Assembly: GCA_944391415.1 (NCBI GenBank)
Contig: CALXTM010000002.1
Location: forward strand, 62,001 to 126,000
Source of the DNA: an uncultured Alphaproteobacteria bacterium
GTDB lineage: Bacteria > Pseudomonadota > Alphaproteobacteria > RF32 > CAG-239
Length of the DNA: 64,000 nucleotides
Direction of reading: 5' to 3'
The position numbers were made by a program, and so were the translations under genes. Below the pieces are notes generated by a model that saw only the letters and a list, made by a program, of their open reading frames with translations, was not told the origin of the DNA and did not search any database. Below, piece by piece: positions 1-64,000 of the stretch (position 1 is the stretch's first letter; every line of letters begins with the position of its first letter).

Positions 1-98
1 CAATATGTAAGCCAAACGGATAGGTTGTTTTGGGATTTTTAAGGGCTACTTCTTTCTATGTTGAACTTTTAATTTAACCTTGTAAGGAGTAGATAAAC

Positions 99-260
99 AT
101 GTACAAAGAATCTAAAAACAGCTCTAATTGCTCCGGCAAAATGTCGGCTTCAACAAGCAATGAGCAAACAACAAAATCGGCATCTTCGGAAAACAGCAAC
201 AATAATTCCAAATCTGCCAATTCTTCTTCGACCACAAAAAAATGCGGTTGCGGCAAATAG
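99..260 (+). CDS. Small Ser/Asn-rich peptide with a Cys-Gly-Cys tail (53 aa)
   Basis: A short reading frame opened by ATG with an AAGGAG ribosome-binding site about 10 bases upstream, and followed by a strong hairpin. The product is hydrophilic and low-complexity, dominated by Ser, Asn, Thr and Lys. It has one Cys near residue 11 and ends in KKCGCGK. There is no signal peptide and no membrane segment. I do not recognise a family; the clustered C-terminal cysteines could bind a metal, but that is a guess. The good Shine-Dalgarno, the independent hairpin and the biased composition argue that it is a real gene. Confidence 0.55.
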   Translation: MYKESKNSSNCSGKMSASTSNEQTTKSASSENSNNNSKSANSSSTTKKCGCGK

Positions 261-288
261 TTAAAAACGCCGAGATTTGATATCGTTT

Positions 289-312
289 CCCCTGTCAAAA
301 TGTTGACAGGGG
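289..312 (+). terminator. Hairpin after the small peptide gene
   Basis: A perfect 10-bp stem (CCCCTGTCAA pairing with TTGACAGGGG) with a 4-base AATG loop sits 28 bases after the stop of the 53-aa gene. It lacks a clean U-tract, so it is either a weak intrinsic terminator or an mRNA-stabilising hairpin. Confidence 0.5.
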
Positions 313-387
313 GAATGTTTATATAGACTTATAGGAGAAAATAATTATATTAGTAATATATTATTTCGCTTGTGGAGAAAAAGAAAA

Positions 388-999
388 ATGAAAAAATATT
401 TGGTTTTGTTGCTTATGGCTTTGTTTTGCGGACAGGCAAGAGCTCAGTCGGCCGAAAATATCCAAAAAATTGAAGACTATCTCAACAATCTCAAAAGTAT
501 GGAAGCAACCTTTGTGCAGATGGCCTCGAACGGGGCAACCGCCGAGGGTCGCCTATTTATTGAAAAACCAAATAAAATCAGGATGGAATATGCCGAGCCA
601 ACCAATGTGTTGATTGTGGGCGACGGAGACTTTATTGTTTATAACGACCTTGACCTAGACCAGGTAACACATATTGATTATGATGATATTCCGGCATCTC
701 TAATCCTTTCAAACAAAATCAAAATTGATGGCAAAAAGCTCAAAGTGATTGATTTTTATCAAGATTCAGGCTCGACATCTATCACTTTGGACTATGCTGA
801 AAAAGGCGACATCGGCCCGATTACTCTGGTGTTTTCTAACAACCCGATGGAGCTTAAACAATGGAAAATCGTTGATCCGCAAAGTGTCGAAGTTACGGTG
901 TCGTTGTATAATACCAAAAAAGATATTGAAATTGACGAGGATGTGTTCAAATTCAAAAATAAAAAGAACAGCTCGCGCAACTTTAAGAAAAAGAACTGA
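388..999 (+). CDS. lolA: LolA, periplasmic lipoprotein carrier
   Basis: LolA shuttles outer-membrane lipoproteins from the LolCDE ABC transporter through the periplasm to the outer-membrane acceptor. The 203-aa product starts with a signal peptide (MKKYLVLLLMALFC, predicted cleavage near ARA-Q at residue 19-20). It keeps the LolA pattern: an N-terminal region around 'LNNLKSMEATFVQ', 'GRLFIEKPNKIRMEY' near residue 55-70 and a beta-rich C-terminal half. I chose the ATG at 388 over an upstream TTG because TGGAGAAA lies about 8 bases before it and the signal peptide begins there. xth follows after 3 bases, so the two are probably one operon, as in many alphaproteobacteria. Confidence 0.9.
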   Translation: MKKYLVLLLMALFCGQARAQSAENIQKIEDYLNNLKSMEATFVQMASNGATAEGRLFIEKPNKIRMEYAEPTNVLIVGDGDFIVYNDLDLDQVTHIDYDDIPASLILSNKIKIDGKKLKVIDFYQDSGSTSITLDYAEKGDIGPITLVFSNNPMELKQWKIVDPQSVEVTVSLYNTKKDIEIDEDVFKFKNKKNSSRNFKKKN

Positions 1000-1002
1000 T
1001 AA

Positions 1003-1809
1003 ATGAGCAGTTTTAAGCTTGTTACCTGGAATGTAAATTCTATCAGAATACGCCTTGAACTATTGCAAAAACTGGCCAAGGAGCAAACACCAGATATTGT
1101 CTGTCTGCAAGAAGTTAAAGCCAAAGAAGAGGATTTTCCGTTTGCGGCGGTTAAGGATTTGGGGTTTGAACATATTGCGCTTTACGGCATGGCCGGCTAT
1201 AACGGTGTGGCCATTCTTTCCAAGCATGAGCTAAAAGATATTGCGAAGGTAGACTGGGTAGGCAAACACGATGCCCGCCATATCAGGGCAAAAGTGTTTG
1301 ACGATATTGCAATCAACAACATATATATTCCCGCCGGCGGTGATGTGCCGGATCCGATTGTTAATCTGGCGTTTGCACACAAACTGTGTTTTATGGATGA
1401 TATCAGCGAGTATTTGGAACAACATAAAGACGTTTTGCGGCAAGAAAAAATGCTATTTTGCGGTGATTTTAATGTAGCGCCAAGCGAAAATGATGTGTGG
1501 AATCATAAACAACTGTTGAAAATTGTATCACACACGCCAATTGAGGTGGAGCGGCTTACAAGATTGTTTAACTCCGTCAACTTTGTGGATGCGGTGCGCA
1601 AATTTTATCCCGAGCCGCAAAAGGTATTTTCGTGGTGGAGTTATCGCAACCCCAATTGGCAAACCAACAACAAAGGGCGACGCTTGGACCATGTGTGGGT
1701 GAGCCCAAACTTAAGCGAGAGGGTCAAAAGAGCAAAAATTCTAAAAGAGTTTCGTGCCAAAGAGCGGCCGTCTGATCATGTGCCGGTGATGGTGGAAATT
1801 GCAATCTAG
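1003..1809 (+). CDS. xthA: Exodeoxyribonuclease III family AP endonuclease
   Basis: Cuts DNA at abasic sites and has 3'-5' exonuclease and 3'-phosphatase activity in base excision repair. The 268-aa length is normal. Visible signatures are 'TWNVNSIR' near residue 8, the metal-binding Glu in 'LQEVKA' (about residue 37), 'CGDFNVAPSENDVW' in the middle, 'RRLDHVWVS' and the C-terminal catalytic 'PSDHVPV'. The start is 3 bases after the lolA stop. A long perfect hairpin downstream ends the transcript. Confidence 0.93.
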   Translation: MSSFKLVTWNVNSIRIRLELLQKLAKEQTPDIVCLQEVKAKEEDFPFAAVKDLGFEHIALYGMAGYNGVAILSKHELKDIAKVDWVGKHDARHIRAKVFDDIAINNIYIPAGGDVPDPIVNLAFAHKLCFMDDISEYLEQHKDVLRQEKMLFCGDFNVAPSENDVWNHKQLLKIVSHTPIEVERLTRLFNSVNFVDAVRKFYPEPQKVFSWWSYRNPNWQTNNKGRRLDHVWVSPNLSERVKRAKILKEFRAKERPSDHVPVMVEIAI

Positions 1810-1870
1810 TAATTTTGCTTGGTAAATAGTTATTTTAGTGTGTTGGCTTTTAGATATTTTTACATATACA

Positions 1871-1904
1871 AAAGCGGCTCTTAAACCTGTTTAAGAGCCG
1901 CTTT
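1871..1904. terminator. Bidirectional terminator between xthA and tsf
   Basis: A 15-bp perfect stem (AAAGCGGCTCTTAAA and its complement) with a CCTG loop separates two convergent genes. It probably serves both strands. Confidence 0.85.
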
Positions 1905-1923
1905 GCTAAAAGTTGTCATACGC

Positions 1924-2850
1924 TTATTTGTTAAGCTGAGCAGCAACCTCGGAAGCAAAGTCTTCTTCCTTCTTTTGCAAGCCTTCGCCCAGTTTGAAAC
2001 GAACATAATCAACCAATTTGATGTCGGCTCCAAGCTCTTTTGCGGCATCGGCAATTACTTGTTTAACCTTTTTGTCAGGATCCATAATATAGGCCTGCTC
2101 TTCAAGAACAACCTCTTCATAGTATTTGCGGATACGACCTTCGACCATCTTCTCGATGATGTTCTCTGGTTTGCCGGAGGCTTTGGCCTGCTCGGCAAAA
2201 ATTGATCTCTCGTGTTCGACGGCTGCCGGATCAACAGAGGCAATATCCTTAAACAGAGGAGCCGAGGCAGCAATGTGCATGGCAATATGCTTGCCGAGCT
2301 CTTCCAACTTGGCTTTGTCGGCTGTTGACTCTAACGCAACCAAGACACCTATCTTGCCCAGATTGTTGCCGCAAGAATTGTGCAAATAAGAGGCAACAAC
2401 ACCATTGTTTACTTGCAACATGGCGGCACGACGCAAATTCATGTTCTCGCCGATTTTGGCAATCAAATCAGTTAAACGCTCTTCAAAAGTTTTGTTGCAT
2501 TTGGGGCAATGAAAAGTTTTCATGTCGCAAATTTCGCCTGAAGAAAGCAATGCAACTTTGGCGGCATCGGCAACATATTCTTGGAACAATTCATTTTTGG
2601 CAACAAAATCGGTCTCGGAGTTAACCTCAACAATGGCGCCCTTGTTGCCCTCTACACAAACAGCAACCAAACCTTCAGCAGCAATACGGCTGGCTTTTTT
2701 GGCAGCTGACGCCAAACCTTTTTTGCGCAACCAATCAACGGCCTCATCCATATTGCCGTTGGTTTCAACCAAGGCCTTTTTGCAATCCAACATGCCGGCG
2801 CCGGTTAATTCTCTTAATTCTTTTACTTTAGCGGCTGTAATCTCTGTCAT
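1924..2850 (-). CDS. tsf: Elongation factor Ts with an unusual CPKC segment
   Basis: EF-Ts is the nucleotide-exchange factor of EF-Tu. The 309-aa protein has the N-terminal UBA-like 'KELRELTGAGMLDCKKAL' and the EF-Tu-contacting 'SETDFVAKN'. Start chosen at the ATG giving MTEITAAKVKELREL, with AGAGGA 9 bases upstream; a longer reading would add a non-conserved 13-residue leader. The odd part is about residues 115-130, where the usual Gly/Pro-rich linker before 'LTDLIAKIGEN' is replaced by 'GEICDMKTFHCPKCNKTFEE', which resembles half of a zinc ribbon. It lies downstream of rpsB on the same strand, the standard rpsB-tsf operon. Confidence 0.93.
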   Translation of the reverse strand: MTEITAAKVKELRELTGAGMLDCKKALVETNGNMDEAVDWLRKKGLASAAKKASRIAAEGLVAVCVEGNKGAIVEVNSETDFVAKNELFQEYVADAAKVALLSSGEICDMKTFHCPKCNKTFEERLTDLIAKIGENMNLRRAAMLQVNNGVVASYLHNSCGNNLGKIGVLVALESTADKAKLEELGKHIAMHIAASAPLFKDIASVDPAAVEHERSIFAEQAKASGKPENIIEKMVEGRIRKYYEEVVLEEQAYIMDPDKKVKQVIADAAKELGADIKLVDYVRFKLGEGLQKKEEDFASEVAAQLNK

Positions 2851-2944
2851 CTTTTGTAAATCCTCTTGTTTGTTAATCTGCGGCGGCACTAATTATGTTA
2901 ATGCCGCCGTCTTGTGATATAAATATAAGGTTGTTTGAGAAAAA

Positions 2945-3754
2945 TTATTCCTCTACTGCCTCGGCTTTTTCGGCTGCTTTTTTAGATGTTTTCTTTTTGG
3001 CAGCTTTCGGAGCCTCGGCTTTTTCTTCAACCATTTCTTCTACTTTTACGCCTTGTGCGGCAATTTGATCCTGCATTCCGTCCAAAACAGCAGCAGAAAT
3101 CATCTCTGAATAGAACTGAATGGCACGAATGGCATCATCATTGCCGGGAACCGGCAAATCTACCGCCTCAGGATCTGAGTTGGTATCGCAAATGCCAATA
3201 ACAGGAATACCAAGCTTTTTGGCCTCTTTGATAGCCAAAGCCTCTTTGCAGGTATCAATAACAAACAATAAATCAGGTTGGCCGCCCATATTCATGATAC
3301 CGCCAAGCTCTAATTGCAATTTTTCCTGCTCTTTCTTCATACCTTGAAGCTCTTTCTTGGTGTAGCCGGTCAAATCGCCTTTTTCAAACATCTCATTTAA
3401 TTTCATCAAACGAGTGATTGATTTGTGAACGGTTTTCCAGTTGGTCAACATACCGCCCAACCAACGTTGATTAACGTAGTATTGACCGCAACGCTCGGCA
3501 TTCTCTTTAATGATGTCTTGTGCCTGACGCTTGGTGGCTACAAACAAAACCTTGCCCCCTTGAGCCGCAATCTCTTTGGTTGTGGCCATGGCTGTATAGA
3601 GCATGGGGTAAGTCTTTTGTAAATCAATGATATGAATGTTGTCTTTTTTGCCGTAAATATAAGGGGCCATCTTTGGATTCCAACGACGAGCGTGGTGACC
3701 AAAGTGAACGCCGGCTTCTATCATTTGGCGCAATGTAAATGTAGGAAGAGTCAT
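2945..3754 (-). CDS. rpsB: 30S ribosomal protein S2
   Basis: Small-subunit ribosomal protein, 269 aa. Recognised by 'MIEAGVHFGHHARRWNPKM' at the N-terminus, 'VNQRWLGGMLTNWKTV' near residue 95 and 'IPVIGICDTNSDP' near residue 190. The C-terminal 40 residues are Lys/Ala/Glu-rich, as in other alphaproteobacteria. Start chosen at the ATG giving MTLPTFTLRQ because AAGGAAA precedes it by 7 bases and the longer frame reading upstream lacks family similarity. It heads the rpsB-tsf operon and is divergent from parE. Confidence 0.95.
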   Translation of the reverse strand: MTLPTFTLRQMIEAGVHFGHHARRWNPKMAPYIYGKKDNIHIIDLQKTYPMLYTAMATTKEIAAQGGKVLFVATKRQAQDIIKENAERCGQYYVNQRWLGGMLTNWKTVHKSITRLMKLNEMFEKGDLTGYTKKELQGMKKEQEKLQLELGGIMNMGGQPDLLFVIDTCKEALAIKEAKKLGIPVIGICDTNSDPEAVDLPVPGNDDAIRAIQFYSEMISAAVLDGMQDQIAAQGVKVEEMVEEKAEAPKAAKKKTSKKAAEKAEAVEE

Positions 3755-4031
3755 TTTTAATTTCCTTTTTCCGGTTAATCCTCCGCAAGCTCTGTGGTTA
3801 CAATATGTAACACCGGAGTGAGGCTTAACAACAGCCCCAATAACTTGCGTGTGAGTTTTGAAGAACACACCATGTGTCCTTTTCGCGACTCTTTTTATAC
3901 GTAAATTATTAAAATTGCAAGAGTTTTTTCATAAAAAAAAGAGTTGTTGAATTGTCAAAGTTTATGCTTGTGATTAATCTACTTTTGTTTTATGTTAGCC
4001 CTTGAATTATAAAGCTTTGATAAGGATTGAT
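3755..4031 (-). promoter_or_regulatory. Divergent rpsB/parE intergenic region with a structured rpsB leader
   Basis: This gene-free stretch must hold promoters for both rpsB and parE. On the rpsB side, immediately before the ribosome-binding site, two nested stems can form: outer CTCCG/CGGAG (3781-3785 with 3814-3818) and inner GTTACA/TGTAAC (3797-3811). That layout resembles an autoregulatory ribosomal-protein leader, but I cannot match it to a named family. The parE-proximal half is AT-rich with no further structure that I can support. Confidence 0.4.
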
Positions 4032-6020
4032 ATGTCTGATTTGTTTGATGCCCCACAAAATAGTGCCAGTGATTACAGCGCACGCTCGATTGAAGTGCTG
4101 GAAGGCCTAGAGCCGGTTAGGCATCGCCCGGGTATGTATATCGGCGGAACAGACGAGACCGCCCTGCACCACTTGGTAGCCGAGATTTTGGACAACTCTA
4201 TGGATGAGGCCGTGGCCGGATTTGCCAACCATATTGATGTGATTATGCATGAGGATTATTCCGTTTCTATTATTGATAACGGGCGCGGAATTCCTGTTGA
4301 TCCTCATCCTAAATATCCAAACAAATCTGCTTTGGAAGTTATTATGACCGTTTTACACTCGGGCGGAAAATTCGGCGGAGGAGCATACAAGGTATCGGGC
4401 GGATTACACGGTGTCGGATTGTCGGTGGTTAATGCGTTGTCGGAAAAATTGGTGATCGAAATTGCCAGAGATAAAAAACTTTATCGCCAGGAATATGCCA
4501 GAGGAATTCCGCAAACGCCTTTGCAGTTAATCGGTAATGCACCAAATCGCCGCGGCACATCTATCACCTTTAAGCCGGATCCGGAGATTTTCGGCATCAA
4601 CTCGAATTTGCAGCCAAATCGTATTTTCAGAATGGCTCGTTCGAAGGCTTTTTTGTTCAAAGGAATTAAAATTAACTGGGTCTGTGCACCGCAAGTGCTT
4701 GGTGAAGGAGAAGCCACGCCGGTACAGGCCGAGCTTTGTTTTCCAAACGGCATTCTCGACTTTTTAAATTATCAAATCGGAGCTAAGGCAACCATCAACC
4801 GTAAGCCTTTTGCCGGTGAGGCTGATTTGGACAATGATGAAGGAAAGGTTGAGTGGGCAATTACTTGGCCGGAGGATGAAAACGGTTTTTGCCACTCTTA
4901 TTGCAATACCGTTATTACTCCTTTGGGCGGAACACATGAAACAGGGTTTAAAACAGCCCTTCTGAAGGGACTTAAAGAATACGGCGAAATGGTTAACAAC
5001 AAAAAAGCCGCCTCTATCACCGCCGAGGATTTTTTGAGTGATGCGGCAATTATGTTGTCAGTGTTTATAAGAGATCCGCAATTCCAAGGCCAGACCAAAG
5101 ACAAACTGACATCAGTTAAGGCTATTCGTTTGGTGGAATCGGCGGTTAAAGATTCTTTTGACCACTGGTTGTCATCAGATTTGGAAAATGCCGCAGCCCT
5201 TTTGGACTATGTCGTTGACCGCGCGGAAGCTCGAAAAAAGAAAAAAGAAGAAAAAGAAAAAGTTCGCAAAAGCCCAACTAAACGTTTGCGCCTGCCAGGT
5301 AAACTGGCCGATTGTTCACAAGCCTCGGCCGAAAACACCGAGATATTTATTGTTGAGGGTGATTCCGCCGGAGGATCGGCTAAACAAGGGCGCGACAGAG
5401 TTACCCAGGCAATCTTGCCGCTACGGGGCAAAATTCTTAATGTTGCCAGCGCCTCGCTTGAGAAAATAACCCAAAACCAAGAAATCAAAGATATGATTGA
5501 GGCTTTGGGTTGCGGAACCAAAGAAAACTACAAAGAAGAAAATCTGCGTTATGAAAAAATAATCATAATGACCGATGCCGATGTTGACGGAGCGCATATT
5601 GCTTCTTTGTTGATGACGTTTTTTTACCAACATATGCCGCAGCTGATTGCCAACGGGCATTTGTTTATTGCAACACCCCCTTTGTATAAAATCGCCGTGG
5701 GCGGCAAAAATTACTATGCCTTGGACGACGAAGATAAAGACAGAATCTTGGCCAAAGTGGTTAAAGGCAACCAAAAACCGGATATCAGCCGCTTTAAGGG
5801 CTTGGGCGAAATGAGCGCGCAGCAACTTAAAGAAACAACCATGGATAAGAATAACCGTATGCTCTTGAGAGTAATGATTCCGTCGACAACCACCGAGGAG
5901 GGCAAAGAAGAGGCTTTTGAAACAAGACGCCAAGTCGAAAGATTGATGGGCAAAAACCCTGAACTGCGCTTTAAGTTTATTATTGAACGCGCAAAGTTTG
6001 TCAGCGACTTGGATATTTAA
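4032..6020 (+). CDS. parE: DNA topoisomerase IV subunit B
   Basis: ATPase subunit of topoisomerase IV, which decatenates daughter chromosomes with ParC. The 662-aa size and lack of the GyrB-type insertion favour ParE over GyrB. GHKL features: 'EILDNSMDEAVAG', 'IIDNGRGIPV' and 'GGLHGVGLSVVNAL'. The TOPRIM domain shows 'FIVEGDSAGGSAKQGRDR' and 'MTDADVDGAHI'; 'RFKGLGEM' follows. The start is the ATG giving MSDLFDAPQ, with AAGGA 5 bases upstream, rather than the upstream TTG. Confidence 0.9.
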   Translation: MSDLFDAPQNSASDYSARSIEVLEGLEPVRHRPGMYIGGTDETALHHLVAEILDNSMDEAVAGFANHIDVIMHEDYSVSIIDNGRGIPVDPHPKYPNKSALEVIMTVLHSGGKFGGGAYKVSGGLHGVGLSVVNALSEKLVIEIARDKKLYRQEYARGIPQTPLQLIGNAPNRRGTSITFKPDPEIFGINSNLQPNRIFRMARSKAFLFKGIKINWVCAPQVLGEGEATPVQAELCFPNGILDFLNYQIGAKATINRKPFAGEADLDNDEGKVEWAITWPEDENGFCHSYCNTVITPLGGTHETGFKTALLKGLKEYGEMVNNKKAASITAEDFLSDAAIMLSVFIRDPQFQGQTKDKLTSVKAIRLVESAVKDSFDHWLSSDLENAAALLDYVVDRAEARKKKKEEKEKVRKSPTKRLRLPGKLADCSQASAENTEIFIVEGDSAGGSAKQGRDRVTQAILPLRGKILNVASASLEKITQNQEIKDMIEALGCGTKENYKEENLRYEKIIIMTDADVDGAHIASLLMTFFYQHMPQLIANGHLFIATPPLYKIAVGGKNYYALDDEDKDRILAKVVKGNQKPDISRFKGLGEMSAQQLKETTMDKNNRMLLRVMIPSTTTEEGKEEAFETRRQVERLMGKNPELRFKFIIERAKFVSDLDI

Positions 6021-6032
6021 CGGATTATAAAA

Positions 6033-6980
6033 ATGAAAATATCCGCGGTATTTCTTTCGTTGTTGGTTGTATTTATCTGGGGTATTAACCCGGCAACAAG
6101 TAAGCTCGGTTTGGAGCAAATTCCCCCAATGACCTATTTGACAATAAGATATGCCATTATATCTTTTTTGGTGTTGCCTTTTGCCGATAAGCCAACCAAG
6201 CATCAATTTTGGCAGCTGTTTATTGTCGCTGTAACCTCAAACGTAATTAACAATATCTTGAGCTATATTGCGTATTTGGAGTTGTCGCCTTCGGCCAGCT
6301 CACTTTTGTTACAAACCGAAGGGCCCATATCGGTACTGATGGCTTGTATCTGGGCAAAAGAAAAAATCAATCTTAAACAGGTTTTAGCCATATTGCTTTC
6401 TTTTGTCGGAGTTGTGATTATTTTGGGAATACCAAATATGAGTTTGGTCGGTGTGGTTGCAATTATTGCTTCAAGGTTTTTCTGGGGTGCTTGTCAAATT
6501 ATTTTTAAGGGCACAAAGCATATGCCGACAAACACTTTCCTGGCTTATTCATATTTGCTGGCCGTACCTTTTACTGCGGCAGGCTCAATTTGGTTTGAAG
6601 ACTATGATTATAGAAATTTGGCAACTGTTAACTGGAATATTGCCGGCTGGGCTCTTGCTTTTGAGGTTGTGGCCCTATCTTTGGCGATGGTGCTGTGGCA
6701 AAAACTTATTGCAGCCAACGGCGTAAGCAAAATTGCGCCTTTTTGCACTTTGCGGCTTGTCTTTGGTATTGCTGCCGGGGTGATTATTTTTAAAGATCCG
6801 CTGAGCTGGCAAATTATTTTGGGAGCAATTTTGGTTACTTTCGGTGTTTTGCTTACAATGAAAGAATTTAATATCATTTTGAAAGCAAGAGCTAACTCGG
6901 TCGAAGTATATCGTAATGCACACAGAATTTTGATGGAACGCAGATTAAAAAGAATTTCTTTAAGAAAGAGACTTAGATGA
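6033..6980 (+). CDS. EamA/DMT-family inner-membrane transporter
   Basis: A 315-aa hydrophobic protein with about ten predicted membrane segments arranged as two EamA repeats. Signature-like stretches are 'FIWGINPATSKLGLEQIPP' at the N-terminus and 'LQTEGPISVLMACIW' at the end of the first repeat. The second repeat starts near residue 140 and the C-terminus is very basic. DMT carriers export small metabolites; the substrate cannot be told from sequence. It follows parE by 12 bases and overlaps the next gene by an ATGA. Confidence 0.8.
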   Translation: MKISAVFLSLLVVFIWGINPATSKLGLEQIPPMTYLTIRYAIISFLVLPFADKPTKHQFWQLFIVAVTSNVINNILSYIAYLELSPSASSLLLQTEGPISVLMACIWAKEKINLKQVLAILLSFVGVVIILGIPNMSLVGVVAIIASRFFWGACQIIFKGTKHMPTNTFLAYSYLLAVPFTAAGSIWFEDYDYRNLATVNWNIAGWALAFEVVALSLAMVLWQKLIAANGVSKIAPFCTLRLVFGIAAGVIIFKDPLSWQIILGAILVTFGVLLTMKEFNIILKARANSVEVYRNAHRILMERRLKRISLRKRLR

Positions 6981-7447
6981 TTAGAAAATTCAGAGAACCA
7001 GACGAAGCAAAAGTTTTGGATATTTGGCTTCGGGCAAGTATTGAAGCTCATGGTTTTGTTGGTGAAGATTATTGGAAAAAAATGTTACCGGTAATAAAAA
7101 AATATTATTTGCCCAATACGGATAGTTTTGTGTTTGAAGACAAACATCAGATTAAAGCCTTTATGAGTATTATTGATGAAAAACATATAGGAGCTTTGTT
7201 TGTTGATCCTAAATTTCAAAATCAAAAAATCGGTACCAAATTAGTTAATTATGCCAAAAGGCTTTATCCGGAGCTAACCTTAAAAGTATTTATTAAAAAT
7301 AACGATGCTCTACGCTTTTATCAACGCAACGGCTTTAAAATAATCGCCGAGCAAACAGATGAGGGAACCAAAGAGACCGAGCTGTTAATGAGTTGGTCTT
7401 TGGAATGCAAAAGTGGGCATCAAAAAAGATTTCCCGGAGATTCTTAA
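6977..7447 (+). CDS. GNAT-family N-acetyltransferase
   Basis: A 156-aa acetyl-CoA-dependent N-acetyltransferase. The acetyl-CoA binding motif A is visible as 'LFVDPKFQNQKIGTKLVNYA' (about residues 75-95), followed by 'NNDALRFYQRNGFKII', the typical motif B. Its substrate is unknown. Its ATG overlaps the stop of the EamA transporter, so the two are translationally coupled and may act together. A 17-bp hairpin follows. Confidence 0.8.
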   Translation: MIRKFREPDEAKVLDIWLRASIEAHGFVGEDYWKKMLPVIKKYYLPNTDSFVFEDKHQIKAFMSIIDEKHIGALFVDPKFQNQKIGTKLVNYAKRLYPELTLKVFIKNNDALRFYQRNGFKIIAEQTDEGTKETELLMSWSLECKSGHQKRFPGDS

Positions 7448-7452
7448 AAATC

Positions 7453-7490
7453 CAAATGCTCTGCAATAATAACTTATTGCAGAGCATTTG
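7453..7490. terminator. Terminator between the GNAT and adenylate kinase genes
   Basis: A perfect 17-bp stem (CAAATGCTCTGCAATAA and complement) with a TAAC loop lies between convergent genes and abuts the stop of the minus-strand kinase gene. Confidence 0.85.
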
Positions 7491-7491
7491 T

Positions 7492-8106
7492 TTAATAGCC
7501 TAACAGCTTTAGGGCTTCTTTGGTGCTTTCTTCTATATCCATCGCATTTAGAACTATCGTCTCTTTGCACCAAGCGTAAAGATCCTCTAGCAACGCTGCC
7601 GTAGTTGTTTGGTAATCAGACATACGCTGAGCAAAAAGCTTGTCATCGTCACGCAGGATTGAACGACCACCGCATTTAGGGCAACACCCTTCATGAGCAA
7701 AATGAGTGGTCCCACACGACTCACAAATACGACGCTCTTTTATCCGATCCATAATTGCCGAGGTCGATGCATCAAGATAAATGCAAATAGTATAAAATTT
7801 GTCTTGCAAGAAACGACACAGGCTATGAAACTGCGCAAGATTTCGCGGATAGCCGTCTAAAATGATATCTTGGTTTGTGGCCGCAATAGCATTGAAAACT
7901 ACGGTATTTACCGTTAAATCATCAACTAATTTGCCGTGGGCAACATAATCTGCAACTTTGGTGCCGAGATCAGTTTGCTTTTTTATAGCTGCGCGAAAAA
8001 TATCTCCAGTGGAGATTTTTACCATGTCGGTTTTTGCAATGAGCCTATCACCAAGAAGTCCTTTACCAGAACCAGGCGCACCAAATAAAATAATAAGTTT
8101 TTGCAT
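7492..8106 (-). CDS. adk: Adenylate kinase, zinc-LID type
   Basis: Interconverts AMP, ADP and ATP. The 204-aa protein has the P-loop 'GAPGSGKG' (residues 9-16), 'KISTGDIFRAA' in the NMP-binding part, 'ILDGYPRNLAQ' and a LID with four Cys ('CESCGTT...CCPKCGG') that should bind zinc. It sits alone by the tRNA-Ala genes rather than in the spc ribosomal operon where adk usually is. It may therefore be a second, divergent copy, and a related nucleoside-monophosphate kinase role cannot be excluded. Confidence 0.82.
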   Translation of the reverse strand: MQKLIILFGAPGSGKGLLGDRLIAKTDMVKISTGDIFRAAIKKQTDLGTKVADYVAHGKLVDDLTVNTVVFNAIAATNQDIILDGYPRNLAQFHSLCRFLQDKFYTICIYLDASTSAIMDRIKERRICESCGTTHFAHEGCCPKCGGRSILRDDDKLFAQRMSDYQTTTAALLEDLYAWCKETIVLNAMDIEESTKEALKLLGY

Positions 8107-8241
8107 ATCTTTTTGTTTTTATATTATATCTTAATAATTTTTTTGATGTGTTTTTATAACGTTGGAATGTTCTTTTGTACAGAGTTTTTTATATTTTGGC
8201 TTGACTTTTTAAAATTTTTTAGCTATTTTGCACTCGACTTT

Positions 8242-8317
<76 letters not shown>

Positions 8318-8326
8318 ATTCAACTT

Positions 8327-8352
8327 AAAGCTCGTCCTTTGAGGCGAGCTTT
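8327..8352 (+). other. Hairpin between the two tRNA-Ala genes
   Basis: AAAGCTCG pairs with CGAGCTTT across a 10-base loop. It may be a processing or weak termination element; there is no strong U-tract. Confidence 0.4.
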
Positions 8353-8363
8353 ATCACTTTTTT

Positions 8364-8439
8364 GGGGGTATAGCTCAGTTGGGAGAGCGAATGGTTCGCA
8401 ATCATTAGGTCAGCGGTTCGATCCCGCTTACCTCCACCA
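8364..8439 (+). tRNA. tRNA-Ala (anticodon CGC)
   Basis: A 76-nt cloverleaf with encoded CCA. Acceptor GGGGGTA/TACCTCC again has G3:U70. Anticodon stem AATGG/TCATT, loop TTCGCAA, so anticodon CGC (codon GCG). T-stem AGCGG/CCGCT. The gene is 46 bases after the GGC isoacceptor and shares its D-arm, so the pair looks like a tandem duplication followed by anticodon divergence. Confidence 0.93.
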
Positions 8440-8448
8440 GTCCTTGAA

Positions 8449-8477
8449 AAACCTGCTTGCCAAAAGCAGGTTTTTTT
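8449..8477 (+). terminator. Intrinsic terminator after the tRNA-Ala pair
   Basis: A 10-bp stem AAACCTGCTT/AAGCAGGTTT with a 5-base loop, followed by a run of T. Confidence 0.88.
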
Positions 8478-8538
8478 AACGCTTTGTTATTTTCTTTTTG
8501 CTAGAATCATATGAATGTTAATTTTTTGAGGTAGTGCC

Positions 8539-9750
8539 ATGTCTAATGAACAAACACCCAGAGCTTTGCGTCATATTATTACCCTGGTAGGCTGTCGTAA
8601 TGCCGGAAAATCTTCTTTGATAAACGCTTTGACCGGACAAGAGGTGGCCATTGTTTCAGACAAGCCAGGAACTACCACCGATGCGGTGGCAAAGGCTTAT
8701 GAACTCTTGCCATTGGGACCGGTTACTTTTTATGATACCGCCGGAATGGATGATGATTCCGAGCTGGGACAAAAGCGCATTTTGGCTTCAAACAAAGCCC
8801 TGTATAAGGCTGATGTTGCTTTGTTGGTTGTTGGCGAAAACGGCTTAACTCCAACGGATAAAATTTTGGCAACCAAATTAAAAAATTTGCAAATTCCTTT
8901 TGTTGCCGTGTTTAATAAATCTGATATTGCGCTGCCAAAACAACAAGACTTGGATTTTTGCCGAAATATGGGGCTAAAAACAGTGATTGTATCGGCAAAA
9001 AACTATCAAAACATTGATCTCTTAAAAGATGCCATTATTGCCGAAATTCCCGAGGAAAACAAAAAAACAACCCCGCTGCTTGACGGTTTGGTTTCACAAA
9101 AAGACAGCGTCATCTTGGTGGCACCGATTGATAAGTCGGCACCTAAAGGACGCTTGATTCTGCCTCAGGTTCAAATCCTGCGTGAAATTTTGGATTTGCA
9201 TGCTTTTGCCTCCGTTGTGCAACCGCAAGAATTGGCTGAGTGCCTAAACGGCCTCAAAAACAAACCTAAAATCGTGATTACGGACTCGCAAGCTATTTTG
9301 GAGGTTGATAAAATTGTGCCGCAAGATATTGCTCTTACCTCTTTCTCGGTTTTGTTTGCCAAAATCAAAGGTGATTTGGCGGTTTTGGCAAAAGGAGCAA
9401 AAGTTATTGATGAACTTAAGGATGATGCAAATGTGCTTATTGTTGAGGCTTGCTCGCATCATGCCCAAGATGATGATATTGCAAAAGTAAAAATTCCTAT
9501 GTTGCTTGGAAAATATACCGCAAAAAAAATTAATTTTTCTTTTTGTACTGGCTGCGATTTCCCAAATAATTTGGAAAGTTTTGATTTGGTTATTCATTGC
9601 GGAGCATGCATGCTAAATCGGGCCGAAATGCTTAATCGTTTGCGTGAATGCGTAAGACGCCAAATCCCGATAACCAATTATGGTGTGGCTATTGCCAAAA
9701 CCCAGGGTGTTCTTGAACGCGTATTAAAACCTTTTGGACTAGAGGCCTAA
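8539..9750 (+). CDS. hydF: HydF, [FeFe]-hydrogenase maturation GTPase
   Basis: HydF is the scaffold on which the H-cluster 2Fe subcluster is built before transfer to [FeFe]-hydrogenase, working with the radical-SAM enzymes HydE and HydG. The 403-aa protein has an N-terminal Era-like GTPase ('GCRNAGKSS' near residue 18, 'DTAGMDD', 'NKSD'). The C-terminal domain shows the HydF cluster-binding residues: 'VEACSHHAQDDDIAKVKIP' and 'VIHCGACMLNRAEM', followed by 'PITNYGVAIA'. hydE, hydG and hydA are not in this window. The start has a GAGGTAG site about 7 bases upstream. Confidence 0.93.
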   Translation: MSNEQTPRALRHIITLVGCRNAGKSSLINALTGQEVAIVSDKPGTTTDAVAKAYELLPLGPVTFYDTAGMDDDSELGQKRILASNKALYKADVALLVVGENGLTPTDKILATKLKNLQIPFVAVFNKSDIALPKQQDLDFCRNMGLKTVIVSAKNYQNIDLLKDAIIAEIPEENKKTTPLLDGLVSQKDSVILVAPIDKSAPKGRLILPQVQILREILDLHAFASVVQPQELAECLNGLKNKPKIVITDSQAILEVDKIVPQDIALTSFSVLFAKIKGDLAVLAKGAKVIDELKDDANVLIVEACSHHAQDDDIAKVKIPMLLGKYTAKKINFSFCTGCDFPNNLESFDLVIHCGACMLNRAEMLNRLRECVRRQIPITNYGVAIAKTQGVLERVLKPFGLEA

Positions 9751-9751
9751 A

Positions 9752-10921
9752 ATGCGGCGTAATATTGTGCTGTTTAAATGCCTTATGTTTTTTAACGGGT
9801 TGTGGTTGTTTTCTCCGTTGGCCGTGGTTTATTTTGACCAGGTTACTCATTCTTACGCCATGGCGATGTTAGCTTTTTCTTTGGTTAATATTTCGCAAAG
9901 TCTGGCCGAAATTCCTTGCGGTATGTTTTCTGACAGAATCAGCCGTAAAATGACTTTGATGCTGGGCGCTTTGTTTATGTGTGTTAACATGATACTGTGG
10001 GCGATGGCCGGATTTTTGGGCGCGGCGTGGTTGCTTTTTGCCGGTTCTGTTTTGAGAGGAATCGGCCTGGCATTAAAATCCGGAACTGATACCGCAATGA
10101 TTTATGAAAGTTTGCAAGAAATCAAAAAAAATAAATTGTTTAACCAAATTATTGCCAACGTCCTTTCTTTTTATCAGCTGGGGGCTTTGATTGCCGCTTT
10201 TGCCGCAACTTTTGTAACTTATTATTTTTCTTTGCAGTTTTTGGTATATTTGGCGGTTGTTCCTTACGCCGCAAATTTAATCGTAACCGCTTTATTGGTT
10301 AATCCTAAAAGCCGTTTCGAAAGAGGTTTGTCTCCTAAAGAACAGCTTAAAAAAAGTTTGCTTGTTTTTGTAAAAAACAAAAAATTGCGCCGTTATGCTT
10401 TGCTGCAATCTTTCAATAATTCTATTTTGGTATCGGCTTATCGGTTTGAACCGTCTTATTATGAGCAATTGGTTCCGATTTATTATGTAAACGTGGCCAG
10501 ATTGTTGCAAAATACCATGGGGTGGATAAGCTTTCAGTTGGTGGCTCTTTTTAACAAAGTGGGGTTGTTTAAGTTGTTTTGTTATTCGGTTTTTGGCAAT
10601 TCAATTGTTAAAATCATAGGTTTGATTATGAATAACCCGATAACTCCTTTCTTTTGCTCTTTGCAAAATTTGTTTTACGGGGTAAATTCTGCTTCTGCCA
10701 CAACTTTGCTACAACAACAATATTCTCCCAGTTTGCGGGCGACCATGGCTTCGGTTGTGGGGTTGTTTGGTAATATTATAATGGCAATTTTGGGATTTTT
10801 ATTCGGTTGGGCGGCTGATGTTTCTTCACCGCGAACAATATTGTTTATCGCCGCGCTTGCCAATTTGGCGCTGGCTTTAAAATATAGCAAATTTCTTCGA
10901 AAAGGTCTTAATAAAAAATAG
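9752..10921 (+). CDS. Major facilitator superfamily transporter
   Basis: A 389-aa polytopic protein with about 12 membrane segments. The MFS loop-2/3 motif appears as 'EIPCGMFSDRISRKMTLMLG' (residues about 53-72), and a second-half 'SVVGLFGNIIMAILGFLFG' resembles the equivalent position of the C-terminal bundle. Substrate unknown. It starts 2 bases after hydF stops, so it is likely cotranscribed; whether that has a functional meaning for hydrogenase maturation is unknown. Confidence 0.8.
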   Translation: MRRNIVLFKCLMFFNGLWLFSPLAVVYFDQVTHSYAMAMLAFSLVNISQSLAEIPCGMFSDRISRKMTLMLGALFMCVNMILWAMAGFLGAAWLLFAGSVLRGIGLALKSGTDTAMIYESLQEIKKNKLFNQIIANVLSFYQLGALIAAFAATFVTYYFSLQFLVYLAVVPYAANLIVTALLVNPKSRFERGLSPKEQLKKSLLVFVKNKKLRRYALLQSFNNSILVSAYRFEPSYYEQLVPIYYVNVARLLQNTMGWISFQLVALFNKVGLFKLFCYSVFGNSIVKIIGLIMNNPITPFFCSLQNLFYGVNSASATTLLQQQYSPSLRATMASVVGLFGNIIMAILGFLFGWAADVSSPRTILFIAALANLALALKYSKFLRKGLNKK

Positions 10922-10995
10922 CTTTCATGCCTTGTCTTTGCAAAAACAAAGATTATTTCTTTGAAGCGGTATAATTTTTTGCAAGGAGATAAAAG

Positions 10996-11379
10996 ATGAA
11001 AAAACTGTTGTTAGCTTTTATTTGTGTATTGGCTGTTGCCGTAAATGCGCAAGCTAAAAATAAACATAAAAACCAAGGATTTGTTTTTGTGCCGGAAAAC
11101 GTTGTTATTGAAACCGTGGCCGATGCCAAAGACAAAGCAGACGATACTATTGTGGTGTTGCAAGGACAAATTGTCAAAGCTTTGGGACATGATAAATATC
11201 AATTTACCGATGAAACCGGCGAAATCATTCTTGATATTGATGAAGACGATTTTAACGGAGTTACCGTTACCGAAGGTGAGATGATTGAAATCACCGGAGA
11301 GATTGACAAAGAAATGATGAAACCAACCGAAGTTAATGTTAAACAAATCAAAAAAATGGACAAGAAACACAAAAAATAA
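10996..11379 (+). CDS. Periplasmic OB-fold (BOF/YgiW-NirD type) protein
   Basis: A 127-aa exported protein with a signal peptide (MKKLLLAFICVLAVAVNAQA). It carries one bacterial OB-fold domain, with 'VVLQGQIVKAL...YQFTDETGEIILDID' and 'VTEGEMIEITGEIDKE'. Family members in enterobacteria (YgiW, YdeI) are linked to stress and peptide resistance; the role here is inferred only from family. The AAGGAG ribosome-binding site is clear, and a terminator follows immediately. Confidence 0.82.
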   Translation: MKKLLLAFICVLAVAVNAQAKNKHKNQGFVFVPENVVIETVADAKDKADDTIVVLQGQIVKALGHDKYQFTDETGEIILDIDEDDFNGVTVTEGEMIEITGEIDKEMMKPTEVNVKQIKKMDKKHKK

Positions 11380-11390
11380 AAAATAAGCCA

Positions 11391-11418
11391 AAAGCCCGTT
11401 TGCACAAACGGGCTTTTT
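11391..11418. terminator. Bidirectional terminator between the OB-fold and CCA genes
   Basis: A 12-bp perfect stem (AAAGCCCGTTTG/CAAACGGGCTTT), flanked by T on the plus side and A on the other, between convergent genes. Confidence 0.88.
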
Positions 11419-11420
11419 TA

Positions 11421-12656
11421 TTAAACAACCGCCTTAATATTTTCAATTTGAACCAATAGCTGTTCTTTGGTTAAATCAAAATCAGAATCTATCCAGATTT
11501 GCTCTAGTGTTTGTAATATCTTTCCGACCGTTGACGGGTCACTGATGCCATAATTAAAAATATCTTTGCCTTTTAGCGGAAACACCGGCTTGGATAAGGA
11601 GGCAATCTTTTGATATGTTTGCCACAGGTTGTCAGGTACCAGGCGTGTCTGTGCAACAAGCGCCAATAATTTTGCGCAACCAAGCTCTTGACTGCGGTTA
11701 TAGATAAAACGCAAAGCTTTTTTGGTGTCCAACAAGTCTTCAAGTTTGATGTTTTCTGCAGCCATAGAGACAAATAACTGTTTTTCTTTTTTGCTAAATT
11801 TTAAACGTACCGCCAAATTTTCTGCCAAGGCTTTGTTTGGTCGATACAAAATAAACATCTTTATTATTGCCGAATTATCAAATGATTGATCAGCACTTAT
11901 TTTATTAAAAAACTCCAGATCATCAATATATTCGGCATCGGGCATAACATAGCTTAAAATTCCATTTTGCTGAATAAGACGATATGCTTGGGGTGCATTT
12001 TTGCTTTCAATCAACTTGAACAATTCATCACGGATAAGCTCCATCGGAACTTTTTTGAGACCGGCACAATTTTCTCGGCAGGCATCAACTGCTTTTTGGT
12101 TGGGCTCCCCTGTTCCAAACAGCGAATAGAAACGAAAATAACGCAAAATACGCACATAATCTTCTTTAATTTTTTGCGAGGCTGAACCTATGAAGCGAAC
12201 ATAGCCTTTTTCCAAATCTTCTATACCGTTATAATAATCAAAAACATTGCCTTTCTCGTCGGCATAAACGGCATTAATGGTCAGGTCACGACGAGATGCG
12301 TCTTCTTCCCAGTTGTCAGTAAATTCCATTGTTACCGAGCCGTCTTCTTGTTTGACATACTTGCACAGAGAACTTACTTCAGCCGTTGTATCTCCGATAA
12401 CCACCCCTATTGTCCCTTGTTTGATGCCAAGCGGTATTGTTTCTATTCCCTCATCGGCGCAGGCCTCGGCTATTTCTTCGGGACTGAGGTCGGTGGCAAG
12501 GTTTAAATCATAGCCTTTTATTCCTTTTAGGGCATCGCGTACCGCACCGCCGACAAAACGCAAAACACCCCCGTGGCGCGCTACCAAGGCAAACAATTTC
12601 ATTATATCCTGATTGGTGGTTAGTTTGGAAATATCAAGATAGTTGTCGCGAATCAT
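11421..12656 (-). CDS. cca: CCA tRNA nucleotidyltransferase / poly(A) polymerase family
   Basis: Adds or repairs the 3' CCA of tRNAs. The 411-aa protein has the class II nucleotidyltransferase head: 'LRFVGGAVRDALKGIKGYDLNLATDLSPEE' near residues 30-60, 'SRRDLTINAVYAD' near residue 105, and the following 'IRFIGSASQKIKEDYVRILRYFRFYSLF' pattern. Most tRNA genes visible here already encode CCA, so the main job may be repair. Alphaproteobacteria usually carry one such enzyme; a poly(A) polymerase role is less likely. Confidence 0.88.
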   Translation of the reverse strand: MIRDNYLDISKLTTNQDIMKLFALVARHGGVLRFVGGAVRDALKGIKGYDLNLATDLSPEEIAEACADEGIETIPLGIKQGTIGVVIGDTTAEVSSLCKYVKQEDGSVTMEFTDNWEEDASRRDLTINAVYADEKGNVFDYYNGIEDLEKGYVRFIGSASQKIKEDYVRILRYFRFYSLFGTGEPNQKAVDACRENCAGLKKVPMELIRDELFKLIESKNAPQAYRLIQQNGILSYVMPDAEYIDDLEFFNKISADQSFDNSAIIKMFILYRPNKALAENLAVRLKFSKKEKQLFVSMAAENIKLEDLLDTKKALRFIYNRSQELGCAKLLALVAQTRLVPDNLWQTYQKIASLSKPVFPLKGKDIFNYGISDPSTVGKILQTLEQIWIDSDFDLTKEQLLVQIENIKAVV

Positions 12657-12760
12657 TAAAACCTTCTTTCGGTAGAAAAATTTTTTTTGAAATTAACAGT
12701 TTTTATATATTTTGCAATTATAATTATTATAAAATTAACTGTATTTGTGGGTATTTACGA

Positions 12761-13267
12761 ATGAAAAAATATTTATTTTTTAGCATCTTAACCTTGGTTG
12801 GATATATTGGTCAGGCTTTTGCGGCGGCGCCTCAGGTATTGGGGGAGTATGGTGACTGGATTGCTTATTACTACAGAGACAGTGCCGGTCCGGTATGCTA
12901 TATGGCATCAGCTCCTAAAAAAGATGAAGGAAAATACACCAAACGCGGTGATATTTATGTGGTGGTTACTCATCGCCCAAAAGAAAAAAGCTACGATGTG
13001 GTAAATATTAACGCCGGATATACATATAAACCAGGTGCTCAGGTCGAAATTAAAATCGGCGCAAAAACTTTTACCAACCTGTTTACCAGCGGCGATAAAG
13101 CTTGGGCCATCAATGAAAAAACCGACAAAGATATTGTGACGGCTATGAAACGCGGCAGCAGAATGATTATAAACGGAACTTCTTCCCGCGGGACAAAAAC
13201 CAAAGATACTTATTCTTTGAACGGGTTTACTTCGGCTTATAAAGCAATATCGAATAAGTGCAAATAA
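12761..13267 (+). CDS. IalB-family (invasion-associated locus B) exported protein
   Basis: A 168-aa protein with a signal peptide (cleavage near AFA-A, residue 22). The IalB fold is recognised from 'EYGDWIAYYY...PVCYMASAPKK' and 'VVVTHRPKEKSYDVVNINAGY'. Family members are periplasmic proteins of alphaproteobacteria, first noted in Bartonella invasion; most are not tied to virulence and the molecular role is unknown. It abuts rlmN with no gap, and the ialB-rlmN pairing is conserved in the class. Confidence 0.85.
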   Translation: MKKYLFFSILTLVGYIGQAFAAAPQVLGEYGDWIAYYYRDSAGPVCYMASAPKKDEGKYTKRGDIYVVVTHRPKEKSYDVVNINAGYTYKPGAQVEIKIGAKTFTNLFTSGDKAWAINEKTDKDIVTAMKRGSRMIINGTSSRGTKTKDTYSLNGFTSAYKAISNKCK

Positions 13268-14329
13268 ATGAAAAATTTAATAGGTCTTTCTAAAGAAGAA
13301 TTAGCTGAGGAAATGGCTGCTTTGGGTGAAAAACCTTTTAGAGCCAAGCAATTGTGGCAATGGATATATTTCCGCGGCGAAAGCGACTTTGACAAAATGA
13401 GCAATTTGTCGAAAGATTTGCGCGCCAAATTGAAAGAAAACTATACCTTGCAACGGCCTAAAATTGTTGCCGAACAAATATCCAAAGACAAAACGCATAA
13501 ATGGCTGTTGGAGTTTGACGACGGAGAGCGAATCGAAACGGTCTATATACCGGAGGAAGACCGCGGTGCAGTATGTATTTCGACCCAAGTCGGTTGCGCG
13601 GTGGGATGCAAATTTTGTCATACCGGAAGTCAAAAAATTACCCGCAATTTGACCGCCGGCGAAATTGTTGCTCAATTTATGATTGCTCGCGATGCCTATG
13701 GTGAATGGCCCTCGCCTACCAACGAAACACGCTATTTGTCAAATATAGTGGTGATGGGTATGGGAGAACCTCTGCATAACAAAGAAAATACTTTTAAGGC
13801 GCTTAAAATATTATCAGACGGCGACGGAATCGCCATTTCCAAAAGAAGAATTACTCTGTCAACATCTGGTATTGCCCCAAATATAGAAGCTGTGGCGAAA
13901 GAAGTGGGTGTTAAATTGGCAATAAGCCTTCATGCTCCAAATAATGAAAAACGATCCCAGATTATGCCTATTAACAACCGCTATAAAATCGAAGATGTTT
14001 TGGCGGCTTGTCAAAAATATCAAGATATTATGGGAATGAGCAGAATGATTACTTTTGAATATCTGATGCTTAAAGATTTTAACGACAGTGCCGATGATGC
14101 AAAAGAACTGATTGCTCTGATGAAAAAATTCAATCTCGGGGCTAAGTTTAACCTAATTCCTTTTAATCCTTGGCCGGGGTGCAATTTCGAGCCAAGCTCA
14201 AACAACAAGGTCCATGCTTTTTCCAAAATACTTGAGGCTGCGGGTTTCGAGGCGCCGATACGTGTCGCCAGAGGTCAAGATATTTTGGCTGCCTGTGGGC
14301 AATTAAAATCTAAAAAACAAATAAACTAA
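13268..14329 (+). CDS. rlmN: Dual-specificity 23S rRNA/tRNA adenine-C2 methyltransferase RlmN
   Basis: Radical-SAM enzyme that methylates A2503 of 23S rRNA and A37 of some tRNAs. The 353-aa protein has the N-terminal 'KPFRAKQLWQWIY', the radical-SAM cysteine motif 'CKFCHTG' within 'VGCAVGCKFCHTGSQK' (about residues 110-125), 'VVMGMGEPLHN' and 'RITLSTSGIAP'. The second catalytic Cys appears near the end as 'ILAACGQL'. The ATG directly follows the ialB stop. Confidence 0.95.
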   Translation: MKNLIGLSKEELAEEMAALGEKPFRAKQLWQWIYFRGESDFDKMSNLSKDLRAKLKENYTLQRPKIVAEQISKDKTHKWLLEFDDGERIETVYIPEEDRGAVCISTQVGCAVGCKFCHTGSQKITRNLTAGEIVAQFMIARDAYGEWPSPTNETRYLSNIVVMGMGEPLHNKENTFKALKILSDGDGIAISKRRITLSTSGIAPNIEAVAKEVGVKLAISLHAPNNEKRSQIMPINNRYKIEDVLAACQKYQDIMGMSRMITFEYLMLKDFNDSADDAKELIALMKKFNLGAKFNLIPFNPWPGCNFEPSSNNKVHAFSKILEAAGFEAPIRVARGQDILAACGQLKSKKQIN

Positions 14330-14676
14330 AATGCATTTTCAATATGCTTTATCTTAAACGGAAATTCTATTAAAACCGCATCGAATCTGATATTAAAATT
14401 TTGGTATTCGCAATGATGTGCTAAGAAAATTTCGGCTGCTCTGCGAATACGCATTTGTTGCTTTGGTAAAATCGAATATGCTGCCGTGTTGATATCTTTG
14501 CGCTTTTTTACCTCTATAAAAGCCAAAGTATCTTGATTTTTTACTATCAAATCAATCTCTCCGGCACCTGTTCCACGGCCGGTAACATAATTACAGGCAA
14601 CCAGTGCATATCCTTTGAGCCGGAGATATTGCAAAGCCATAAACTCAGCCACATGGCCACTTTGATTATATGTCAT
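14326..14676 (-). CDS. yraN: YraN family (UPF0102) nuclease-like protein
   Basis: A 116-aa protein with the UPF0102 restriction-endonuclease-like core: 'AEFMALQYLRLKGYALVACN', then 'GEIDLIVKNQDTLAFIEVKKR' split across residues 37-58, where the Asp, Glu and Lys form a PD-(D/E)XK site. The function is poorly known; it is commonly beside rsmI. It overlaps rsmI at its start and touches the rlmN stop on the other strand. Confidence 0.87.
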   Translation of the reverse strand: MTYNQSGHVAEFMALQYLRLKGYALVACNYVTGRGTGAGEIDLIVKNQDTLAFIEVKKRKDINTAAYSILPKQQMRIRRAAEIFLAHHCEYQNFNIRFDAVLIEFPFKIKHIENAF

Positions 14677-15496
14677 TTTTTAGCTCCAACGCTTTTTGAT
14701 ACACCTCATTTTTGCTGAGGTTATACTTGAGCGCAATATCTCTTACCGCTGTTTTTAGGCTTTGGGTTTTGAGTTTTGCGGATAGTTCTTGAGAATAATC
14801 AAAATCTTCCTTTTCTGTTGGTTGGTGTACCAACAAAACGATTTCACCTTTGGGAGGGTTGGCCGTGTAGTAGTCGATAAGCTCTTGCGCCGTACCACTG
14901 CGGCTTTCTTCATAGAGCTTGCTAATTTCTCTTACCACCGCAATTTTACGATTGCCAAAAATTTGTGCTGCGACAAGCAAGGTCTTAATAAGACGATTGG
15001 CGGTTTCATAAAAAATCAAGGTGGCGTCGGTCATCTGGTATTTTTGCAAAAATTCAGTACGAGCTTTGTCTTTGTTGGGAATAAAACCGGCAAACAAAAA
15101 ACTGTTGCTTGGAAAGCCTGAGAGTTGCAATGCACAAATAACCGCACAAGCCCCGGGAATCGTGGTAAAATAAACACCTCGTTCTTTGCAAAGGTTGACC
15201 AGTTTATAGCCCGGATCGGAGATAAGCGGAGATCCGGCATCAGAAACATATGCAATAATTTTGCCGGCAAGCGCTTGATCTACGATTTCTGTGGCTTTGG
15301 TGCTTTCGTTATGGTCGTGCATAACAATAAATGTTTTTTCTGCCGATGGAATAGACAGCAAAGAAAACAGTTTTTTGGCCACCCGCGTATCCTCACAAGC
15401 AATTATTTGCGCAGATTTAAGCACCTCTAAGGCTCGAAGCGATATATCTTGAACGTTGCCTATCGGCGTGGCAACAAGATAAATGCCGTTTTTCAT
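14666..15496 (-). CDS. rsmI: 16S rRNA (cytidine-1402-2'-O)-methyltransferase RsmI
   Basis: Methylates the ribose of C1402 in 16S rRNA. The 276-aa protein belongs to the tetrapyrrole-methylase fold: 'GIYLVATPIGNVQDISLRAL' at the N-terminus, 'CEDTRVAKKL', 'YVSDAGSPLISDPGYKLV' and 'IPGACAVICALQLSG'. It is divergent from the LpoA-like lipoprotein gene, an arrangement known from the enterobacterial yraLMN cluster. Confidence 0.93.
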   Translation of the reverse strand: MKNGIYLVATPIGNVQDISLRALEVLKSAQIIACEDTRVAKKLFSLLSIPSAEKTFIVMHDHNESTKATEIVDQALAGKIIAYVSDAGSPLISDPGYKLVNLCKERGVYFTTIPGACAVICALQLSGFPSNSFLFAGFIPNKDKARTEFLQKYQMTDATLIFYETANRLIKTLLVAAQIFGNRKIAVVREISKLYEESRSGTAQELIDYYTANPPKGEIVLLVHQPTEKEDFDYSQELSAKLKTQSLKTAVRDIALKYNLSKNEVYQKALELKNDI

Positions 15497-15569
15497 AAAG
15501 ACCTCTCTTTACAATACGGATTTTTTAATCTAAAACTAGTTGTTAGATTGTTTTATATTTTGGGATAAA

Positions 15570-17036
15570 ATGCAAGTGTTTAAAAAATTTTGTTGGGCTG
15601 TTTGCTGCTTGATGCTGGCATCGTGTTCGTCAAATACCATTAAGGATGAGGGCGGAGCCGATAGTTTTAATACCGATATTGCCGAAATTGGAATCTCAAC
15701 CAGCAAAAGTTTTCGTGTGGGAATGTTGCTGCCTTTGTCCGGCAAGGATGCAAAATACGGTATCGGGCTGAAAAACGCTTCGATGATTGCTCTCAATAAC
15801 GTGAACAATCCAAATCTGGTATTGCAATATTATGATACACAAAGTTCTCCTTCTGGCGCGCGAATTGCCGTGGAGAACGCCATAAATCAGCAATCTGATT
15901 TGATTATCGGTCCTCTAAAGAGCCAAGAGGTTCATGCGGTATCAAATGAAACAATCTACCAAGGAATCCCGGTTATTGCTTTTTCGACAGCGCAAGAAGT
16001 GCTACAACCAACCATATATACCTTGGGATTGTTGGTTGATGAACAGGTCGACAGAATCATAAGTTTTGCTGCACAGCAGGGAAGACAAAGATTTGCCCTA
16101 TTGTTGCCTGATAACGGAACCGGTGCTGCCGTTGCTAAAGCAGCCGTTAAATCTGCTCAAAAAAACAATGTTGTTGTTTCTAAAATCGGGTTTTACAAAC
16201 CGGGGTCTTCGGATTTTTCACAAATTGCCAAAGATATGACCAACTATGAAACCAGGCATGCCCGCGTCGTAAGGCTGCGCAATCAACTGCAAAATTCGGC
16301 TAATGCCGGATATGCTCATGCTCAGCTTGCGTTGAAAAAATTAACAACTCGCGAGGGGCTTGGTGATGTTGGATTTGATGCTTTGATTGTTCCCGAAAGC
16401 GGAGCAAAATTGACTGCCGCCATATCGATGTTTGCTTATTATGATGCCTCCTATCCGCAAGTGCAATTTTTGGGAACCGCCTTGTGGGACGGCAGCCGCC
16501 TGAACAAAGAGGCCGTGATTGTTAACGGCTTATACCCGGCAATTACCAAACCATTAACTAATAATTTTGCCAATCAGTATTTTGCCGTTTTCGGAGAAAA
16601 GCCCAGCAGTTTGTATACCTTGGCTTATGATGCGGTCGGAATAGCCAATGTTTTGGCCTCGGCGCCAAAAGAGAATATTAACGATATAATTACCGAAAAC
16701 TCCGGTTTTGACAGTATCAACGGAAAAGTCAGATTTTTTAAGGACGGATCTAATCAACATTCTTTGGATGTTGTACAGGTGAAACCAACCGGCAATATTA
16801 TTGTTGACAGTGCCGGCAGATATTTTGAAACGGCAATTGAGCCTTTGCCGGCGATTATAATTGATTCGCAATATCAAGCACCAGAGATTTACGGTAAAGA
16901 CGCTTCGTTGGCACAGATAATAATCTATGGCCAAATTTTGCCTGAGGAAAACACTCAGACATCATTTGATAATGATCAAAAAGACCAGGAAGCCGTGTCG
17001 GAACAACTACGCGATATGGGAATTTATATAAATTAA
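15570..17036 (+). CDS. LpoA/YraM-like penicillin-binding protein activator lipoprotein
   Basis: Predicted lipoprotein of 488 aa with a signal peptide and lipobox 'LMLASC' (Cys at about residue 19). The rest is a periplasmic binding protein type I fold: 'VGMLLPLSGKDAKYGIGLKNA', then 'SDLIIGPLKSQEVHAVSNE', then 'PVIAFSTAQEV'. In gammaproteobacteria LpoA activates PBP1A from the outer membrane; the same role here is inferred from family and from the neighbouring rsmI-yraN. The start is the ATG giving MQVFKKFCW; the longer reading would put a hydrophobic leader before the signal peptide. Confidence 0.85.
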   Translation: MQVFKKFCWAVCCLMLASCSSNTIKDEGGADSFNTDIAEIGISTSKSFRVGMLLPLSGKDAKYGIGLKNASMIALNNVNNPNLVLQYYDTQSSPSGARIAVENAINQQSDLIIGPLKSQEVHAVSNETIYQGIPVIAFSTAQEVLQPTIYTLGLLVDEQVDRIISFAAQQGRQRFALLLPDNGTGAAVAKAAVKSAQKNNVVVSKIGFYKPGSSDFSQIAKDMTNYETRHARVVRLRNQLQNSANAGYAHAQLALKKLTTREGLGDVGFDALIVPESGAKLTAAISMFAYYDASYPQVQFLGTALWDGSRLNKEAVIVNGLYPAITKPLTNNFANQYFAVFGEKPSSLYTLAYDAVGIANVLASAPKENINDIITENSGFDSINGKVRFFKDGSNQHSLDVVQVKPTGNIIVDSAGRYFETAIEPLPAIIIDSQYQAPEIYGKDASLAQIIIYGQILPEENTQTSFDNDQKDQEAVSEQLRDMGIYIN

Positions 17037-17093
17037 ACGATATACCCTAATTTGTGCTTGAAAAAAGAACTGCTTTTTGCTAACTATATTTAC

Positions 17094-17182
17094 TGGAGAA
17101 GAACGGGTTAACTGTTCGCCAACCCGGTCAGGTCCGGAAGGAAGCAGCCGTAACGAAATTTGTTAAGGTCGTTTCTTCTCCA
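17094..17182 (+). ncRNA. ffs: Signal recognition particle RNA, small bacterial type
   Basis: Contains the SRP domain-IV core GGTCAGGTCCGGAAGGAAGC (GGAAG tetraloop side and asymmetric internal loop) at 17127-17146. The ends pair over TGGAGAA/TTCTCCA. At roughly 90 nt it is the Alu-less 4.5S form. The ffs-dnaX-ybaB-recR order is conserved. Exact ends are estimated from the terminal helix. Confidence 0.93.
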
Positions 17183-17211
17183 CTATTTGATTCTTTATGA
17201 CAGGTTGATTG

Positions 17212-18903
17212 ATGGCTGACGAAAATAACGATAATTATGTGGTTTTGGCTCGGAAATACCGCCCACAAAATTTTAATGAGCTTTTGGGCCAGGATGCTTT
17301 GGTTAAAACCATTACCAATGCTATCAAAAACAACCGTTTGCACCATGCGTATATATTAACCGGAATCCGCGGTGTCGGCAAAACAACCACCGCCAGGATC
17401 ATCGCCAAAGCACTTAACTGCACCGGAAAAGATGCAACCAACGGGGCAACGGTTAATCCATGCGGTATTTGTGAAAACTGCCGCGCAATTGCGGAATCGC
17501 GGCATATTGACGTGTTGGAATTGGATGCCGCATCAAGAACCGGTGTTGATGATATAAGAGAAATTTTGGATGGGGTCAGATATAAACCAACCAACGCAAG
17601 ATATAAAGTTTATATCATTGACGAAATTCATATGCTTTCGAAGCAAGCCTTTAACGCCCTGCTTAAAACTTTGGAAGAGCCTCCTTCGCATGTTGTGTTT
17701 ATTTTTGCCACAACCGAAATACGCAAAGTTCCGGTTACGGTTTTGTCTCGCTGTCAAAGATTTGATTTGCAAAGATTGTCTATTGAAACTTTGATGAATC
17801 ATTTCAAAAATATTGTTCAAAAAGAAGGGCTTACTGCCGAAGATGAGGCTCTGCACCTGATTGCCAAAGCTGCCGACGGCTCTTGCCGCGACGGATTGTC
17901 GTTGCTTGACCAGGCAATTTCTTTGGGCGGTGGCGAGGTTAAAACCGAAATCGTCAAAAATATGATCGGGGTGGCAGACAGAGGTCTTGCTTTTGAACTG
18001 TTTGAAAGTTTGATTGCCGGAAAGACTGAAGAAGTTATTAAAAACCTTGACAAACAACATCAAGAAGGGGCCAATCCCTTAACTTTGTTGCAAGATCTTA
18101 TTGATATAACACATTTGTTGGCCAAGGTAAAAATTGTACCTGAGTTTATCAATGATTCAACATTGTCGGAAAATGAAAAAGATTTTTGCAAGAAAACAGC
18201 ACCGATAGTACCGATTGCCGTTTTATCAAAAATTTGGCAAATGCTTATAAAGGGTTTGAGCGAACTTAATATTGCTCCGTTGCAAGCTGATGCCTTGGAA
18301 ATGATTTTGATAAGAATTGCCTATTCGGCAAACCTACCTACTCCAGCAGAGATTTTGGACGGCTTAAAAAAAAACTCTGATTTAACCACTTTTGTACCAA
18401 AAAAACAAACTCCATCTTTGCCGCAAGAAGAAAAAAAACAGCCGTCAGAGGTCCTGCAAACCGATGCTTTGGCCTTTAACAGTCCTGAGGAATTGGTTGA
18501 TTATTTGACAAACACCAAAAAAATGATGATGGCTTATTCATTAAAAAATGATGTTTCTTTTGCCGAATTTAAAAACGGCAGCATGAAAATTGCCGTATCA
18601 GATAAAATAAATAATGATTTTTTATTAAATTTGCAAAATATACTTATTGAAGCATCCGGTATTAAATGGAATATTGAAATCGTTCCCGGTGCCGTGGGTG
18701 AAACAATTGCCGATAAAGAGGCCGCAAAAGATAATGAAAACAAAAAAAATGTGATGGATCTTCCGTTGGTTAAGGCAATTATGTCGGAATTTAGAGGAGC
18801 AAAAATCGAAACCCTAACCCGTAAATTGAAAAACGATGATCAGAAAAACGAAGAGTTTTCTGCTTTTGATGATGATATTAACTATATTGATGAGGATAAT
18901 TAA
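17212..18903 (+). CDS. dnaX: DNA polymerase III subunits tau/gamma
   Basis: Clamp-loader ATPase, 563 aa. N-terminal 'VLARKYRPQNFNELLGQ', Walker A 'GIRGVGKTTTARIIAKALNC', zinc cysteines 'CGICENCRAI', Walker B 'VYIIDEIHMLSKQAFNALLK' and sensor-1 'ATTEIRKVPVTVLSRCQRF' cover about residues 1-180. The collar domain runs to about residue 375. After a Lys/Pro/Gln-rich linker the C-terminal tau-specific region binds the polymerase core and DnaB in homologues. Start taken at the ATG one codon after a TTG. A likely frameshift site is listed separately. Confidence 0.95.
   Translation: MADENNDNYVVLARKYRPQNFNELLGQDALVKTITNAIKNNRLHHAYILTGIRGVGKTTTARIIAKALNCTGKDATNGATVNPCGICENCRAIAESRHIDVLELDAASRTGVDDIREILDGVRYKPTNARYKVYIIDEIHMLSKQAFNALLKTLEEPPSHVVFIFATTEIRKVPVTVLSRCQRFDLQRLSIETLMNHFKNIVQKEGLTAEDEALHLIAKAADGSCRDGLSLLDQAISLGGGEVKTEIVKNMIGVADRGLAFELFESLIAGKTEEVIKNLDKQHQEGANPLTLLQDLIDITHLLAKVKIVPEFINDSTLSENEKDFCKKTAPIVPIAVLSKIWQMLIKGLSELNIAPLQADALEMILIRIAYSANLPTPAEILDGLKKNSDLTTFVPKKQTPSLPQEEKKQPSEVLQTDALAFNSPEELVDYLTNTKKMMMAYSLKNDVSFAEFKNGSMKIAVSDKINNDFLLNLQNILIEASGIKWNIEIVPGAVGETIADKEAAKDNENKKNVMDLPLVKAIMSEFRGAKIETLTRKLKNDDQKNEEFSAFDDDINYIDEDN
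18364..18380 (+). promoter_or_regulatory. dnaX slippery A9 run with immediate -1 stop
   Basis: In frame, TTA AAA AAA AAC (codons 385-388) contains nine A in a row. One step back gives AAA CTC TGA, so a -1 shift or a one-base transcript slippage ends translation two codons later, making a product of about 389 aa. That is exactly the end of the ATPase and collar domains, as for the gamma subunit of E. coli and Thermus. No strong downstream hairpin is obvious, which favours slippage on the A run. Confidence 0.6.
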
Positions 18904-18905
18904 AC

Positions 18906-19226
18906 ATGATGAATATTCAGGGATTAATGAAACAAGCTCAGATGATGCAAAAGAAAATGCAAGAAGAACAAGCTAAGCTTGCCGAAGAGGTTGTTGAAGG
19001 ATCTTCAGGCGGCGGAATGGTCAAAATATCACTGAACGGTAAATTTGCCATGGAAAAAATATCAATCGACAAATCATTGGTAAACCCTGACGAGGTTGAG
19101 GTGTTGGAGGATCTTATAACCGCGGCATATAACGATGCAAAAGAAAAAATTGAAGCAAAAATGAACGAATCTATGAACTCTTTAACCGGCGGGCTTAACC
19201 TCAATGGTTTGAAACTTCCTTTTTGA
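18906..19226 (+). CDS. ybaB: YbaB/EbfC family nucleoid-associated protein
   Basis: A 106-aa DNA-binding protein of the YbaB/EbfC family. The Met/Gln-rich N-terminal helix 'GLMKQAQMMQKKMQ' and the central 'EVVEGSSGGGMVKISLNGK' are diagnostic. It binds DNA as a dimer. It sits between dnaX and recR, the conserved order. Two adjacent ATG codons make the start uncertain by one residue. Confidence 0.93.
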   Translation: MMNIQGLMKQAQMMQKKMQEEQAKLAEEVVEGSSGGGMVKISLNGKFAMEKISIDKSLVNPDEVEVLEDLITAAYNDAKEKIEAKMNESMNSLTGGLNLNGLKLPF

Positions 19227-19239
19227 GAGATAATACAAA

Positions 19240-19833
19240 ATGGCCGGACAGGATATCGAAAATCTGATTAAACAAATTGCAAAGTTGCCAGCCTTGGGCT
19301 CTAGGTCGGCAAGAAGAATCGTGCTGTATTTATTAAATAAACGCGAGGCGGCTTTAACTCCGATTATTGAATCTTTGCAAAAGGTGTCAGAAAATATAAA
19401 AACCTGTGAAATATGCGGAAATTTTGACACTTCAAGCCCCTGCCCCATATGCACCTCAAATATCCGCGATGACAGTTTGATTTGTGTGGTGCGTGATGTA
19501 GCTGATTTGTGGGCGATGGAGAGAGTGTCGTTGTTTAAGGGAAAATATCATGTCTTGGGCGGTGTTTTATCGGCCATGGAAGGGGTTGTGCCCGAAGATT
19601 TGAATATTGATGCCTTGGAAAAAAGAATCGCCTCTGGCAAGGTTAAAGAGCTTATTTTGGCATTACCGGCAACAATCGATGGGCAAATAACATCACATTA
19701 TCTACTTTCAAGATTTAAAGACAGCGGTGTCAAAATAACGACCTTGGCACAAGGAATCCCCATGGGAGCCGAGCTTGATTATATGGACGAGGGAACGCTC
19801 CAGTTGGCGCTTAATTCAAGAAAACAGTTGTAA
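19240..19833 (+). CDS. recR: Recombination protein RecR
   Basis: Acts with RecO (and RecF) to load RecA at gaps. The 197-aa protein has the helix-hairpin-helix start 'LIKQIAKLPALGSRSARRI', a four-Cys zinc finger ('CEICGNF' with 'PCPICTS', about residues 55-75) and a TOPRIM domain starting near 'LICVVRDVADLWAME'. Its C-terminal 'LAQGIPMGAELDYMDEGTL' matches the family Walker-B-like end. Confidence 0.95.
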   Translation: MAGQDIENLIKQIAKLPALGSRSARRIVLYLLNKREAALTPIIESLQKVSENIKTCEICGNFDTSSPCPICTSNIRDDSLICVVRDVADLWAMERVSLFKGKYHVLGGVLSAMEGVVPEDLNIDALEKRIASGKVKELILALPATIDGQITSHYLLSRFKDSGVKITTLAQGIPMGAELDYMDEGTLQLALNSRKQL

Positions 19834-19840
19834 ATACATT

Positions 19841-20536
19841 TTATTCTACACTATCAATCAGACGATCAAGGTCTTCTCTTTCCGATTCATGATAGCCGTC
19901 AAACTCTTCTTTGTCCTTGGCCGAAGCATTTTTTAGCGTTTTTTTGATGCGCGGTTGTGCAAGTTTTTCAAATAATTCTAACTCGTTATCACCGTTTTCT
20001 TCTTGTGGCTTTTCCTCTTTTTCATCACTAAGCGATTTGGTTTTTTCTTTTATTAAATCAAGGGTTTCTTGCGGTATCATTTCTTCAAGCGGTTTAGCAA
20101 AAGAGCCTGCCAGCTGATAATATTTTGATTCTTGCAAAATTTCCGATTGTTTGTCTTCAGGAATAATCCAACTTACCATGATGTTAAATAAAATAACCAA
20201 CAAAAAAGCTCTCATTACACCAAAAAATAAGCCCAACATCCTATCCAGTCCGTTCAACTTGCTGGTGCGAATTTTGCCGATAATCTGGCTGGTGGAATAA
20301 ATCCAAATAATAAAAAACGTAACAAAAATAAACAATGCCGTTATTATTCCGGCCAAAATTCCGCTGGAAATAAATTTTTTGGCAAACGGAAGCAACGGTG
20401 GAAGCAAATATATTATTGCCGCGGTTGCCAGCACCCAGCCAACTATTGACAAAACTTCTTTGACAAGACCGCGATTAAGCGCAATAAGCGCTGAAACAGC
20501 TACAACAATCAATATTATTACGTCTAAATTGTTCAA
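19841..20536 (-). CDS. cvpA: CvpA family membrane protein
   Basis: A 231-aa protein with four predicted N-terminal membrane segments starting at 'MNNLDVIILIVVAVSALIAL' and the family 'NRGLVKEVLSIVGWVLA'. 'LNGLDRMLGLFFGVMRAFLL' follows near residue 95. The C-terminal 80 residues are soluble and very charged. CvpA is needed for colicin V production in E. coli and is otherwise linked to envelope stress; a mechanistic role is unknown. The start is 15 bases after the radA stop, so the two are probably cotranscribed. Confidence 0.88.
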   Translation of the reverse strand: MNNLDVIILIVVAVSALIALNRGLVKEVLSIVGWVLATAAIIYLLPPLLPFAKKFISSGILAGIITALFIFVTFFIIWIYSTSQIIGKIRTSKLNGLDRMLGLFFGVMRAFLLVILFNIMVSWIIPEDKQSEILQESKYYQLAGSFAKPLEEMIPQETLDLIKEKTKSLSDEKEEKPQEENGDNELELFEKLAQPRIKKTLKNASAKDKEEFDGYHESEREDLDRLIDSVE

Positions 20537-20550
20537 TGGTTTTATCCTCG

Positions 20551-21924
20551 TTAGTTAAACAAATTAATTAAGCGTTGAACATTGCCAATTTGGTGCAAAT
20601 TCATATCAACCGAAAACTTTTTATCGTTTGAACGACCTTGTGGAATAATTGCACTGCTAAAGCCTAATTTTTTGGCTTCTTTAAGCCTTAAAGATGGTTG
20701 TGAAACAGCCCTGATTTCACCCGACAAGCCTATCTCGCCAAAAATAACCATATCAGACGGCAGCGGTTTGTTCGTCAAAGACGAAATAACAGCCAATGCT
20801 ACGGCCAAATCTGCAGCCGGCTCGGATATCCGAAGCCCACCGGCAATATTAAGATAGACATCTTGCGAGCTCAAATTCATTCCACAACGCGCTTCAAGAA
20901 CTGCCAATACCATGGCCAGGCGATTAGAATCCCAGCCAACTACCGCGCGCTTGGGGCTTGAATAACCAGTTGGGCTTACAAGCGCTTGAATTTCGACCAA
21001 AACAGGCCTTGAACCCTCTATTCCGGCAAAGACACAAGAACCAGAAATATTACCCTGTCGCTCGGCCAAAAATAATGCCGATGGATTGGCGACTTCAACC
21101 AGCCCCTTGTCCTGCATTTCAAAAACGCCTATCTCATCAGTGGCGCCATAACGATTTTTGACTGCGCGCAAAATACGAAAATGATGACCTCTTTCGCCTT
21201 CAAAATAAAGTACCGTATCAACCATGTGTTCCAAAACTCTTGGCCCTGCGACCAACCCTTGTTTGGTGACGTGCCCAACCAAAAACAACACAAATCCCTT
21301 GCGTTTGGCTAATTTAATCAGCTCATAGCTGCACGCCCTTACCTGGTTGACACTTCCGGGGGTTGATTCTATTTCATCCAAATACATTGTTTGAATCGAA
21401 TCTATAATCACCACTGCGGCATTTGATTTTTCTAACGTGGTAATAATATCCCTTATCTCTGTGCTGGCGGCCAAATTAACCGGTGATTTTTCCAGGCCAA
21501 GTCTTTTGGCTCTGATTCTGACTTGATCTATTGCCTCTTCACCTGAAATATAATACACCTCAGGATGTGCCGGTAAATCCGCAACCTTTGCACAAACCTG
21601 CAATAGTAAAGTCGATTTGCCAATACCTGGATCGCCGCCAACCAAAATAACCGACCCGGCAACCAAACCGCCGCCGCATACTCGGTCAAGCTCTTTAATG
21701 CCGGTAGATAACCTATCTAGCTGCTCTTCGGCGCCGATCAGCGGAACAAATTCTATTTCATGACCTTTCGATTTTTTGGAACTAAAATTGGAAAAACCGC
21801 CACCACCAACCGTTTCTTCCACAATCGTGTTCCATTCTCCGCAGGAATCACATTTGCCCTGCCATTTGGGATAAATACTGCCGCAATTTTGACAGACGTA
21901 TTGTTTTTGATCTTTTTTTGCCAA
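20551..21924 (-). CDS. radA: DNA repair protein RadA (Sms)
   Basis: RecA-like hexameric ATPase promoting branch migration in recombination. The 457-aa protein has the N-terminal zinc finger 'CQNCGSIYPKWQGKCDSCGE', Walker A 'GGDPGIGKSTLL' near residue 95, the RadA-specific 'KNRYG' motif near residue 255 and the C-terminal Lon-protease-like domain ('LNIAGGLRISEPAADLAVAL', 'FGEIGLSGEIRAVSQ'). It starts 2 bases after mlaF. Confidence 0.95.
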   Translation of the reverse strand: MAKKDQKQYVCQNCGSIYPKWQGKCDSCGEWNTIVEETVGGGGFSNFSSKKSKGHEIEFVPLIGAEEQLDRLSTGIKELDRVCGGGLVAGSVILVGGDPGIGKSTLLLQVCAKVADLPAHPEVYYISGEEAIDQVRIRAKRLGLEKSPVNLAASTEIRDIITTLEKSNAAVVIIDSIQTMYLDEIESTPGSVNQVRACSYELIKLAKRKGFVLFLVGHVTKQGLVAGPRVLEHMVDTVLYFEGERGHHFRILRAVKNRYGATDEIGVFEMQDKGLVEVANPSALFLAERQGNISGSCVFAGIEGSRPVLVEIQALVSPTGYSSPKRAVVGWDSNRLAMVLAVLEARCGMNLSSQDVYLNIAGGLRISEPAADLAVALAVISSLTNKPLPSDMVIFGEIGLSGEIRAVSQPSLRLKEAKKLGFSSAIIPQGRSNDKKFSVDMNLHQIGNVQRLINLFN

Positions 21925-21926
21925 AA

Positions 21927-22691
21927 CTATACCCCCGTCCTTATCGGGCCTTGAGACCGGCCATTGATAAACTGCACAACATAGGGGTTTTCGGTTTCAT
22001 CCATCTCTTTGACCGTGCCTTGCCAAATAATCTCTCCTTTATACAGCATGGCAACCCTATCGGCTATTTTGCGAACCGATGCCATATCATGAGTAATGGT
22101 AAGAGCTGTGGCTCCCAAACCTTTTACCGATTCAACAATCAGGTCATTAATCACATCTGCCATTATCGGGTCAAGGCCGGTTGTCGGTTCATCAAAAAAT
22201 ATAATCTCCGGCTTGGAAATAATGGCTCGCGCCAAACCTACACGCTTTTGCATTCCTCCGGATAACTCAGCCGGCTCAAGATCAGCAACCTCGGGATCAA
22301 GACCAACAGAGCGCAATACCCTTATTGCCTCTGATTTGGCATCAGCTTTTTTATAGCCTTTGTTTTCAATCAAGTCAAAAGCAACGTTTTCCCAAACACT
22401 TAAGCTGTCAAACAAAGCTCCTCCTTGAAACAACATACCCATTTTGGAGTGAAGCGCTTCTTTATCGTTTTCATCTATGCCTACAACCTCTTGATCGTCA
22501 ACAAGAATTGAGCCCTCTTCCGGCGTCAATAAACCTTGAATGCATTTTATCAACACAGATTTGCCGGTGCCAGATCCGCCGATGACAACCAGAGATTCAC
22601 CTTTTCTGACATCCAGATTTAATCCCCGAAGAACTGTCTTTTTGCCAAAAGATTTGTAAACATTGCTTAGTTTTATTTTTATTTCTGACAT
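21927..22691 (-). CDS. mlaF: MlaF-type ABC transporter ATPase
   Basis: ATPase of the Mla phospholipid transport system, which keeps outer-membrane lipid asymmetry. The 254-aa protein has Walker A 'GGSGTGKS' near residue 38, the signature 'ELSGGMQKRVGLARA', Walker B 'IIFFDEPTTGLDPIMADV' and a switch His in 'ALTITHDMAS'. It pairs with the mlaE permease directly upstream. No mlaD/MCE gene is in the window. Confidence 0.9.
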   Translation of the reverse strand: MSEIKIKLSNVYKSFGKKTVLRGLNLDVRKGESLVVIGGSGTGKSVLIKCIQGLLTPEEGSILVDDQEVVGIDENDKEALHSKMGMLFQGGALFDSLSVWENVAFDLIENKGYKKADAKSEAIRVLRSVGLDPEVADLEPAELSGGMQKRVGLARAIISKPEIIFFDEPTTGLDPIMADVINDLIVESVKGLGATALTITHDMASVRKIADRVAMLYKGEIIWQGTVKEMDETENPYVVQFINGRSQGPIRTGV

Positions 22692-22703
22692 TTTTAATTA
22701 TCC

Positions 22704-23498
22704 TTATCTGGAGAAGAAAAGCTCCGTAACAATGTAGTTGAAAATCAAAATTAAAATTGAAGAGGAAACAACCGCATTGGTCGTGGCCTCACCAACACCT
22801 TGAGCACCGCCCTTGGATTTGTAACCATTATAACAGCCCATTAATGAAATGATAAAACCAAAAACCGCTGCTTTTACAATACCGGTTGTTATATCAAGGG
22901 TTTCTAAATCATCTAATGTCGCATTGATGTAGTTGGCCGGATTAAAACCTAGTTTGTAAACACCTACTACATAGCCGCCAAAAATACCGATAACATCACC
23001 TACAAGAACCAACAGCGGCATAACAAATAAACCAGCCCAGATACGCGGAGCAACCAAATACTTAAACGGATTAGTGGATAATGTGGTAAGAGCATCGATT
23101 TGCTCGGTAACACGCATTGTGCCGATTTCTGCCGCCATGGCAGCGCCTATGCGGCCGGCAACCATCAAGGCTGATAAAACCGGCGCCAACTCTCTGGTGA
23201 CCGAAATTAAAACTACACTGGCAACCATGCTCTCAGCACCAACCGAGGCAAAGCCCGAATAACTTTGCAAAGCAATAACCATACCGGCAAAAATCGTGGT
23301 GAGGCCTACAACCGGCAAAGAGTAAAACCCCATATCAATTACCTGACGAATAAAATTGCGACCGTAAAACGGCGGCGTAACGCAATTATATATTGATTGA
23401 GTTATGAAAATAAAAAGCTCACCGACTTTGAATATAAAATTAACCAGCGGTTTGCCCTGGCGGCGTAAAAATTTTTCGACCTTACGAAACACTAACAT
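22704..23498 (-). CDS. mlaE: MlaE-type ABC transporter permease
   Basis: Inner-membrane permease of the Mla system, 264 aa with about five to six membrane segments. The MlaE family core is visible: 'LPVVGLTTIFAGMVIALQS' near residue 80, then 'TRELAPVLSALMVAGRIGAA', 'EIGTMRVTEQIDAL' and the coupling region 'GGAQGVGEATTNAVV' near the C-terminus. It precedes mlaF by 12 bases in one operon. Confidence 0.92.
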   Translation of the reverse strand: MLVFRKVEKFLRRQGKPLVNFIFKVGELFIFITQSIYNCVTPPFYGRNFIRQVIDMGFYSLPVVGLTTIFAGMVIALQSYSGFASVGAESMVASVVLISVTRELAPVLSALMVAGRIGAAMAAEIGTMRVTEQIDALTTLSTNPFKYLVAPRIWAGLFVMPLLVLVGDVIGIFGGYVVGVYKLGFNPANYINATLDDLETLDITTGIVKAAVFGFIISLMGCYNGYKSKGGAQGVGEATTNAVVSSSILILIFNYIVTELFFSR

Positions 23499-23582
23499 CT
23501 TAATATCCCATATTTAAATTAAAAAAATCTGGCTGTATTTTAATGCCAACATATTAATTAATCAACCGTCATTTGCAAATCA

Positions 23583-23990
23583 TCACAGCAATCTTAGTGC
23601 CGCCATGATTTTTGACGGCGCAGATATTTCAAAAGGATTGATGCGATAAAAAGGTATATCCTTGCCGCAAAGATTGTATTTTTCTTCTTCCGGCATCCTT
23701 TCTAAAGGGTTTGAAACCAGCTCTATAACCAAATCTATCTTGACCGATGATTTTGATTTAAGTTTTATGATGCCTATTCCTCGGACTTCAAGCAATCCTT
23801 TGATTGATTTTGGGGCGGAGGCTATAATATCGTTATGCGATAACAAAATATCAACTCGATCATCAGCTACAAGAATTCCGCCAAAAAGACTGATTAGCCT
23901 TAATGCCAAGTCTGATTTGCCGCTGCCTGAAGGGCCAAGAAGCAAAACACCTTTGTTGCGAAGAGAAACACAAGAAGCATGAATATTCAT
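23583..23990 (-). CDS. hprK: HPr kinase/phosphorylase, short alphaproteobacterial form
   Basis: A 135-aa catalytic-domain-only HprK with the P-loop 'GPSGSGKSDLALRL' (residues 19-32) and the family signature 'LLEVRGIGIIKL'. In alphaproteobacteria this short kinase phosphorylates HPr of the nitrogen-type PTS in a regulatory pathway. The usual neighbours ptsN/ptsH and a two-component pair are absent here. It overlaps the start of tsaE by 4 bases at its own start. Confidence 0.85.
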   Translation of the reverse strand: MNIHASCVSLRNKGVLLLGPSGSGKSDLALRLISLFGGILVADDRVDILLSHNDIIASAPKSIKGLLEVRGIGIIKLKSKSSVKIDLVIELVSNPLERMPEEEKYNLCGKDIPFYRINPFEISAPSKIMAALRLL

Positions 23991-24439
23991 TTTATTTGTT
24001 CCAACCGTTTGGATTGGTCTTCTGATGCGGTTTCAACCGTTATAACCCTAGAATCATCAGCGGCAGTTATGGTGATTTTGAAAATATTTTTAGGCAGCCA
24101 AGCACCTGCCTTTTCCGGCCACTCAATCAAACAAACTCCATCATAAACAGCATCTTCAAAACCAAGCTCAAAAACTTCGTCCGGAGATTTGAGACGATAT
24201 AAGTCAAAATGATTAATAACAAAATCTTTGGCATCGTAACTTTGTAATAATGTAAAAGTCGGACTTGGGACTTCGTCTGCTGATGTAAGAGCTTTGATAA
24301 AGGCTCTGGTAAAAACACTTTTGCCCATTCCTAATGTGCCATAAAGAGCAAAGACATCACCCTTGCGGGCAATTAAGGCAAACTTTGCTGCCAAAGCCGA
24401 TGTGTCTTGTTCTGATGAACTGATAAATTGTTTTTGCAT
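23987..24439 (-). CDS. tsaE: tRNA threonylcarbamoyladenosine biosynthesis protein TsaE
   Basis: ATPase needed with TsaB and TsaD to form t6A37 in ANN-decoding tRNAs. The 150-aa protein has 'YGTLGMGKSVFTRAFIKAL' (P-loop), 'VPSPTFTLLQSY' and 'INHFDLYRL', all TsaE signatures. 'CLIEWPEKAG' follows. I prefer the ATG giving MQKQFISSSEQ over a longer reading that would overlap the upstream gene. It is 2 bases from the upstream stop and overlaps hprK, so the three are one operon. Confidence 0.9.
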   Translation of the reverse strand: MQKQFISSSEQDTSALAAKFALIARKGDVFALYGTLGMGKSVFTRAFIKALTSADEVPSPTFTLLQSYDAKDFVINHFDLYRLKSPDEVFELGFEDAVYDGVCLIEWPEKAGAWLPKNIFKITITAADDSRVITVETASEDQSKRLEQIK

Positions 24440-24441
24440 GA

Positions 24442-25398
24442 CTAATTTCCAAAAGGATTTGACCAAACCTTGCGACGTCCGCTAGAATTTTTTTTGCGAA
24501 TAACCTTGACATTGGCTTTGCGAGCCTGAATCTTCTCCCAATCCCAGGGCATATAAAACTCTCCTTCCCAAAGACCTCTTTTGTTGGACAAGGCTTGATT
24601 TTGGTAGGGAATATAAGCGTTGGTTTGTCTGGTATCTGCAACAGCCCAACCAGAGTTGACCAAAGCAGCACCTATATCATAAGCTCCCAAAAGACAAACT
24701 GCATTTAAAACACCCCTGTCATCTTCGGATATAATATGACAAGTTATTTCGTTGTCACCGAGCCAACCGCTTAACCATGAAATTGCCTGATAGCCGCATT
24801 TATAGCCACGACCTGATGCGTCGGCACAGGTTTGCGAAATATCCGGGGCGGCAACGCCAAACAGTTTTACTACCCGGCCGTTTAAGGTTAACGTGTCGCC
24901 GCTGACAACTCTTGAAACACCGACAGTGGCTGGATAATTAAGCGGATTGAAGCCGCTTTTTTTGTTTTCTTTTTTCTTGACGGTGAAACCATCTTCAATA
25001 TTTTCGCTCAATATAGGGTGTTCGTCTTGGCCGATTAAATTGATTGTACCGTCATCGGTGTTTGTGGCTGATGCTGTCGCAATAATTTCTTGAGATGTTT
25101 TGACGTCTTGCCCCAAAAAAGATTTTAGATTGCTGCCTACACCGCCAAGTCCGTTGCTAAAAGCCCCAATTGCGTACAAAATAAAAAACAACACAGCAAT
25201 AATGACAAGAAGCGATGGCAGACAACCTATGGCTCGCCAAGCCATTTTGGCAAAAATATACAAAACAATGAGGCCTATTATAAGACCTATAAATCCGCCG
25301 CCTTGAAGAATGGTACTGTCACTTTGGGTGCCGGCTCCGCCAATCAAAATAAAAAATAATGCCGCAAAGCCAAAAATAAGTTTTTTGAAAAGCCCCAT
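24442..25398 (-). CDS. Membrane-anchored thermonuclease (SNase)-like protein, possibly inactive
   Basis: A 318-aa protein with two to three N-terminal membrane segments (about residues 5-85) and a linker, then an SNase-like OB-fold from about residue 160 ('VVSGDTLTLNGRVVKLFGVA'). Typical SNase has Arg, Asp and Glu in an 'RLxGIDAPE' motif; here the equivalent reads 'KLFGVAAPD', and the second catalytic Arg in 'DRGVLNA' is displaced. Catalysis may be lost. The domain has four Cys that could form disulfides, fitting a periplasmic location. Confidence 0.7.
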   Translation of the reverse strand: MGLFKKLIFGFAALFFILIGGAGTQSDSTILQGGGFIGLIIGLIVLYIFAKMAWRAIGCLPSLLVIIAVLFFILYAIGAFSNGLGGVGSNLKSFLGQDVKTSQEIIATASATNTDDGTINLIGQDEHPILSENIEDGFTVKKKENKKSGFNPLNYPATVGVSRVVSGDTLTLNGRVVKLFGVAAPDISQTCADASGRGYKCGYQAISWLSGWLGDNEITCHIISEDDRGVLNAVCLLGAYDIGAALVNSGWAVADTRQTNAYIPYQNQALSNKRGLWEGEFYMPWDWEKIQARKANVKVIRKKNSSGRRKVWSNPFGN

Positions 25399-25516
25399 GG
25401 TCGTTTCCTTTTGATATGGAATATATTTTTATCTAATCATAAAAACAAAGTTTATGACAACATCTTTTTTTAGAAGATTAATGCTTATTAGGTAAAAATA
25501 TTCTTAAATCCAAAAT

Positions 25517-25550
25517 AAAAAAGAGCCTGACCATCAGACTCTTTTTTTTT
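25517..25550 (-). terminator. Terminator of the FTR-like gene
   Basis: AAAAAAGAG(C)CTGA pairs with TCAG(A)CTCTTTTTT over a CCA loop, with runs of A and T on either side. It ends the minus-strand FTR-like gene. Confidence 0.8.
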
Positions 25551-25553
25551 ATT

Positions 25554-25787
25554 TTAACCAACTTTTTTGCAATAACAGTGGCAATGACACTCTCCATCAC
25601 GTTCTATATCCTGCCGACAAAGAGGAGAGATGCAGTAACGCTCTGGATTTTGACCATCACAGGGACATCTTTGCCATTCTCCCTCGCCAAACATCATTTG
25701 CTTGGCATTGGCAATTTTTTGAACGTTTTTAGTAGTTGTGTAACCTGCTTTTTCGCAGTTTTCCAACATCTTTTCCAATATAGTCAT
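25554..25787 (-). CDS. Ferredoxin-thioredoxin reductase catalytic-subunit-like protein
   Basis: A 77-aa protein whose C-terminal half has the FTR-beta arrangement: 'CPCDGQNPERYCISPLC' then 'GECHCHCYCK'. In plant and cyanobacterial FTR these cysteines hold a 4Fe-4S cluster beside the redox disulfide that reduces thioredoxin. Small single-domain homologues occur in anaerobes. The N-terminal 45 residues form the expected helices. It lies alone between a terminator and parB. The electron donor and target are unknown, but hydF in the same window makes a ferredoxin-rich cell plausible. Confidence 0.75.
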   Translation of the reverse strand: MTILEKMLENCEKAGYTTTKNVQKIANAKQMMFGEGEWQRCPCDGQNPERYCISPLCRQDIERDGECHCHCYCKKVG

Positions 25788-25806
25788 TGAAGTTCCTTTC
25801 TTTAGT

Positions 25807-26757
25807 CTAATCTACAAATTTAATCGAAAATTTTTCATTGGAGGTTTCAGGAGCTTTAAATACAGTGTTTTGAAGATTTAGCTCCGAAGCTTTTTTTTGC
25901 TCTAAAATATTAATAATCATATCAAGCTCGGCAACTGAGGCATATTGCAAAACTACCTTGCCGCCACCTTGTTTATTTGGGGTTATTTTTATTCTTAAAC
26001 CTAAATTTTTATTCAGATTTTGTTCAATTTCTAGAACATCGGTGCTTTTGCTTGGTCTTGCTTTTTTGGTTGGCGAAGATGAGGCGTCTTTTTGTTTTGC
26101 CACCAAAGATTCTACCTGACGGACATTAAGATCTTCTTTGATTATTTTTTCGGCCAAGGCCAAAGCATTATCCAAACCAACCAAGCAACGCGCATGTCCG
26201 GCTGATAACTTGCCTGAGGAGACCAAAGCTTTGACTTCGTCAGGCAAGGTTAACAACCTTAGTGTGTTGGCAATGTAGCTGCGCGACTTTCCAACAATAG
26301 AGGCCACTTTTTCTTGAGTATGTGCAAAATTGTCAATCAAGCTTTGATAGGCGGCAGCTTCTTCAATGGCTGATAAATTCTCACGCAACAAGTTTTCTAT
26401 TAAGGCTATTTCCAAGACCTCGTTATCGGATAAATCTTTGACAATTACCGGAACTTCCGTTAGCCCGGCTTCTTTGGAAGCACGAAGACGGCGTTCTCCG
26501 GCAATAAGCTCATATTGCCCGCCTTTGTGTCTTACTATTAAAGGCTGTAAAACTCCTTTTTCTTTGATTGAAGACGCCAGGGATTTTATAGACTCTTCGT
26601 TGAAGTCTTTACGCGGTTGCCAAGGACCAATCACAATATCCTTTATATTGACATAATTAGATGGTTGAGCTGTCGGCAAATCGTCATTGAGGATATCTTC
26701 TCCCAACAAAGCCTCTAACCCTCGACCAAGGCTTTTTTTCTTGTTTTCTTCTAACAT
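25807..26757 (-). CDS. parB: Chromosome partitioning protein ParB
   Basis: CTP-dependent DNA clamp that loads at parS and spreads to segregate the origin. The 316-aa protein has the N-terminal 'SLGRGLEALLGE' ParA-contact start, 'PWQPRKDFNEESIKSLASSI', the CTP-site motif 'GERRLRA', 'ENLLRENLSAIEEA', the helix-turn-helix 'TQEKVASIVGKSRSYIANTL' and a C-terminal dimerisation domain. It overlaps parA by 7 bases. Confidence 0.96.
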   Translation of the reverse strand: MLEENKKKSLGRGLEALLGEDILNDDLPTAQPSNYVNIKDIVIGPWQPRKDFNEESIKSLASSIKEKGVLQPLIVRHKGGQYELIAGERRLRASKEAGLTEVPVIVKDLSDNEVLEIALIENLLRENLSAIEEAAAYQSLIDNFAHTQEKVASIVGKSRSYIANTLRLLTLPDEVKALVSSGKLSAGHARCLVGLDNALALAEKIIKEDLNVRQVESLVAKQKDASSSPTKKARPSKSTDVLEIEQNLNKNLGLRIKITPNKQGGGKVVLQYASVAELDMIINILEQKKASELNLQNTVFKAPETSNEKFSIKFVD

Positions 26758-27530
26758 GCTATTAACTCTCTTTCTCTTTTAAGTACTTCTTTGGTAAGGC
26801 CTATATATGCTTGAGAACCCGGGCATTTGAAATCATATAAAAGAACCGGTTTACCATGAGACGGGGCTTCGGATATTCTGACGTTGCGGGGTATTACCGT
26901 ATCGTAGACTTTTTTGCCAAAGAAGTTGCGTACATCATCTTCAACCATCTGCGTGAGATTGTTGCGTTTGTCATACATGGTTAAGACAACCCCTTGTAAT
27001 ACCAAACCGGGATTAAAGTTCTTTTTGATGGTATTAATGTTGCGAATTAAATCAGAGATACCTTCAAGAGCCAAAAATTCACACTGAAGCGGAACAATAA
27101 CCGCATCAGAGGCAACCAAAGCATTTACGGTAATAAGACTTAAAGAGGGCGGACAATCTATCAAAATATAGTCATAGTTGACAGCCTCTTTGCTAATGGC
27201 TTTTTTAAGAGCAAATTCTCTTTTCTCTACATCTACCAATTCTATCTCGGCGGCAGCCAAATCAGGTGATGACGGAACAATCGAAAAACCAGGTATCTCG
27301 GTCCAAACAACAGCGTCGGTAAGACGTCGATTGCCTAACAAAATATCATAAGACGACGGCATGCTGCCTTTTTTATCAATACCAAGCGAAGTAGATGCAT
27401 TGCCTTGCGGGTCAAGGTCAATGACCAATACTTTTTTGCCGGCAGCTGCCATTGCCGTGGCAACATTAACCGTGGTGGTGGTTTTGCCAACACCTCCTTT
27501 TCGATTAGCAATTGCTAAAATTCTTGGCAT
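26751..27530 (-). CDS. parA: Chromosome partitioning ATPase ParA
   Basis: Walker-type ATPase that positions ParB-parS complexes over the nucleoid. The 259-aa protein has the deviant Walker A 'NRKGGVGKTTTTVNVATAMA', 'VLVIDLDPQGNASTSLGI' and 'YDILIDCPPSLS'-like Walker B ('YILIDCPPSLSLITVNAL'). It directly follows rsmG on the same strand, the widespread rsmG-parA-parB order. Confidence 0.97.
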   Translation of the reverse strand: MPRILAIANRKGGVGKTTTTVNVATAMAAAGKKVLVIDLDPQGNASTSLGIDKKGSMPSSYDILLGNRRLTDAVVWTEIPGFSIVPSSPDLAAAEIELVDVEKREFALKKAISKEAVNYDYILIDCPPSLSLITVNALVASDAVIVPLQCEFLALEGISDLIRNINTIKKNFNPGLVLQGVVLTMYDKRNNLTQMVEDDVRNFFGKKVYDTVIPRNVRISEAPSHGKPVLLYDFKCPGSQAYIGLTKEVLKRERELIAC

Positions 27531-28154
27531 TTATTTTCTCCTTTTCTTTGATATATCGGTGATGATTAAAATTCTTCCTTCTTCTGACATTTCGTTTGGT
27601 TCTATATGACATTTGAAATGCCAGTTTTTGTGTGCTTCGGATAACTCTAAAGCATAGTTTTTGCCTTTGGGAAAGATACAAACACTATCTTTGTGACAAA
27701 ACGGATATGAATATTGCAGCAAATCGGTTAGGGATGTCATGGCTCTGGAGGTTATTACATCAAACTGCAAATTTTTTAGATTTTCGATTCTGTCATTGAT
27801 AATTGTTACCGGAGTTGAGGTAACTTTGGCAACCTCGTTTAAATACATTGTTTTCTTTTTTATACTTTCAACCAAAGTGACTTTTAAATACGGCGTATTT
27901 TCTTTTGCCATAATTGCCAATACCATTCCTGGAAAACCAGCCCCAGAGCCAAAATCGACCAAAGTTTTTGCTGATTTTGGGATATATTTAAACAGCTGCA
28001 TAGAATCTAAAAAATGGCGATTCCAAGCATCTTCAAGACTTGATTTGCTGACTAAATTAAACTTGGTTTGCCATTCTTGTAATAACGACAAATAAGTTTT
28101 CAGTTGGCAAATTGTTTCATGTGAAACACTAAAATTTTCTATAAACTTTTTCAT
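27531..28154 (-). CDS. rsmG: 16S rRNA (guanine-527-N7)-methyltransferase RsmG
   Basis: SAM-dependent methyltransferase for G527 of 16S rRNA, 207 aa. Diagnostic segments: 'EWQTKFNLVSKSSLEDAWNR', 'HFLDSMQLFKYI' and the SAM loop 'VDFGSGAGFPGMVLAI', followed by 'VTLVESIKKKTMYLNEV'. The gene's first codons carry a parS-like 16-mer. Confidence 0.94.
   Translation of the reverse strand: MKKFIENFSVSHETICQLKTYLSLLQEWQTKFNLVSKSSLEDAWNRHFLDSMQLFKYIPKSAKTLVDFGSGAGFPGMVLAIMAKENTPYLKVTLVESIKKKTMYLNEVAKVTSTPVTIINDRIENLKNLQFDVITSRAMTSLTDLLQYSYPFCHKDSVCIFPKGKNYALELSEAHKNWHFKCHIEPNEMSEEGRILIITDISKKRRK
28113..28128. promoter_or_regulatory. parS-like site in the 5' end of rsmG
   Basis: TGTTTCATGTGAAACA differs from the classic parS palindrome TGTTTCACGTGAAACA at one central base. 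The same 16-mer recurs in mnmG, 1.8 kb away, which is very unlikely by chance. It is the expected ParB loading site near parAB. Confidence 0.85.
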
Positions 28155-28402
28155 GATTTATTTGTATATTTTTTATAAAAAATTTAAAACATAAAAAAAG
28201 CAGTTATAAACACCATTTTATTTGCAAAATAAAAAATATTTTAAAACAATAAGTTAAACATCTGATTTTGAATCTATTTATTAAAATAAAGCTTAATAAA
28301 GCATTTTGTTTGACAATGTCTTTTATTATTGCCAAGCACGAACGATTCGTCTAAGTTGCACATAAAATGAGCAGCGACGATTCTACATTTTTATATTTCG
28401 GG
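28155..28402. other. Gene-free AT-rich gap upstream of rsmG
   Basis: About 250 bases between rsmG and the decayed HD-domain gene hold no reading frame that I can support and no clear hairpin. It probably carries an rsmG-parAB promoter, but no convincing -35/-10 pair stands out. Confidence 0.5.
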
Positions 28403-29016
28403 CTATATATCAAGTATTGTGTAGATATCTTTGTTGCACAGTTTGTCAAAGTAATCTTTGAACTCTAGTGCTTCAGATAATTTTTTTTGAGATACCTCTG
28501 GTGGTAACTTATATTTATCGGTTATCATTTTAATCCGATTTTCTACGGTGTCTATCTTATCCCAGGGGGCCATCATATCGGCAAGATGTATCAGCTTGTC
28601 ATAGTCGTCAAACGGTTGCTGCTTGAGAATTGAGGCAGCACGAAATATTTCTTGCTGATTGTATGCCGAAAAATCTTGCGGAGTAAAAGATGAATCAAAA
28701 AAACTGTGACTTAGGCAGGTTCTGGCAACCTCATCAAAACCTAGTTTTAGCATTTCATCATATCCGGCAGTGCCATGAAAGGTATGTAAAACAGTTTTTC
28801 AATATATTCGCCATAGTCGTGCAACAAACCGAGTATATATGACTTTTCTATATCAAGATGGCTATATTCGGCTATTGTTGAGGCTACAAAAGCAACATTT
28901 TGATAGTGTTTGGCCGACAAATCGTCAGGATATCCTGCTTGATGATTGATTATTCTGGTTTGTGATACAGCATAGTGATATAAATCGTTGGTTTGTTGCA
29001 ACTTTGGCAACATCAT
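28403..29016 (-). pseudogene. Frameshifted HD-domain protein
   Basis: Two adjacent frames each match one half of the neighbouring intact HD gene. The upstream frame has '[15 protein letters not shown]' and then runs into 'LFYIPFMALPD' and stops; one base over, the sequence continues as 'HTFHGTAGYDEMLKLGFDEV', matching '[19 protein letters not shown]' of the intact copy. 'CLSHSFFDSSF', 'DDYDKLIHLADMM' and the C-terminal 'CNKDIYTILDI' follow. A single-base indel near 28785 explains this. It could be true decay, a sequencing error or recoding. The start is 2 bases downstream of the intact gene. Confidence 0.75.
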
Positions 29017-29018
29017 TA

Positions 29019-29636
29019 TTATTCCCTTACATTAATTATTTTATAGATATCACAACCGCATTTGGCGTCAAAATAGGCTTTGTTTTGCTCAACTCCTTTT
29101 TCTAAAGTTGTGGTTTGCTGAGGTGAAAGATTATATCTTTGGCGGATACAAGAAAGCCTTTGTTGATAAGATACGATGTTGTTGGTTTCAAAAAACATAT
29201 CACAAAGTTGAATAAGACGATCGTAATCATCGTATTCAATATTTTTTATTATTGACTGGGCTGTTTGTAAATCTTGAATGGAATATTGTTTATAGTCATC
29301 AAACTTTATGTCATTAAACGGAAAAGAATGGGTGATGCACACTCTGGCTATAGCATCGAAACCTCTTGCTTTCATTGCATTGTATCCATAGATGAAATGA
29401 GCAATGCCGCTTTGTTGTTCGTTTTGAATTTTGCCATAATCATGCAATAAACCAAGAACATAGGCTTTTGAGGAGTCAAGTCCGCAATAACCAGCAATTT
29501 TAAGAGCGGCATCACCTACACCGTTAGTATGAAAAATATATTCTCTGCTGCGAACATCAGTATTCCACGAGATATTACCGTGAATGCTTTCTTGCCATAA
29601 ATATATGGCTGTTTTTATATCAGGATAGCTGTTCAT
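29019..29636 (-). CDS. HD-domain phosphohydrolase
   Basis: A 205-aa HD-superfamily protein. The metal ligands can be followed: His in '[15 protein letters not shown]', the HD pair in '[12 protein letters not shown]' (about residues 61-72), His in 'VCITHSFPF' and Asp in '[10 protein letters not shown]'. Such stand-alone proteins hydrolyse nucleotides or other phosphoesters; the substrate cannot be read from sequence. Its ATG overlaps the mnmG stop as ATGA, so it is translationally coupled, and a decayed paralogue lies just downstream. Confidence 0.78.
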
Positions 29637-31477
29637 TTGTTTATATATCCTAAAAGAGCCGTTATGGCTGCCGGGGTTACACCCGGAATACGCGATGCCT
29701 CACCGATGGTAGATGGACGCACTTTGGATAATTTATATACCATTTCACGAGAAAGACCACCGACTTTGCTGTAATCCAAGTCATCTCTAATTCGTAAATT
29801 TTCATCTTTCTTGAATATCTCTATATCGGCAAGTTGTCTTTTGATATAGCCAGAATAACGAGCCTCTATCTCAACTTGCTCATAGACAACAGGATCTATA
29901 TGTTCTATCTCCGGCCATATGGATGTAATTGTTTCATGTGAAACACCATTGTATGACATTAGATTAAATGCACTGCGTTTGAGACCATCTTGCTTTATGT
30001 TTATACCGTATTTTTCTAGCTCTGCAGGTAAAATAAAAAGATTCTTTGAAAGATCTCTAAAGTTTTCAATTGCCTGTTTTTTGGCTTTAAATACATTGTA
30101 TCTTAAATCTGAAACACAACCTGCGGCATAGCCTTTTTCGGTTAGGCGCATATCGGCGTTGTCGGCCCTTAAAAACAGACGATATTCCGAACGAGATGTA
30201 AACATACGATATGGCTCATCAACACCCTTGGTAATTAAATCATCAACCATAACACCAATATATGCTTCGGATCGATCAATAACAAATTCTTTATGTTTGC
30301 GAACCTTTAGCGCAGCATTGATACCGGCTAAGATACCTTGGGCCGCAGCTTCTTCATAGCCGGTGGTGCCGTTTATTTGACCGGCAAGAAATAAATTGGG
30401 AATTTTTTTGCACTCAAGACAATGATTTAATTCCTGAGGATCAACGTAATCATATTCTATGGCATAGGCATACCGTAGAATATCAACTTTCTCAAGCCCC
30501 TTGATGGTATGAATAAATGCATCTTGAACATCGGCAGGAAGAGATGTTGATATGCCGTTGGGATAAACAACATCGGTATTCAACCCCTCTGGTTCAAGAA
30601 AGATTTGATGAGACGTGCGATCTGCAAATTTTACAAGCTTGTCTTCTATACTGGGGCAATATCTTGGCCCTACACCCTTGATAAGACCTGAAAATAGGGC
30701 ACATTTATCAAAATTATCACGAATAATTTTATGAGTAAGCTCGTTAGTGTTGGTTATATAACAACTGATTTGCGGGGTGGTGATTTCTTTGGTTAAAAAC
30801 GAAAAAGGGCAGGGATGTTCATCGCCTTCTTGGCGGCTTAAAATATCCCAATTAATGGTTTTGCCGTTTAAGCGAGCAGGTGTTCCAGTTTTAAGACGGC
30901 CCACCTTGAGACCTTTTTGCTTTAAATACGGTGTTATACCAGAGCACGAAATTTCCCCAACTCGTCCTCCTATGGTAGCCTGATGACCTGTAAACATAAC
31001 ACCGTTAAGAAATGTACCAGAAGTTAAAACCACAACATCTGATTTGATAATAGTTCCATCAGATAATATGGCTCCGTTAATTTTATCATCATTAAAATAT
31101 AAGCCTTCAACCGATGCCTCAATAAGCGTCAAATTTGTTTGAGATTTAAGAGCATCTTGCATATAATGACGATATAAATCTCTGTCGGCCTGGGCCCTTG
31201 GGCCTCTGACAGCTGGACCTTTTGATGCATTAAGCATACGAAATTGTATGCCGGCCTTGTCTATTACTTTGGCCATAAGACCGTCAAGTGCATCAATTTC
31301 CCTTACAAGATGTCCTTTACCTAAACCACCAATTGCTGGATTACATGACATTTCACCTATTGTACTTATTTTGTGAGTTATAAGTGCCGTCTTTACATCC
31401 ATGCGGGCTGATGCCGCAGCTGCTTCACAACCGGCATGACCGCCGCCTATTACAATAACATCATAAATTAAGTCCAT
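29633..31477 (-). CDS. mnmG: tRNA uridine-34 modification enzyme MnmG (GidA)
   Basis: FAD enzyme that, with MnmE, makes the 5-carboxymethylaminomethyl group on wobble U34. The 614-aa protein begins with the dinucleotide fold '[20 protein letters not shown]' and shows '[21 protein letters not shown]', '[17 protein letters not shown]', '[11 protein letters not shown]' and '[16 protein letters not shown]'. mnmE lies 4 bases upstream. The gene also contains a parS-like site. Confidence 0.97.
29930..29945. promoter_or_regulatory. Second parS-like site, within mnmG
   Basis: An exact copy of the 16-mer in rsmG (TGTTTCATGTGAAACA), inside the coding sequence of mnmG. parS sites inside genes next to parAB are common. 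Confidence 0.85.
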
Positions 31478-31481
31478 CTTC

Positions 31482-32813
31482 TTATTTACCTATACAAAAA
31501 GAGCCAAATATTTTATCCAAAATTTCTTCAACTTCTATACGACCGGTTATTTTTCCTATTTCTCTGCAGGCAAGCCTTATATCCTCGGCCGAAAGTTCTA
31601 TTTCTTTATCCAAATTAAATTCTGAAAGATAACTGATTGTATTACGCAGAGCCTCTCGGTAACGTTGACGCGTAATTAAAAGCCCAGAAGTAGAACTGAA
31701 TTTGTCTTTTATCTTATCACTAATTGACTTTAACAAAATATCTATCCCTTGATGATATTTTGCAGAAATCAAAATATATCCTTTATTATTTAGGAAAATT
31801 TTTTGTTCGTCACTTAGTTTGTCAACCTTATTGGCAACATATATTTTCTTGTTTTCGTTAATTAAATCAAACTCTTGAGGTATGTTTTTCAAAGCATCAA
31901 ATAAACAAATTACAATATCTGCATCTTTGGCCTTATCATAGGCAATGGCGATGCCTTTTTGTTCAATTTCTTCTGAAGTGTTGCGCAAACCTGCTGTGTC
32001 GGTAAAAATTACAGGATATCCGTCAATGTCAAGGTGAATGTCTATGGCATCCCTGGTTGTTCCTTCTTGATCGGAAACAATAACCGCTTCCCGACGCGCA
32101 ATCGAATTGAGTAATGATGATTTGCCTGCATTAGGTTCGCCAAGAATAACAACTCTGAAACCATCTCTTAATCTTTCACCAACATTGTCGCCTTTAAGAT
32201 GATTGGTAATATCTTCTTTAACTTTAAATACAGTGTTTTGCAAATTTTCTATGACGTCTTGCGGTAACTCCTCGTCAGGAAAATCTATATATGCTTCCAA
32301 ATGAGCCAATACCATCAACAATTCTGACCGCCAATTTTCATATAAATCTTTGAGCAAGCCATCCATTTGACGTATGGCATATTTTTGTTGTTCTGATGTT
32401 TCAGCATCTATTAAATCGGCTAAACCTTCAGCCTCGGTTAAATCCATTTTTTGATTATAAAATGCCCGCTTGGAGAACTCTCCAGCCTCGGCTAATCTAA
32501 AACCTGATATTAATGATAAATTCTCTAATATTGACGATATTACGGCTTTGGAACCATGAACTTGAAATTCAACAACATCTTCTCCGGTAAAAGAATGTGG
32601 CGCCTTAAAATATAAAACAAGAGATTTATCCAAAATTTCACCTGATAAACCTTTTATATCACAAAAATAGGCATATCTTGGTTTGATTGATACGGTATCT
32701 ATATTGGTCATATGGGATATCGATTGCAAAGCATCTTTGCCAGAGATGCGGATTATGGCAACACCTGATTTGCCATAGACAGTCGAAAGCGCATATATCG
32801 TCTTGTCATCCAT
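31482..32813 (-). CDS. mnmE: tRNA modification GTPase MnmE (TrmE)
   Basis: Partner of MnmG. The 443-aa protein has the N-terminal formyl-THF-binding domain ('[20 protein letters not shown]'), a helical domain with '[20 protein letters not shown]', then the G domain: '[19 protein letters not shown]', '[12 protein letters not shown]', 'FTDTAGLR' and 'NKVD'. It ends in the essential 'FGSFCIGK' Cys motif. Its promoter should lie in the gap before the HAD gene. Confidence 0.97.
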
Positions 32814-32874
32814 TTTATCTTCCTCTTGGTTGTAGAAGATGTTATAAAATCATTGTTTTAATCTTGCAAGTATA

Positions 32875-32910
32875 AAAAAGCCTGTTTTTTTGACTCTACA
32901 GAGGCTTTTT
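32875..32910 (+). terminator. Hairpin between mnmE and the HAD gene
   Basis: AAAAAGCCTGT pairs with ACAG(A)GGCTTTTT across a 12-base loop. The two flanking genes are divergent, so it is not an obvious gene end; it may insulate or act as a leader element upstream of the HAD gene. Confidence 0.45.
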
Positions 32911-32984
32911 ATGTTTTCTTAATAAATCTATCATAGAATAGTTAAAATTTGATTGTACAGGCTTTGAGCGAGGATGCTTTTTTG

Positions 32985-33641
32985 ATGAAAAAATTAATCA
33001 TTTGGGATTTTGACGGTGTTATTGCCGATACAGAAAAATTATGGCTTGATTCACGAATGGAAATCCTAAACAAAGAATATAATACTAATTGGTCTTTTGA
33101 AACAGCAAATAAAAATATCGGCGGAATGAGTGATAAAGACAAACAGAGAGCATTGAATAATCTTGGCATTAACGTGACAAGTGATTTTTGGGAAAAGGCT
33201 ATCAAATTAGATATGCAAAAAATGAAAAAAGGTTTTGCTTTGACCGACGGAATTGAAAATCTATTTAAATTAAAAGAGTTTGATCAGTGTATTGCTACAG
33301 GCGGTACAATTGCCAAGACAGAGCTAAAAATCAAAAATGTAGGTATAGAAAAATATTTTCCAAAAGAAAAAGTATTTACTGCTGATTTGGTAGAATATGG
33401 CAAGCCAGAACCTGATTTGTTCTTATTAGCAGCAGAAACAATGGGATATATGCCTCAAAATTGTATTGTAATTGAAGACTCTATTGCCGGACTAACCGCT
33501 GCCAAAAAAGCTAAAATGGAGACGATAGCTTTTGTAAAATATAGCTCCGAAACATATATTAAAGAAATACAAAAAATGGGAATAACTCATATTTTTGACA
33601 ATATGAATGATGTCAAAAATTTTGTTTTGTCTAAAATATAA
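32985..33641 (+). CDS. HAD-superfamily phosphatase, beta-phosphoglucomutase-like
   Basis: A 218-aa HAD protein with motif I 'IIWDFDGVIADTEKLWLDS', motif II in 'CIATGGTIAKTELKIK', and motifs III/IV in 'YGKPEPDLFLLAAETMGYMP' followed by 'CIVIEDSIAGLTAAKKA'. The cap domain is the small helical C1 type. Substrate unknown; sugar or nucleotide monophosphates are typical. I chose the ATG giving MKKLIIWDFD because HAD motif I starts within 10 residues of family N-termini; a longer reading adds 12 unmatched residues. Confidence 0.82.
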   Translation: MKKLIIWDFDGVIADTEKLWLDSRMEILNKEYNTNWSFETANKNIGGMSDKDKQRALNNLGINVTSDFWEKAIKLDMQKMKKGFALTDGIENLFKLKEFDQCIATGGTIAKTELKIKNVGIEKYFPKEKVFTADLVEYGKPEPDLFLLAAETMGYMPQNCIVIEDSIAGLTAAKKAKMETIAFVKYSSETYIKEIQKMGITHIFDNMNDVKNFVLSKI

Positions 33642-33726
33642 ATATACTTGTAAAAATAACAAAATAAAGTAATAATGTTCGTATCTTAAAAATTATTAAT
33701 ATTACGTATAATTAAAAATTTTTTCT

Positions 33727-34197
33727 ATGAAAAAGAAAAGTTTATTTTTATTGATTGCGTTGACCATCATTTTTGCTGCAGCTTGGGTGATAGGTTTATT
33801 CTTTGAAAAAAGTCTGGATATCGTAATATTCAGCATCATTGTCTTTGTGACTATGTTCGTAGGACAAAAATACGCTTTGATAAAAATTAAGTCAGCTAAA
33901 ATAAGATTTATGTGGTCTTTTTTGGCAGCGGATTTATTTTTATATCTTTGCGGAATAAACTTATTGATGTCTTTTTTGGCAACATGTTTGGTTATCGCTA
34001 TATTCCAATATGCTCCCAAAATAGGAGAATTACTCGGTTTTAACGATTGTTTCCCCGTACAAGATTGGGATGGAACAATAACCGATGAAGGTGAAATTAT
34101 CGGAGAATACAAATATTATGAAAAAAACAGAATACTTTCTCCGATAGCTGTTTTATTAATGCTTTATTTCTTATATTTTATAATAAAGTATGATTAA
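33727..34197 (+). CDS. Hypothetical inner-membrane protein
   Basis: A 156-aa protein with about five hydrophobic segments (residues 5-25, 28-45, 62-85 broadly, then one near 132-152), short Lys/Arg-rich loops and a conspicuous acidic loop 'DWDGTITDEGEIIGEYKYYE'. No family recognised. It follows the HAD gene and is ended by a terminator, so it may be a single-gene unit. Confidence 0.6.
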   Translation: MKKKSLFLLIALTIIFAAAWVIGLFFEKSLDIVIFSIIVFVTMFVGQKYALIKIKSAKIRFMWSFLAADLFLYLCGINLLMSFLATCLVIAIFQYAPKIGELLGFNDCFPVQDWDGTITDEGEIIGEYKYYEKNRILSPIAVLLMLYFLYFIIKYD

Positions 34198-34198
34198 A

Positions 34199-34234
34199 AA
34201 AAATAAGTTTCCTTTTTTAGGAAACTTATTTTTT
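34199..34234. terminator. Bidirectional terminator between the membrane protein gene and rho
   Basis: A 14-bp stem AAAATAAGTTTCCT/AGGAAACTTATTTT with a T5 loop and flanking A/T runs, between convergent genes. Confidence 0.88.
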
Positions 34235-34238
34235 GTTT

Positions 34239-35492
34239 TTATGAATTCATATTAGCAAAGAAATCCTTGTTGTCTTTGCTAACCCTTAGCTTATCTAGCA
34301 AAAATTCCATTCCGTCAGTTAAGCCCATTTGCATCAGGACACGACGTAATACCCACATTTTGGTTAAAGTTTCTTTATCAACCAATAATTCTTCTTTGCG
34401 AGTACCAGAACGAGTAATATCAATGGTCGGAAATAAGCGTTTGTCAGTTAATTTTCGATCCAAAATTATTTCTGAGTTGCCGGTTCCTTTGAATTCTTCA
34501 AAAATAACCTCATCCATCCTTGAACCGGTATCAATCAAAGCTGTTGCAATAATGGTTAAAGAACCTCCTTCTTCAACATTACGGGCAGCACCTAAAAGCC
34601 TTTTCGGTCTTTGGAGAGCATTGGCGTCAACACCGCCGGTTAATACCTTGCCAGATGATGGAATTACCGTGTTATAAGCTCGGCCAAGACGAGTAATGGA
34701 ATCGAGCAAAATAACAACATCTTTTTTGTTTTCAACCAATCTTTTGGCTTTTTCTATAACCATTTCGGCAACTTGAACATGGCGAGAAGCCGGTTCATCA
34801 AAGGTTGACGATATAACTTCTCCTTTGACTGAACGTGTCATATCGGTTACTTCTTCAGGGCGCTCATCTATTAACAAAACCATTAGATAACATTCGGGAT
34901 GGTTGCAAGCTATCGCATGAGCAATATTTTGCAACATAACCGTTTTACCTGTTCTCGGAGGTGCAACAATAAGTCCTCTTTGTCCTTTGCCCTGAGGAGC
35001 TATTAGATCAATAACCCTGGTGGTATAATCTTTTTCACCGCAAATAATGTCAAAATTGAGTTTTTCGGTAGGATATAAAGGAGTTAGATTGTCAAAATTA
35101 ACCCTTAGTTTGGATTTTTCTGGATCGTCAAAATTAATCTTGTTAACTTTGACCAGAGCAAAATATTTTTCATTTTCTTTTGGAGCTCTGATTTCTCCTT
35201 CAACAGTATCGCCAGTTCTTAGGCCATAGTGTTTTACTTGTGCAGGTGATACATATATATCATCGGGACCGGCTAAATAATTTGATTCTGATGACCGCAA
35301 AAAACCAAAACCGTCAGGCATTACCTCTATGGTGCCATCTCCGGTAATTGCTTCGTCTTCGCCAACCAATTTTTTTAAAATGCCAAACATTAAATCTTGT
35401 TTACGCATTGATGAAGCATCATCAATACCTAACTCTTCGGCTTGAGTTAATAGCTCAGCAGGAGATTTTTGTTTTAACTCTTGTAAATTCAT
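34239..35492 (-). CDS. rho: Transcription termination factor Rho
   Basis: Hexameric RNA translocase that ends transcripts. The 417-aa protein has the RNA-binding cold-shock domain ('[23 protein letters not shown]', split around residue 65), Walker A 'APPRTGKT', '[13 protein letters not shown]', '[20 protein letters not shown]', and a C-terminal '[11 protein letters not shown]'. It reads away from the putative origin. Confidence 0.97.
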
Positions 35493-35719
35493 ATTGACCT
35501 TTGCTGGAAATAAAAAAGAATGTAATTAATTACATAATCTGTATATTGTTTTTTTGGATTGTTGTCAATTAATTTTATTAACAGCCCGAAGGGCCTAACA
35601 ATATTATTTTAAAATATATAGTTGTTATTTGTATATGGCTGTTAGCTGTGTGTATAAGTTTTTTGTTATATTAGTTATATACAAAATTGCTTTTGTGAAT
35701 AAATTTGTGAAGATATTTA

Positions 35720-35734
35720 TTAACCTTTTTTTAA
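35720..35734. promoter_or_regulatory. CtrA-like motif in the candidate origin, site 1
   Basis: TTAA CCTTTTT TTAA: two TTAA half-sites with exact 7-base spacing, the form bound by the cell-cycle regulator CtrA. AT-rich background makes a chance match possible. Confidence 0.4.
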
Positions 35735-35774
35735 TATTTTGTTTTTGTTTTATTTTTGTAAATAAAGATATTTT

Positions 35775-35789
35775 TTAATACTTTGTTAA
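35775..35789. promoter_or_regulatory. CtrA-like motif in the candidate origin, site 2
   Basis: TTAA TACTTTG TTAA with 7-base spacing, 40 bases from site 1 and 9 bases from a DnaA-box-like sequence. Overlap of CtrA and DnaA sites is how Caulobacter represses initiation; the parallel is inference. Confidence 0.45.
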
Positions 35790-35963
35790 TAAATTTTTTA
35801 TCAACAACTATTTAATAAAAAAATCTGTTGTTTATAAGTCGTAAATTTAAATTTTATGTTTTGTTTATAAGATAAACTGTTTGTGGATTTTGGCCTGGTT
35901 TATACACAGGTTAAAAGTTATTTGTGGAAAAGATATGTAACTAATTGATTTGGTTTTGAAAAA

Positions 35964-36554
35964 ATGAAATTGGTCGGAATAACAGGCTCTATAGGTTGCG
36001 GTAAAACAACATTGGCCAATATAGTAAAACAATTGGGATATGCTGTTTATGATGCAGATAGTTGGGTTAGGCAATTATATTATAATAAATGTTTTTTGGC
36101 AGAACTGGCCAAAGTTTTTCCTGAAAGTGTGGTTGATGGTGTTGCAGATAAAAAAATGCTGCGAAAAATAGTCTTTAATGATAAAAGTAAATTGGAAAAT
36201 TTGGAAAAACTAATATATCCTTTTCTTAATCAAAAAATAAAACAAGTGATTACAAAAAATGCCAAAAGTACATATTTGATATTTTTGGATGCCGCTTTGT
36301 TGTTTGAAAAAGGATGGAATAAATATTGTAATTTTATTATATTGGCCGATGTTGATTATGAAATACAAAAAAGCAGAGTTATGAAACGAGATAATATATC
36401 TGCCGAGGATTTTGACATAATTAATAATATTCAGTTGAAAAATGAATATAAAAAAGTATTATCTGATATCGTGATTGATACTGATGCAAAGCTTAATGTG
36501 CTTAAAAGAAATATGATTGAGATTATTGAAGAATTGGAAAATATTAATGGTTAG
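35964..36554 (+). CDS. coaE: Dephospho-CoA kinase
   Basis: Last step of coenzyme A synthesis, phosphorylating the ribose 3'-OH of dephospho-CoA. The 196-aa protein has the P-loop 'GITGSIGCGKTTLANIVKQL', 'VYDADSWVRQLY', 'FLDAALLFEKGWNKYCN' and 'MKRDNISAEDF'. Its stop overlaps the dnaQ start by 8 bases, the conserved alphaproteobacterial coaE-dnaQ pair. Confidence 0.94.
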   Translation: MKLVGITGSIGCGKTTLANIVKQLGYAVYDADSWVRQLYYNKCFLAELAKVFPESVVDGVADKKMLRKIVFNDKSKLENLEKLIYPFLNQKIKQVITKNAKSTYLIFLDAALLFEKGWNKYCNFIILADVDYEIQKSRVMKRDNISAEDFDIINNIQLKNEYKKVLSDIVIDTDAKLNVLKRNMIEIIEELENING

Positions 36555-37227
36555 AGAAATAGTTTTTGATACAGAAACAACCGGTTTTGAATATGCTAAA
36601 GGCGACAGATTGATTGAAATAGGGGCAATAGAGTTATTGAACCATATGCCAACAGGCAAAACATATCATCAGTATATTAATCCTGAAAGGGAAGTGCCAG
36701 AGGAAGTTGTTAAAATTCATGGATTGACTTATGATTTTTTGAAAGATTTTCCAACTTTTGATAAAGTGGCTGACGAATGGTTGGATTTTATAAAAGATGC
36801 AAAATTAGTGGCCCATAATGCATCTTTTGATATGAATTTTGTTAATTATGAACTGAAACAAATAGGTAAACCGGAAATGAGCTGGGATAATTGCATCGAT
36901 ACGCTTGAAATTGCCAGAAATATGTTTCCTGGTGCAAGATGCAGCCTGGATGCTCTTTGTAAAAGATTTGAGATTGATAACAGTGCCAGAACTTTTCATG
37001 GAGCGTTGCTTGATGCTCAATTATTGTCAGAAGTTTATTTGGAATTGTTAGGTGGAAAAGAACCGGCATTATTGTTTGAAAAAAATAATGATACAGAAAT
37101 TACCAATAATGCAAAAACAACAAAAGTTTATAGAGAGCCGAGAACTTTTGCAACAGAGGATAATATAGAGGAATTGCATCAGAAATTTTTGCAAGAAAAG
37201 GTTAAAAATCCTATATGGATGCTGTAA
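36547..37227 (+). CDS. dnaQ: DNA polymerase III epsilon subunit (3'-5' proofreading)
   Basis: DEDDh exonuclease that proofreads the replicative polymerase. The 226-aa protein has ExoI 'IVFDTETTGFEYAKGDRLIE', ExoII 'KLVAHNASFDMNFVNYEL' and ExoIII 'RTFHGALLDAQLLSEVYLEL' with the catalytic His. The C-terminal tail probably contacts DnaE. Start taken at the ATG giving MVREIVFDTE, overlapping coaE. Confidence 0.95.
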   Translation: MVREIVFDTETTGFEYAKGDRLIEIGAIELLNHMPTGKTYHQYINPEREVPEEVVKIHGLTYDFLKDFPTFDKVADEWLDFIKDAKLVAHNASFDMNFVNYELKQIGKPEMSWDNCIDTLEIARNMFPGARCSLDALCKRFEIDNSARTFHGALLDAQLLSEVYLELLGGKEPALLFEKNNDTEITNNAKTTKVYREPRTFATEDNIEELHQKFLQEKVKNPIWML

Positions 37228-37301
37228 TTTTGATTGAATTTGTTTTTTTGTTGGAATAATATTCGAAAGTATTTGTTTTGTATGAAAAGGAGTTTTTTTA
37301 A

Positions 37302-37973
37302 GTGGTTTTCGGTAAAGACATTGTAATATATGATTTGGATGATACTTTGTATAATAAAACAGAGTACTTTGCCGATATTTTAGATACCGTTATGGCTGAT
37401 GCTTTGGTTTATGACTTGGGTCTTGATATGAAAGTTGAAGATGCCAAAAAATTGGTAACTGAGTCTTATAGAATATATAGAGACGGCGGTGAAATATTTT
37501 ATCGTGATTATGGTATTAAACCAAAAGATTTGTTTGTGGCTTATCATAAAAGAAAACCTGTTGAAAAAATAGTTCCTTATGAAAATCTGCTAAGCAAAAT
37601 AAAACAAGTTCCGGCAAAACAATATATTTTTACCGCAAGTGATAGATATGCCTCGGAGAAAATATTAAAACATTTGGGGTTATATGAGTTTTTTAAGGAT
37701 AAATATTATTCGGTAGAAGATTTCGGAGTTTATAAGAAAAACGAAAATGCCGAAGTATATAAAAAGTTTTGTGAAAAAATAAATGCTGATCCTAAAGATT
37801 GTGTTTTTGTTGACGACAGCTATTCGAACCTGGAATTTGCCAAAGAAGCTGGTATGACAACAGTCAGAATTTATTATCATAACAATTCTGCAAAAGATAA
37901 AAAATATATAGACTATGCTTATAAAGGAATCGAAAGTTTTCTTGAAAATGTATTAGAAGGAAAAGCCGCGTAA
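37302..37973 (+). CDS. HAD pyrimidine 5'-nucleotidase-like protein (SDT1 type)
   Basis: A 223-aa HAD phosphatase: motif I 'IVIYDLDDTLYNKTEYFADI', motif II in 'QYIFTASDRYASEKI', motifs III/IV 'YKKFCEKINADPKDCVFVDD' and 'VDDSYSNLEFAKEAGMTTVR'. The helical cap matches pyrimidine 5'-nucleotidases of the yeast SDT1 class. Translation appears to begin at GTG with AAGGAG 10 bases upstream. This gene often follows argB- or engB-type genes in other alphaproteobacteria; here it stands beside dnaQ. Confidence 0.82.
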   Translation: MVFGKDIVIYDLDDTLYNKTEYFADILDTVMADALVYDLGLDMKVEDAKKLVTESYRIYRDGGEIFYRDYGIKPKDLFVAYHKRKPVEKIVPYENLLSKIKQVPAKQYIFTASDRYASEKILKHLGLYEFFKDKYYSVEDFGVYKKNENAEVYKKFCEKINADPKDCVFVDDSYSNLEFAKEAGMTTVRIYYHNNSAKDKKYIDYAYKGIESFLENVLEGKAA

Positions 37974-37975
37974 AC

Positions 37976-38638
37976 TTATTTGCATAAAGCGCTTTCAAAT
38001 AAATAATTTTGTTGGTTGTCTAGTTTTTGTTGCTCAGTTAGCATCTCTTTTTTTATATAATTAACCAGCGGTAATAGCTTTTGGTTGTAGGTTTCGGTGA
38101 TTTGTTTGATTGCTTTTTGAGCATCGTTGATATCAGAAATATAAATAGGTTTTAGTGTTGAGGCTATTTTTGCAGCTGATTGTTTAAATAAAGGCAAATA
38201 ATATTCCAATACTGATTGGTTAATTTGTTGGTGAACCTGTTCATGATGTAAAACAACATTGTATTTACAGGTGTTGTTTGCAATTCCATTGGCAAGATAA
38301 ATGGTTGGACTATCAAGGCCTAAAAATATTTTTATTTCTGTCGGAATAATGCAAAATGCCGAATTTTCGGCTGGTTTGCCGACAGTATATACCTCAATAT
38401 CGAAATTAATATTAACAGTTGATAAACCAGAGGCAAAAATGCCTTGCTCAGAGATATTTAATGATTTTGCAAGAGATGTTATTTCTGATGATGTTTTTTC
38501 ATGATTATAAGTCAACTGTCCAAAAGAAGATGTCATGGATATTTTAGGGTTTACTTCATATGATGAGCAGTCGGCGGCAAAAACATGTCGCGGCAAAAAA
38601 CAAGAAAATATTAATATAAAAAAAAGCTTTTTAGTCAT
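37976..38638 (-). CDS. Exported protein with an HExxH metallopeptidase-like motif
   Basis: A 220-aa protein with a signal peptide (cleavage near VFA-A, residue 21). The notable motif is 'YNVVLHHEQVHQQINQSV' (about residues 125-142), whose HEQVH fits a zincin HExxH helix. No full family match recognised; it recalls uncharacterised periplasmic metalloprotease-like families, but a third ligand is not obvious. The C-terminal half is helical and Gln/Lys-rich. Confidence 0.55.
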   Translation of the reverse strand: MTKKLFFILIFSCFLPRHVFAADCSSYEVNPKISMTSSFGQLTYNHEKTSSEITSLAKSLNISEQGIFASGLSTVNINFDIEVYTVGKPAENSAFCIIPTEIKIFLGLDSPTIYLANGIANNTCKYNVVLHHEQVHQQINQSVLEYYLPLFKQSAAKIASTLKPIYISDINDAQKAIKQITETYNQKLLPLVNYIKKEMLTEQQKLDNQQNYLFESALCK

Positions 38639-38669
38639 ATAATGATTATAGAACTTAATTTATTAAATT

Positions 38670-39086
38670 ATGGTTGATAAAATGATGCGATTTTTTGTAA
38701 TGGTTATGTTGCTTTTTTTGTGTAGCTTGAATGCAGATGCAAGATATGTGCGCAAATTAAAAGAGCCTGATTTTTTTATCCCAGAGCAAGATAAAATGCA
38801 TAAAGCCGAAAAACTGCCGGAAATTATTTCTGTAAACAGCCAAAGTGACAGTAATGTTCCTGAATATAAAAATAAATATAATAAGTATTTGATAAATATG
38901 CAAAAGTTTATAAAAACAGGGGCTATAGGCGACGATCAAGAGCTTAAAGAAGATTTGAGTAAAATGGCGACAGGCAATGTATTTGAGGTGGACGGAAATG
39001 TTTCCTCAAGGCCAACAAAAGAACAGCAAGAATTTGAACTTTTAACAGAAAAAATAATTAAAATTCAAGCGCATACATATCAATAA
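38670..39086 (+). CDS. Hypothetical exported protein
   Basis: A 138-aa protein with a signal peptide ('FFVMVMLLFLCSLNADA'). The mature part is hydrophilic and Lys/Glu-rich with no recognised domain. Alternative ATG codons 12 and 15 bases downstream would still keep the signal peptide. It converges on, and overlaps by 29 bases, the lipoprotein gene on the other strand. Confidence 0.6.
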   Translation: MVDKMMRFFVMVMLLFLCSLNADARYVRKLKEPDFFIPEQDKMHKAEKLPEIISVNSQSDSNVPEYKNKYNKYLINMQKFIKTGAIGDDQELKEDLSKMATGNVFEVDGNVSSRPTKEQQEFELLTEKIIKIQAHTYQ

Positions 39087-39528
39087 TATGCCATTGAGAA
39101 TCGTAATTTTTCATTACATAAATTATGTTGCCGTTGCAAAGGCCAAACCAATTACCGTTGCAAGAGCTTTGAGTATATACCTCAACTGCTCCGTCTGAAC
39201 GAGGTTTTAATTTGGTAATTTTATAAGATTGAAAAGTAGGGCGTTGCAAAGTTTCGTCTTGCATAAAGACAAAAGACGGCAATTTGTCTTTGGCAGATTT
39301 ACACTCGGAAAAATCAGGATTTAATGTGCATTTGACAGCAAGGTTTATAGTGCAAACAATTTCAGAATCACTATCACAACCGGTGGAAATATTTTCAACA
39401 CTAAAAGAAAAAACAGTGTCTTTATCAAGAGTTACAGAGGCTTCTTGAGTTTTTTCAGAGGTTGTATCCTTTTGGCCACAAGAAATTGTCAAAAAAGTTA
39501 AAAAAAACAAAATTAAAGATTTTTTCAT
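39058..39528 (-). CDS. Predicted lipoprotein
   Basis: A 156-aa protein with a type II signal peptide and lipobox 'LTISC' (Cys at residue 17). The mature region has eight further Cys, for example 'GCDSDSEIVCTINLAVKCTL', suggesting several disulfides and a periplasmic location. No family recognised. Confidence 0.65.
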   Translation of the reverse strand: MKKSLILFFLTFLTISCGQKDTTSEKTQEASVTLDKDTVFSFSVENISTGCDSDSEIVCTINLAVKCTLNPDFSECKSAKDKLPSFVFMQDETLQRPTFQSYKITKLKPRSDGAVEVYTQSSCNGNWFGLCNGNIIYVMKNYDSQWHIIDMYALEF

Positions 39529-39551
39529 GAGGTAAATCCTTGTTTTATCAA

Positions 39552-39583
39552 AATAAAAAGGAAGTTAAACCTTCCTTTTTATT
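39552..39583 (-). terminator. Terminator of the outer-membrane protein gene
   Basis: A 13-bp stem AATAAAAAGGAAG/CTTCCTTTTTATT with a 6-base loop, followed on the minus strand by T-rich sequence. Confidence 0.82.
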
Positions 39584-39599
39584 TTGATTATTGGTTTGG

Positions 39600-40133
39600 T
39601 TAAAATACATATTTAAGACCAATTGAGAACTCTGACATGTGGTCAAGACCTTCAAGTTTGTCAGTCCAGACATAACGTCCCATTGCTCGCAAAGCAATGT
39701 TGTTGGTAATATGATATTGAATACCGCCACCAAGACGATAGCCAAGGCCGTTGTCATCGTTATCACCACCAAAATTGTAGTTAGCAATACCAACTGTTGC
39801 AAAAGGAGCAATAACTTGGTCACATCCTAACGGAAGATATCCGTAAGCATCAAGACCATAGGCATCAAAATCAGTTTTTACTTTTGTACCATTGATTATT
39901 TTGTGCCATTTGTTTGTATTTTGATAGAACAATTCGGTCCCAAAATATTTATTATATTCAGTTCCTACAAATACCGAATAAGAATTCATATTAACATTTG
40001 TCGGAAGACCTTGGGTGTTGACATGAGTAATGTTATATTGAGCACCAACATAAGGTCTGAATTCAAGAGCATTAGCATTACCTGCAAGTATCAAAGCAGA
40101 TACGGTTGCTAATAAAGCGATATTTTTAGTCAT
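39600..40133 (-). CDS. Outer-membrane beta-barrel protein
   Basis: A 177-aa protein with a signal peptide (cleavage near NANA-L, residue 22) and an eight-strand-size barrel of alternating aromatic and polar residues ('FRPYVGAQYNITHV', 'YSVFVGTEYNKYFGTELFYQ', 'GLGYRLGGGIQYHITNNIAL'). It ends in 'SIGLKYVF', the C-terminal aromatic needed for BAM insertion. Fits the OMP_b-brl/OmpA-N-like superfamily; no ligand can be named. Confidence 0.85.
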   Translation of the reverse strand: MTKNIALLATVSALILAGNANALEFRPYVGAQYNITHVNTQGLPTNVNMNSYSVFVGTEYNKYFGTELFYQNTNKWHKIINGTKVKTDFDAYGLDAYGYLPLGCDQVIAPFATVGIANYNFGGDNDDNGLGYRLGGGIQYHITNNIALRAMGRYVWTDKLEGLDHMSEFSIGLKYVF

Positions 40134-40278
40134 TAAAAAACTCCTCGGTTTTATAATTTAAGTTGCAATATATCGTATATACTATAAAGCATAAACTAAA
40201 AAATAAAAGAAAAAAATGATATAAAATGTTGTTTATCTGATAATTTAATGCTATAAAACTGCTAAGAGGAATTAAAAT

Positions 40279-40905
40279 ATGTTTTTGGCAAAAAGAAATC
40301 AATGCGGAGCAACGATGGTTGAAGCAATCGGCGTTTTGACGGTGGTTGTGATGCTTGGGGTCGGTTCAATCAAACTGGTGGGAAATCTTTACAGTATCTT
40401 TAAGCAGAGTTTGGTTGTTAACGAATTGAAAGACTTGCAAAAAAATATTTCCGGAAGATATAAATTTGAGGGAAATTATAAAGAGTTGTTTGAAAATAAA
40501 ACACCTGAAGAAACATCAAAATTTTTGTGTGATAATAAAATGGCTCCGTATCAGATGTGTATTGACGGTTTATTATATAACAGAATGGGCGGCGAGGTCT
40601 GGATACTTCCATTTGAAAAGATTGATGCAAGCGGAAATAGCTATGATGATTATACCAAGTATAGTATGATATTTTCTGGTTTGACTGACAGAGCTTGTGC
40701 CGAACTTGCTCAAACAAATTGGTATATGCAGAAAAAATCAGATGTTTATCAGATGATAATTAACTATGATACGGAAAATGAATTGGTGGTTGATTTGCCA
40801 TATAATCAGCAAAATGAATCAAAAATATTTCCGGTTGTGGCGCAAGATGTAATGAGCGCATGTCACAAAGATGATAATAATCAAATAGAATGGGTTTTTT
40901 TCTGA
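40279..40905 (+). CDS. Type IV prepilin-like protein
   Basis: A 208-aa protein with a class III (prepilin) leader: a short basic start, then 'CGATMVEAIGVLTVVVMLGV', where cleavage after Gly would leave Glu at position 5 of the mature hydrophobic helix. The globular C-terminus has four Cys, two in 'FLCDNKMAPYQMC' that may make a disulfide loop. It resembles PilS/TcpA-like pilins. No assembly ATPase, prepilin peptidase or secretin is in this window. A good AGAGGA site precedes the ATG. Confidence 0.78.
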   Translation: MFLAKRNQCGATMVEAIGVLTVVVMLGVGSIKLVGNLYSIFKQSLVVNELKDLQKNISGRYKFEGNYKELFENKTPEETSKFLCDNKMAPYQMCIDGLLYNRMGGEVWILPFEKIDASGNSYDDYTKYSMIFSGLTDRACAELAQTNWYMQKKSDVYQMIINYDTENELVVDLPYNQQNESKIFPVVAQDVMSACHKDDNNQIEWVFF

Positions 40906-40923
40906 CAAGTAGGGTTTAAAAAA

Positions 40924-41346
40924 GTGTTTAAGGTAGAAGATATAAGAAAAACCAACGAATTAACCCATGCTAAAGGGGCAAAAAAAATAAGCTCGGGTGA
41001 AAATTTTGCCGACTATCTTGATAAGGCAAAAATAAATAATACAGGACAAGTACAAGCTACAGCAGCCATGACACCTGCCGATGCAATATTTGCCGCACAA
41101 ATGGTCGATGGTGAGGAAGAACGGCAGATAAGAAAAAAACTGATAAAAAAAGGTAATACATTGTTGGACGATCTTGAGGAAATAAGAGATGGATTGTTGA
41201 CAGGGCAAATTGATAAAGAAAAATTAATTGAAATTTCACGACTGGTTAAACAAAAAGATGTCGAAAGTAACGACGAAAGATTAAAAGAAATTATGCAAGA
41301 AATAGAGCTTAGGGTTGAGGTTGAGTTAGCTAAACTTATGCGCTAG
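40924..41346 (+). CDS. fliX: FliX-like class II flagellar assembly regulator
   Basis: A 140-aa protein whose C-terminal half matches FliX: 'KKGNTLLDDLEEIRDGLLTG' and the final 'DERLKEIMQEIELRVEVELA'. In Caulobacter FliX controls the FlbD activator according to flagellar basal-body assembly. The start is GTG; an ATG alternative is not present at the conserved N-terminus. dksA follows within 100 bases, as in other alphaproteobacteria. No structural flagellar genes are in this window. Confidence 0.8.
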   Translation: MFKVEDIRKTNELTHAKGAKKISSGENFADYLDKAKINNTGQVQATAAMTPADAIFAAQMVDGEEERQIRKKLIKKGNTLLDDLEEIRDGLLTGQIDKEKLIEISRLVKQKDVESNDERLKEIMQEIELRVEVELAKLMR

Positions 41347-41441
41347 AAATATCAAAGGAAAAACAGATTTTTTGCTTGAATTTTTATTTGTTTGTTTATA
41401 TGTTTAGGTAAATTTATAATAGTTGCTAAGGAGTTTGTGAA

Positions 41442-41867
41442 ATGGAAAGTGCCGTTATTCTTCCGCCAGACTATAAACCTTCTGATAAAGAAGAGTATAT
41501 GAACGAAATGCAGTTGGAATATTTCAGACAAAAATTGTTGGCTTGGAAAAAGTCTTTGATTGGTCAGTCTATGGATACTTTGGATGAGCTTAAACAAGGC
41601 GGACTCAACCAACCTGATCAAATTGACCGTGCATCGTTGGAATCAGACAAAGCCTTGGAATTGAGGACAAGAGACAGAGCCAGAAAGTTAATATCAAAAA
41701 TTGATGAAGCTCTTAAAAGAATTGAAGACGGAACATATGGCTATTGCGAAGAAACCGGTGACCCGATAGGTTTGGAAAGATTGGAAGTGCGTCCGGTGGC
41801 TACATTGTCAATTGAGGCACAGGAACGCCACGAAAGAATGGAAAAAACCTATGATGACGAGGTATAG
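41442..41867 (+). CDS. dksA: RNA polymerase-binding factor DksA
   Basis: Binds the RNA polymerase secondary channel and works with ppGpp to reprogramme transcription. The 141-aa protein has the coiled-coil 'QLEYFRQKLLAWKKSLIGQS' and 'LKQGGLNQPDQIDRASLESD'. The usual four-Cys zinc finger is degenerate: 'YGYCEETGDPIGLERLEVRP' keeps only one Cys. AAGGAG precedes the ATG. Confidence 0.92.
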   Translation: MESAVILPPDYKPSDKEEYMNEMQLEYFRQKLLAWKKSLIGQSMDTLDELKQGGLNQPDQIDRASLESDKALELRTRDRARKLISKIDEALKRIEDGTYGYCEETGDPIGLERLEVRPVATLSIEAQERHERMEKTYDDEV

Positions 41868-41884
41868 TCGTCATTGATAATTAG

Positions 41885-41920
41885 AGGGGGTTTAGATTTT
41901 ATGACTAAAACCCCTTTTTT
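41885..41920 (+). terminator. Terminator after dksA
   Basis: GGGGTTTAG pairs with CTAA(A)ACCCC across a 9-base loop, followed by seven T. Confidence 0.82.
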
Positions 41921-41944
41921 GTTTTAAATTCGGATGATAAACAG

Positions 41945-42514
41945 ATGAATAAAAATTTTATTTTGGCTTCACAATCGCCACAACGCAGAGATTTGCTTAA
42001 AAAAATAGGGTATGATCCGGAAAATATATGTCCGGCAAATATTGATGAAACTCCGCATAAGAATGAAAAACCAAGCCAATATGTTAAGAGAATGGTGTAT
42101 GAAAAAGCCAGGTATGTTGCCAATAAAAATCCTGGTTGTGTTGTGTTGGCTGCCGATACGGTGATTGTTTGCGGAAGAAGAATTATTCAGAAAGCAAAAT
42201 CCGACGAAGAACAAACAGAAGTGATGAAGTTGTTATCAGGTAAAACCCATAAAGTGCTTACAGGTGTTTGTGTGTTTAATAAAGATAAAAAAGCAACAAT
42301 AAAATTAAATACTACCAAAATAAAAATGAAGAGACTTTCGGCAAAAGAGATAAAAGATTATGTTGATTCTCATGAATGGGAGGGGTGTGCCGGCTATAAA
42401 ATAGAGGGAATCCTTGGTGCTTTTGTTGTGCAAATAAATGGTTCTTACAGCGGTGTAATAGGGCTGCCTTTGTATGAAGCGCGAAATCTTTTAAATGGAG
42501 CAGGAATTTATTGA
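41945..42514 (+). CDS. maf: Maf-family nucleoside triphosphate pyrophosphatase
   Basis: Hydrolyses non-canonical or pyrimidine NTPs to NMPs. The 189-aa protein has 'ILASQSPQRRDLLKKIGYDP', 'VLAADTVIVCGRRIIQKAK', 'LLSGKTHKVLTGVCVF' and 'CAGYKIEGILGAFVVQINGS'. It overlaps the rng start by 4 bases; the maf-rng-yacG order is conserved. Confidence 0.93.
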   Translation: MNKNFILASQSPQRRDLLKKIGYDPENICPANIDETPHKNEKPSQYVKRMVYEKARYVANKNPGCVVLAADTVIVCGRRIIQKAKSDEEQTEVMKLLSGKTHKVLTGVCVFNKDKKATIKLNTTKIKMKRLSAKEIKDYVDSHEWEGCAGYKIEGILGAFVVQINGSYSGVIGLPLYEARNLLNGAGIY

Positions 42515-43668
42515 TGATGATTGAAGATTTAATCATAGAAGAAAAAAATAATATAACAAAAATTGCCGGCATGAAAGACGGAAGTTTGTGTGAGTTTATG
42601 ATGCAAAAAAAAGACGGTTTTAATGAGGGAAATATATATCTTGGTAAAATCGTAAAAAAAATTAATACGGCAAACGAAAAAGAAGGTTATTTTGTTAATA
42701 TAGGTGACAGTAAAGATGCATTTATTAATGCCGAAGAACGAGAATTAGAAGACTTAAAAGCCAATGAAGGACAAGATATCGTTGTACAAATAACCCAAGA
42801 ACAAAGAGCTGAAAAAGGAGCGAGAGTTGTCAGATTTTTGCATATGGCAGGAATAAACTTGGTGTATTGTCCTTATGGAAGCGAAATCGAATTATCAAAC
42901 AAAATTGTTGATGAAGAGCAAAGAAATAGATTATATGATCTGGTTGTAAACAGTGCCGAGTCCGGTGGATGGATTATAAGAACACATGCAGCTGAAGTAA
43001 CAGATGAAGATATTGCTAATGAAATAAAGAAATTGGAAAACGATTTTAGAAATATTATGGCAATGGCTAAAACCACAAAAGCTCCACAGCTTTTATTTGC
43101 CAAAGAAAATATTTTAGAAGACATAATTATTCATAATGAGGAATCGCTGCAAAAAATTATAGTTAACAATCATTTGACCGAAGAAAAACTACACTCTGCG
43201 GCAGTAATCGAATATGAGACAGAACCGTTTAAAAAATATGGTGTTGATGAAATGCTTAATGAGGCTTTGCAAAAAGTAATAAAACTTAGATGCGGCGGCA
43301 GAGTTATTATTGAAGAAACAAAAGCCTTGGTAGCAATAGATGTTGACAGCGGCGACGGGGTTGCTCAAGGCGGAATAGGCCGAGTTAATCAAGAGGCCGC
43401 CTATGAGATAGCCAAACAAATAATTTTGCGTAATCTGTCGGGAAAAATTATTATTGATTTTGCCGGTATGGCTGAATTTAAATTTTTGAAAGGTGTTATG
43501 GAAATACTGGAAAAACAATTGCAAAATGATGTTGCAAAGGCAAAGGTTTTAGGGCTAAGCAGAGCAGGAAACGTTGAAATTGTTAGGACAAGAAAAAGAC
43601 CAACACTTAGAGATTTGCTATCGGAGGAGTGCCCGACATGCCAAGGTACGGGGAGAGTTGAAAAATGA
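42511..43668 (+). CDS. rng: Ribonuclease E/G family endoribonuclease (short, RNase G-like)
   Basis: Processes rRNA and decays mRNA. The 385-aa protein has an S1 domain ('FNEGNIYLGKIVKKI'), the DNase I-like catalytic Asp pair in 'ALVAIDVDSGD' and 'IIIDFAGM', and ends with the zinc-link 'CPTCQGTGRVEK'. It lacks the long degradosome-scaffold tail of RNase E. Two adjacent ATG codons leave the start uncertain by one residue. Confidence 0.9.
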   Translation: MMMIEDLIIEEKNNITKIAGMKDGSLCEFMMQKKDGFNEGNIYLGKIVKKINTANEKEGYFVNIGDSKDAFINAEERELEDLKANEGQDIVVQITQEQRAEKGARVVRFLHMAGINLVYCPYGSEIELSNKIVDEEQRNRLYDLVVNSAESGGWIIRTHAAEVTDEDIANEIKKLENDFRNIMAMAKTTKAPQLLFAKENILEDIIIHNEESLQKIIVNNHLTEEKLHSAAVIEYETEPFKKYGVDEMLNEALQKVIKLRCGGRVIIEETKALVAIDVDSGDGVAQGGIGRVNQEAAYEIAKQIILRNLSGKIIIDFAGMAEFKFLKGVMEILEKQLQNDVAKAKVLGLSRAGNVEIVRTRKRPTLRDLLSEECPTCQGTGRVEK

Positions 43669-43853
43669 AATGTCCCATCTGTAAAAAAGAATTTTCGGAT
43701 ATGAAATATAGGCCATTTTGTTCAAAAAGATGTGCAGATATTGATTTGGCAAATTGGTTTAATGAAAAATACACATTTGTTGCCGAAGAAATCGACGAAA
43801 AAGACTTGGAAGAACTGGAAAAAGCTAAATATGACAGCCAAGAAGATGAGTAG
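43665..43853 (+). CDS. yacG: DNA gyrase inhibitor YacG
   Basis: A 62-aa zinc-finger protein with 'CPICKKEF' and 'PFCSKRCADIDLANWFNEKY', the YacG C-x2-C/C-x3-C pattern, and an acidic tail. YacG binds GyrB in E. coli. It overlaps rng by 4 bases and ends the operon. Confidence 0.9.
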   Translation: MKCPICKKEFSDMKYRPFCSKRCADIDLANWFNEKYTFVAEEIDEKDLEELEKAKYDSQEDE

Positions 43854-43871
43854 ATAATTTAGGCAAGTAAA

Positions 43872-46100
43872 TTATTGTTGGTTATCCTGGTCATTATTTT
43901 CTTCTTCGAATTCTTCAAATTCTTCAAAATTCTCGTTAGGATCATAGCTTATGCCAAGTTTGGCAAGCATATCATCATTAATATCTTCTCTTTGGGCTAC
44001 AATCCAATCAGGAACATTTGGTGCCGGAGGAATTGCAGCCAGCGCTTTCATCTTGGAGTCAAGATACCATCTTGGCGAATCGGCCATAATCGGACGATCA
44101 ATATAGCTTTGCATTAAAACAACTTGTTTTAACATAGGCAAACTTAAGAGTTGGGTTGTTGATATAACAGAGACACCCTGCAAACTATAACTTACATTTT
44201 TTGCAAAAGGATTTGATCCTTTGGCAAAAGCGCCTTCGTTTTTAGAATAAGAGGTGGTTTGAACTGTTTTGTTACCAATCATTTTGGAAAAACGTTGGGC
44301 CGTTTGCTCATTGTTTTGCGATAAAATAACTTTGCAGGCGGTGGTTGAAATAACCGTTTCCAAGTCATCCTTGCCATATTTGCCGGAGATTTGGCCCAAA
44401 TCTTGGCCGATAAGCAAATATGATACTTTTTGGCCACGTCCTACCGCCGGACCATCAATGACGGCTTTGAGTTTTGGCATGGTAGGAAATTCGTCCATAA
44501 CGAACAGACAGGCAAAAGGCCCCATTGGACCATCGGTCGGGTTGACAAACTTTGGCGGATTAGCAATGAGGTATGATGACATAAGGTCAATAAAAGTTCC
44601 TGAAATTACGCTGAGTGCTCTGGCATCTACCTGGTTAACGGATAAATATACGGAAATAGGCTTGAACTCTCCGGTGATAGGGTCTTTAAGACCACGCAGA
44701 TCCTTAAAGTTGATATCTGAAAAACTGGTGCGAGCTACGACGGCAGAGTTTTTGAAAATGCCAATACCAGCAAAGGCGGTTGATAAAACAGAACCTCTTT
44801 CTTTATCTGGCATAGAACTTAATTGGCTAAGCTCAACAATAGAACGCGCAGAATAACCAAATTTACGCGCTTCATCAATGGCGGCCTCCAACAAATCACG
44901 CATCGGATCAGCCATGGCTGCCATCTGATCGCCTTCATCCATACGCCGTTTTATTTCCTGAGATTGTTTGATTTGAGCCTCGGTAATCCATTCCAAAATC
45001 ATGGCAATGCAAGCCTCATGGCCAATCCATTTTTCAGGCAACAATGCCCAGGTGCCAATAGGAACATAGTTATCAATGTTAAGAGAGTTTGAACGCAAAT
45101 TTTGCAAAGCTCTGATTGACATAGGGTCATTCATTTCAAGATAATACCCTTCGAGAACTTTTTTATCGTCTTCGTCAAGCTTGCCTTCATAGATGCGGCC
45201 AATAAAATAATCATTGGCACGGGCTTTTTCACATTTTGAGACAATGAAGTGAATAAATCCGGTTAAAGCGGCACGGCCGGTTTTAGACCAGTGCGGATCA
45301 GCTCCGCCTTTTGGGTCTTCAACCAAAACATTGCACATAGAATCGACGTACATATCGCGGCTTGGTCCCGGAGCAGGTATGGCCGACGGTGACAAAGGAT
45401 TCCAGCTGGGGTAATATATTCCTTCGGCGGGATTATCTTCCATACCCCAGTTGATAATAAATACAGGTCCAACCTTGGCTCTGGCACCAGAGGTTGAAAA
45501 ACACAATTCCGGTTTGGGGTCGTTGACAACGATACTCATGTTGGGTGAGTGAAAAATTGTCGGTATAACAACACCTGCCGTTTTACCAGTACCCGGAGGT
45601 GCGCAACACAAAACTGATAGAGTTTCGTTCATGCGAAGTAATTTGCCCTTGAATTTGCCAACAACAATGCAAAAACCGTCGAGGAGACCCATCTTTTTAA
45701 TATCGCTCATTTCGGCAAGACGTGCAGAACCATGAATGTTTGATTGAAAACGGTAGGGATTGGTTATTACACCGATAAGACACCCCAGTGGTAGACTAAT
45801 AAACGGCAGTATCGGAATCCATAAACTTACGGCAAAAGGACCATTGTAATTAAGAAGCTGCTTAAACCAAATCCAATAACGTTCATACAAAAAACCACTT
45901 TTGTTAAACACTAAAGAGAAAAATTTGGAAACATCATTGATGCTTTCTTTGGAAATGCCGTTGCCTATGATATAAGCCAAAGGCATGGATGTCAGCGCCA
46001 ATATTAAAGTGATGATAACAGAAATAACAATGGTTATTACTGTCCATCTAACCGCGCTGTTATATTCTTTCCATTCTTCACCTTCTTTTTCTAATGCCAT
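43872..46100 (-). CDS. VirD4/TraG-type type IV coupling ATPase
   Basis: A 742-aa inner-membrane ATPase of the type IV coupling protein family. Two N-terminal membrane segments (about residues 20-45 and 90-112) precede Walker A 'CAPPGTGKTAGVVIP' (about 166-180) and Walker B 'CLFVMDEFP' (about 531-539); 'VAGRGQKVSYLLIGQDLGQI'-like text (residues 552-571) matches the TraG core. The last 25 residues are nearly all Glu/Asn/Asp/Gln/Phe, an acidic tail as in substrate-docking ends of other coupling proteins. It is the last gene of a six-gene cluster with no relaxase and no VirB genes, so its substrate and channel are unknown. Confidence 0.88.
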   Translation of the reverse strand: MALEKEGEEWKEYNSAVRWTVITIVISVIITLILALTSMPLAYIIGNGISKESINDVSKFFSLVFNKSGFLYERYWIWFKQLLNYNGPFAVSLWIPILPFISLPLGCLIGVITNPYRFQSNIHGSARLAEMSDIKKMGLLDGFCIVVGKFKGKLLRMNETLSVLCCAPPGTGKTAGVVIPTIFHSPNMSIVVNDPKPELCFSTSGARAKVGPVFIINWGMEDNPAEGIYYPSWNPLSPSAIPAPGPSRDMYVDSMCNVLVEDPKGGADPHWSKTGRAALTGFIHFIVSKCEKARANDYFIGRIYEGKLDEDDKKVLEGYYLEMNDPMSIRALQNLRSNSLNIDNYVPIGTWALLPEKWIGHEACIAMILEWITEAQIKQSQEIKRRMDEGDQMAAMADPMRDLLEAAIDEARKFGYSARSIVELSQLSSMPDKERGSVLSTAFAGIGIFKNSAVVARTSFSDINFKDLRGLKDPITGEFKPISVYLSVNQVDARALSVISGTFIDLMSSYLIANPPKFVNPTDGPMGPFACLFVMDEFPTMPKLKAVIDGPAVGRGQKVSYLLIGQDLGQISGKYGKDDLETVISTTACKVILSQNNEQTAQRFSKMIGNKTVQTTSYSKNEGAFAKGSNPFAKNVSYSLQGVSVISTTQLLSLPMLKQVVLMQSYIDRPIMADSPRWYLDSKMKALAAIPPAPNVPDWIVAQREDINDDMLAKLGISYDPNENFEEFEEFEEENNDQDNQQ

Positions 46101-46116
46101 TTTTTCCTCTTTGTTT

Positions 46117-47349
46117 TTAAGCTATACTGCGTAAAAGTTTTTTGATTTTGTCGACAACAGATTTATCGGCTTGGCCATCTGCTTCTTCCAATGTTTTGGA
46201 AAATAAAGGAATTTCTTTTGGAGTGCCGCGGTCGATACGAGTTACCTTGACACCAATATCATTCCAAATATCAAACATGTCTTCGGCATTGATAATATTG
46301 CCTATTTGCTCAATAACAAATGCGGTTATGTCAAAAGATAAATCTGCTTCTTTTAATTTTTCGTCAAGAGTTGTACGAGCTAAATCAACTTTGCGAACCG
46401 GAGATATACGGTGGGAACTTTCCGAAAACCAGAGTGGCTCTTCATCGTTAAATCTTTCTTCATCAGCCAACCAGTCACCAGGCTCTTTGTCATTGAGGCA
46501 AAGACAAATTTTGCTTTTGGAAATGCCTATAAAATCAATAAATGTGTTCTTTATGGTTGCTCCGGTAATGATTTCATAACCTTTTTGTTTGAGAAGCTCA
46601 AAAGAAGAGTTGACGCTGCCGGTTTTTGGTTTGTTAGATGACGTTTGTCCAGGAGAAGATTTTTTCTTTGGATAATTATCTGATGATTTGGTGTTTTGTT
46701 TGGGTTTGGCCTCAACTGGTGGAGGAGTTTCCGATGGTTTTTCTTCAAACAAATCAAAATCAATCGGTTCGCTGTCATCCATTTCAAACAGAGAATGGGT
46801 AAATTCTTTTGGAGCAGATGGAGCGGCTGGTTTGGAAAAGATAGTCTTGGGTGAAACGCTTATACCAGATAGAGCAGCTCTTTTTTGCTCGTCAAAGGCA
46901 GAAATTGGTTGGGCACTGCCTTCATCCAGAGGAGGTCTGATGCTGCGAGGCCTGATTTCTTTATAAGATTTCTTTTTCTTTACAACTTTGACTGAGGCGG
47001 TGGCAGCGATTTTTTCAACCTGGTTGCCAAACAAAGCGTTGAAAATATCAAGCGGTATTAGCCATAAAATTTTAAAAATCTTTCCCCATTTGATGGTGCT
47101 TAATGCTGCCCAAACCGTAATCCAAACAGGAATGGCAGTAAGGACAATAAGTACAAAAGCCCATTCTTTGGGCTCGTCGATAACCCAGCCTGACAACCAT
47201 AAATTCCAGGCATGCTCCCAATGGGTCAGGCGAAAAATATCAAAATGCCAGTTGGTGAGCATAATAACACGGATTCCCTCGATGAAGAAAATACTCCAAC
47301 AAAGGCCCACCAAAGTTATTCGTAGCAAAATGATTAAGGGTTTCAACAA
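46117..47349 (-). CDS. Membrane protein with conserved WHFD loop and large cytosolic domain
   Basis: A 410-aa protein, probably three N-terminal membrane segments in residues 5-115 with the loop 'NWHFDIFRLTHWEHAWN', a Pro/Lys/Ser-rich linker (about 120-240) and a folded C-terminal domain. That domain reads 'LLKQKGYEIITGATIKNTFI' then 'DFIGISKSKICLCLNDKE', which recalls the core of PD-(D/E)XK-like folds, with a non-canonical NDK end; this is only a suggestion. It shares its N-terminal layout with the next gene upstream. It lies 16 bases before the coupling ATPase, so a complex with it is plausible. Confidence 0.65.
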   Translation of the reverse strand: MLKPLIILLRITLVGLCWSIFFIEGIRVIMLTNWHFDIFRLTHWEHAWNLWLSGWVIDEPKEWAFVLIVLTAIPVWITVWAALSTIKWGKIFKILWLIPLDIFNALFGNQVEKIAATASVKVVKKKKSYKEIRPRSIRPPLDEGSAQPISAFDEQKRAALSGISVSPKTIFSKPAAPSAPKEFTHSLFEMDDSEPIDFDLFEEKPSETPPPVEAKPKQNTKSSDNYPKKKSSPGQTSSNKPKTGSVNSSFELLKQKGYEIITGATIKNTFIDFIGISKSKICLCLNDKEPGDWLADEERFNDEEPLWFSESSHRISPVRKVDLARTTLDEKLKEADLSFDITAFVIEQIGNIINAEDMFDIWNDIGVKVTRIDRGTPKEIPLFSKTLEEADGQADKSVVDKIKKLLRSIA

Positions 47350-47405
47350 AAATCTCCAAAATATCTTTTGTTTATTATACTAATATAAAATTGGTTAACA
47401 ATAGT

Positions 47406-47894
47406 TTATTTTCTTTGGTTTTTTATTTCTGCAGATATTTTTTGAGTTATATCTGAGCGGATATCCGAAGCATTTTTGGATTCTTCAGGTTTGATGGAGT
47501 CAATTTCGGTTTTGATTTCTTCAATAATTTGCTCGGAATCTTTGATGTTTTTTAGTACCAAGCGCTCAGAATCAGTATCTGACGAACTAAAAAGATTGAT
47601 AATCAAATCAATCGGTTTAAGAAAAAATTCTTTATATTGCAATCTTAAAGCCAAAATAAAGCCGACAATCCATAAAAACGGCAGCAAAAACAAAGACAAC
47701 AGCAATAAAATATCAGATGTTGTTTTGATAACGCCGCCATGATTCCAAAAAGATGAAAGCAAAAACCAAGAGTGTGATGACATAAAGTCAAAATGCCAGA
47801 CAAGGTTAATCAGAAGATTGGAGAAGATAACAAAGACAGTCGTCCACCCTATAAAAACCAGCAAGTTGCGGATAGCTTTGAGGAGTTTTTTCAT
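47406..47894 (-). CDS. Small membrane paralogue with WHFD loop
   Basis: A 162-aa protein with three predicted membrane segments and 'LVWHFDFMSSHSWFLLSSFW', which aligns with the N-terminus of the 410-aa neighbour. A helical, Glu/Lys/Ser-rich cytosolic tail follows ('IIEEIKTEIDSIKPEESKNA'). It looks like a shorter paralogue lacking the folded domain. No known family recognised. The next gene upstream ends 6 bases before its start. Confidence 0.62.
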   Translation of the reverse strand: MKKLLKAIRNLLVFIGWTTVFVIFSNLLINLVWHFDFMSSHSWFLLSSFWNHGGVIKTTSDILLLLSLFLLPFLWIVGFILALRLQYKEFFLKPIDLIINLFSSSDTDSERLVLKNIKDSEQIIEEIKTEIDSIKPEESKNASDIRSDITQKISAEIKNQRK

Positions 47895-47900
47895 TACCGA

Positions 47901-49883
47901 TTATCTCCCGGTTCCAGAATTGTTGCGAGTATTAGGTTGTGGAGCTTTGGTAGGCTGACTTGCTTTGCCAGGGTTTTGTTTGTTGGCGGTTATGTTTTTG
48001 TAGGCTTGTTCAACACTAGCGCGTCTTTTTTGAAGATCGGGAGTTGTGTTACCAAGCTCTTGTTCAGCCAAGGATATATCGGTTATTTCCGCTTTATACA
48101 GGTCGGTATAATCGGTTTTGGCATAATCACTCATTAAAGTTGCGGTGTTTTCACGTGTAGCCTTGGAAGGATCAACAATTGTAATTAATTTTTCATCCTT
48201 GATGTCTGGATTTTCTTTGGCTTGATTTGCAAGAGAAGCGGCCTCGTCGATAAGGGCTTCACGAGATAAAACAGGCTCTCCTTGTCTGCGTTTGTTTTCG
48301 GCAACAAGAAAGATGTATTTTGCCTCTTCTTGGGATTGAGCTATAAAATCTTGAAATTTTTGCGTATCTGTTAAAATTTCGCTTGGCGGAGTTTGATGCG
48401 ACAGATCATATACCTTGTAGGCCCCATAGTGTTCGGCAAACAAACCCATCTGAGCTTCAAACTGTTTTTTAACCGGTTCAAAAGCAAGCATTTCGAGCTG
48501 TTGTTCACGATAGTCAGATAAATGAGCGCTGATATCTTTGGCAAATGACGGGGTATTTGGCTGTTGAAGGGTTGGGTTGTCTTTGGTTAGAACGCAGTTT
48601 TCTTCATATGCAAGGCGCTGTTTGTACCATTGCTCAACCTCGGCGTCATGACCGGGGTAGCATTCTTTTAGATGAGAAAGTTGGGCAGAGCGAATATTGT
48701 CTCTGAAGGTTGTAAAATCTTTTTTGACATCAACGGATGAAGATATTTCATTAAAAGGTTTTGAGGTGCTGTCATATTCGATAATCTGATTTTCGCCAAT
48801 TACGGCAGTATTGTAAAGCAGTCTTTCTTGATAGTGAAGTAAAGTATCTTTGCGCGGGTCGTCAGATAGATATGCTTGAATATGCTTTTGATAATTTGCT
48901 TTGTTATTATCATAGATGCTGTTAAAAGAGGCTAAGATATCAGGATTGGATGGTTGGTTATTGTTGCCTTCCGGAGAGGGGGTGCTGCCATTGCCGTCGG
49001 TTTCCTTGCCAGAGGAAGAAAAAATTTTTTTTACTTTTTTCCAGGCAGGTTCGGTAACATTATGATGAACTCCTGAAATAATTTCATAGCCTACAATACC
49101 GACAAATCCGGCAGCTTTATTGCCAGCCCAAGCTGCCGAGGCCAGAATAACCTCCTTCATTAAATAATCTATAATGTCGCCTTGTTCTATTTTGAAATTG
49201 TCATCGTCTTTTTTGTGTCCCCAATCAGGATCGCGCATAGGTCCCTTGTAACGACCAATATCATTTGGATCGATGTCATCACCGTATTTTTTGGCTTTTA
49301 ACAGCTTTTGAAGTCGCTCTTGTTCGGTAATATCAAGAAAACTCATATAATTGTTGAGCTCTTCTTGATCGAATATTTCGAGAACTTCTTCATCACTTTT
49401 GGGAGCCGGCATACTTTTGAGCGAAGATACTTCTTTGGGGACAGGGTTTTCTTCGTAAACCGAGCTGATATCTGATGATATTTGATTGTGGGCGGTTTCT
49501 TCATCAGAGGATGTTGACATGGTTTGAGCCGCAAAATATTTCATTAACTCTTGGGGAGCCAATTCTTTTTTGAGCTGTGAATCCGAAAAAGCGGTTTTAC
49601 CCTCGGGCGGGGTGATGCCACGCTTGGCGGCAAATACGTCAACAGCTGCGGCATAGGTTTTGATTTGAGAGGCAGAAGGTCTAAATTTGCGGTCTTTGCT
49701 GGCACGATAAAAAGCTACCGAGGCTTGTAAAAAGAGAGAATTGCGTTTTTGCGGTGTTTCGGCATTTAGAGCTTGGGAGATGTCGCTTGTCTTTGATGAT
49801 TTTAGCTCAGCAGTGAGGAGTTTTGCAACTGATCCGCGGATGTTGTCTGAAACGGTTCTTGAAGATGTAGTGGTGGTGGCCAT
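47901..49883 (-). CDS. Large hypothetical protein of the coupling-ATPase cluster
   Basis: A 660-aa, mostly hydrophilic helical protein. The N-terminal 130 residues are Ser/Thr/Ala-rich. A central block 'IGRYKGPMRDPDWGHKKDDD' and 'EQGDIIDYLMKEVILASAAW' leads into a weakly hydrophobic 'GNKAAGFVGIVGYEIISG'. A Gly/Ser/Asn/Pro linker (about residues 300-325) separates this from a long helical C-terminal half and a low-complexity tail. I do not recognise a family. Its size, modular build and place in the operon make it a candidate substrate or scaffold of the ATPase. Confidence 0.6.
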   Translation of the reverse strand: MATTTTSSRTVSDNIRGSVAKLLTAELKSSKTSDISQALNAETPQKRNSLFLQASVAFYRASKDRKFRPSASQIKTYAAAVDVFAAKRGITPPEGKTAFSDSQLKKELAPQELMKYFAAQTMSTSSDEETAHNQISSDISSVYEENPVPKEVSSLKSMPAPKSDEEVLEIFDQEELNNYMSFLDITEQERLQKLLKAKKYGDDIDPNDIGRYKGPMRDPDWGHKKDDDNFKIEQGDIIDYLMKEVILASAAWAGNKAAGFVGIVGYEIISGVHHNVTEPAWKKVKKIFSSSGKETDGNGSTPSPEGNNNQPSNPDILASFNSIYDNNKANYQKHIQAYLSDDPRKDTLLHYQERLLYNTAVIGENQIIEYDSTSKPFNEISSSVDVKKDFTTFRDNIRSAQLSHLKECYPGHDAEVEQWYKQRLAYEENCVLTKDNPTLQQPNTPSFAKDISAHLSDYREQQLEMLAFEPVKKQFEAQMGLFAEHYGAYKVYDLSHQTPPSEILTDTQKFQDFIAQSQEEAKYIFLVAENKRRQGEPVLSREALIDEAASLANQAKENPDIKDEKLITIVDPSKATRENTATLMSDYAKTDYTDLYKAEITDISLAEQELGNTTPDLQKRRASVEQAYKNITANKQNPGKASQPTKAPQPNTRNNSGTGR

Positions 49884-49964
49884 GATGGGGCTCCTTGTCT
49901 AAAAATTTTTATTATATTCAGTATAACAATAATTTTATATTTTGTCTATATTTTTGCAAAAAAA

Positions 49965-50852
49965 TTATGCTTTAAGGTGCTTTAAAAATTTTCCTAAGCG
50001 TTTGTTTATCCTTATTCCATCTTCGGGCTTGGGTTTGATAAGGCCAAAAAATTTGGGCTTAATTTTGTCAAATTGGATGGGAGCAAAAGTGGCCGGGCTG
50101 TTTTCAAGAACTTTTTGCGCTCCGTCAGGGTCTTTGCGGGAGGTTTTGAAAAAGTTGTTAACCAACATCTCGGCGTCAATCGGAAAATTTTTGGCACGAA
50201 TAGCCTTAATATATTGTCGCATTTTTTCGCGGCGGCGTTGTTCTTCTTCAAAAATTTGTTTTTCGATTTTGTATTTTTGATATTTAACTTTGCGCAAGTT
50301 ATAAGCTACCTCGCAAGATTCAAGCTCAATAAGGGTTTCGACATATGAAATAAGAGCATTTTGCAGATTAGAATCGGTGGTCTTTTCGGCAAAATTTAAA
50401 ATCTGCTCATCACTGGGGTTAGCCGGAAGAGACTGCAGTCTGGTTGGTTGAGATAAAATTAAAACCTCCCATGCAGATAGAATATCTTTATGGATGTTTT
50501 TGGCGCGAGAAGGTCTAAAACGGGGTAAGATGTCAGAAATGGTAAAATGAAATTCCGGGATTTCTACATTAGCCTCGTTGCCACAATTGGTTACAGCCAC
50601 AATAAAGGTATTATAAGCATTGTAGAGGCGTTTTTCTTCAGGATACAGTTTATCAAATTGTTCGTTGTTGAGTTGTTCGGTTTCTAGAAGGCTACTTACA
50701 GAAAAATCATCGTCTTGAGAGGTTGTTGGTGCAGGCGAGGGCTTTTGTACCGATTTGTCGTTTAGCTCGGCAAGATGATCCTCGGTGTCTTGCAATTGCG
50801 AGTTAATAAACTCGTCTAAAAGTCTGTCAAAATCTTCGGAAGATGAGGACAT
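49965..50852 (-). CDS. Hypothetical helical cytosolic protein
   Basis: A 295-aa protein without signal peptide or membrane segment. It begins 'MSSSSEDFDRLLDEFINSQL', a short acidic helix typical of protein-protein contact, then an acidic/Gln linker and a helical core with a basic stretch 'FEEEQRRREKMRQYIKAIRA' likely to be coiled. No family recognised. It is the second gene of the cluster, 10 bases after the first. Confidence 0.6.
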   Translation of the reverse strand: MSSSSEDFDRLLDEFINSQLQDTEDHLAELNDKSVQKPSPAPTTSQDDDFSVSSLLETEQLNNEQFDKLYPEEKRLYNAYNTFIVAVTNCGNEANVEIPEFHFTISDILPRFRPSRAKNIHKDILSAWEVLILSQPTRLQSLPANPSDEQILNFAEKTTDSNLQNALISYVETLIELESCEVAYNLRKVKYQKYKIEKQIFEEEQRRREKMRQYIKAIRAKNFPIDAEMLVNNFFKTSRKDPDGAQKVLENSPATFAPIQFDKIKPKFFGLIKPKPEDGIRINKRLGKFLKHLKA

Positions 50853-50862
50853 GTTGCTACTC

Positions 50863-51135
50863 CTAGTTTAAATTTATTGTAAGAGTTGGGCTGTTTTGAT
50901 TGACGACGACTATTCGGTCGGATAGTTGCCCTCCTTTAATCAAAAGGTAGAGATTGTCGTTGTCTGACGAATAATCGGCAATATAACTTCCTTTGGGTTG
51001 GTTAAGACTTAAAACAGCGGCAGCAGAAGGGTGTGATGCTTTTTTGTAAATAAGCCCAAAGGCATATAAACTGCCAAATACCAGTAAAAATGTCATAACC
51101 GCAACAACAAATTTGATGATTTTAAGCTTGTCCAT
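50863..51135 (-). CDS. Small single-pass membrane protein, first gene of the cluster
   Basis: A 90-aa protein with one membrane segment near the N-terminus ('IIKFVVAVMTFLLVFGSLYA') and a small beta-rich outer domain ('GSYIADYSSDNDNLYLLIKG'). The ATG at 51135 has AGAGAGGG 5 bases upstream and is better than an upstream TTG. It is divergent from rluD, so the shared 77-base gap should carry promoters for both. Confidence 0.6.
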   Translation of the reverse strand: MDKLKIIKFVVAVMTFLLVFGSLYAFGLIYKKASHPSAAAVLSLNQPKGSYIADYSSDNDNLYLLIKGGQLSDRIVVVNQNSPTLTINLN

Positions 51136-51212
51136 AAAAACCCTCTCTTGCAAGTTTGTGTTTTTGTTTTATTATAAAAACAATAAAATATTTTGATTTA
51201 AGAATTACCCAA

Positions 51213-52184
51213 ATGTCATATAATAACGTTTATACCACGCCAATAGTTAATAAAGATTTTAAGACTCAGAGAATTGATAAGTTTCTGAGTGCTTGTTTTC
51301 CTGAAATTTCACGCTCACAAATACAACGACTTATTGCCTTGGGTAATGTGGTGTGTGATGATGTTACGATAGGCGATAATGCTTATAAGGTTAAAGAGGG
51401 GGAGTCATTTGTTTTGACCGTCCCTGAAGCTGATGAGGCAATTCCGCAACCACAGGATATACCGATAGAAATTGTTTATGAAGATAAAGATATTGTGGTG
51501 GTAAATAAACCGGCCGGAATGGTGGTGCATCCAGCCCCAGGAGCGATAGATCATACATTGGTCAATGCGTTGTTGTATCATTGTAAAGATTTGTCGGGAA
51601 TAGGCGGTGTTAAAAGACCAGGAATTGTGCACCGAATCGATAAAGAAACATCAGGTATATTGGTGGCAGCAAAAAACGATGTAGCGCATAAAGGATTGTG
51701 TGAGCAATTTGCCGAACATTCAATTGATCGTACGTACTATGCTTTTTGTTTTGGGGTGCCAAGCCCTTTGAACGGAACAATAGAGGGAAATATCGGGCGA
51801 AGTCCTTATGATAGGAAAAAAATGGCCGTGCTTAAAACAGGTGGAAAACCGGCAATAACACATTATATGACCGTGGAAAATTTTAAAAATTTGGCGGCAA
51901 TGGTGAAATGCAATTTGGAAACAGGCAGAACCCATCAGATAAGAGTACATTTGTCCCAAAAGGGTAACAATCTTATTGGCGATAAACTGTATGTTAAAGC
52001 TAAAAAATTGACAGCAAAAACTATTGATGAAACAAAAAAATTGTTTGTAAATAATTTTGCCAGACAGGCTTTGCATGCGCAAAGCTTGGGCTTTGTGCAT
52101 CCGGTAACCGGAGAAAAGATGTTTTTTGAATCAGAAATTCCTGAAGATTTGAAGCAGCTGCACGAGGTATTGAAAAATTTATAA
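51213..52184 (+). CDS. rluD: 23S rRNA pseudouridine synthase, RluD family
   Basis: Makes pseudouridines in 23S rRNA (RluD acts on 1911/1915/1917). The 323-aa protein has an N-terminal S4 domain ('RIDKFLSACFPEISRSQIQR') and the catalytic 'RPGIVHRIDKETSGILVAAK' with the conserved Asp; 'ETGRTHQIRVHL' follows. The start is the ATG giving MSYNNVYTTP; the longer frame has no family match. rpoH downstream is the usual alphaproteobacterial neighbour. Confidence 0.92.
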   Translation: MSYNNVYTTPIVNKDFKTQRIDKFLSACFPEISRSQIQRLIALGNVVCDDVTIGDNAYKVKEGESFVLTVPEADEAIPQPQDIPIEIVYEDKDIVVVNKPAGMVVHPAPGAIDHTLVNALLYHCKDLSGIGGVKRPGIVHRIDKETSGILVAAKNDVAHKGLCEQFAEHSIDRTYYAFCFGVPSPLNGTIEGNIGRSPYDRKKMAVLKTGGKPAITHYMTVENFKNLAAMVKCNLETGRTHQIRVHLSQKGNNLIGDKLYVKAKKLTAKTIDETKKLFVNNFARQALHAQSLGFVHPVTGEKMFFESEIPEDLKQLHEVLKNL

Positions 52185-52340
52185 CTTTAAATACACTGTT
52201 TTCGTTATTTTATAACTAAAGAATAGGTTGATTTTTTTAAGTGGGATTGTAGAGTCAAGCTCTGTATTATTTTGCCGGACTATTTCTGGACTCGGACTTT
52301 ATCGGACTTTTGATAAGTTTTTTGTTACAGGAGAGTTAAC
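52185..52340 (+). promoter_or_regulatory. rpoH leader with repeated GGACT
   Basis: The 156-base gap before rpoH holds four GGACT repeats (starting 52277, 52288, 52294, 52304), a small AGAG/CTCT hairpin near 52250-52262 and a clear AGGAGAG site before the ATG. It could be a regulated 5' UTR; no known thermosensor motif recognised. Confidence 0.35.
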
Positions 52341-53216
52341 ATGGAAAAGGTCTTGGCACTTTGCGGCATAGATTTCTCACCCGAAATTAATTTAGCTCGC
52401 TATCTGCAGAAAATCAGAACTTACCCTATCTTATCACAAGAAGATGAATATAATCTGGCGGTACAATATCAACAAACCAAAGATCAGAAAATTGCTACAA
52501 TTTTGGTAACCTCGCATTTGCGATTGGTGGTTAAGGTGGTGGCAAAATACAGAGGATATGGGCTGTCTTCGGCCGAAATGATTTCGGAGGGAAACATCGG
52601 ACTGCTTTATGCCATTGAAAAGTTTGAGCCCGAAAAAGGATTTAGATTTTCCACATATGCATTATGGTGGATTAAGGCCTCAATACAAAAATACATACTT
52701 AATTCTTGGTCATTGGTAAAAATCGGAACAACTGCGGCTCAAAAGAAATTGTTTTTTAATTTGCGCAAAATTAAAAACAAACTCAACCTTAATGATGACA
52801 GAGAATTGTCTCCTGATATTTTGGGTAAAATAGCCAAATCGTTGGATGTAAGCGTTCAGGAAGTTACGGATATGAATACCAGACTGAAAGCGCATGACGG
52901 ATCGTTGAATAGTATTGTTGATTCTGCTGGCGACAGTACATCGGAATGGATGGATTTTATTGCCGATGCAAAACCAAATCAGGAAGAAGTTTTGGCATAT
53001 GCAGAGACAATGAAATACAGAAGATGCTTGTTTAATAAGGCTTTGGTAGTACTTAATAAACGTGAAAAAGATATTTTATTTAAGCGGCGTCTGCTTGATA
53101 AGGCGTTTACACTTGATGATTTGAGCAAGGTTTACGGAATATCAAAAGAAAGAGTTCGTCAGATTGAGCTTAACTCTATTAAAAAAATTCGTAAAGCAAT
53201 TGAAGCCGGTATCTGA
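52341..53216 (+). CDS. rpoH: RNA polymerase heat-shock sigma factor RpoH
   Basis: Alternative sigma-32 type factor, 291 aa. Region 1.2/2 appears as 'LARYLQKIRTYPILSQEDEY' and 'SEGNIGLLYAIEKFEPEKGF' with 'FSTYALWWIKASIQKYILNS'. The RpoH box is 'QKKLFFNLRKIK'. Region 4 contains 'DLSKVYGISKERVRQIELNS'. The length is typical of alphaproteobacterial RpoH. Confidence 0.95.
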   Translation: MEKVLALCGIDFSPEINLARYLQKIRTYPILSQEDEYNLAVQYQQTKDQKIATILVTSHLRLVVKVVAKYRGYGLSSAEMISEGNIGLLYAIEKFEPEKGFRFSTYALWWIKASIQKYILNSWSLVKIGTTAAQKKLFFNLRKIKNKLNLNDDRELSPDILGKIAKSLDVSVQEVTDMNTRLKAHDGSLNSIVDSAGDSTSEWMDFIADAKPNQEEVLAYAETMKYRRCLFNKALVVLNKREKDILFKRRLLDKAFTLDDLSKVYGISKERVRQIELNSIKKIRKAIEAGI

Positions 53217-53217
53217 G

Positions 53218-53700
53218 TTACTCATCATTTGGTAAGATATTGGCCCAATTTTCAGATAATTTTGCCAGCTTGGCATTGATTACTTTTAATCGATGCTGAG
53301 CTGAACTTTTAAATATAAACACGAACAGATCCGGTAAAATGTAGTATAAAAATACACCCAAAGCAGCTCCACCCAGCATGATTACAACATTAAAAATGTT
53401 GGAAGCAACCGAAAATTCAACACCACTGTCAAATTGATTAAAAATATTATTAAGACAAATCATGGCTCCGGCAATGTTAAAACAGCCAACGGTGGTTATT
53501 CTGGTTAAATTTTTGGTGTCGGTTACAATGATGGTGATGGTCGGAAGCAGGCCGATAGCAAGAACTACAACAGCCGGAAAAACCGTAAAAGATACTATCA
53601 TAAGGCTTAAAAACAAAATAATCTTTTGAAAAAAATTCATTTTTTTCTTGGAGTTTTTTTGCGCTTTTGACACAGGTGTTTTTAATGATGGTTTGTTCAT
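53218..53700 (-). CDS. Small membrane protein coupled to the pseudokinase gene
   Basis: A 160-aa protein with about four hydrophobic segments (broadly residues 24-50, 60-80, 95-110, 118-135) and basic ends. The ATG overlaps the upstream pseudokinase stop as ATGA, a sign of translational coupling and shared function. It converges on rpoH with one base between the stops. No family recognised. Confidence 0.65.
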   Translation of the reverse strand: MNKPSLKTPVSKAQKNSKKKMNFFQKIILFLSLMIVSFTVFPAVVVLAIGLLPTITIIVTDTKNLTRITTVGCFNIAGAMICLNNIFNQFDSGVEFSVASNIFNVVIMLGGAALGVFLYYILPDLFVFIFKSSAQHRLKVINAKLAKLSENWANILPNDE

Positions 53701-55712
53701 TTTAATATCCAATAAATAAGGCTGAATACAAAAGCACTCAGCATGGTTAATACGGCAAGAATTGATGAAAATCGTAATGCAAGATCCCGGGCCTCATCCT
53801 CTATTTTGGAATCACCGGAAAGAATTTTGGCTTTTTCGGTAAGTAGAAAATTAGCTGTTTTGAGGGCCTCGGAAAAATCTGTTTTATCTCTGTTGCGAGC
53901 CTCTTCATTGTCCAAAAGATTGACAATTTCTATGATTTTGCCGGTTTTGGATATTTGTAAGAGTTCTTGCTCAAGATATTTTTGATATTTAAGATTGTGA
54001 TAACTTTGAATCAGCGGTTTGGAGACGCTGACAAGCCAATGAGCCAAATTGTTGAGCTGGGCTGGGCCGTTTTTGTTTTGGATATTGGCATAAAGTCTGA
54101 TTATCGCGCCAATTTTTAGAGAATCTTGATTGGCATTAAGATCTATTAAAATGCCGTCAATTTTTTTGCCCATTTTACAACGCAGGTAGGCAATAATATT
54201 TTTATCAAACGGAAGGGTTTGATAATCGCCTTTGAAACGATCAAGTGCTTTGAGCAAACGCGATAAATTGTTTACAAAACAATTACCTATAAGCGGGCTT
54301 ATACAAGGCAGGTTTTCGTCAAAATCATACATGATGCGGTCAAAACCGTAGCCATAATCGTTGCGTGAAATATAGAGCTTAAATTCTCCGGCATTGGCAG
54401 GAGCTCGTAAAAACGGTTGTTCCTGATACCAAAGTTTGATGATGTCAGTGGCTATCAAAGACTGCAAAGGAGACAGCGAAAGGTTATTTTTTTTGTGATA
54501 AAAAATGGTTTTGGCAAGGCCGCCCGGGAAAAGATAAAAATCTCCGCATCTTAGCGGTAAAGAACAATCAAGATAAATGCAAATACGTGATAGCAAAAGG
54601 TCTTTGTCGGGATTTTCTTTGTCGGCCAAAATTTGTTTTTCGATTTTGCCATAAAGTTTTTCGTCTTCAAGTCCGGTCTTTACCCATTCAAGCAGTTTGC
54701 CGCTTTGAATAACCTCTATACCAAAGTCAGGATTGGTAAGCATGTTAAGTGATGCGCTTTTGCGAGTGTAGCATTTTTCACCATTGACGTTGAGAGCCCT
54801 GGTGGAACGCTCGGAAGAATCTCCGGAGGAAAAAGAGGTTGTTTTTCCGTCATAATAGTTATATAGTTTGGCATAATCGCAGCGGCTTTCCGGATTATCA
54901 TCAAGCAAAGAGCGCAAGACAACCGAGGTTTGGCTGCTGATTTTCTCGTTATTTGACAGAAAAATCAAGGAGCCGTTTTTCAATTTTTGACGAATCATCT
55001 CTTTGGTAGAAAATTCTGACGAAATGGGATGATTGAGTACGAGGCTTAGCAAAACAACACCGGCAGAATAGAGGTCATGTTCAAATGTCCCGTCTCCTTT
55101 GGATTGAGGATGACACAACATATTCTCTATGGCTTCATAAACATCAGGCTGATAGAGTCCGGGAAAGCTTGCCAAGCAATCACCTAAAACCAATTCTTTG
55201 CGCGATGGATCCTTATAAAATACATTGTCAAGCCTTATGGCGCGGTGGGTCAGGCCAAAGGTCTTTAGAACATCGCAGGCCGACAATAGTGACAAAGCCA
55301 ATGATTTGAAGGTTTCGGAGCTCATTTTTTCGGCTGTGTCGTCAAAAGAATCAGCACGAGGACCTGTTGGTTTGTTATAAATTAAAGCCATGGTCTCGAC
55401 CCCGTCAGGGTCGGTGATGATGCCATATTCTATTAATTTTAGGATATTAGGCGCATCAATTGCTTTCATATAGGGCAAGTAAGACAGACGAGGAGAAGAA
55501 TCGGTGCTGCAAACCAAGGCAAAAATATTGCGCTGAGGGTTGATATTGTCTTTTACTTCATAGGCTAGAGCCCCATTGCTGTCTAGTTTTGGCAAAGGTT
55601 GATCAAAACGTATTTCAAAACGCTCTTTTAATAAAAAACTGGTTATGCCGACAGGTGTAGAGGCTTTTTTGTTGTCTTCGGTCGGGGTTTGACTGATTAC
55701 TTCATCGCTCAT
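53697..55712 (-). CDS. Tail-anchored eukaryotic-like pseudokinase
   Basis: A 671-aa protein. Residues about 30-290 have the protein-kinase layout: the catalytic loop is 'GLTHRAIRLDNVFY' (HRD Asp replaced by Ala, Asn kept), the DFG is 'GDCLAS', and the alphaF motif 'EHDLYSAGVVLLSL' is intact. The nucleotide lysine position reads 'FALVCS' without Lys and the glycine loop is poor, so catalysis is unlikely. Residues 290-640 are a long helical region of unknown type, and a C-terminal hydrophobic segment ('VLTMLSAFVFSLIYWILK') should anchor it in the membrane with the kinase fold in the cytosol. Confidence 0.8.
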   Translation of the reverse strand: MSDEVISQTPTEDNKKASTPVGITSFLLKERFEIRFDQPLPKLDSNGALAYEVKDNINPQRNIFALVCSTDSSPRLSYLPYMKAIDAPNILKLIEYGIITDPDGVETMALIYNKPTGPRADSFDDTAEKMSSETFKSLALSLLSACDVLKTFGLTHRAIRLDNVFYKDPSRKELVLGDCLASFPGLYQPDVYEAIENMLCHPQSKGDGTFEHDLYSAGVVLLSLVLNHPISSEFSTKEMIRQKLKNGSLIFLSNNEKISSQTSVVLRSLLDDNPESRCDYAKLYNYYDGKTTSFSSGDSSERSTRALNVNGEKCYTRKSASLNMLTNPDFGIEVIQSGKLLEWVKTGLEDEKLYGKIEKQILADKENPDKDLLLSRICIYLDCSLPLRCGDFYLFPGGLAKTIFYHKKNNLSLSPLQSLIATDIIKLWYQEQPFLRAPANAGEFKLYISRNDYGYGFDRIMYDFDENLPCISPLIGNCFVNNLSRLLKALDRFKGDYQTLPFDKNIIAYLRCKMGKKIDGILIDLNANQDSLKIGAIIRLYANIQNKNGPAQLNNLAHWLVSVSKPLIQSYHNLKYQKYLEQELLQISKTGKIIEIVNLLDNEEARNRDKTDFSEALKTANFLLTEKAKILSGDSKIEDEARDLALRFSSILAVLTMLSAFVFSLIYWILK

Positions 55713-55849
55713 AACTAAAACTTTCCTAGATATTCTTTTTGCTAATATATAGTTTGTAACAAAATATTCTTAATAAAATGCAAATTTTTTTTACATTGTG
55801 TTTTTGAAATTTAGGTTTTAATATTTGGGTAAAAACAAGTGAGTGAAAA

Positions 55850-56923
55850 ATGACAGACCAATCAATAAATATTATACAGAATTTGGATGGTGATGACAAA
55901 GTAGTTACCGTAAACGATGTGGATACGGCAATCTTAAAAGATGCCAAAAAATATAATATTGATTTGGAAAAATTAGAAAACCCCATAACAGTACAAAAAC
56001 CGTTGCCGGTTATGGAAAAAAGACGTGCGGAAACATGGCGGCGGTTGGATGTTAATTTGTCTGATGTCGTTAATCTTATGATTGCAACATCTGAAAGACC
56101 GACTTTTTTAATAAGAGACGATAAGCTTGTTTATATTAATCAGGCGGCGATAAAAATGTTGGAGTTGGAATCAGACAGAGATGTGGTAGGAAAAAATTTT
56201 TTGAATTTGGTGGTGCCGGAAGAATGGAATATGTTGGCCGAAAATATCGGTGAAATGCTTACAAACGGTAAAATCATAAGAATCCATTTTAAGAATGCTT
56301 CGGGAGTGACCAAGGCAATGAATTTTCAGGCAATTTATTTGTCGGAGATAGAACATTTCTCATTTATTTTGCTTGGAGAACACGTTAAAAAAGAAGAAAA
56401 AATATCGGTTAATAATTTGTATGATGATTTGACAGGGTTGCCTAATTTCTTTTTGTTTGAAGACAGGGTACAAGTGGCGGTGTCTATGGAAAATATTAAA
56501 GACAACGCAAAAGACCAAAAGATGATTGCCGTGGCCGCAATTAGCATTAATAACATGGAATCTTTTCGCAGGATGCATATAGAGGATTTTGTAGTCAAAA
56601 AAATTGCAAACAACCTGGTGCTTAATCTAAATAAAATGACGACCGTGGCTTTGGGAGTGAAATATAATTTTTGGATTATGTTGCAAGGGGTTAAAAATCA
56701 GGCCGAAATCAATCATGAAATAAGACATGTGTTTGAGATTTTAAATGATGGAATAAGCGATAACTTTACGAGGCATGAACTTTCTTTTTCTATTGGCGTG
56801 GCCTGTTTTCCGCAGCCGGCGCATTCTGCCAAAAAATTGATAGAGCAAGCAATCTCTGCAGTTAAAAACGCGCAAAGAAGCAACAAAAATTCCATAGAGT
56901 TTTTTGAAAGCAAAAATAATTAA
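55850..56923 (+). CDS. PAS plus degenerate GGDEF signalling protein
   Basis: A 357-aa cytosolic protein. The PAS domain (about residues 70-180) reads 'TFLIRDDKLVYINQAAIKML' and 'VVGKNFLNLVVPEEW'. The GGDEF-type domain starts with 'DDLTGLPNFFLFEDRVQVAV' (about 188-207) and ends with the family 'LSFSIGVACFPQPAHSAKKL', but the GGDEF loop itself is 'GVKYNFWIM', lacking the catalytic residues. It is likely a sensor or c-di-GMP-independent adaptor rather than a cyclase. Confidence 0.8.
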   Translation: MTDQSINIIQNLDGDDKVVTVNDVDTAILKDAKKYNIDLEKLENPITVQKPLPVMEKRRAETWRRLDVNLSDVVNLMIATSERPTFLIRDDKLVYINQAAIKMLELESDRDVVGKNFLNLVVPEEWNMLAENIGEMLTNGKIIRIHFKNASGVTKAMNFQAIYLSEIEHFSFILLGEHVKKEEKISVNNLYDDLTGLPNFFLFEDRVQVAVSMENIKDNAKDQKMIAVAAISINNMESFRRMHIEDFVVKKIANNLVLNLNKMTTVALGVKYNFWIMLQGVKNQAEINHEIRHVFEILNDGISDNFTRHELSFSIGVACFPQPAHSAKKLIEQAISAVKNAQRSNKNSIEFFESKNN

Positions 56924-56954
56924 AAAAGGCCGCTTTTTGCAAAGCGGCCTTTTT
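56923..56954 (+). terminator. Terminator of the PAS/GGDEF gene
   Basis: A 14-bp perfect stem AAAAAGGCCGCTTT/AAAGCGGCCTTTTT with a TTGC loop. Confidence 0.9.
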
Positions 56955-56960
56955 ATGATT

Positions 56961-57090
56961 CGAACGTAACACTACCTGCGTAAGCAGGTAGATGTAGACA
57001 TACCTGCCCAGCCGTTAGGCTTGCGAAGCCTTTGGGCAGGGCGAACGTAGTTCGGAACAGGTAATACCACTTGCGTTAGCTAGTGGAAGT
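56961..57090. repeat. Cluster of GC-rich palindromes
   Basis: 130 bases, much richer in GC than their surroundings, hold three hairpins: ACCTGC-GTAA-GCAGGT (56975-56990); CCTGCCCA...TGGGCAGG enclosing AGGCTTGCGAAGCCT (57003-57040); and CCACT...AGTGG (57067-57087). CGAACGTA is repeated directly at 56961 and 57042, framing the first two. It resembles a REP or palindromic-element insertion between genes; it does not encode a supported protein. Confidence 0.6.
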
Positions 57091-57103
57091 TTATTAAAAC
57101 AAC

Positions 57104-57823
57104 CTATCTTCTGTCGCCAAGGAAGCGCAAAAGATATAAGAATAAGTTGATAAAATCAAGATAGAGGTTTAAGGCTCCCAAAAGAGCTTTTTTTACAAGT
57201 GTTTCGTCATCATCGGCAGAAGCGTAAATTTGACGAATCTTTTGGGAATCATATGCTGTAAGACCGCTGAAAAGGCCTACACCGATAATTGACAATGCCC
57301 AATCTAATCCGCTGCTTTGTAAAAACAAGTTTACAATTAGAGCAATAACCAAGCCGATTAAGCCCATGTAAAGAAAAGAACCAAACCCGGTTAAATCACG
57401 TTTGGTGGTGTAGCCATAAAGACTTAGACCGCCAAAAGCACCGGCGGTGATTAAAAATACGCGAACCAAGCTTGTTTGAGTGTAAAGCAAAAAGATAGGA
57501 GTAAGGCCAATACCCATCAGTGCAGCATAGCTCCAGAACAAGAGCTGAACTTGTTTTGATGTTCCGGTCCTTACCACCCAGTTAAAGGCAAAAACCATGA
57601 TAAGCGGGGCAATAAAAGCCAACCAACCAAGCCCAGACAGGCTTATACCTTGCGGTGAAACATTGAAAAACAAGCTGATTAAAGATGTGTTAGCAACCAG
57701 CCATGCTGCAAGGGCGGTTACGCAAAGCCCTCCAGCCATAAAATTGTAAACTTTTTGCATATAACTGCGTAATCTTGCATCAACAGTAGTTGATTGAGAT
57801 TGAGTATAAATTTCGTGTTGCAT
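57104..57823 (-). CDS. Bax inhibitor-1/YccA family membrane protein
   Basis: A 239-aa protein with seven predicted membrane segments. 'YMQKVYNFMAGGLCVTALAA' and 'GLTAYDSQKIRQIY' are family signatures, as are the C-terminal 'LLGALNLYLDFINLFLYLLR' residues. Bacterial members are pH-sensitive calcium leak channels or modulators of FtsH; the role here is inferred. Confidence 0.92.
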   Translation of the reverse strand: MQHEIYTQSQSTTVDARLRSYMQKVYNFMAGGLCVTALAAWLVANTSLISLFFNVSPQGISLSGLGWLAFIAPLIMVFAFNWVVRTGTSKQVQLLFWSYAALMGIGLTPIFLLYTQTSLVRVFLITAGAFGGLSLYGYTTKRDLTGFGSFLYMGLIGLVIALIVNLFLQSSGLDWALSIIGVGLFSGLTAYDSQKIRQIYASADDDETLVKKALLGALNLYLDFINLFLYLLRFLGDRR

Positions 57824-57900
57824 TTATAATTCCTTTGTTTGAGTTGTTACAATATTAATATAGGAAAATAGTTTTTAAAAATCAATAAACATACTGTGTT

Positions 57901-58608
57901 TTAAATGTATTTATAAAGGTCTTTGCCTTTAACCTTGAGCCAATGACGACCTTCTTTATAGCTAGGACACAAAATAGCTAAATCTTGCCAGAATGAGGGG
58001 GAATGATCAGGGTGTTTTAGGTGCATAACTTCATGAGATACCAAATAGTCAATAACAAAAAGCGGGGCCATGCAGATACGCCAGTTGTAATTAATATTGC
58101 CTAAGGTGGAACAGCTGCCCCAGCGCGATTTGGTGTCTTTGATGTTTACGCCGGTAACTCGGCAGCCGATTTGTTTGGCTTTGGACACAGTGAGCTCAGA
58201 AAGTCTTTTTAGGGCTTGTTGTTTTAGAAAATCGGTAACACGGCGATGCAAAAAAACAATATCTCCGCCAATCTTTAGGAATCCTTCATCAAAACAGCCC
58301 CCGCGCTGGGAATGGTCATGCAGGATAATATAATCATTGCCAAAAAAAGAGATGTTTTCACCGTTGCTGAAACCTTTGGCCTGAGGAAGCCTTGCCAGCA
58401 TATTGACAATCCAATCATGATTTTCTTTGAGAAAAGAAAGCGCTTTTGATTGAGAACAATATCGAGGAATGGTGAGAACCGGACAATGATTTTTTTCATC
58501 TATACGCAAGGTTAGACGTTTGGCCAAAGGCTGGCGGATTATTTTGATATCAAAGCCAAAATCTTTGGACGGATTAAAGGTCTGGCCAGTCAACAATGTG
58601 ATCTTCAT
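57901..58608 (-). CDS. YgjP-type (DUF45) metallopeptidase
   Basis: A 235-aa protein of the SprT/YgjP group. The zinc motif is 'YLVSHEVMHLKHPDHSPSFW' (about residues 190-209), with the family 'TKSRWGSCSTLGNINYNWRI' just before. It overlaps the upstream YcgN-like gene by 35 bases, so a later start remains possible, but the N-terminal 'RLTLRIDEKNHCPVLTIP' fits the family. Confidence 0.87.
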   Translation of the reverse strand: MKITLLTGQTFNPSKDFGFDIKIIRQPLAKRLTLRIDEKNHCPVLTIPRYCSQSKALSFLKENHDWIVNMLARLPQAKGFSNGENISFFGNDYIILHDHSQRGGCFDEGFLKIGGDIVFLHRRVTDFLKQQALKRLSELTVSKAKQIGCRVTGVNIKDTKSRWGSCSTLGNINYNWRICMAPLFVIDYLVSHEVMHLKHPDHSPSFWQDLAILCPSYKEGRHWLKVKGKDLYKYI

Positions 58609-59065
58609 AGTCTTTTACTTCGGTTTCGGATATTAAGGTGCGCCCACGCAGAGATTGACCGGCAGAATGAACAGAATCGGCTCGGCCGGTTATCAATGGG
58701 TGCCAGGAGGGTAAATCTTTGCCTTGGCTTAGCAGAAGATAAGCACATGTTTTGGGCAAAATTTCTGGCTCTGTAAGAACAGTGTTAAGATTGATATCTC
58801 GACAATCAGAAACTTTTTTAAAACGGTGTTCATAAATTTGACAGAGACAATTTTCGGCATCCAAAAAGCGGCAACGAACGTTGGTGAAAGATACTTTGCC
58901 GCGAATTAATAATTTGTTTAGGCAACATTTGCCACAACCGTCGCAAAGTAGTTCCCACTCATCTTTGCTTAGTGCCGAAAGAGGCTTTTTTTTCCAAAAA
59001 TAGGGTTCGAAAGACCTATTGTAACGATCTTGCGGTTTTGTGGTTGTTTGTGGCCATTTGAACAT
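58574..59065 (-). CDS. YcgN/UPF0260 Cys-cluster protein
   Basis: A 163-aa protein with 'CDGCGKCCLNKLLIRGKVSF' near residue 41, then 'CRFLDAENCLCQIYEHRF' and a later 'CRDINLNT', the CxxCx(n)CC cluster of the UPF0260 family, which may hold zinc or an Fe-S cluster. The N-terminal 'FEPYFWKKKPLSALSKDEWE' is also typical. Function unknown. Confidence 0.9.
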   Translation of the reverse strand: MFKWPQTTTKPQDRYNRSFEPYFWKKKPLSALSKDEWELLCDGCGKCCLNKLLIRGKVSFTNVRCRFLDAENCLCQIYEHRFKKVSDCRDINLNTVLTEPEILPKTCAYLLLSQGKDLPSWHPLITGRADSVHSAGQSLRGRTLISETEVKDYEDHIVDWPDL

Positions 59066-59108
59066 GATGTTTAAGACGACTCCTTAAATTTGGGGATAAA
59101 GTTTTAAG

Positions 59109-60587
59109 CTATTCAGCCCCAATACGCTCTGGCAAATATTCTTCTTTGGCTAGATTACCAAATTGAGCATAATCGCCATTCCAGAACAGTTGTACGGATC
59201 CGGTCGGTCCATGACGCTGTTTTCCGATTATTACTTCGGCCAAATTTTGGGTGGCTCGTTTGCGAGTTTCCCAATCGTCAAGGCGTTTTTGTAAATGTTC
59301 GGGTGTTTCACCGGCTTTTAGTTTGGGTTCTTCATTTTGGATATAATAGTTTTCACGGAAAACAAACATCACAATATCAGCATCTTGTTCAATGGAGCCG
59401 GACTCTCGCAAATCAGACATTAACGGGCGCTTGTCATCACGGCTTTCAACTCCACGGTTAAGCTGAGACAAGGCTATAACCGGAACCTGTAATTCTTTGG
59501 CAAGAATTTTGAGTCCGCGAGAAATTTCGGAAAGTTCTTGCACACGATTGCCTTCACTTTTTTTGCTGCCGGTACCGTTGATGAGTTGAATATAGTCTAT
59601 AACAATCAGCCCAAGGCCTTTGTTGCGGCGAAGACGGCGCGCGCGAGTGCGAATCGAGTTAATGTTTAAACCTGGGGTGTCATCAATATAAAGAGGAATA
59701 TCTTCAAGCTCGCGAACTGCCGCGGCAATACGTGTAAATTCGGCATTGTCAAGCTCACCAGTACGCATTTTGTGGCCGTTGGTTTGGGTGACGGTGGAAA
59801 GAATACGCGCGGCTAATTGGTCGGCCGACATCTCCAACGAGAAAAAGGCAACGCCGCGATTTTTGGCAGGAGTTTCTTTATCATGAGCCATAAATTCGGC
59901 AACATTATAGGCAATATTGGTGGCCAATGCCGTTTTACCCATGGCCGGTCGTCCGGCAATGATGATGAGGTCGGAATCGTTTAGTCCGCCGGTTTTGGCG
60001 TCAAGCGCATCAAGTCCGGTGGGCAGACCGGAGATTTTGCCATCTTTTTGATAAGCTCGCTCAATACGTTGTACCGAATCGGTCAAGGCCGTTGTAAAAT
60101 CAATAAATCCGGTAGAGGTTTCTCCTTGGTTGGCAAGGTCAAATAAACGTTTTTCGGCGTTTTCAATTTGCTCGGAAGCATCGGAATCAATATCTTCTTT
60201 GGTGGCATTGTTAATGATTTCAAAACCGGTGGCAATAAGTTCTCGCCGCAGATATTTGTCGTAAATAAATTGGGCATAGTATTCGGCATTGGTCAATGGA
60301 GTGACGGAATCTGCAAGCTTGATGAGATATTTATAACCGCCAACCTCGTCTAAAGAACCGTTTTGTTCAAAGTAATTTTTTAAGGTGATAGTGTCTGCAA
60401 CATGACCGCGAGTTATAAGTTTGCTGATAACGTCAAAAATTTTGGCATGAATAGGGTCGGCAAAATGCTCGGGCCGCAAAAATTCTGACACCTTTTCAAA
60501 GGTTTTGTTGTTGGCCAAAAGAGCGCCAAGCAAAGCCTGCTCGGCTTCAATGTTTTTGGGAAGTTGGTCTGGTTGCAGAGTTTCCAT
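59109..60587 (-). CDS. dnaB: Replicative DNA helicase DnaB
   Basis: Hexameric 5'-3' helicase. The 492-aa protein has the N-terminal 'NIEAEQALLGALLANNKTFE', Walker A 'IAGRPAMGKTALATNIA' (about residue 208), 'GVAFFSLEMSADQLAARIL', 'LIVIDYIQLI' and 'PVIALSQLNRGVESRDDKRP'. There is no intein. The gap upstream contains tandem DnaA-box-like repeats. Confidence 0.97.
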   Translation of the reverse strand: METLQPDQLPKNIEAEQALLGALLANNKTFEKVSEFLRPEHFADPIHAKIFDVISKLITRGHVADTITLKNYFEQNGSLDEVGGYKYLIKLADSVTPLTNAEYYAQFIYDKYLRRELIATGFEIINNATKEDIDSDASEQIENAEKRLFDLANQGETSTGFIDFTTALTDSVQRIERAYQKDGKISGLPTGLDALDAKTGGLNDSDLIIIAGRPAMGKTALATNIAYNVAEFMAHDKETPAKNRGVAFFSLEMSADQLAARILSTVTQTNGHKMRTGELDNAEFTRIAAAVRELEDIPLYIDDTPGLNINSIRTRARRLRRNKGLGLIVIDYIQLINGTGSKKSEGNRVQELSEISRGLKILAKELQVPVIALSQLNRGVESRDDKRPLMSDLRESGSIEQDADIVMFVFRENYYIQNEEPKLKAGETPEHLQKRLDDWETRKRATQNLAEVIIGKQRHGPTGSVQLFWNGDYAQFGNLAKEEYLPERIGAE

Positions 60588-60681
60588 TGTCTATGGTCCT
60601 TACACGGTTAGTTCGTTGTTGCTTTTATAACAACAAAAAAACAAAAGAAAAAGTCTTTTGTTGCAAAGCCTTTTTCAGGCC

Positions 60682-60708
60682 TGTGGATTATGGGGATAAT
60701 GGGGATAA
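60682..60708 (-). promoter_or_regulatory. Three tandem DnaA-box-like 9-mers upstream of dnaB
   Basis: Read on the minus strand, TTATCCCCA, TTATCCCCA and TAATCCACA follow each other without a gap. Each differs from TTATCCACA by one base. They lie about 100 bases before the dnaB start and may let DnaA control the helicase gene, though the CCCA ends would bind weakly. Confidence 0.45.
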
Positions 60709-60742
60709 ATCAAAACCCCGTTAATTCAAACGGGGTTTTGAT
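60709..60742 (-). terminator. Terminator of rpmB
   Basis: A 14-bp perfect stem ATCAAAACCCCGTT/AACGGGGTTTTGAT with a 6-base loop, 15 bases after the rpmB stop. Confidence 0.85.
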
Positions 60743-60756
60743 GAATTATTAATTAT

Positions 60757-61047
60757 TTATTTTGCAGAAGCTTTTTTCTTGGCAATTGCTTTTTTTATTT
60801 TCTTTGCTTCATCGGTCAATTTGGTGTTTGAAGTTGATTCAAGATAAGAATCCAAACCACCATTGTGTTCGATTGAACGCAAGGTTTTAGAACAAACTTT
60901 TAATTTAAAAACTTTGCCTAAAGTATCGCTTAACAAAGAAACAATCTGCAAATTGGGCAAAAAACGACGACGAGTGCGGTTGTTTGCGTGACTTACGTTG
61001 TTGCCGCTCATTGCTCCGTTGCCTGAAATTTCACATTTTCTAGCCAT
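60757..61047 (-). CDS. rpmB: 50S ribosomal protein L28
   Basis: A 96-aa basic ribosomal protein. 'ARKCEISGNGAMSGNNVSHA' and 'NRTRRRFLPNLQIVSL' are diagnostic, and the C-terminal Lys/Ala tail is normal. 'SKTLRSIEHNGGLDSYL' matches alphaproteobacterial L28. Confidence 0.95.
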   Translation of the reverse strand: MARKCEISGNGAMSGNNVSHANNRTRRRFLPNLQIVSLLSDTLGKVFKLKVCSKTLRSIEHNGGLDSYLESTSNTKLTDEAKKIKKAIAKKKASAK

Positions 61048-61212
61048 TGTTTTGATTCCTTTTTATAAAACTTGTTGCCTTTTAATACATATTATTCTTT
61101 GAATAGTCAAGAGAAATTTTGCGCAAAGACCGGGAAAAGAATGTTTTTTATAAAATTTTGCTGGAATTTTTGCAAAAAAGGGTGTATTTGAGGAAATGAT
61201 TTTTTTACTTTT

Positions 61213-61289
61213 GTACCCGTAGCTCAGTTGGATAGAGTATCAGCCTCCGACGCTGAGGGTCGTGGGTTCGAATCCCTCCGGGTACGCCA
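61213..61289 (+). tRNA. tRNA-Arg (anticodon CCG)
   Basis: A 77-nt cloverleaf with CCA encoded. Acceptor GTACCCG/CGGGTAC pairs perfectly; discriminator G; anticodon stem TCAGC/GCTGA with loop CTCCGAC, giving anticodon CCG (codon CGG). T-stem GTGGG/CCCTC (one G-T pair). Confidence 0.92.
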
Positions 61290-61433
61290 TGATTGCAAAA
61301 GCCATCGTTGATACGATGGCTTTTGTGCGGTTATAGAGTAAAAGGTGAGAAAAAAGCTTTTGCTCTTGACAGAGGGGATTATTTGGAATCATCCTTAAAG
61401 CATATACACCATATCAGAAAAAGGATTAGAAAA

Positions 61434-61868
61434 ATGGATGATAAAATTTATCTTGCGTGGGACGAGTTTCATCGTGATGTTAAAGATTTGGCTAAAAAAA
61501 TAAAACAAAGCGGCGAATATGATAAAATTGTTGCCATAAGTCGCGGCGGTTTGATCCCGGCAGGAATTTTGGCCTATGAACTTAATATCAGAAATTCGTC
61601 GGTAATTAATATTGCAACCTATATCGGGGCTGCACATTTGAAGCTTGATGAGGTTGATATGCCAGAATATGTCGGAAAGGTCGATGAAAAAACATTGATT
61701 GTCGATGATTTATCAGACAGCGGTCAAACATTTAAGGTTATGCGGAGACAGTTTCCGCAAGGAAAATTTGTAACCGTGTATGCCAAGCCGCAAGGACTGA
61801 AAGAGGCAGATATTTTTGCCAAAGAAGTTCCCGATAAATGGGTGGTTTTTCCTTGGGGTAAGGAATAA
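61434..61868 (+). CDS. gpt: Gpt-type purine phosphoribosyltransferase
   Basis: A 144-aa enzyme that uses PRPP to salvage xanthine or guanine. The PRPP loop is 'TLIVDDLSDSGQTFKVM' (about residues 80-96), with the earlier 'KIVAISRGGLIPAGILAYEL' purine-side motif. I chose the ATG giving MDDKIYLAWDEFHRD, with AAGGA upstream, since a longer frame would run through non-conserved sequence after the tRNA. Xanthine versus guanine preference cannot be told. Confidence 0.88.
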   Translation: MDDKIYLAWDEFHRDVKDLAKKIKQSGEYDKIVAISRGGLIPAGILAYELNIRNSSVINIATYIGAAHLKLDEVDMPEYVGKVDEKTLIVDDLSDSGQTFKVMRRQFPQGKFVTVYAKPQGLKEADIFAKEVPDKWVVFPWGKE

Positions 61869-61871
61869 ATA

Positions 61872-62783
61872 TTATACCAGCTGATTGTCAAGACGGTCTT
61901 CTTTGATTCCGGCGGGGTCTTGGTGAATGATTATTTGGGCGTCCGGGTAAACCCCGCGGATTAAGGCTTCAATCTCATCGGTATAGCGATGAGCCGTGTA
62001 TAAATCAAGGTTGCCGTCAAGCTCCAGATGAAATTCGAACATATAAATGCCGCCGAGGTTGCGGGTGCGCAAATCATGAATTTTGGGAGAAAGGGGATGC
62101 TTTTTTACAATGGCATAGATTGATTGGCGAATGTCTTCGCTTAGCTCTTTGTCCAAAAGCAATCCTGAGGCATCAAGCGCCAGCTTATAGGCATTATAGA
62201 TAAGGTATATTGATATGGCGGCGGCCATTAACGTATCGATCCAAACAATTTGCCAAAAGTGAACAATAACCAACGAAATAATGATGGATAGGTTGGTTAA
62301 AATATCTACACTGTAATGTAAAGAATCGGCAGAAATAGCTTGAGATTTGGTTATTTTGGCAACATATTGTTGAAACGCAACCAGGACTAAGGTCGCAAGC
62401 AGGCTGATTATCATAATCGCCAGACCAATATCGGTTTGATGGAGCGGGGTTGGGTTTTGTAAACGCATAAACGCATCGTATAAAATAAAAGCGCCAGAGC
62501 CGGCAATAAAAGCCGCTTGAAATAAAGCACTTAGTGCTTCGGCTTTGCCGTAGCCGTAACGATAGCTGCAAGATGCAGGTCTTACGGATATGCGAATGGC
62601 AATAAAAGTTACCAAAGAGGCAAAAATATCTGAAAGACTGTCAACCATAGACGATAAGACCGCAAGTGAGCCGGTATAGAAAACACCCACGATTTTAATT
62701 ATGCATAAGATGATGGCAAGAGATATTGAGCCGGTGGCGGCAATTTTTTTTAGCCTATTTATTTGGTCTTGGGTTAAAGGCAT
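61872..62783 (-). CDS. Cation diffusion facilitator, FieF/YiiP type
   Basis: A 303-aa proton-coupled exporter of zinc, iron or cadmium. Six membrane segments; the metal site in segments 2 and 5 appears as 'VDSLSDIFASL' (two Asp) and 'DSLHYSVDIL' (His and Asp), the D-D-H-D set of YiiP/FieF. The C-terminal cytosolic domain ('LRTRNLGGIYMFEFHLELDG') completes the fold. Confidence 0.9.
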   Translation of the reverse strand: MPLTQDQINRLKKIAATGSISLAIILCIIKIVGVFYTGSLAVLSSMVDSLSDIFASLVTFIAIRISVRPASCSYRYGYGKAEALSALFQAAFIAGSGAFILYDAFMRLQNPTPLHQTDIGLAIMIISLLATLVLVAFQQYVAKITKSQAISADSLHYSVDILTNLSIIISLVIVHFWQIVWIDTLMAAAISIYLIYNAYKLALDASGLLLDKELSEDIRQSIYAIVKKHPLSPKIHDLRTRNLGGIYMFEFHLELDGNLDLYTAHRYTDEIEALIRGVYPDAQIIIHQDPAGIKEDRLDNQLV

Positions 62784-64000
62784 GTCTTATTTTCTCCAAA
62801 TCAGATGGTAAAATTTGATAATATGCTGATGCGGTTTTATCTGCAAAGGCTTTGAGATAGGAATTATCTTTTATAGCATCAAAGATAAATTTGACATAGT
62901 ATTTTTCATCTTGTTCATAAAAGGCAAAAACAAGATTTTGAAAAGATTCTCCATCGGCGCTAATTGAAAATAACTGGGTCGGTGAGGTAATGTCTTGTGC
63001 AGGGAACAATTTGGTGTTTAAGAAAATGCTTACCAGTGATGCAACATAGTCTGGATCGCTGTTGTCGTTAATTTGACTGAAACGGCCAAACTGCAAATTC
63101 CATAGAGATGCATAACTCCAATAATGATAATCCATGTCAAGATCGACAAGTTCAATTGCTGCCAGCCAAATTTGAAATTGATCGGGAAAACGGATATAAG
63201 CCCCCAGCGAACCACGACTTAGGTCGATGTTGTATTTTCCGACGTCAAAAGATAATAAAGTTTCGCCAAGAGAATTTTTTAAGCAAACAGAGGTAGCGGT
63301 GCTTTCGGGGTTGGTCAGCGGCAACAGTCCAAAACGAGGAAGGTTTTCCAGTTTGTCTGATTTTTTTTCATAGATAGTTGCCTGAACAAGAGCCGAGAGA
63401 AAACTTTTGATGCGATTTTGATTAACCAAAAAACAAGGATAATCTTTAAGCTCCCAAAGATTGTTATTTTTAACGATGTTGAGCTCTTGGTCGTGGGAGG
63501 CAAGTGTAATTTGATTGATAGAATTAATTTGCCGAGTGATGTCGGGAAACAATGGTTTGCCCTCGTATTGGGGAAGTTTTCTTTCGGGCAGGAAATAAAT
63601 GCTGCCAAGACCTAAGGCTATACAACCCAAAGCAAGAACAGAAAGCAAAGCCAGCCGTCGATTGAAAACTATGGAGGGAAGAGGTTTAAGTTTGAGACGT
63701 GGCAAGTTAAACATTAAAATGCCAAGTATTATTAAGCCCGGAATGGTATAGATGTTGAAGAGTTTTACCAGAAATTCGGTATGCTCAAGATTGCGATTGA
63801 GGTCTAGTCGGATAGAAAATAACTCTTGCCGTTTTTGCTCAAGCTGTTTTTTTACCTTGGTAAGGACCGAAAGCTCATCAGGAGTAAAGTTTTCGCGACC
63901 TTCAAAGTCTTTTTTGTTCCAGATTTCATCCAAACCTTTTTTTATTAGGGTTATTTGATCAAAAATGTCTTTTTCTTTGATTTTATACTGACGCAAGATT
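62755..64000 (-). CDS. GldG C-terminal/DUF4340-like membrane protein (5' end cut by window)
   Basis: The frame runs off the window end, so the N-terminus is missing; its first in-window start would be a TTG that is likely an internal Leu. Visible are a coiled region 'LTKVKKQLEQKRQELFSIRL' and 'NRNLEHTEFLVKLFNIYTIP', a membrane segment 'IPGLIILGILMFNLPR' (the typical end of a GldG-type ABC auxiliary protein), a second membrane segment, then a long exterior domain with 'ITLASHDQELNIVKNNNLWE' resembling DUF4340. Such fusions act with an ABC-2 exporter. It overlaps the cation facilitator gene by 29 bases. Confidence 0.72.
   Translation of the reverse strand, partial: ILRQYKIKEKDIFDQITLIKKGLDEIWNKKDFEGRENFTPDELSVLTKVKKQLEQKRQELFSIRLDLNRNLEHTEFLVKLFNIYTIPGLIILGILMFNLPRLKLKPLPSIVFNRRLALLSVLALGCIALGLGSIYFLPERKLPQYEGKPLFPDITRQINSINQITLASHDQELNIVKNNNLWELKDYPCFLVNQNRIKSFLSALVQATIYEKKSDKLENLPRFGLLPLTNPESTATSVCLKNSLGETLLSFDVGKYNIDLSRGSLGAYIRFPDQFQIWLAAIELVDLDMDYHYWSYASLWNLQFGRFSQINDNSDPDYVASLVSIFLNTKLFPAQDITSPTQLFSISADGESFQNLVFAFYEQDEKYYVKFIFDAIKDNSYLKAFADKTASAYYQILPSDLEKIRHAFNPRPNK

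Follow-up and report, generated by a model that had tools for sequence, protein, structure and literature searches.

A predicted tail-anchored pseudokinase family of Alphaproteobacteria and its small membrane-protein partner

The locus described here raises the question as to what role could be served by a protein which has the fold of a protein kinase but has lost key catalytic residues, and whose gene runs directly into that of a small membrane protein. The two genes, referred to below as KIN and MEM, are located in a 64,000-nucleotide stretch of alphaproteobacterial DNA (the window), and the coordinates of their features are given in Table 1. A preliminary description of this DNA had interpreted KIN as a tail-anchored pseudokinase, translationally coupled to its neighbour, and had suggested that both may form one system with a coupling ATPase encoded nearby. 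The answer presented here is based upon the predicted fold, the missing catalytic residues, signs of purifying selection, gene order, and the finding that the two genes occur together and are absent together.

Table 1. Features of the KIN-MEM locus (positions in the window)
Feature	Coordinates	Strand	Details or basis
KIN, pseudokinase with C-terminal tail anchor, 671 aa	53697..55712	-	
Pseudokinase domain, residues about 24-290	54843..55643	-	Pfam Pkinase, AlphaFold, Foldseek
Catalytic loop THRAIRLDN, residues 155-163	55224..55250	-	Ala158 replaces HRD Asp, Arg160 replaces loop Lys, Asn163 kept
DCL instead of DFG, residues 178-180	55173..55181	-	Asp178 invariant in family
C-terminal mainly helical domain, residues 301-645	53778..54812	-	Model m5ce584b0e28c
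C-terminal transmembrane tail anchor, residues 651-669	53706..53762	-	Hydropathy, KIN and homologues
KIN/MEM stop/start overlap, ATGA	53697..53700	-	
MEM, partner membrane protein, 160 aa from ATG	53218..53700	-	Hydrophobic segments 27-45 and 96-114 (simple hydropathy); conserved LLPT and Arg...Trp motifs

The kinase fold and its altered active site

The match of KIN to the Pfam Pkinase profile (E=3e-7) falls slightly short of the curated cut-off, while that of its relative L074 lies above it (E 8.8e-12). The AlphaFold model of KIN (m5d424cb4d19a; 36 sequences) has a mean pLDDT of 86.5, and Foldseek searches with its N-terminal part retrieve kinases, PknB and CDPK among them, with E values of about 1e-9 and a TM score (target) of about 0.7 for PknB. 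Profile search and structure prediction thus support the kinase fold proposed earlier for this region and, together with the alignment, indicate a two-lobed structure in which, as had been noted, the catalytic-loop Asn and the alphaF Asp are retained. Residue equivalences were taken from the family profile aligned to solved kinases, where HRA is paired with HRD, Arg160 with the Lys of HRDxK, Asn163 with the loop Asn, and Asp178 with the Asp of DFG. The earlier reading of HRA in place of HRD is confirmed by this alignment, whereas that of DCL in place of DFG was correct for the Phe and Gly but not for the Asp, which is kept. The beta3 strand reads FALVC and contains no lysine, in agreement with the earlier failure to recognise a VAIK Lys, the glycine-rich loop is degenerate, and from the register the alphaC Glu would also appear to be absent. 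Hence, although the overall fold is shared with canonical bacterial Ser/Thr kinases such as PknB, neither the HRD Asp nor the beta3 Lys of an active enzyme is present in KIN.

These changes are not peculiar to the copy in the window. In 36 distinct sequences from its taxonomic family, residue 158 is either Ala or Ser, and Asn163, Asp178, Arg160 and the alphaF Asp213 are invariant. Among 43 sequences sampled at the level of the class, residue 158 is never Asp, the alphaF Asp is found in all, Asn163 in 40 and Arg160 in 38, while residue 178 is Asp in 19, Glu in 17, and Pro or Gln in 7. The beta3 Lys, which is absent in the family, is missing in 42 of the 43 and present in one. An Asp at the HRD position was therefore seen in none of about 78 distinct sequences compared (36 family and 43 class-level), and because it is missing in every sequence sampled, its loss must be old. 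Homologues with intact HRD, DFG and Lys, which would have pointed to a decayed allele, were not encountered; instead, the HRA/S change is fixed, as had been anticipated. Based on these results, the identification of KIN as a genuine pseudokinase is supported.

The gene is full length, and its open reading frame ends in the anchor noted in the preliminary description. Only two residues follow the hydrophobic segment, which lies within a helix (residues 635-670) of the AlphaFold model, and in the family members listed the anchor is trailed by only 1-9 residues. The region between the kinase fold and the anchor was also predicted alone (48 sequences), giving a pLDDT of 91.7. For this region (residues 301-645) no sequence match at E<=1 was found in the PDB, the best Foldseek match was only at E 0.8, and VIA-align 2 gave a best Z of 5.2 (rmsd 3.3, 67 residues) against a designed cage, with no family standing out and a similarity that may reflect just a common arrangement of helices in the models. 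Due to these weak results, our claim is limited to KIN adding a confidently predicted helical domain with no clear relative among solved structures, and a new fold is not thereby proven. When 299 genomes from the phylum were searched, this domain was detected in 8, all of them from the window's class; the share of the 299 from outside the class is not given, and no taxonomic limit follows from this distribution.

Pairing with MEM and inheritance across the class

KIN is present in 59 of 126 genomes of the family and in 130 of 385 genomes of the class, i.e. in about one third of the latter. In both samples its frames, about 670-750 residues in length, are almost always open, few matches being interrupted by contig ends or by a stop. 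In the two closest pairs dN is 0.14 against a dS near 4 (pairwise dN ranges from 0.14 to 0.19); dS is saturated at this distance and the ratio is informative for direction only, and KIN is under strong purifying selection.

The association of KIN with MEM is very close. The stop codon of KIN (TGA, 53697-53699) shares bases with the ATG of MEM (53698-53700), and the ATGA overlap thus borne out is found in 31 of the 36 distinct family members, the remaining five having TAATGA. At the class level, MEM occurs in all 130 KIN-positive genomes but in no more than 3 of the 255 KIN-negative ones, and all three of these are contig-end cases: in one a fragment of KIN is cut off by the end of the contig (G373), in another the contig edge ends MEM itself (G198), and in the third the match to MEM begins at base 2 of the contig (G184). 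For 37 of 42 class-level KIN genes MEM is located directly 3' on the same strand, and tandem duplicates at two loci (L085 and L092) preserve the order KIN-MEM-KIN-MEM. It is clear from these results that MEM is an obligate partner of KIN. The membrane complex that the coupling had been taken to imply fits this obligate pairing, and the two proteins probably associate physically. The other 5 of the 42 KIN genes, mostly second copies, have no MEM adjacent to them, and therefore the kinase part may in some cases act alone.

Several minor observations concern these paralogues. The duplications in L085 (6328-11661) and L092 (4723-9892) encompass the whole pair; pocket residues differ between the copies, and the duplicated pairs might form heteromers. 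The genus g31 has solo MEM paralogues without KIN (L126, 6378-10717), one of which adjoins genes for a hybrid histidine kinase and a response regulator, and a KIN paralogue without adjacent MEM lies near a type VI secretion ImpA_N (TssA) gene (L099, 6573-10562). No consistent functional clue was found in the KIN and MEM paralogue neighbourhoods examined. Assignment of MEM itself to BenE (Pfam E 0.0034) or Monooxygenase_B (E 0.0023) was rejected, both matches being short of the curated cut-offs.

Known pseudokinases and the probable role of the pair

Among the described bacterial pseudokinases, EssB/YukC, an interaction hub of type VIIb secretion (PMC12599244), and TraF, a hub of the pIP501 type IV system (PMC13037476), resemble KIN in being membrane-anchored proteins with degraded catalytic motifs. 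However, these two function in secretion systems of Gram-positive hosts and are encoded with them, whereas KIN belongs to Alphaproteobacteria and its usual locus has the order hisZ-purA-KIN-MEM followed by the convergent rpoH and rluD (hisZ and purA being assigned from sequence). In TraF two distinct soluble domains flank the membrane segment, whereas the anchor of KIN is at the extreme C-terminus and is not followed by a further folded domain, as the membrane segments of EssB/YukC and TraF are. Unlike both, KIN has a large helical domain between the kinase fold and the anchor, and a small membrane protein as its partner.

A 2025 review of pseudokinases lists the families ActPs1-3, GLW, CP1, DYD and DLHK and the singletons EssB, SidJ and SelO. 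Our comparison took in EssB/TraF, GLW, ActPs2, CP1, SelO/SidJ and DLHK, from each of which KIN departs in a defining feature. The GLW proteins are, like KIN, proteobacterial with a C-terminal membrane region and a hydrophobic residue in place of the beta3 Lys, but they carry GLW for HRD, where the KIN family has HRA, HRS or HGx with the loop Asn kept. ActPs2 proteins share with KIN the lost HRD Asp, a C-terminal membrane region and an active-site Arg; however, they are mainly actinobacterial, have HRN and a beta3 Lys changed to Arg, most have a DFG deletion, and they contain large disordered insertions. CP1 proteins have a linked COG3899 ATPase domain and no transmembrane region, whereas KIN has an anchor, and Pfam scans of KIN and its relative L074 found no ATPase domain. 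The DLHK proteins, which keep the catalytic Asp and are without transmembrane regions, are the opposite of KIN in both respects. Matches to the anti-phage kinase systems MAD6, PD-T4-6 and MkoA were weak, confined to the generic kinase domain, and rejected. No published alphaproteobacterial pseudokinase like KIN was found in the literature searched and, on these sequence comparisons, KIN is filed as a putative new bacterial pseudokinase family, set apart by its domain architecture and by its obligate partner.

Considering these observations, we regard it as reasonably probable that KIN and MEM constitute a two-protein membrane module, inherited across Alphaproteobacteria, which acts as a non-catalytic scaffold or adaptor, and in which KIN, judging from its residues, does not act as a kinase through the standard mechanism. 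The kinase fold and the helical domain would be located in the cytoplasm, the tail anchor would hold KIN at the inner membrane, where it would form its obligate complex with MEM, and clients would be recruited by the helical domain and by the face of the pseudokinase, so that the complex could recruit and position other proteins. A scaffold role is most likely by analogy with EssB/YukC and TraF; the KIN genes without adjacent MEM and the g31 copies of MEM without KIN, noted earlier, count against the module, as does the invariance of Asn163 and Asp178 in the family.

KIN-MEM is thus an unstudied and probably non-catalytic membrane module. The public annotation of Azospirillum thermophilum, which confirms the usual neighbourhood, labels KIN as 'serine/threonine protein kinase' and MEM as 'hypothetical protein', and it is this kinase label that KIN bears in the Azospirillum records L123 and L124; such proteins would be counted as active enzymes although the catalytic Asp is missing from every member sampled. 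As KIN has a clear partner gene, is encoded at a single-copy locus in many genomes and has relatives in culturable Azospirillum, its function is directly testable.

Other interpretations of the locus

The invariance of Asn163 and Asp178 in the family suggests that the pocket may still do something, perhaps metal or nucleotide binding. Since such binding is compatible with the Asn and the acidic residue that are kept, two other functions have to be considered. The first is that the pocket (Asn163, Asp/Glu178 and Arg160) binds metal or a nucleotide and catalyses some other ATP-dependent transfer, in the manner of SelO (AMPylation) or SidJ (glutamylation). The conservation of these three residues, with an acidic residue 178 in 36 of the 43 class-level sequences, agrees with such an activity. 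However, SelO and SidJ retain the Lys of the ATP-binding motif (table in PMC12599244), while KIN has neither this Lys nor an intact glycine-rich loop, and the Pro or Gln at residue 178 in some members also argues against it; we therefore consider it rather unlikely. Equally doubtful is a broader proposal that KIN represents a class-wide, undescribed pseudokinase family whose pocket may have become a nucleotide sensor or acquired a new activity dependent on ATP or metal, working only with MEM.

The second function would be the sensing of a purine nucleotide, which the module would bind and whose level it would signal to a membrane target. This fits the position of KIN downstream of purA in many loci of the class and in A. 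thermophilum, as well as the Asn and acidic residue kept in its pocket. However, purA does not adjoin KIN in the window's own family, further copies of KIN are located elsewhere, and the beta3 Lys is lacking, all of which make this sensor improbable.

It is considerably less probable that KIN is part of the adjoining type IV-like system, as TraF, itself a type IV pseudokinase (PMC13037476), is in Gram-positive bacteria. Close linkage, both in the window and in loci of the family, favours this proposal. The ATPase, a match to Pfam T4SS-DNA_transf, is of the TraG/VirD4 type (742 aa) and lies with four associated genes (410, 162, 660 and 295 aa) at 43872-50852 of the window. The preliminary description correctly placed rpoH and rluD between it and the pair, but these are not the only intervening genes, as a DUF6476-like ORF and the four cluster genes are also found there. 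More importantly, the ATPase (E<=1e-30) is present in 117 of the 126 family genomes, occurring in 58 of 59 with KIN and in 59 of 67 without it, which reveals no link, and one 100% complete genome (G034) has KIN and MEM but no ATPase. In three relatives (L116, L118 and L121) KIN and MEM are jointly absent while the neighbouring genes are intact in the order 295-aa cluster gene, DUF6476-like ORF, rluD, rpoH and PAS-GGDEF gene. The joint absence and the ATPase pattern indicate that the two genes are gained or lost together, with no dependence on the ATPase, and the proposal of one system is thus not borne out. That KIN is a kinase allele in decay which no longer has a function, as its lost catalytic motifs might suggest, is refuted by the same losses throughout the class, the open frames across the genus and class and the strong purifying selection, and can be dismissed with near certainty.

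Three other observations were made in passing. A second ATPase, 31% identical to the first, is present in genome G000 (C4:93599-95413). The PAS-GGDEF gene (55850-56923 of the window), which is oriented divergently from KIN, adjoins rpoH also in relatives without KIN. The only other Pkinase match of G000 (L072, C26 about 10921-11496) is in an apparent vWA-PP2C-kinase triad, as read by eye; this kinase keeps DLKPSN and therefore looks active.
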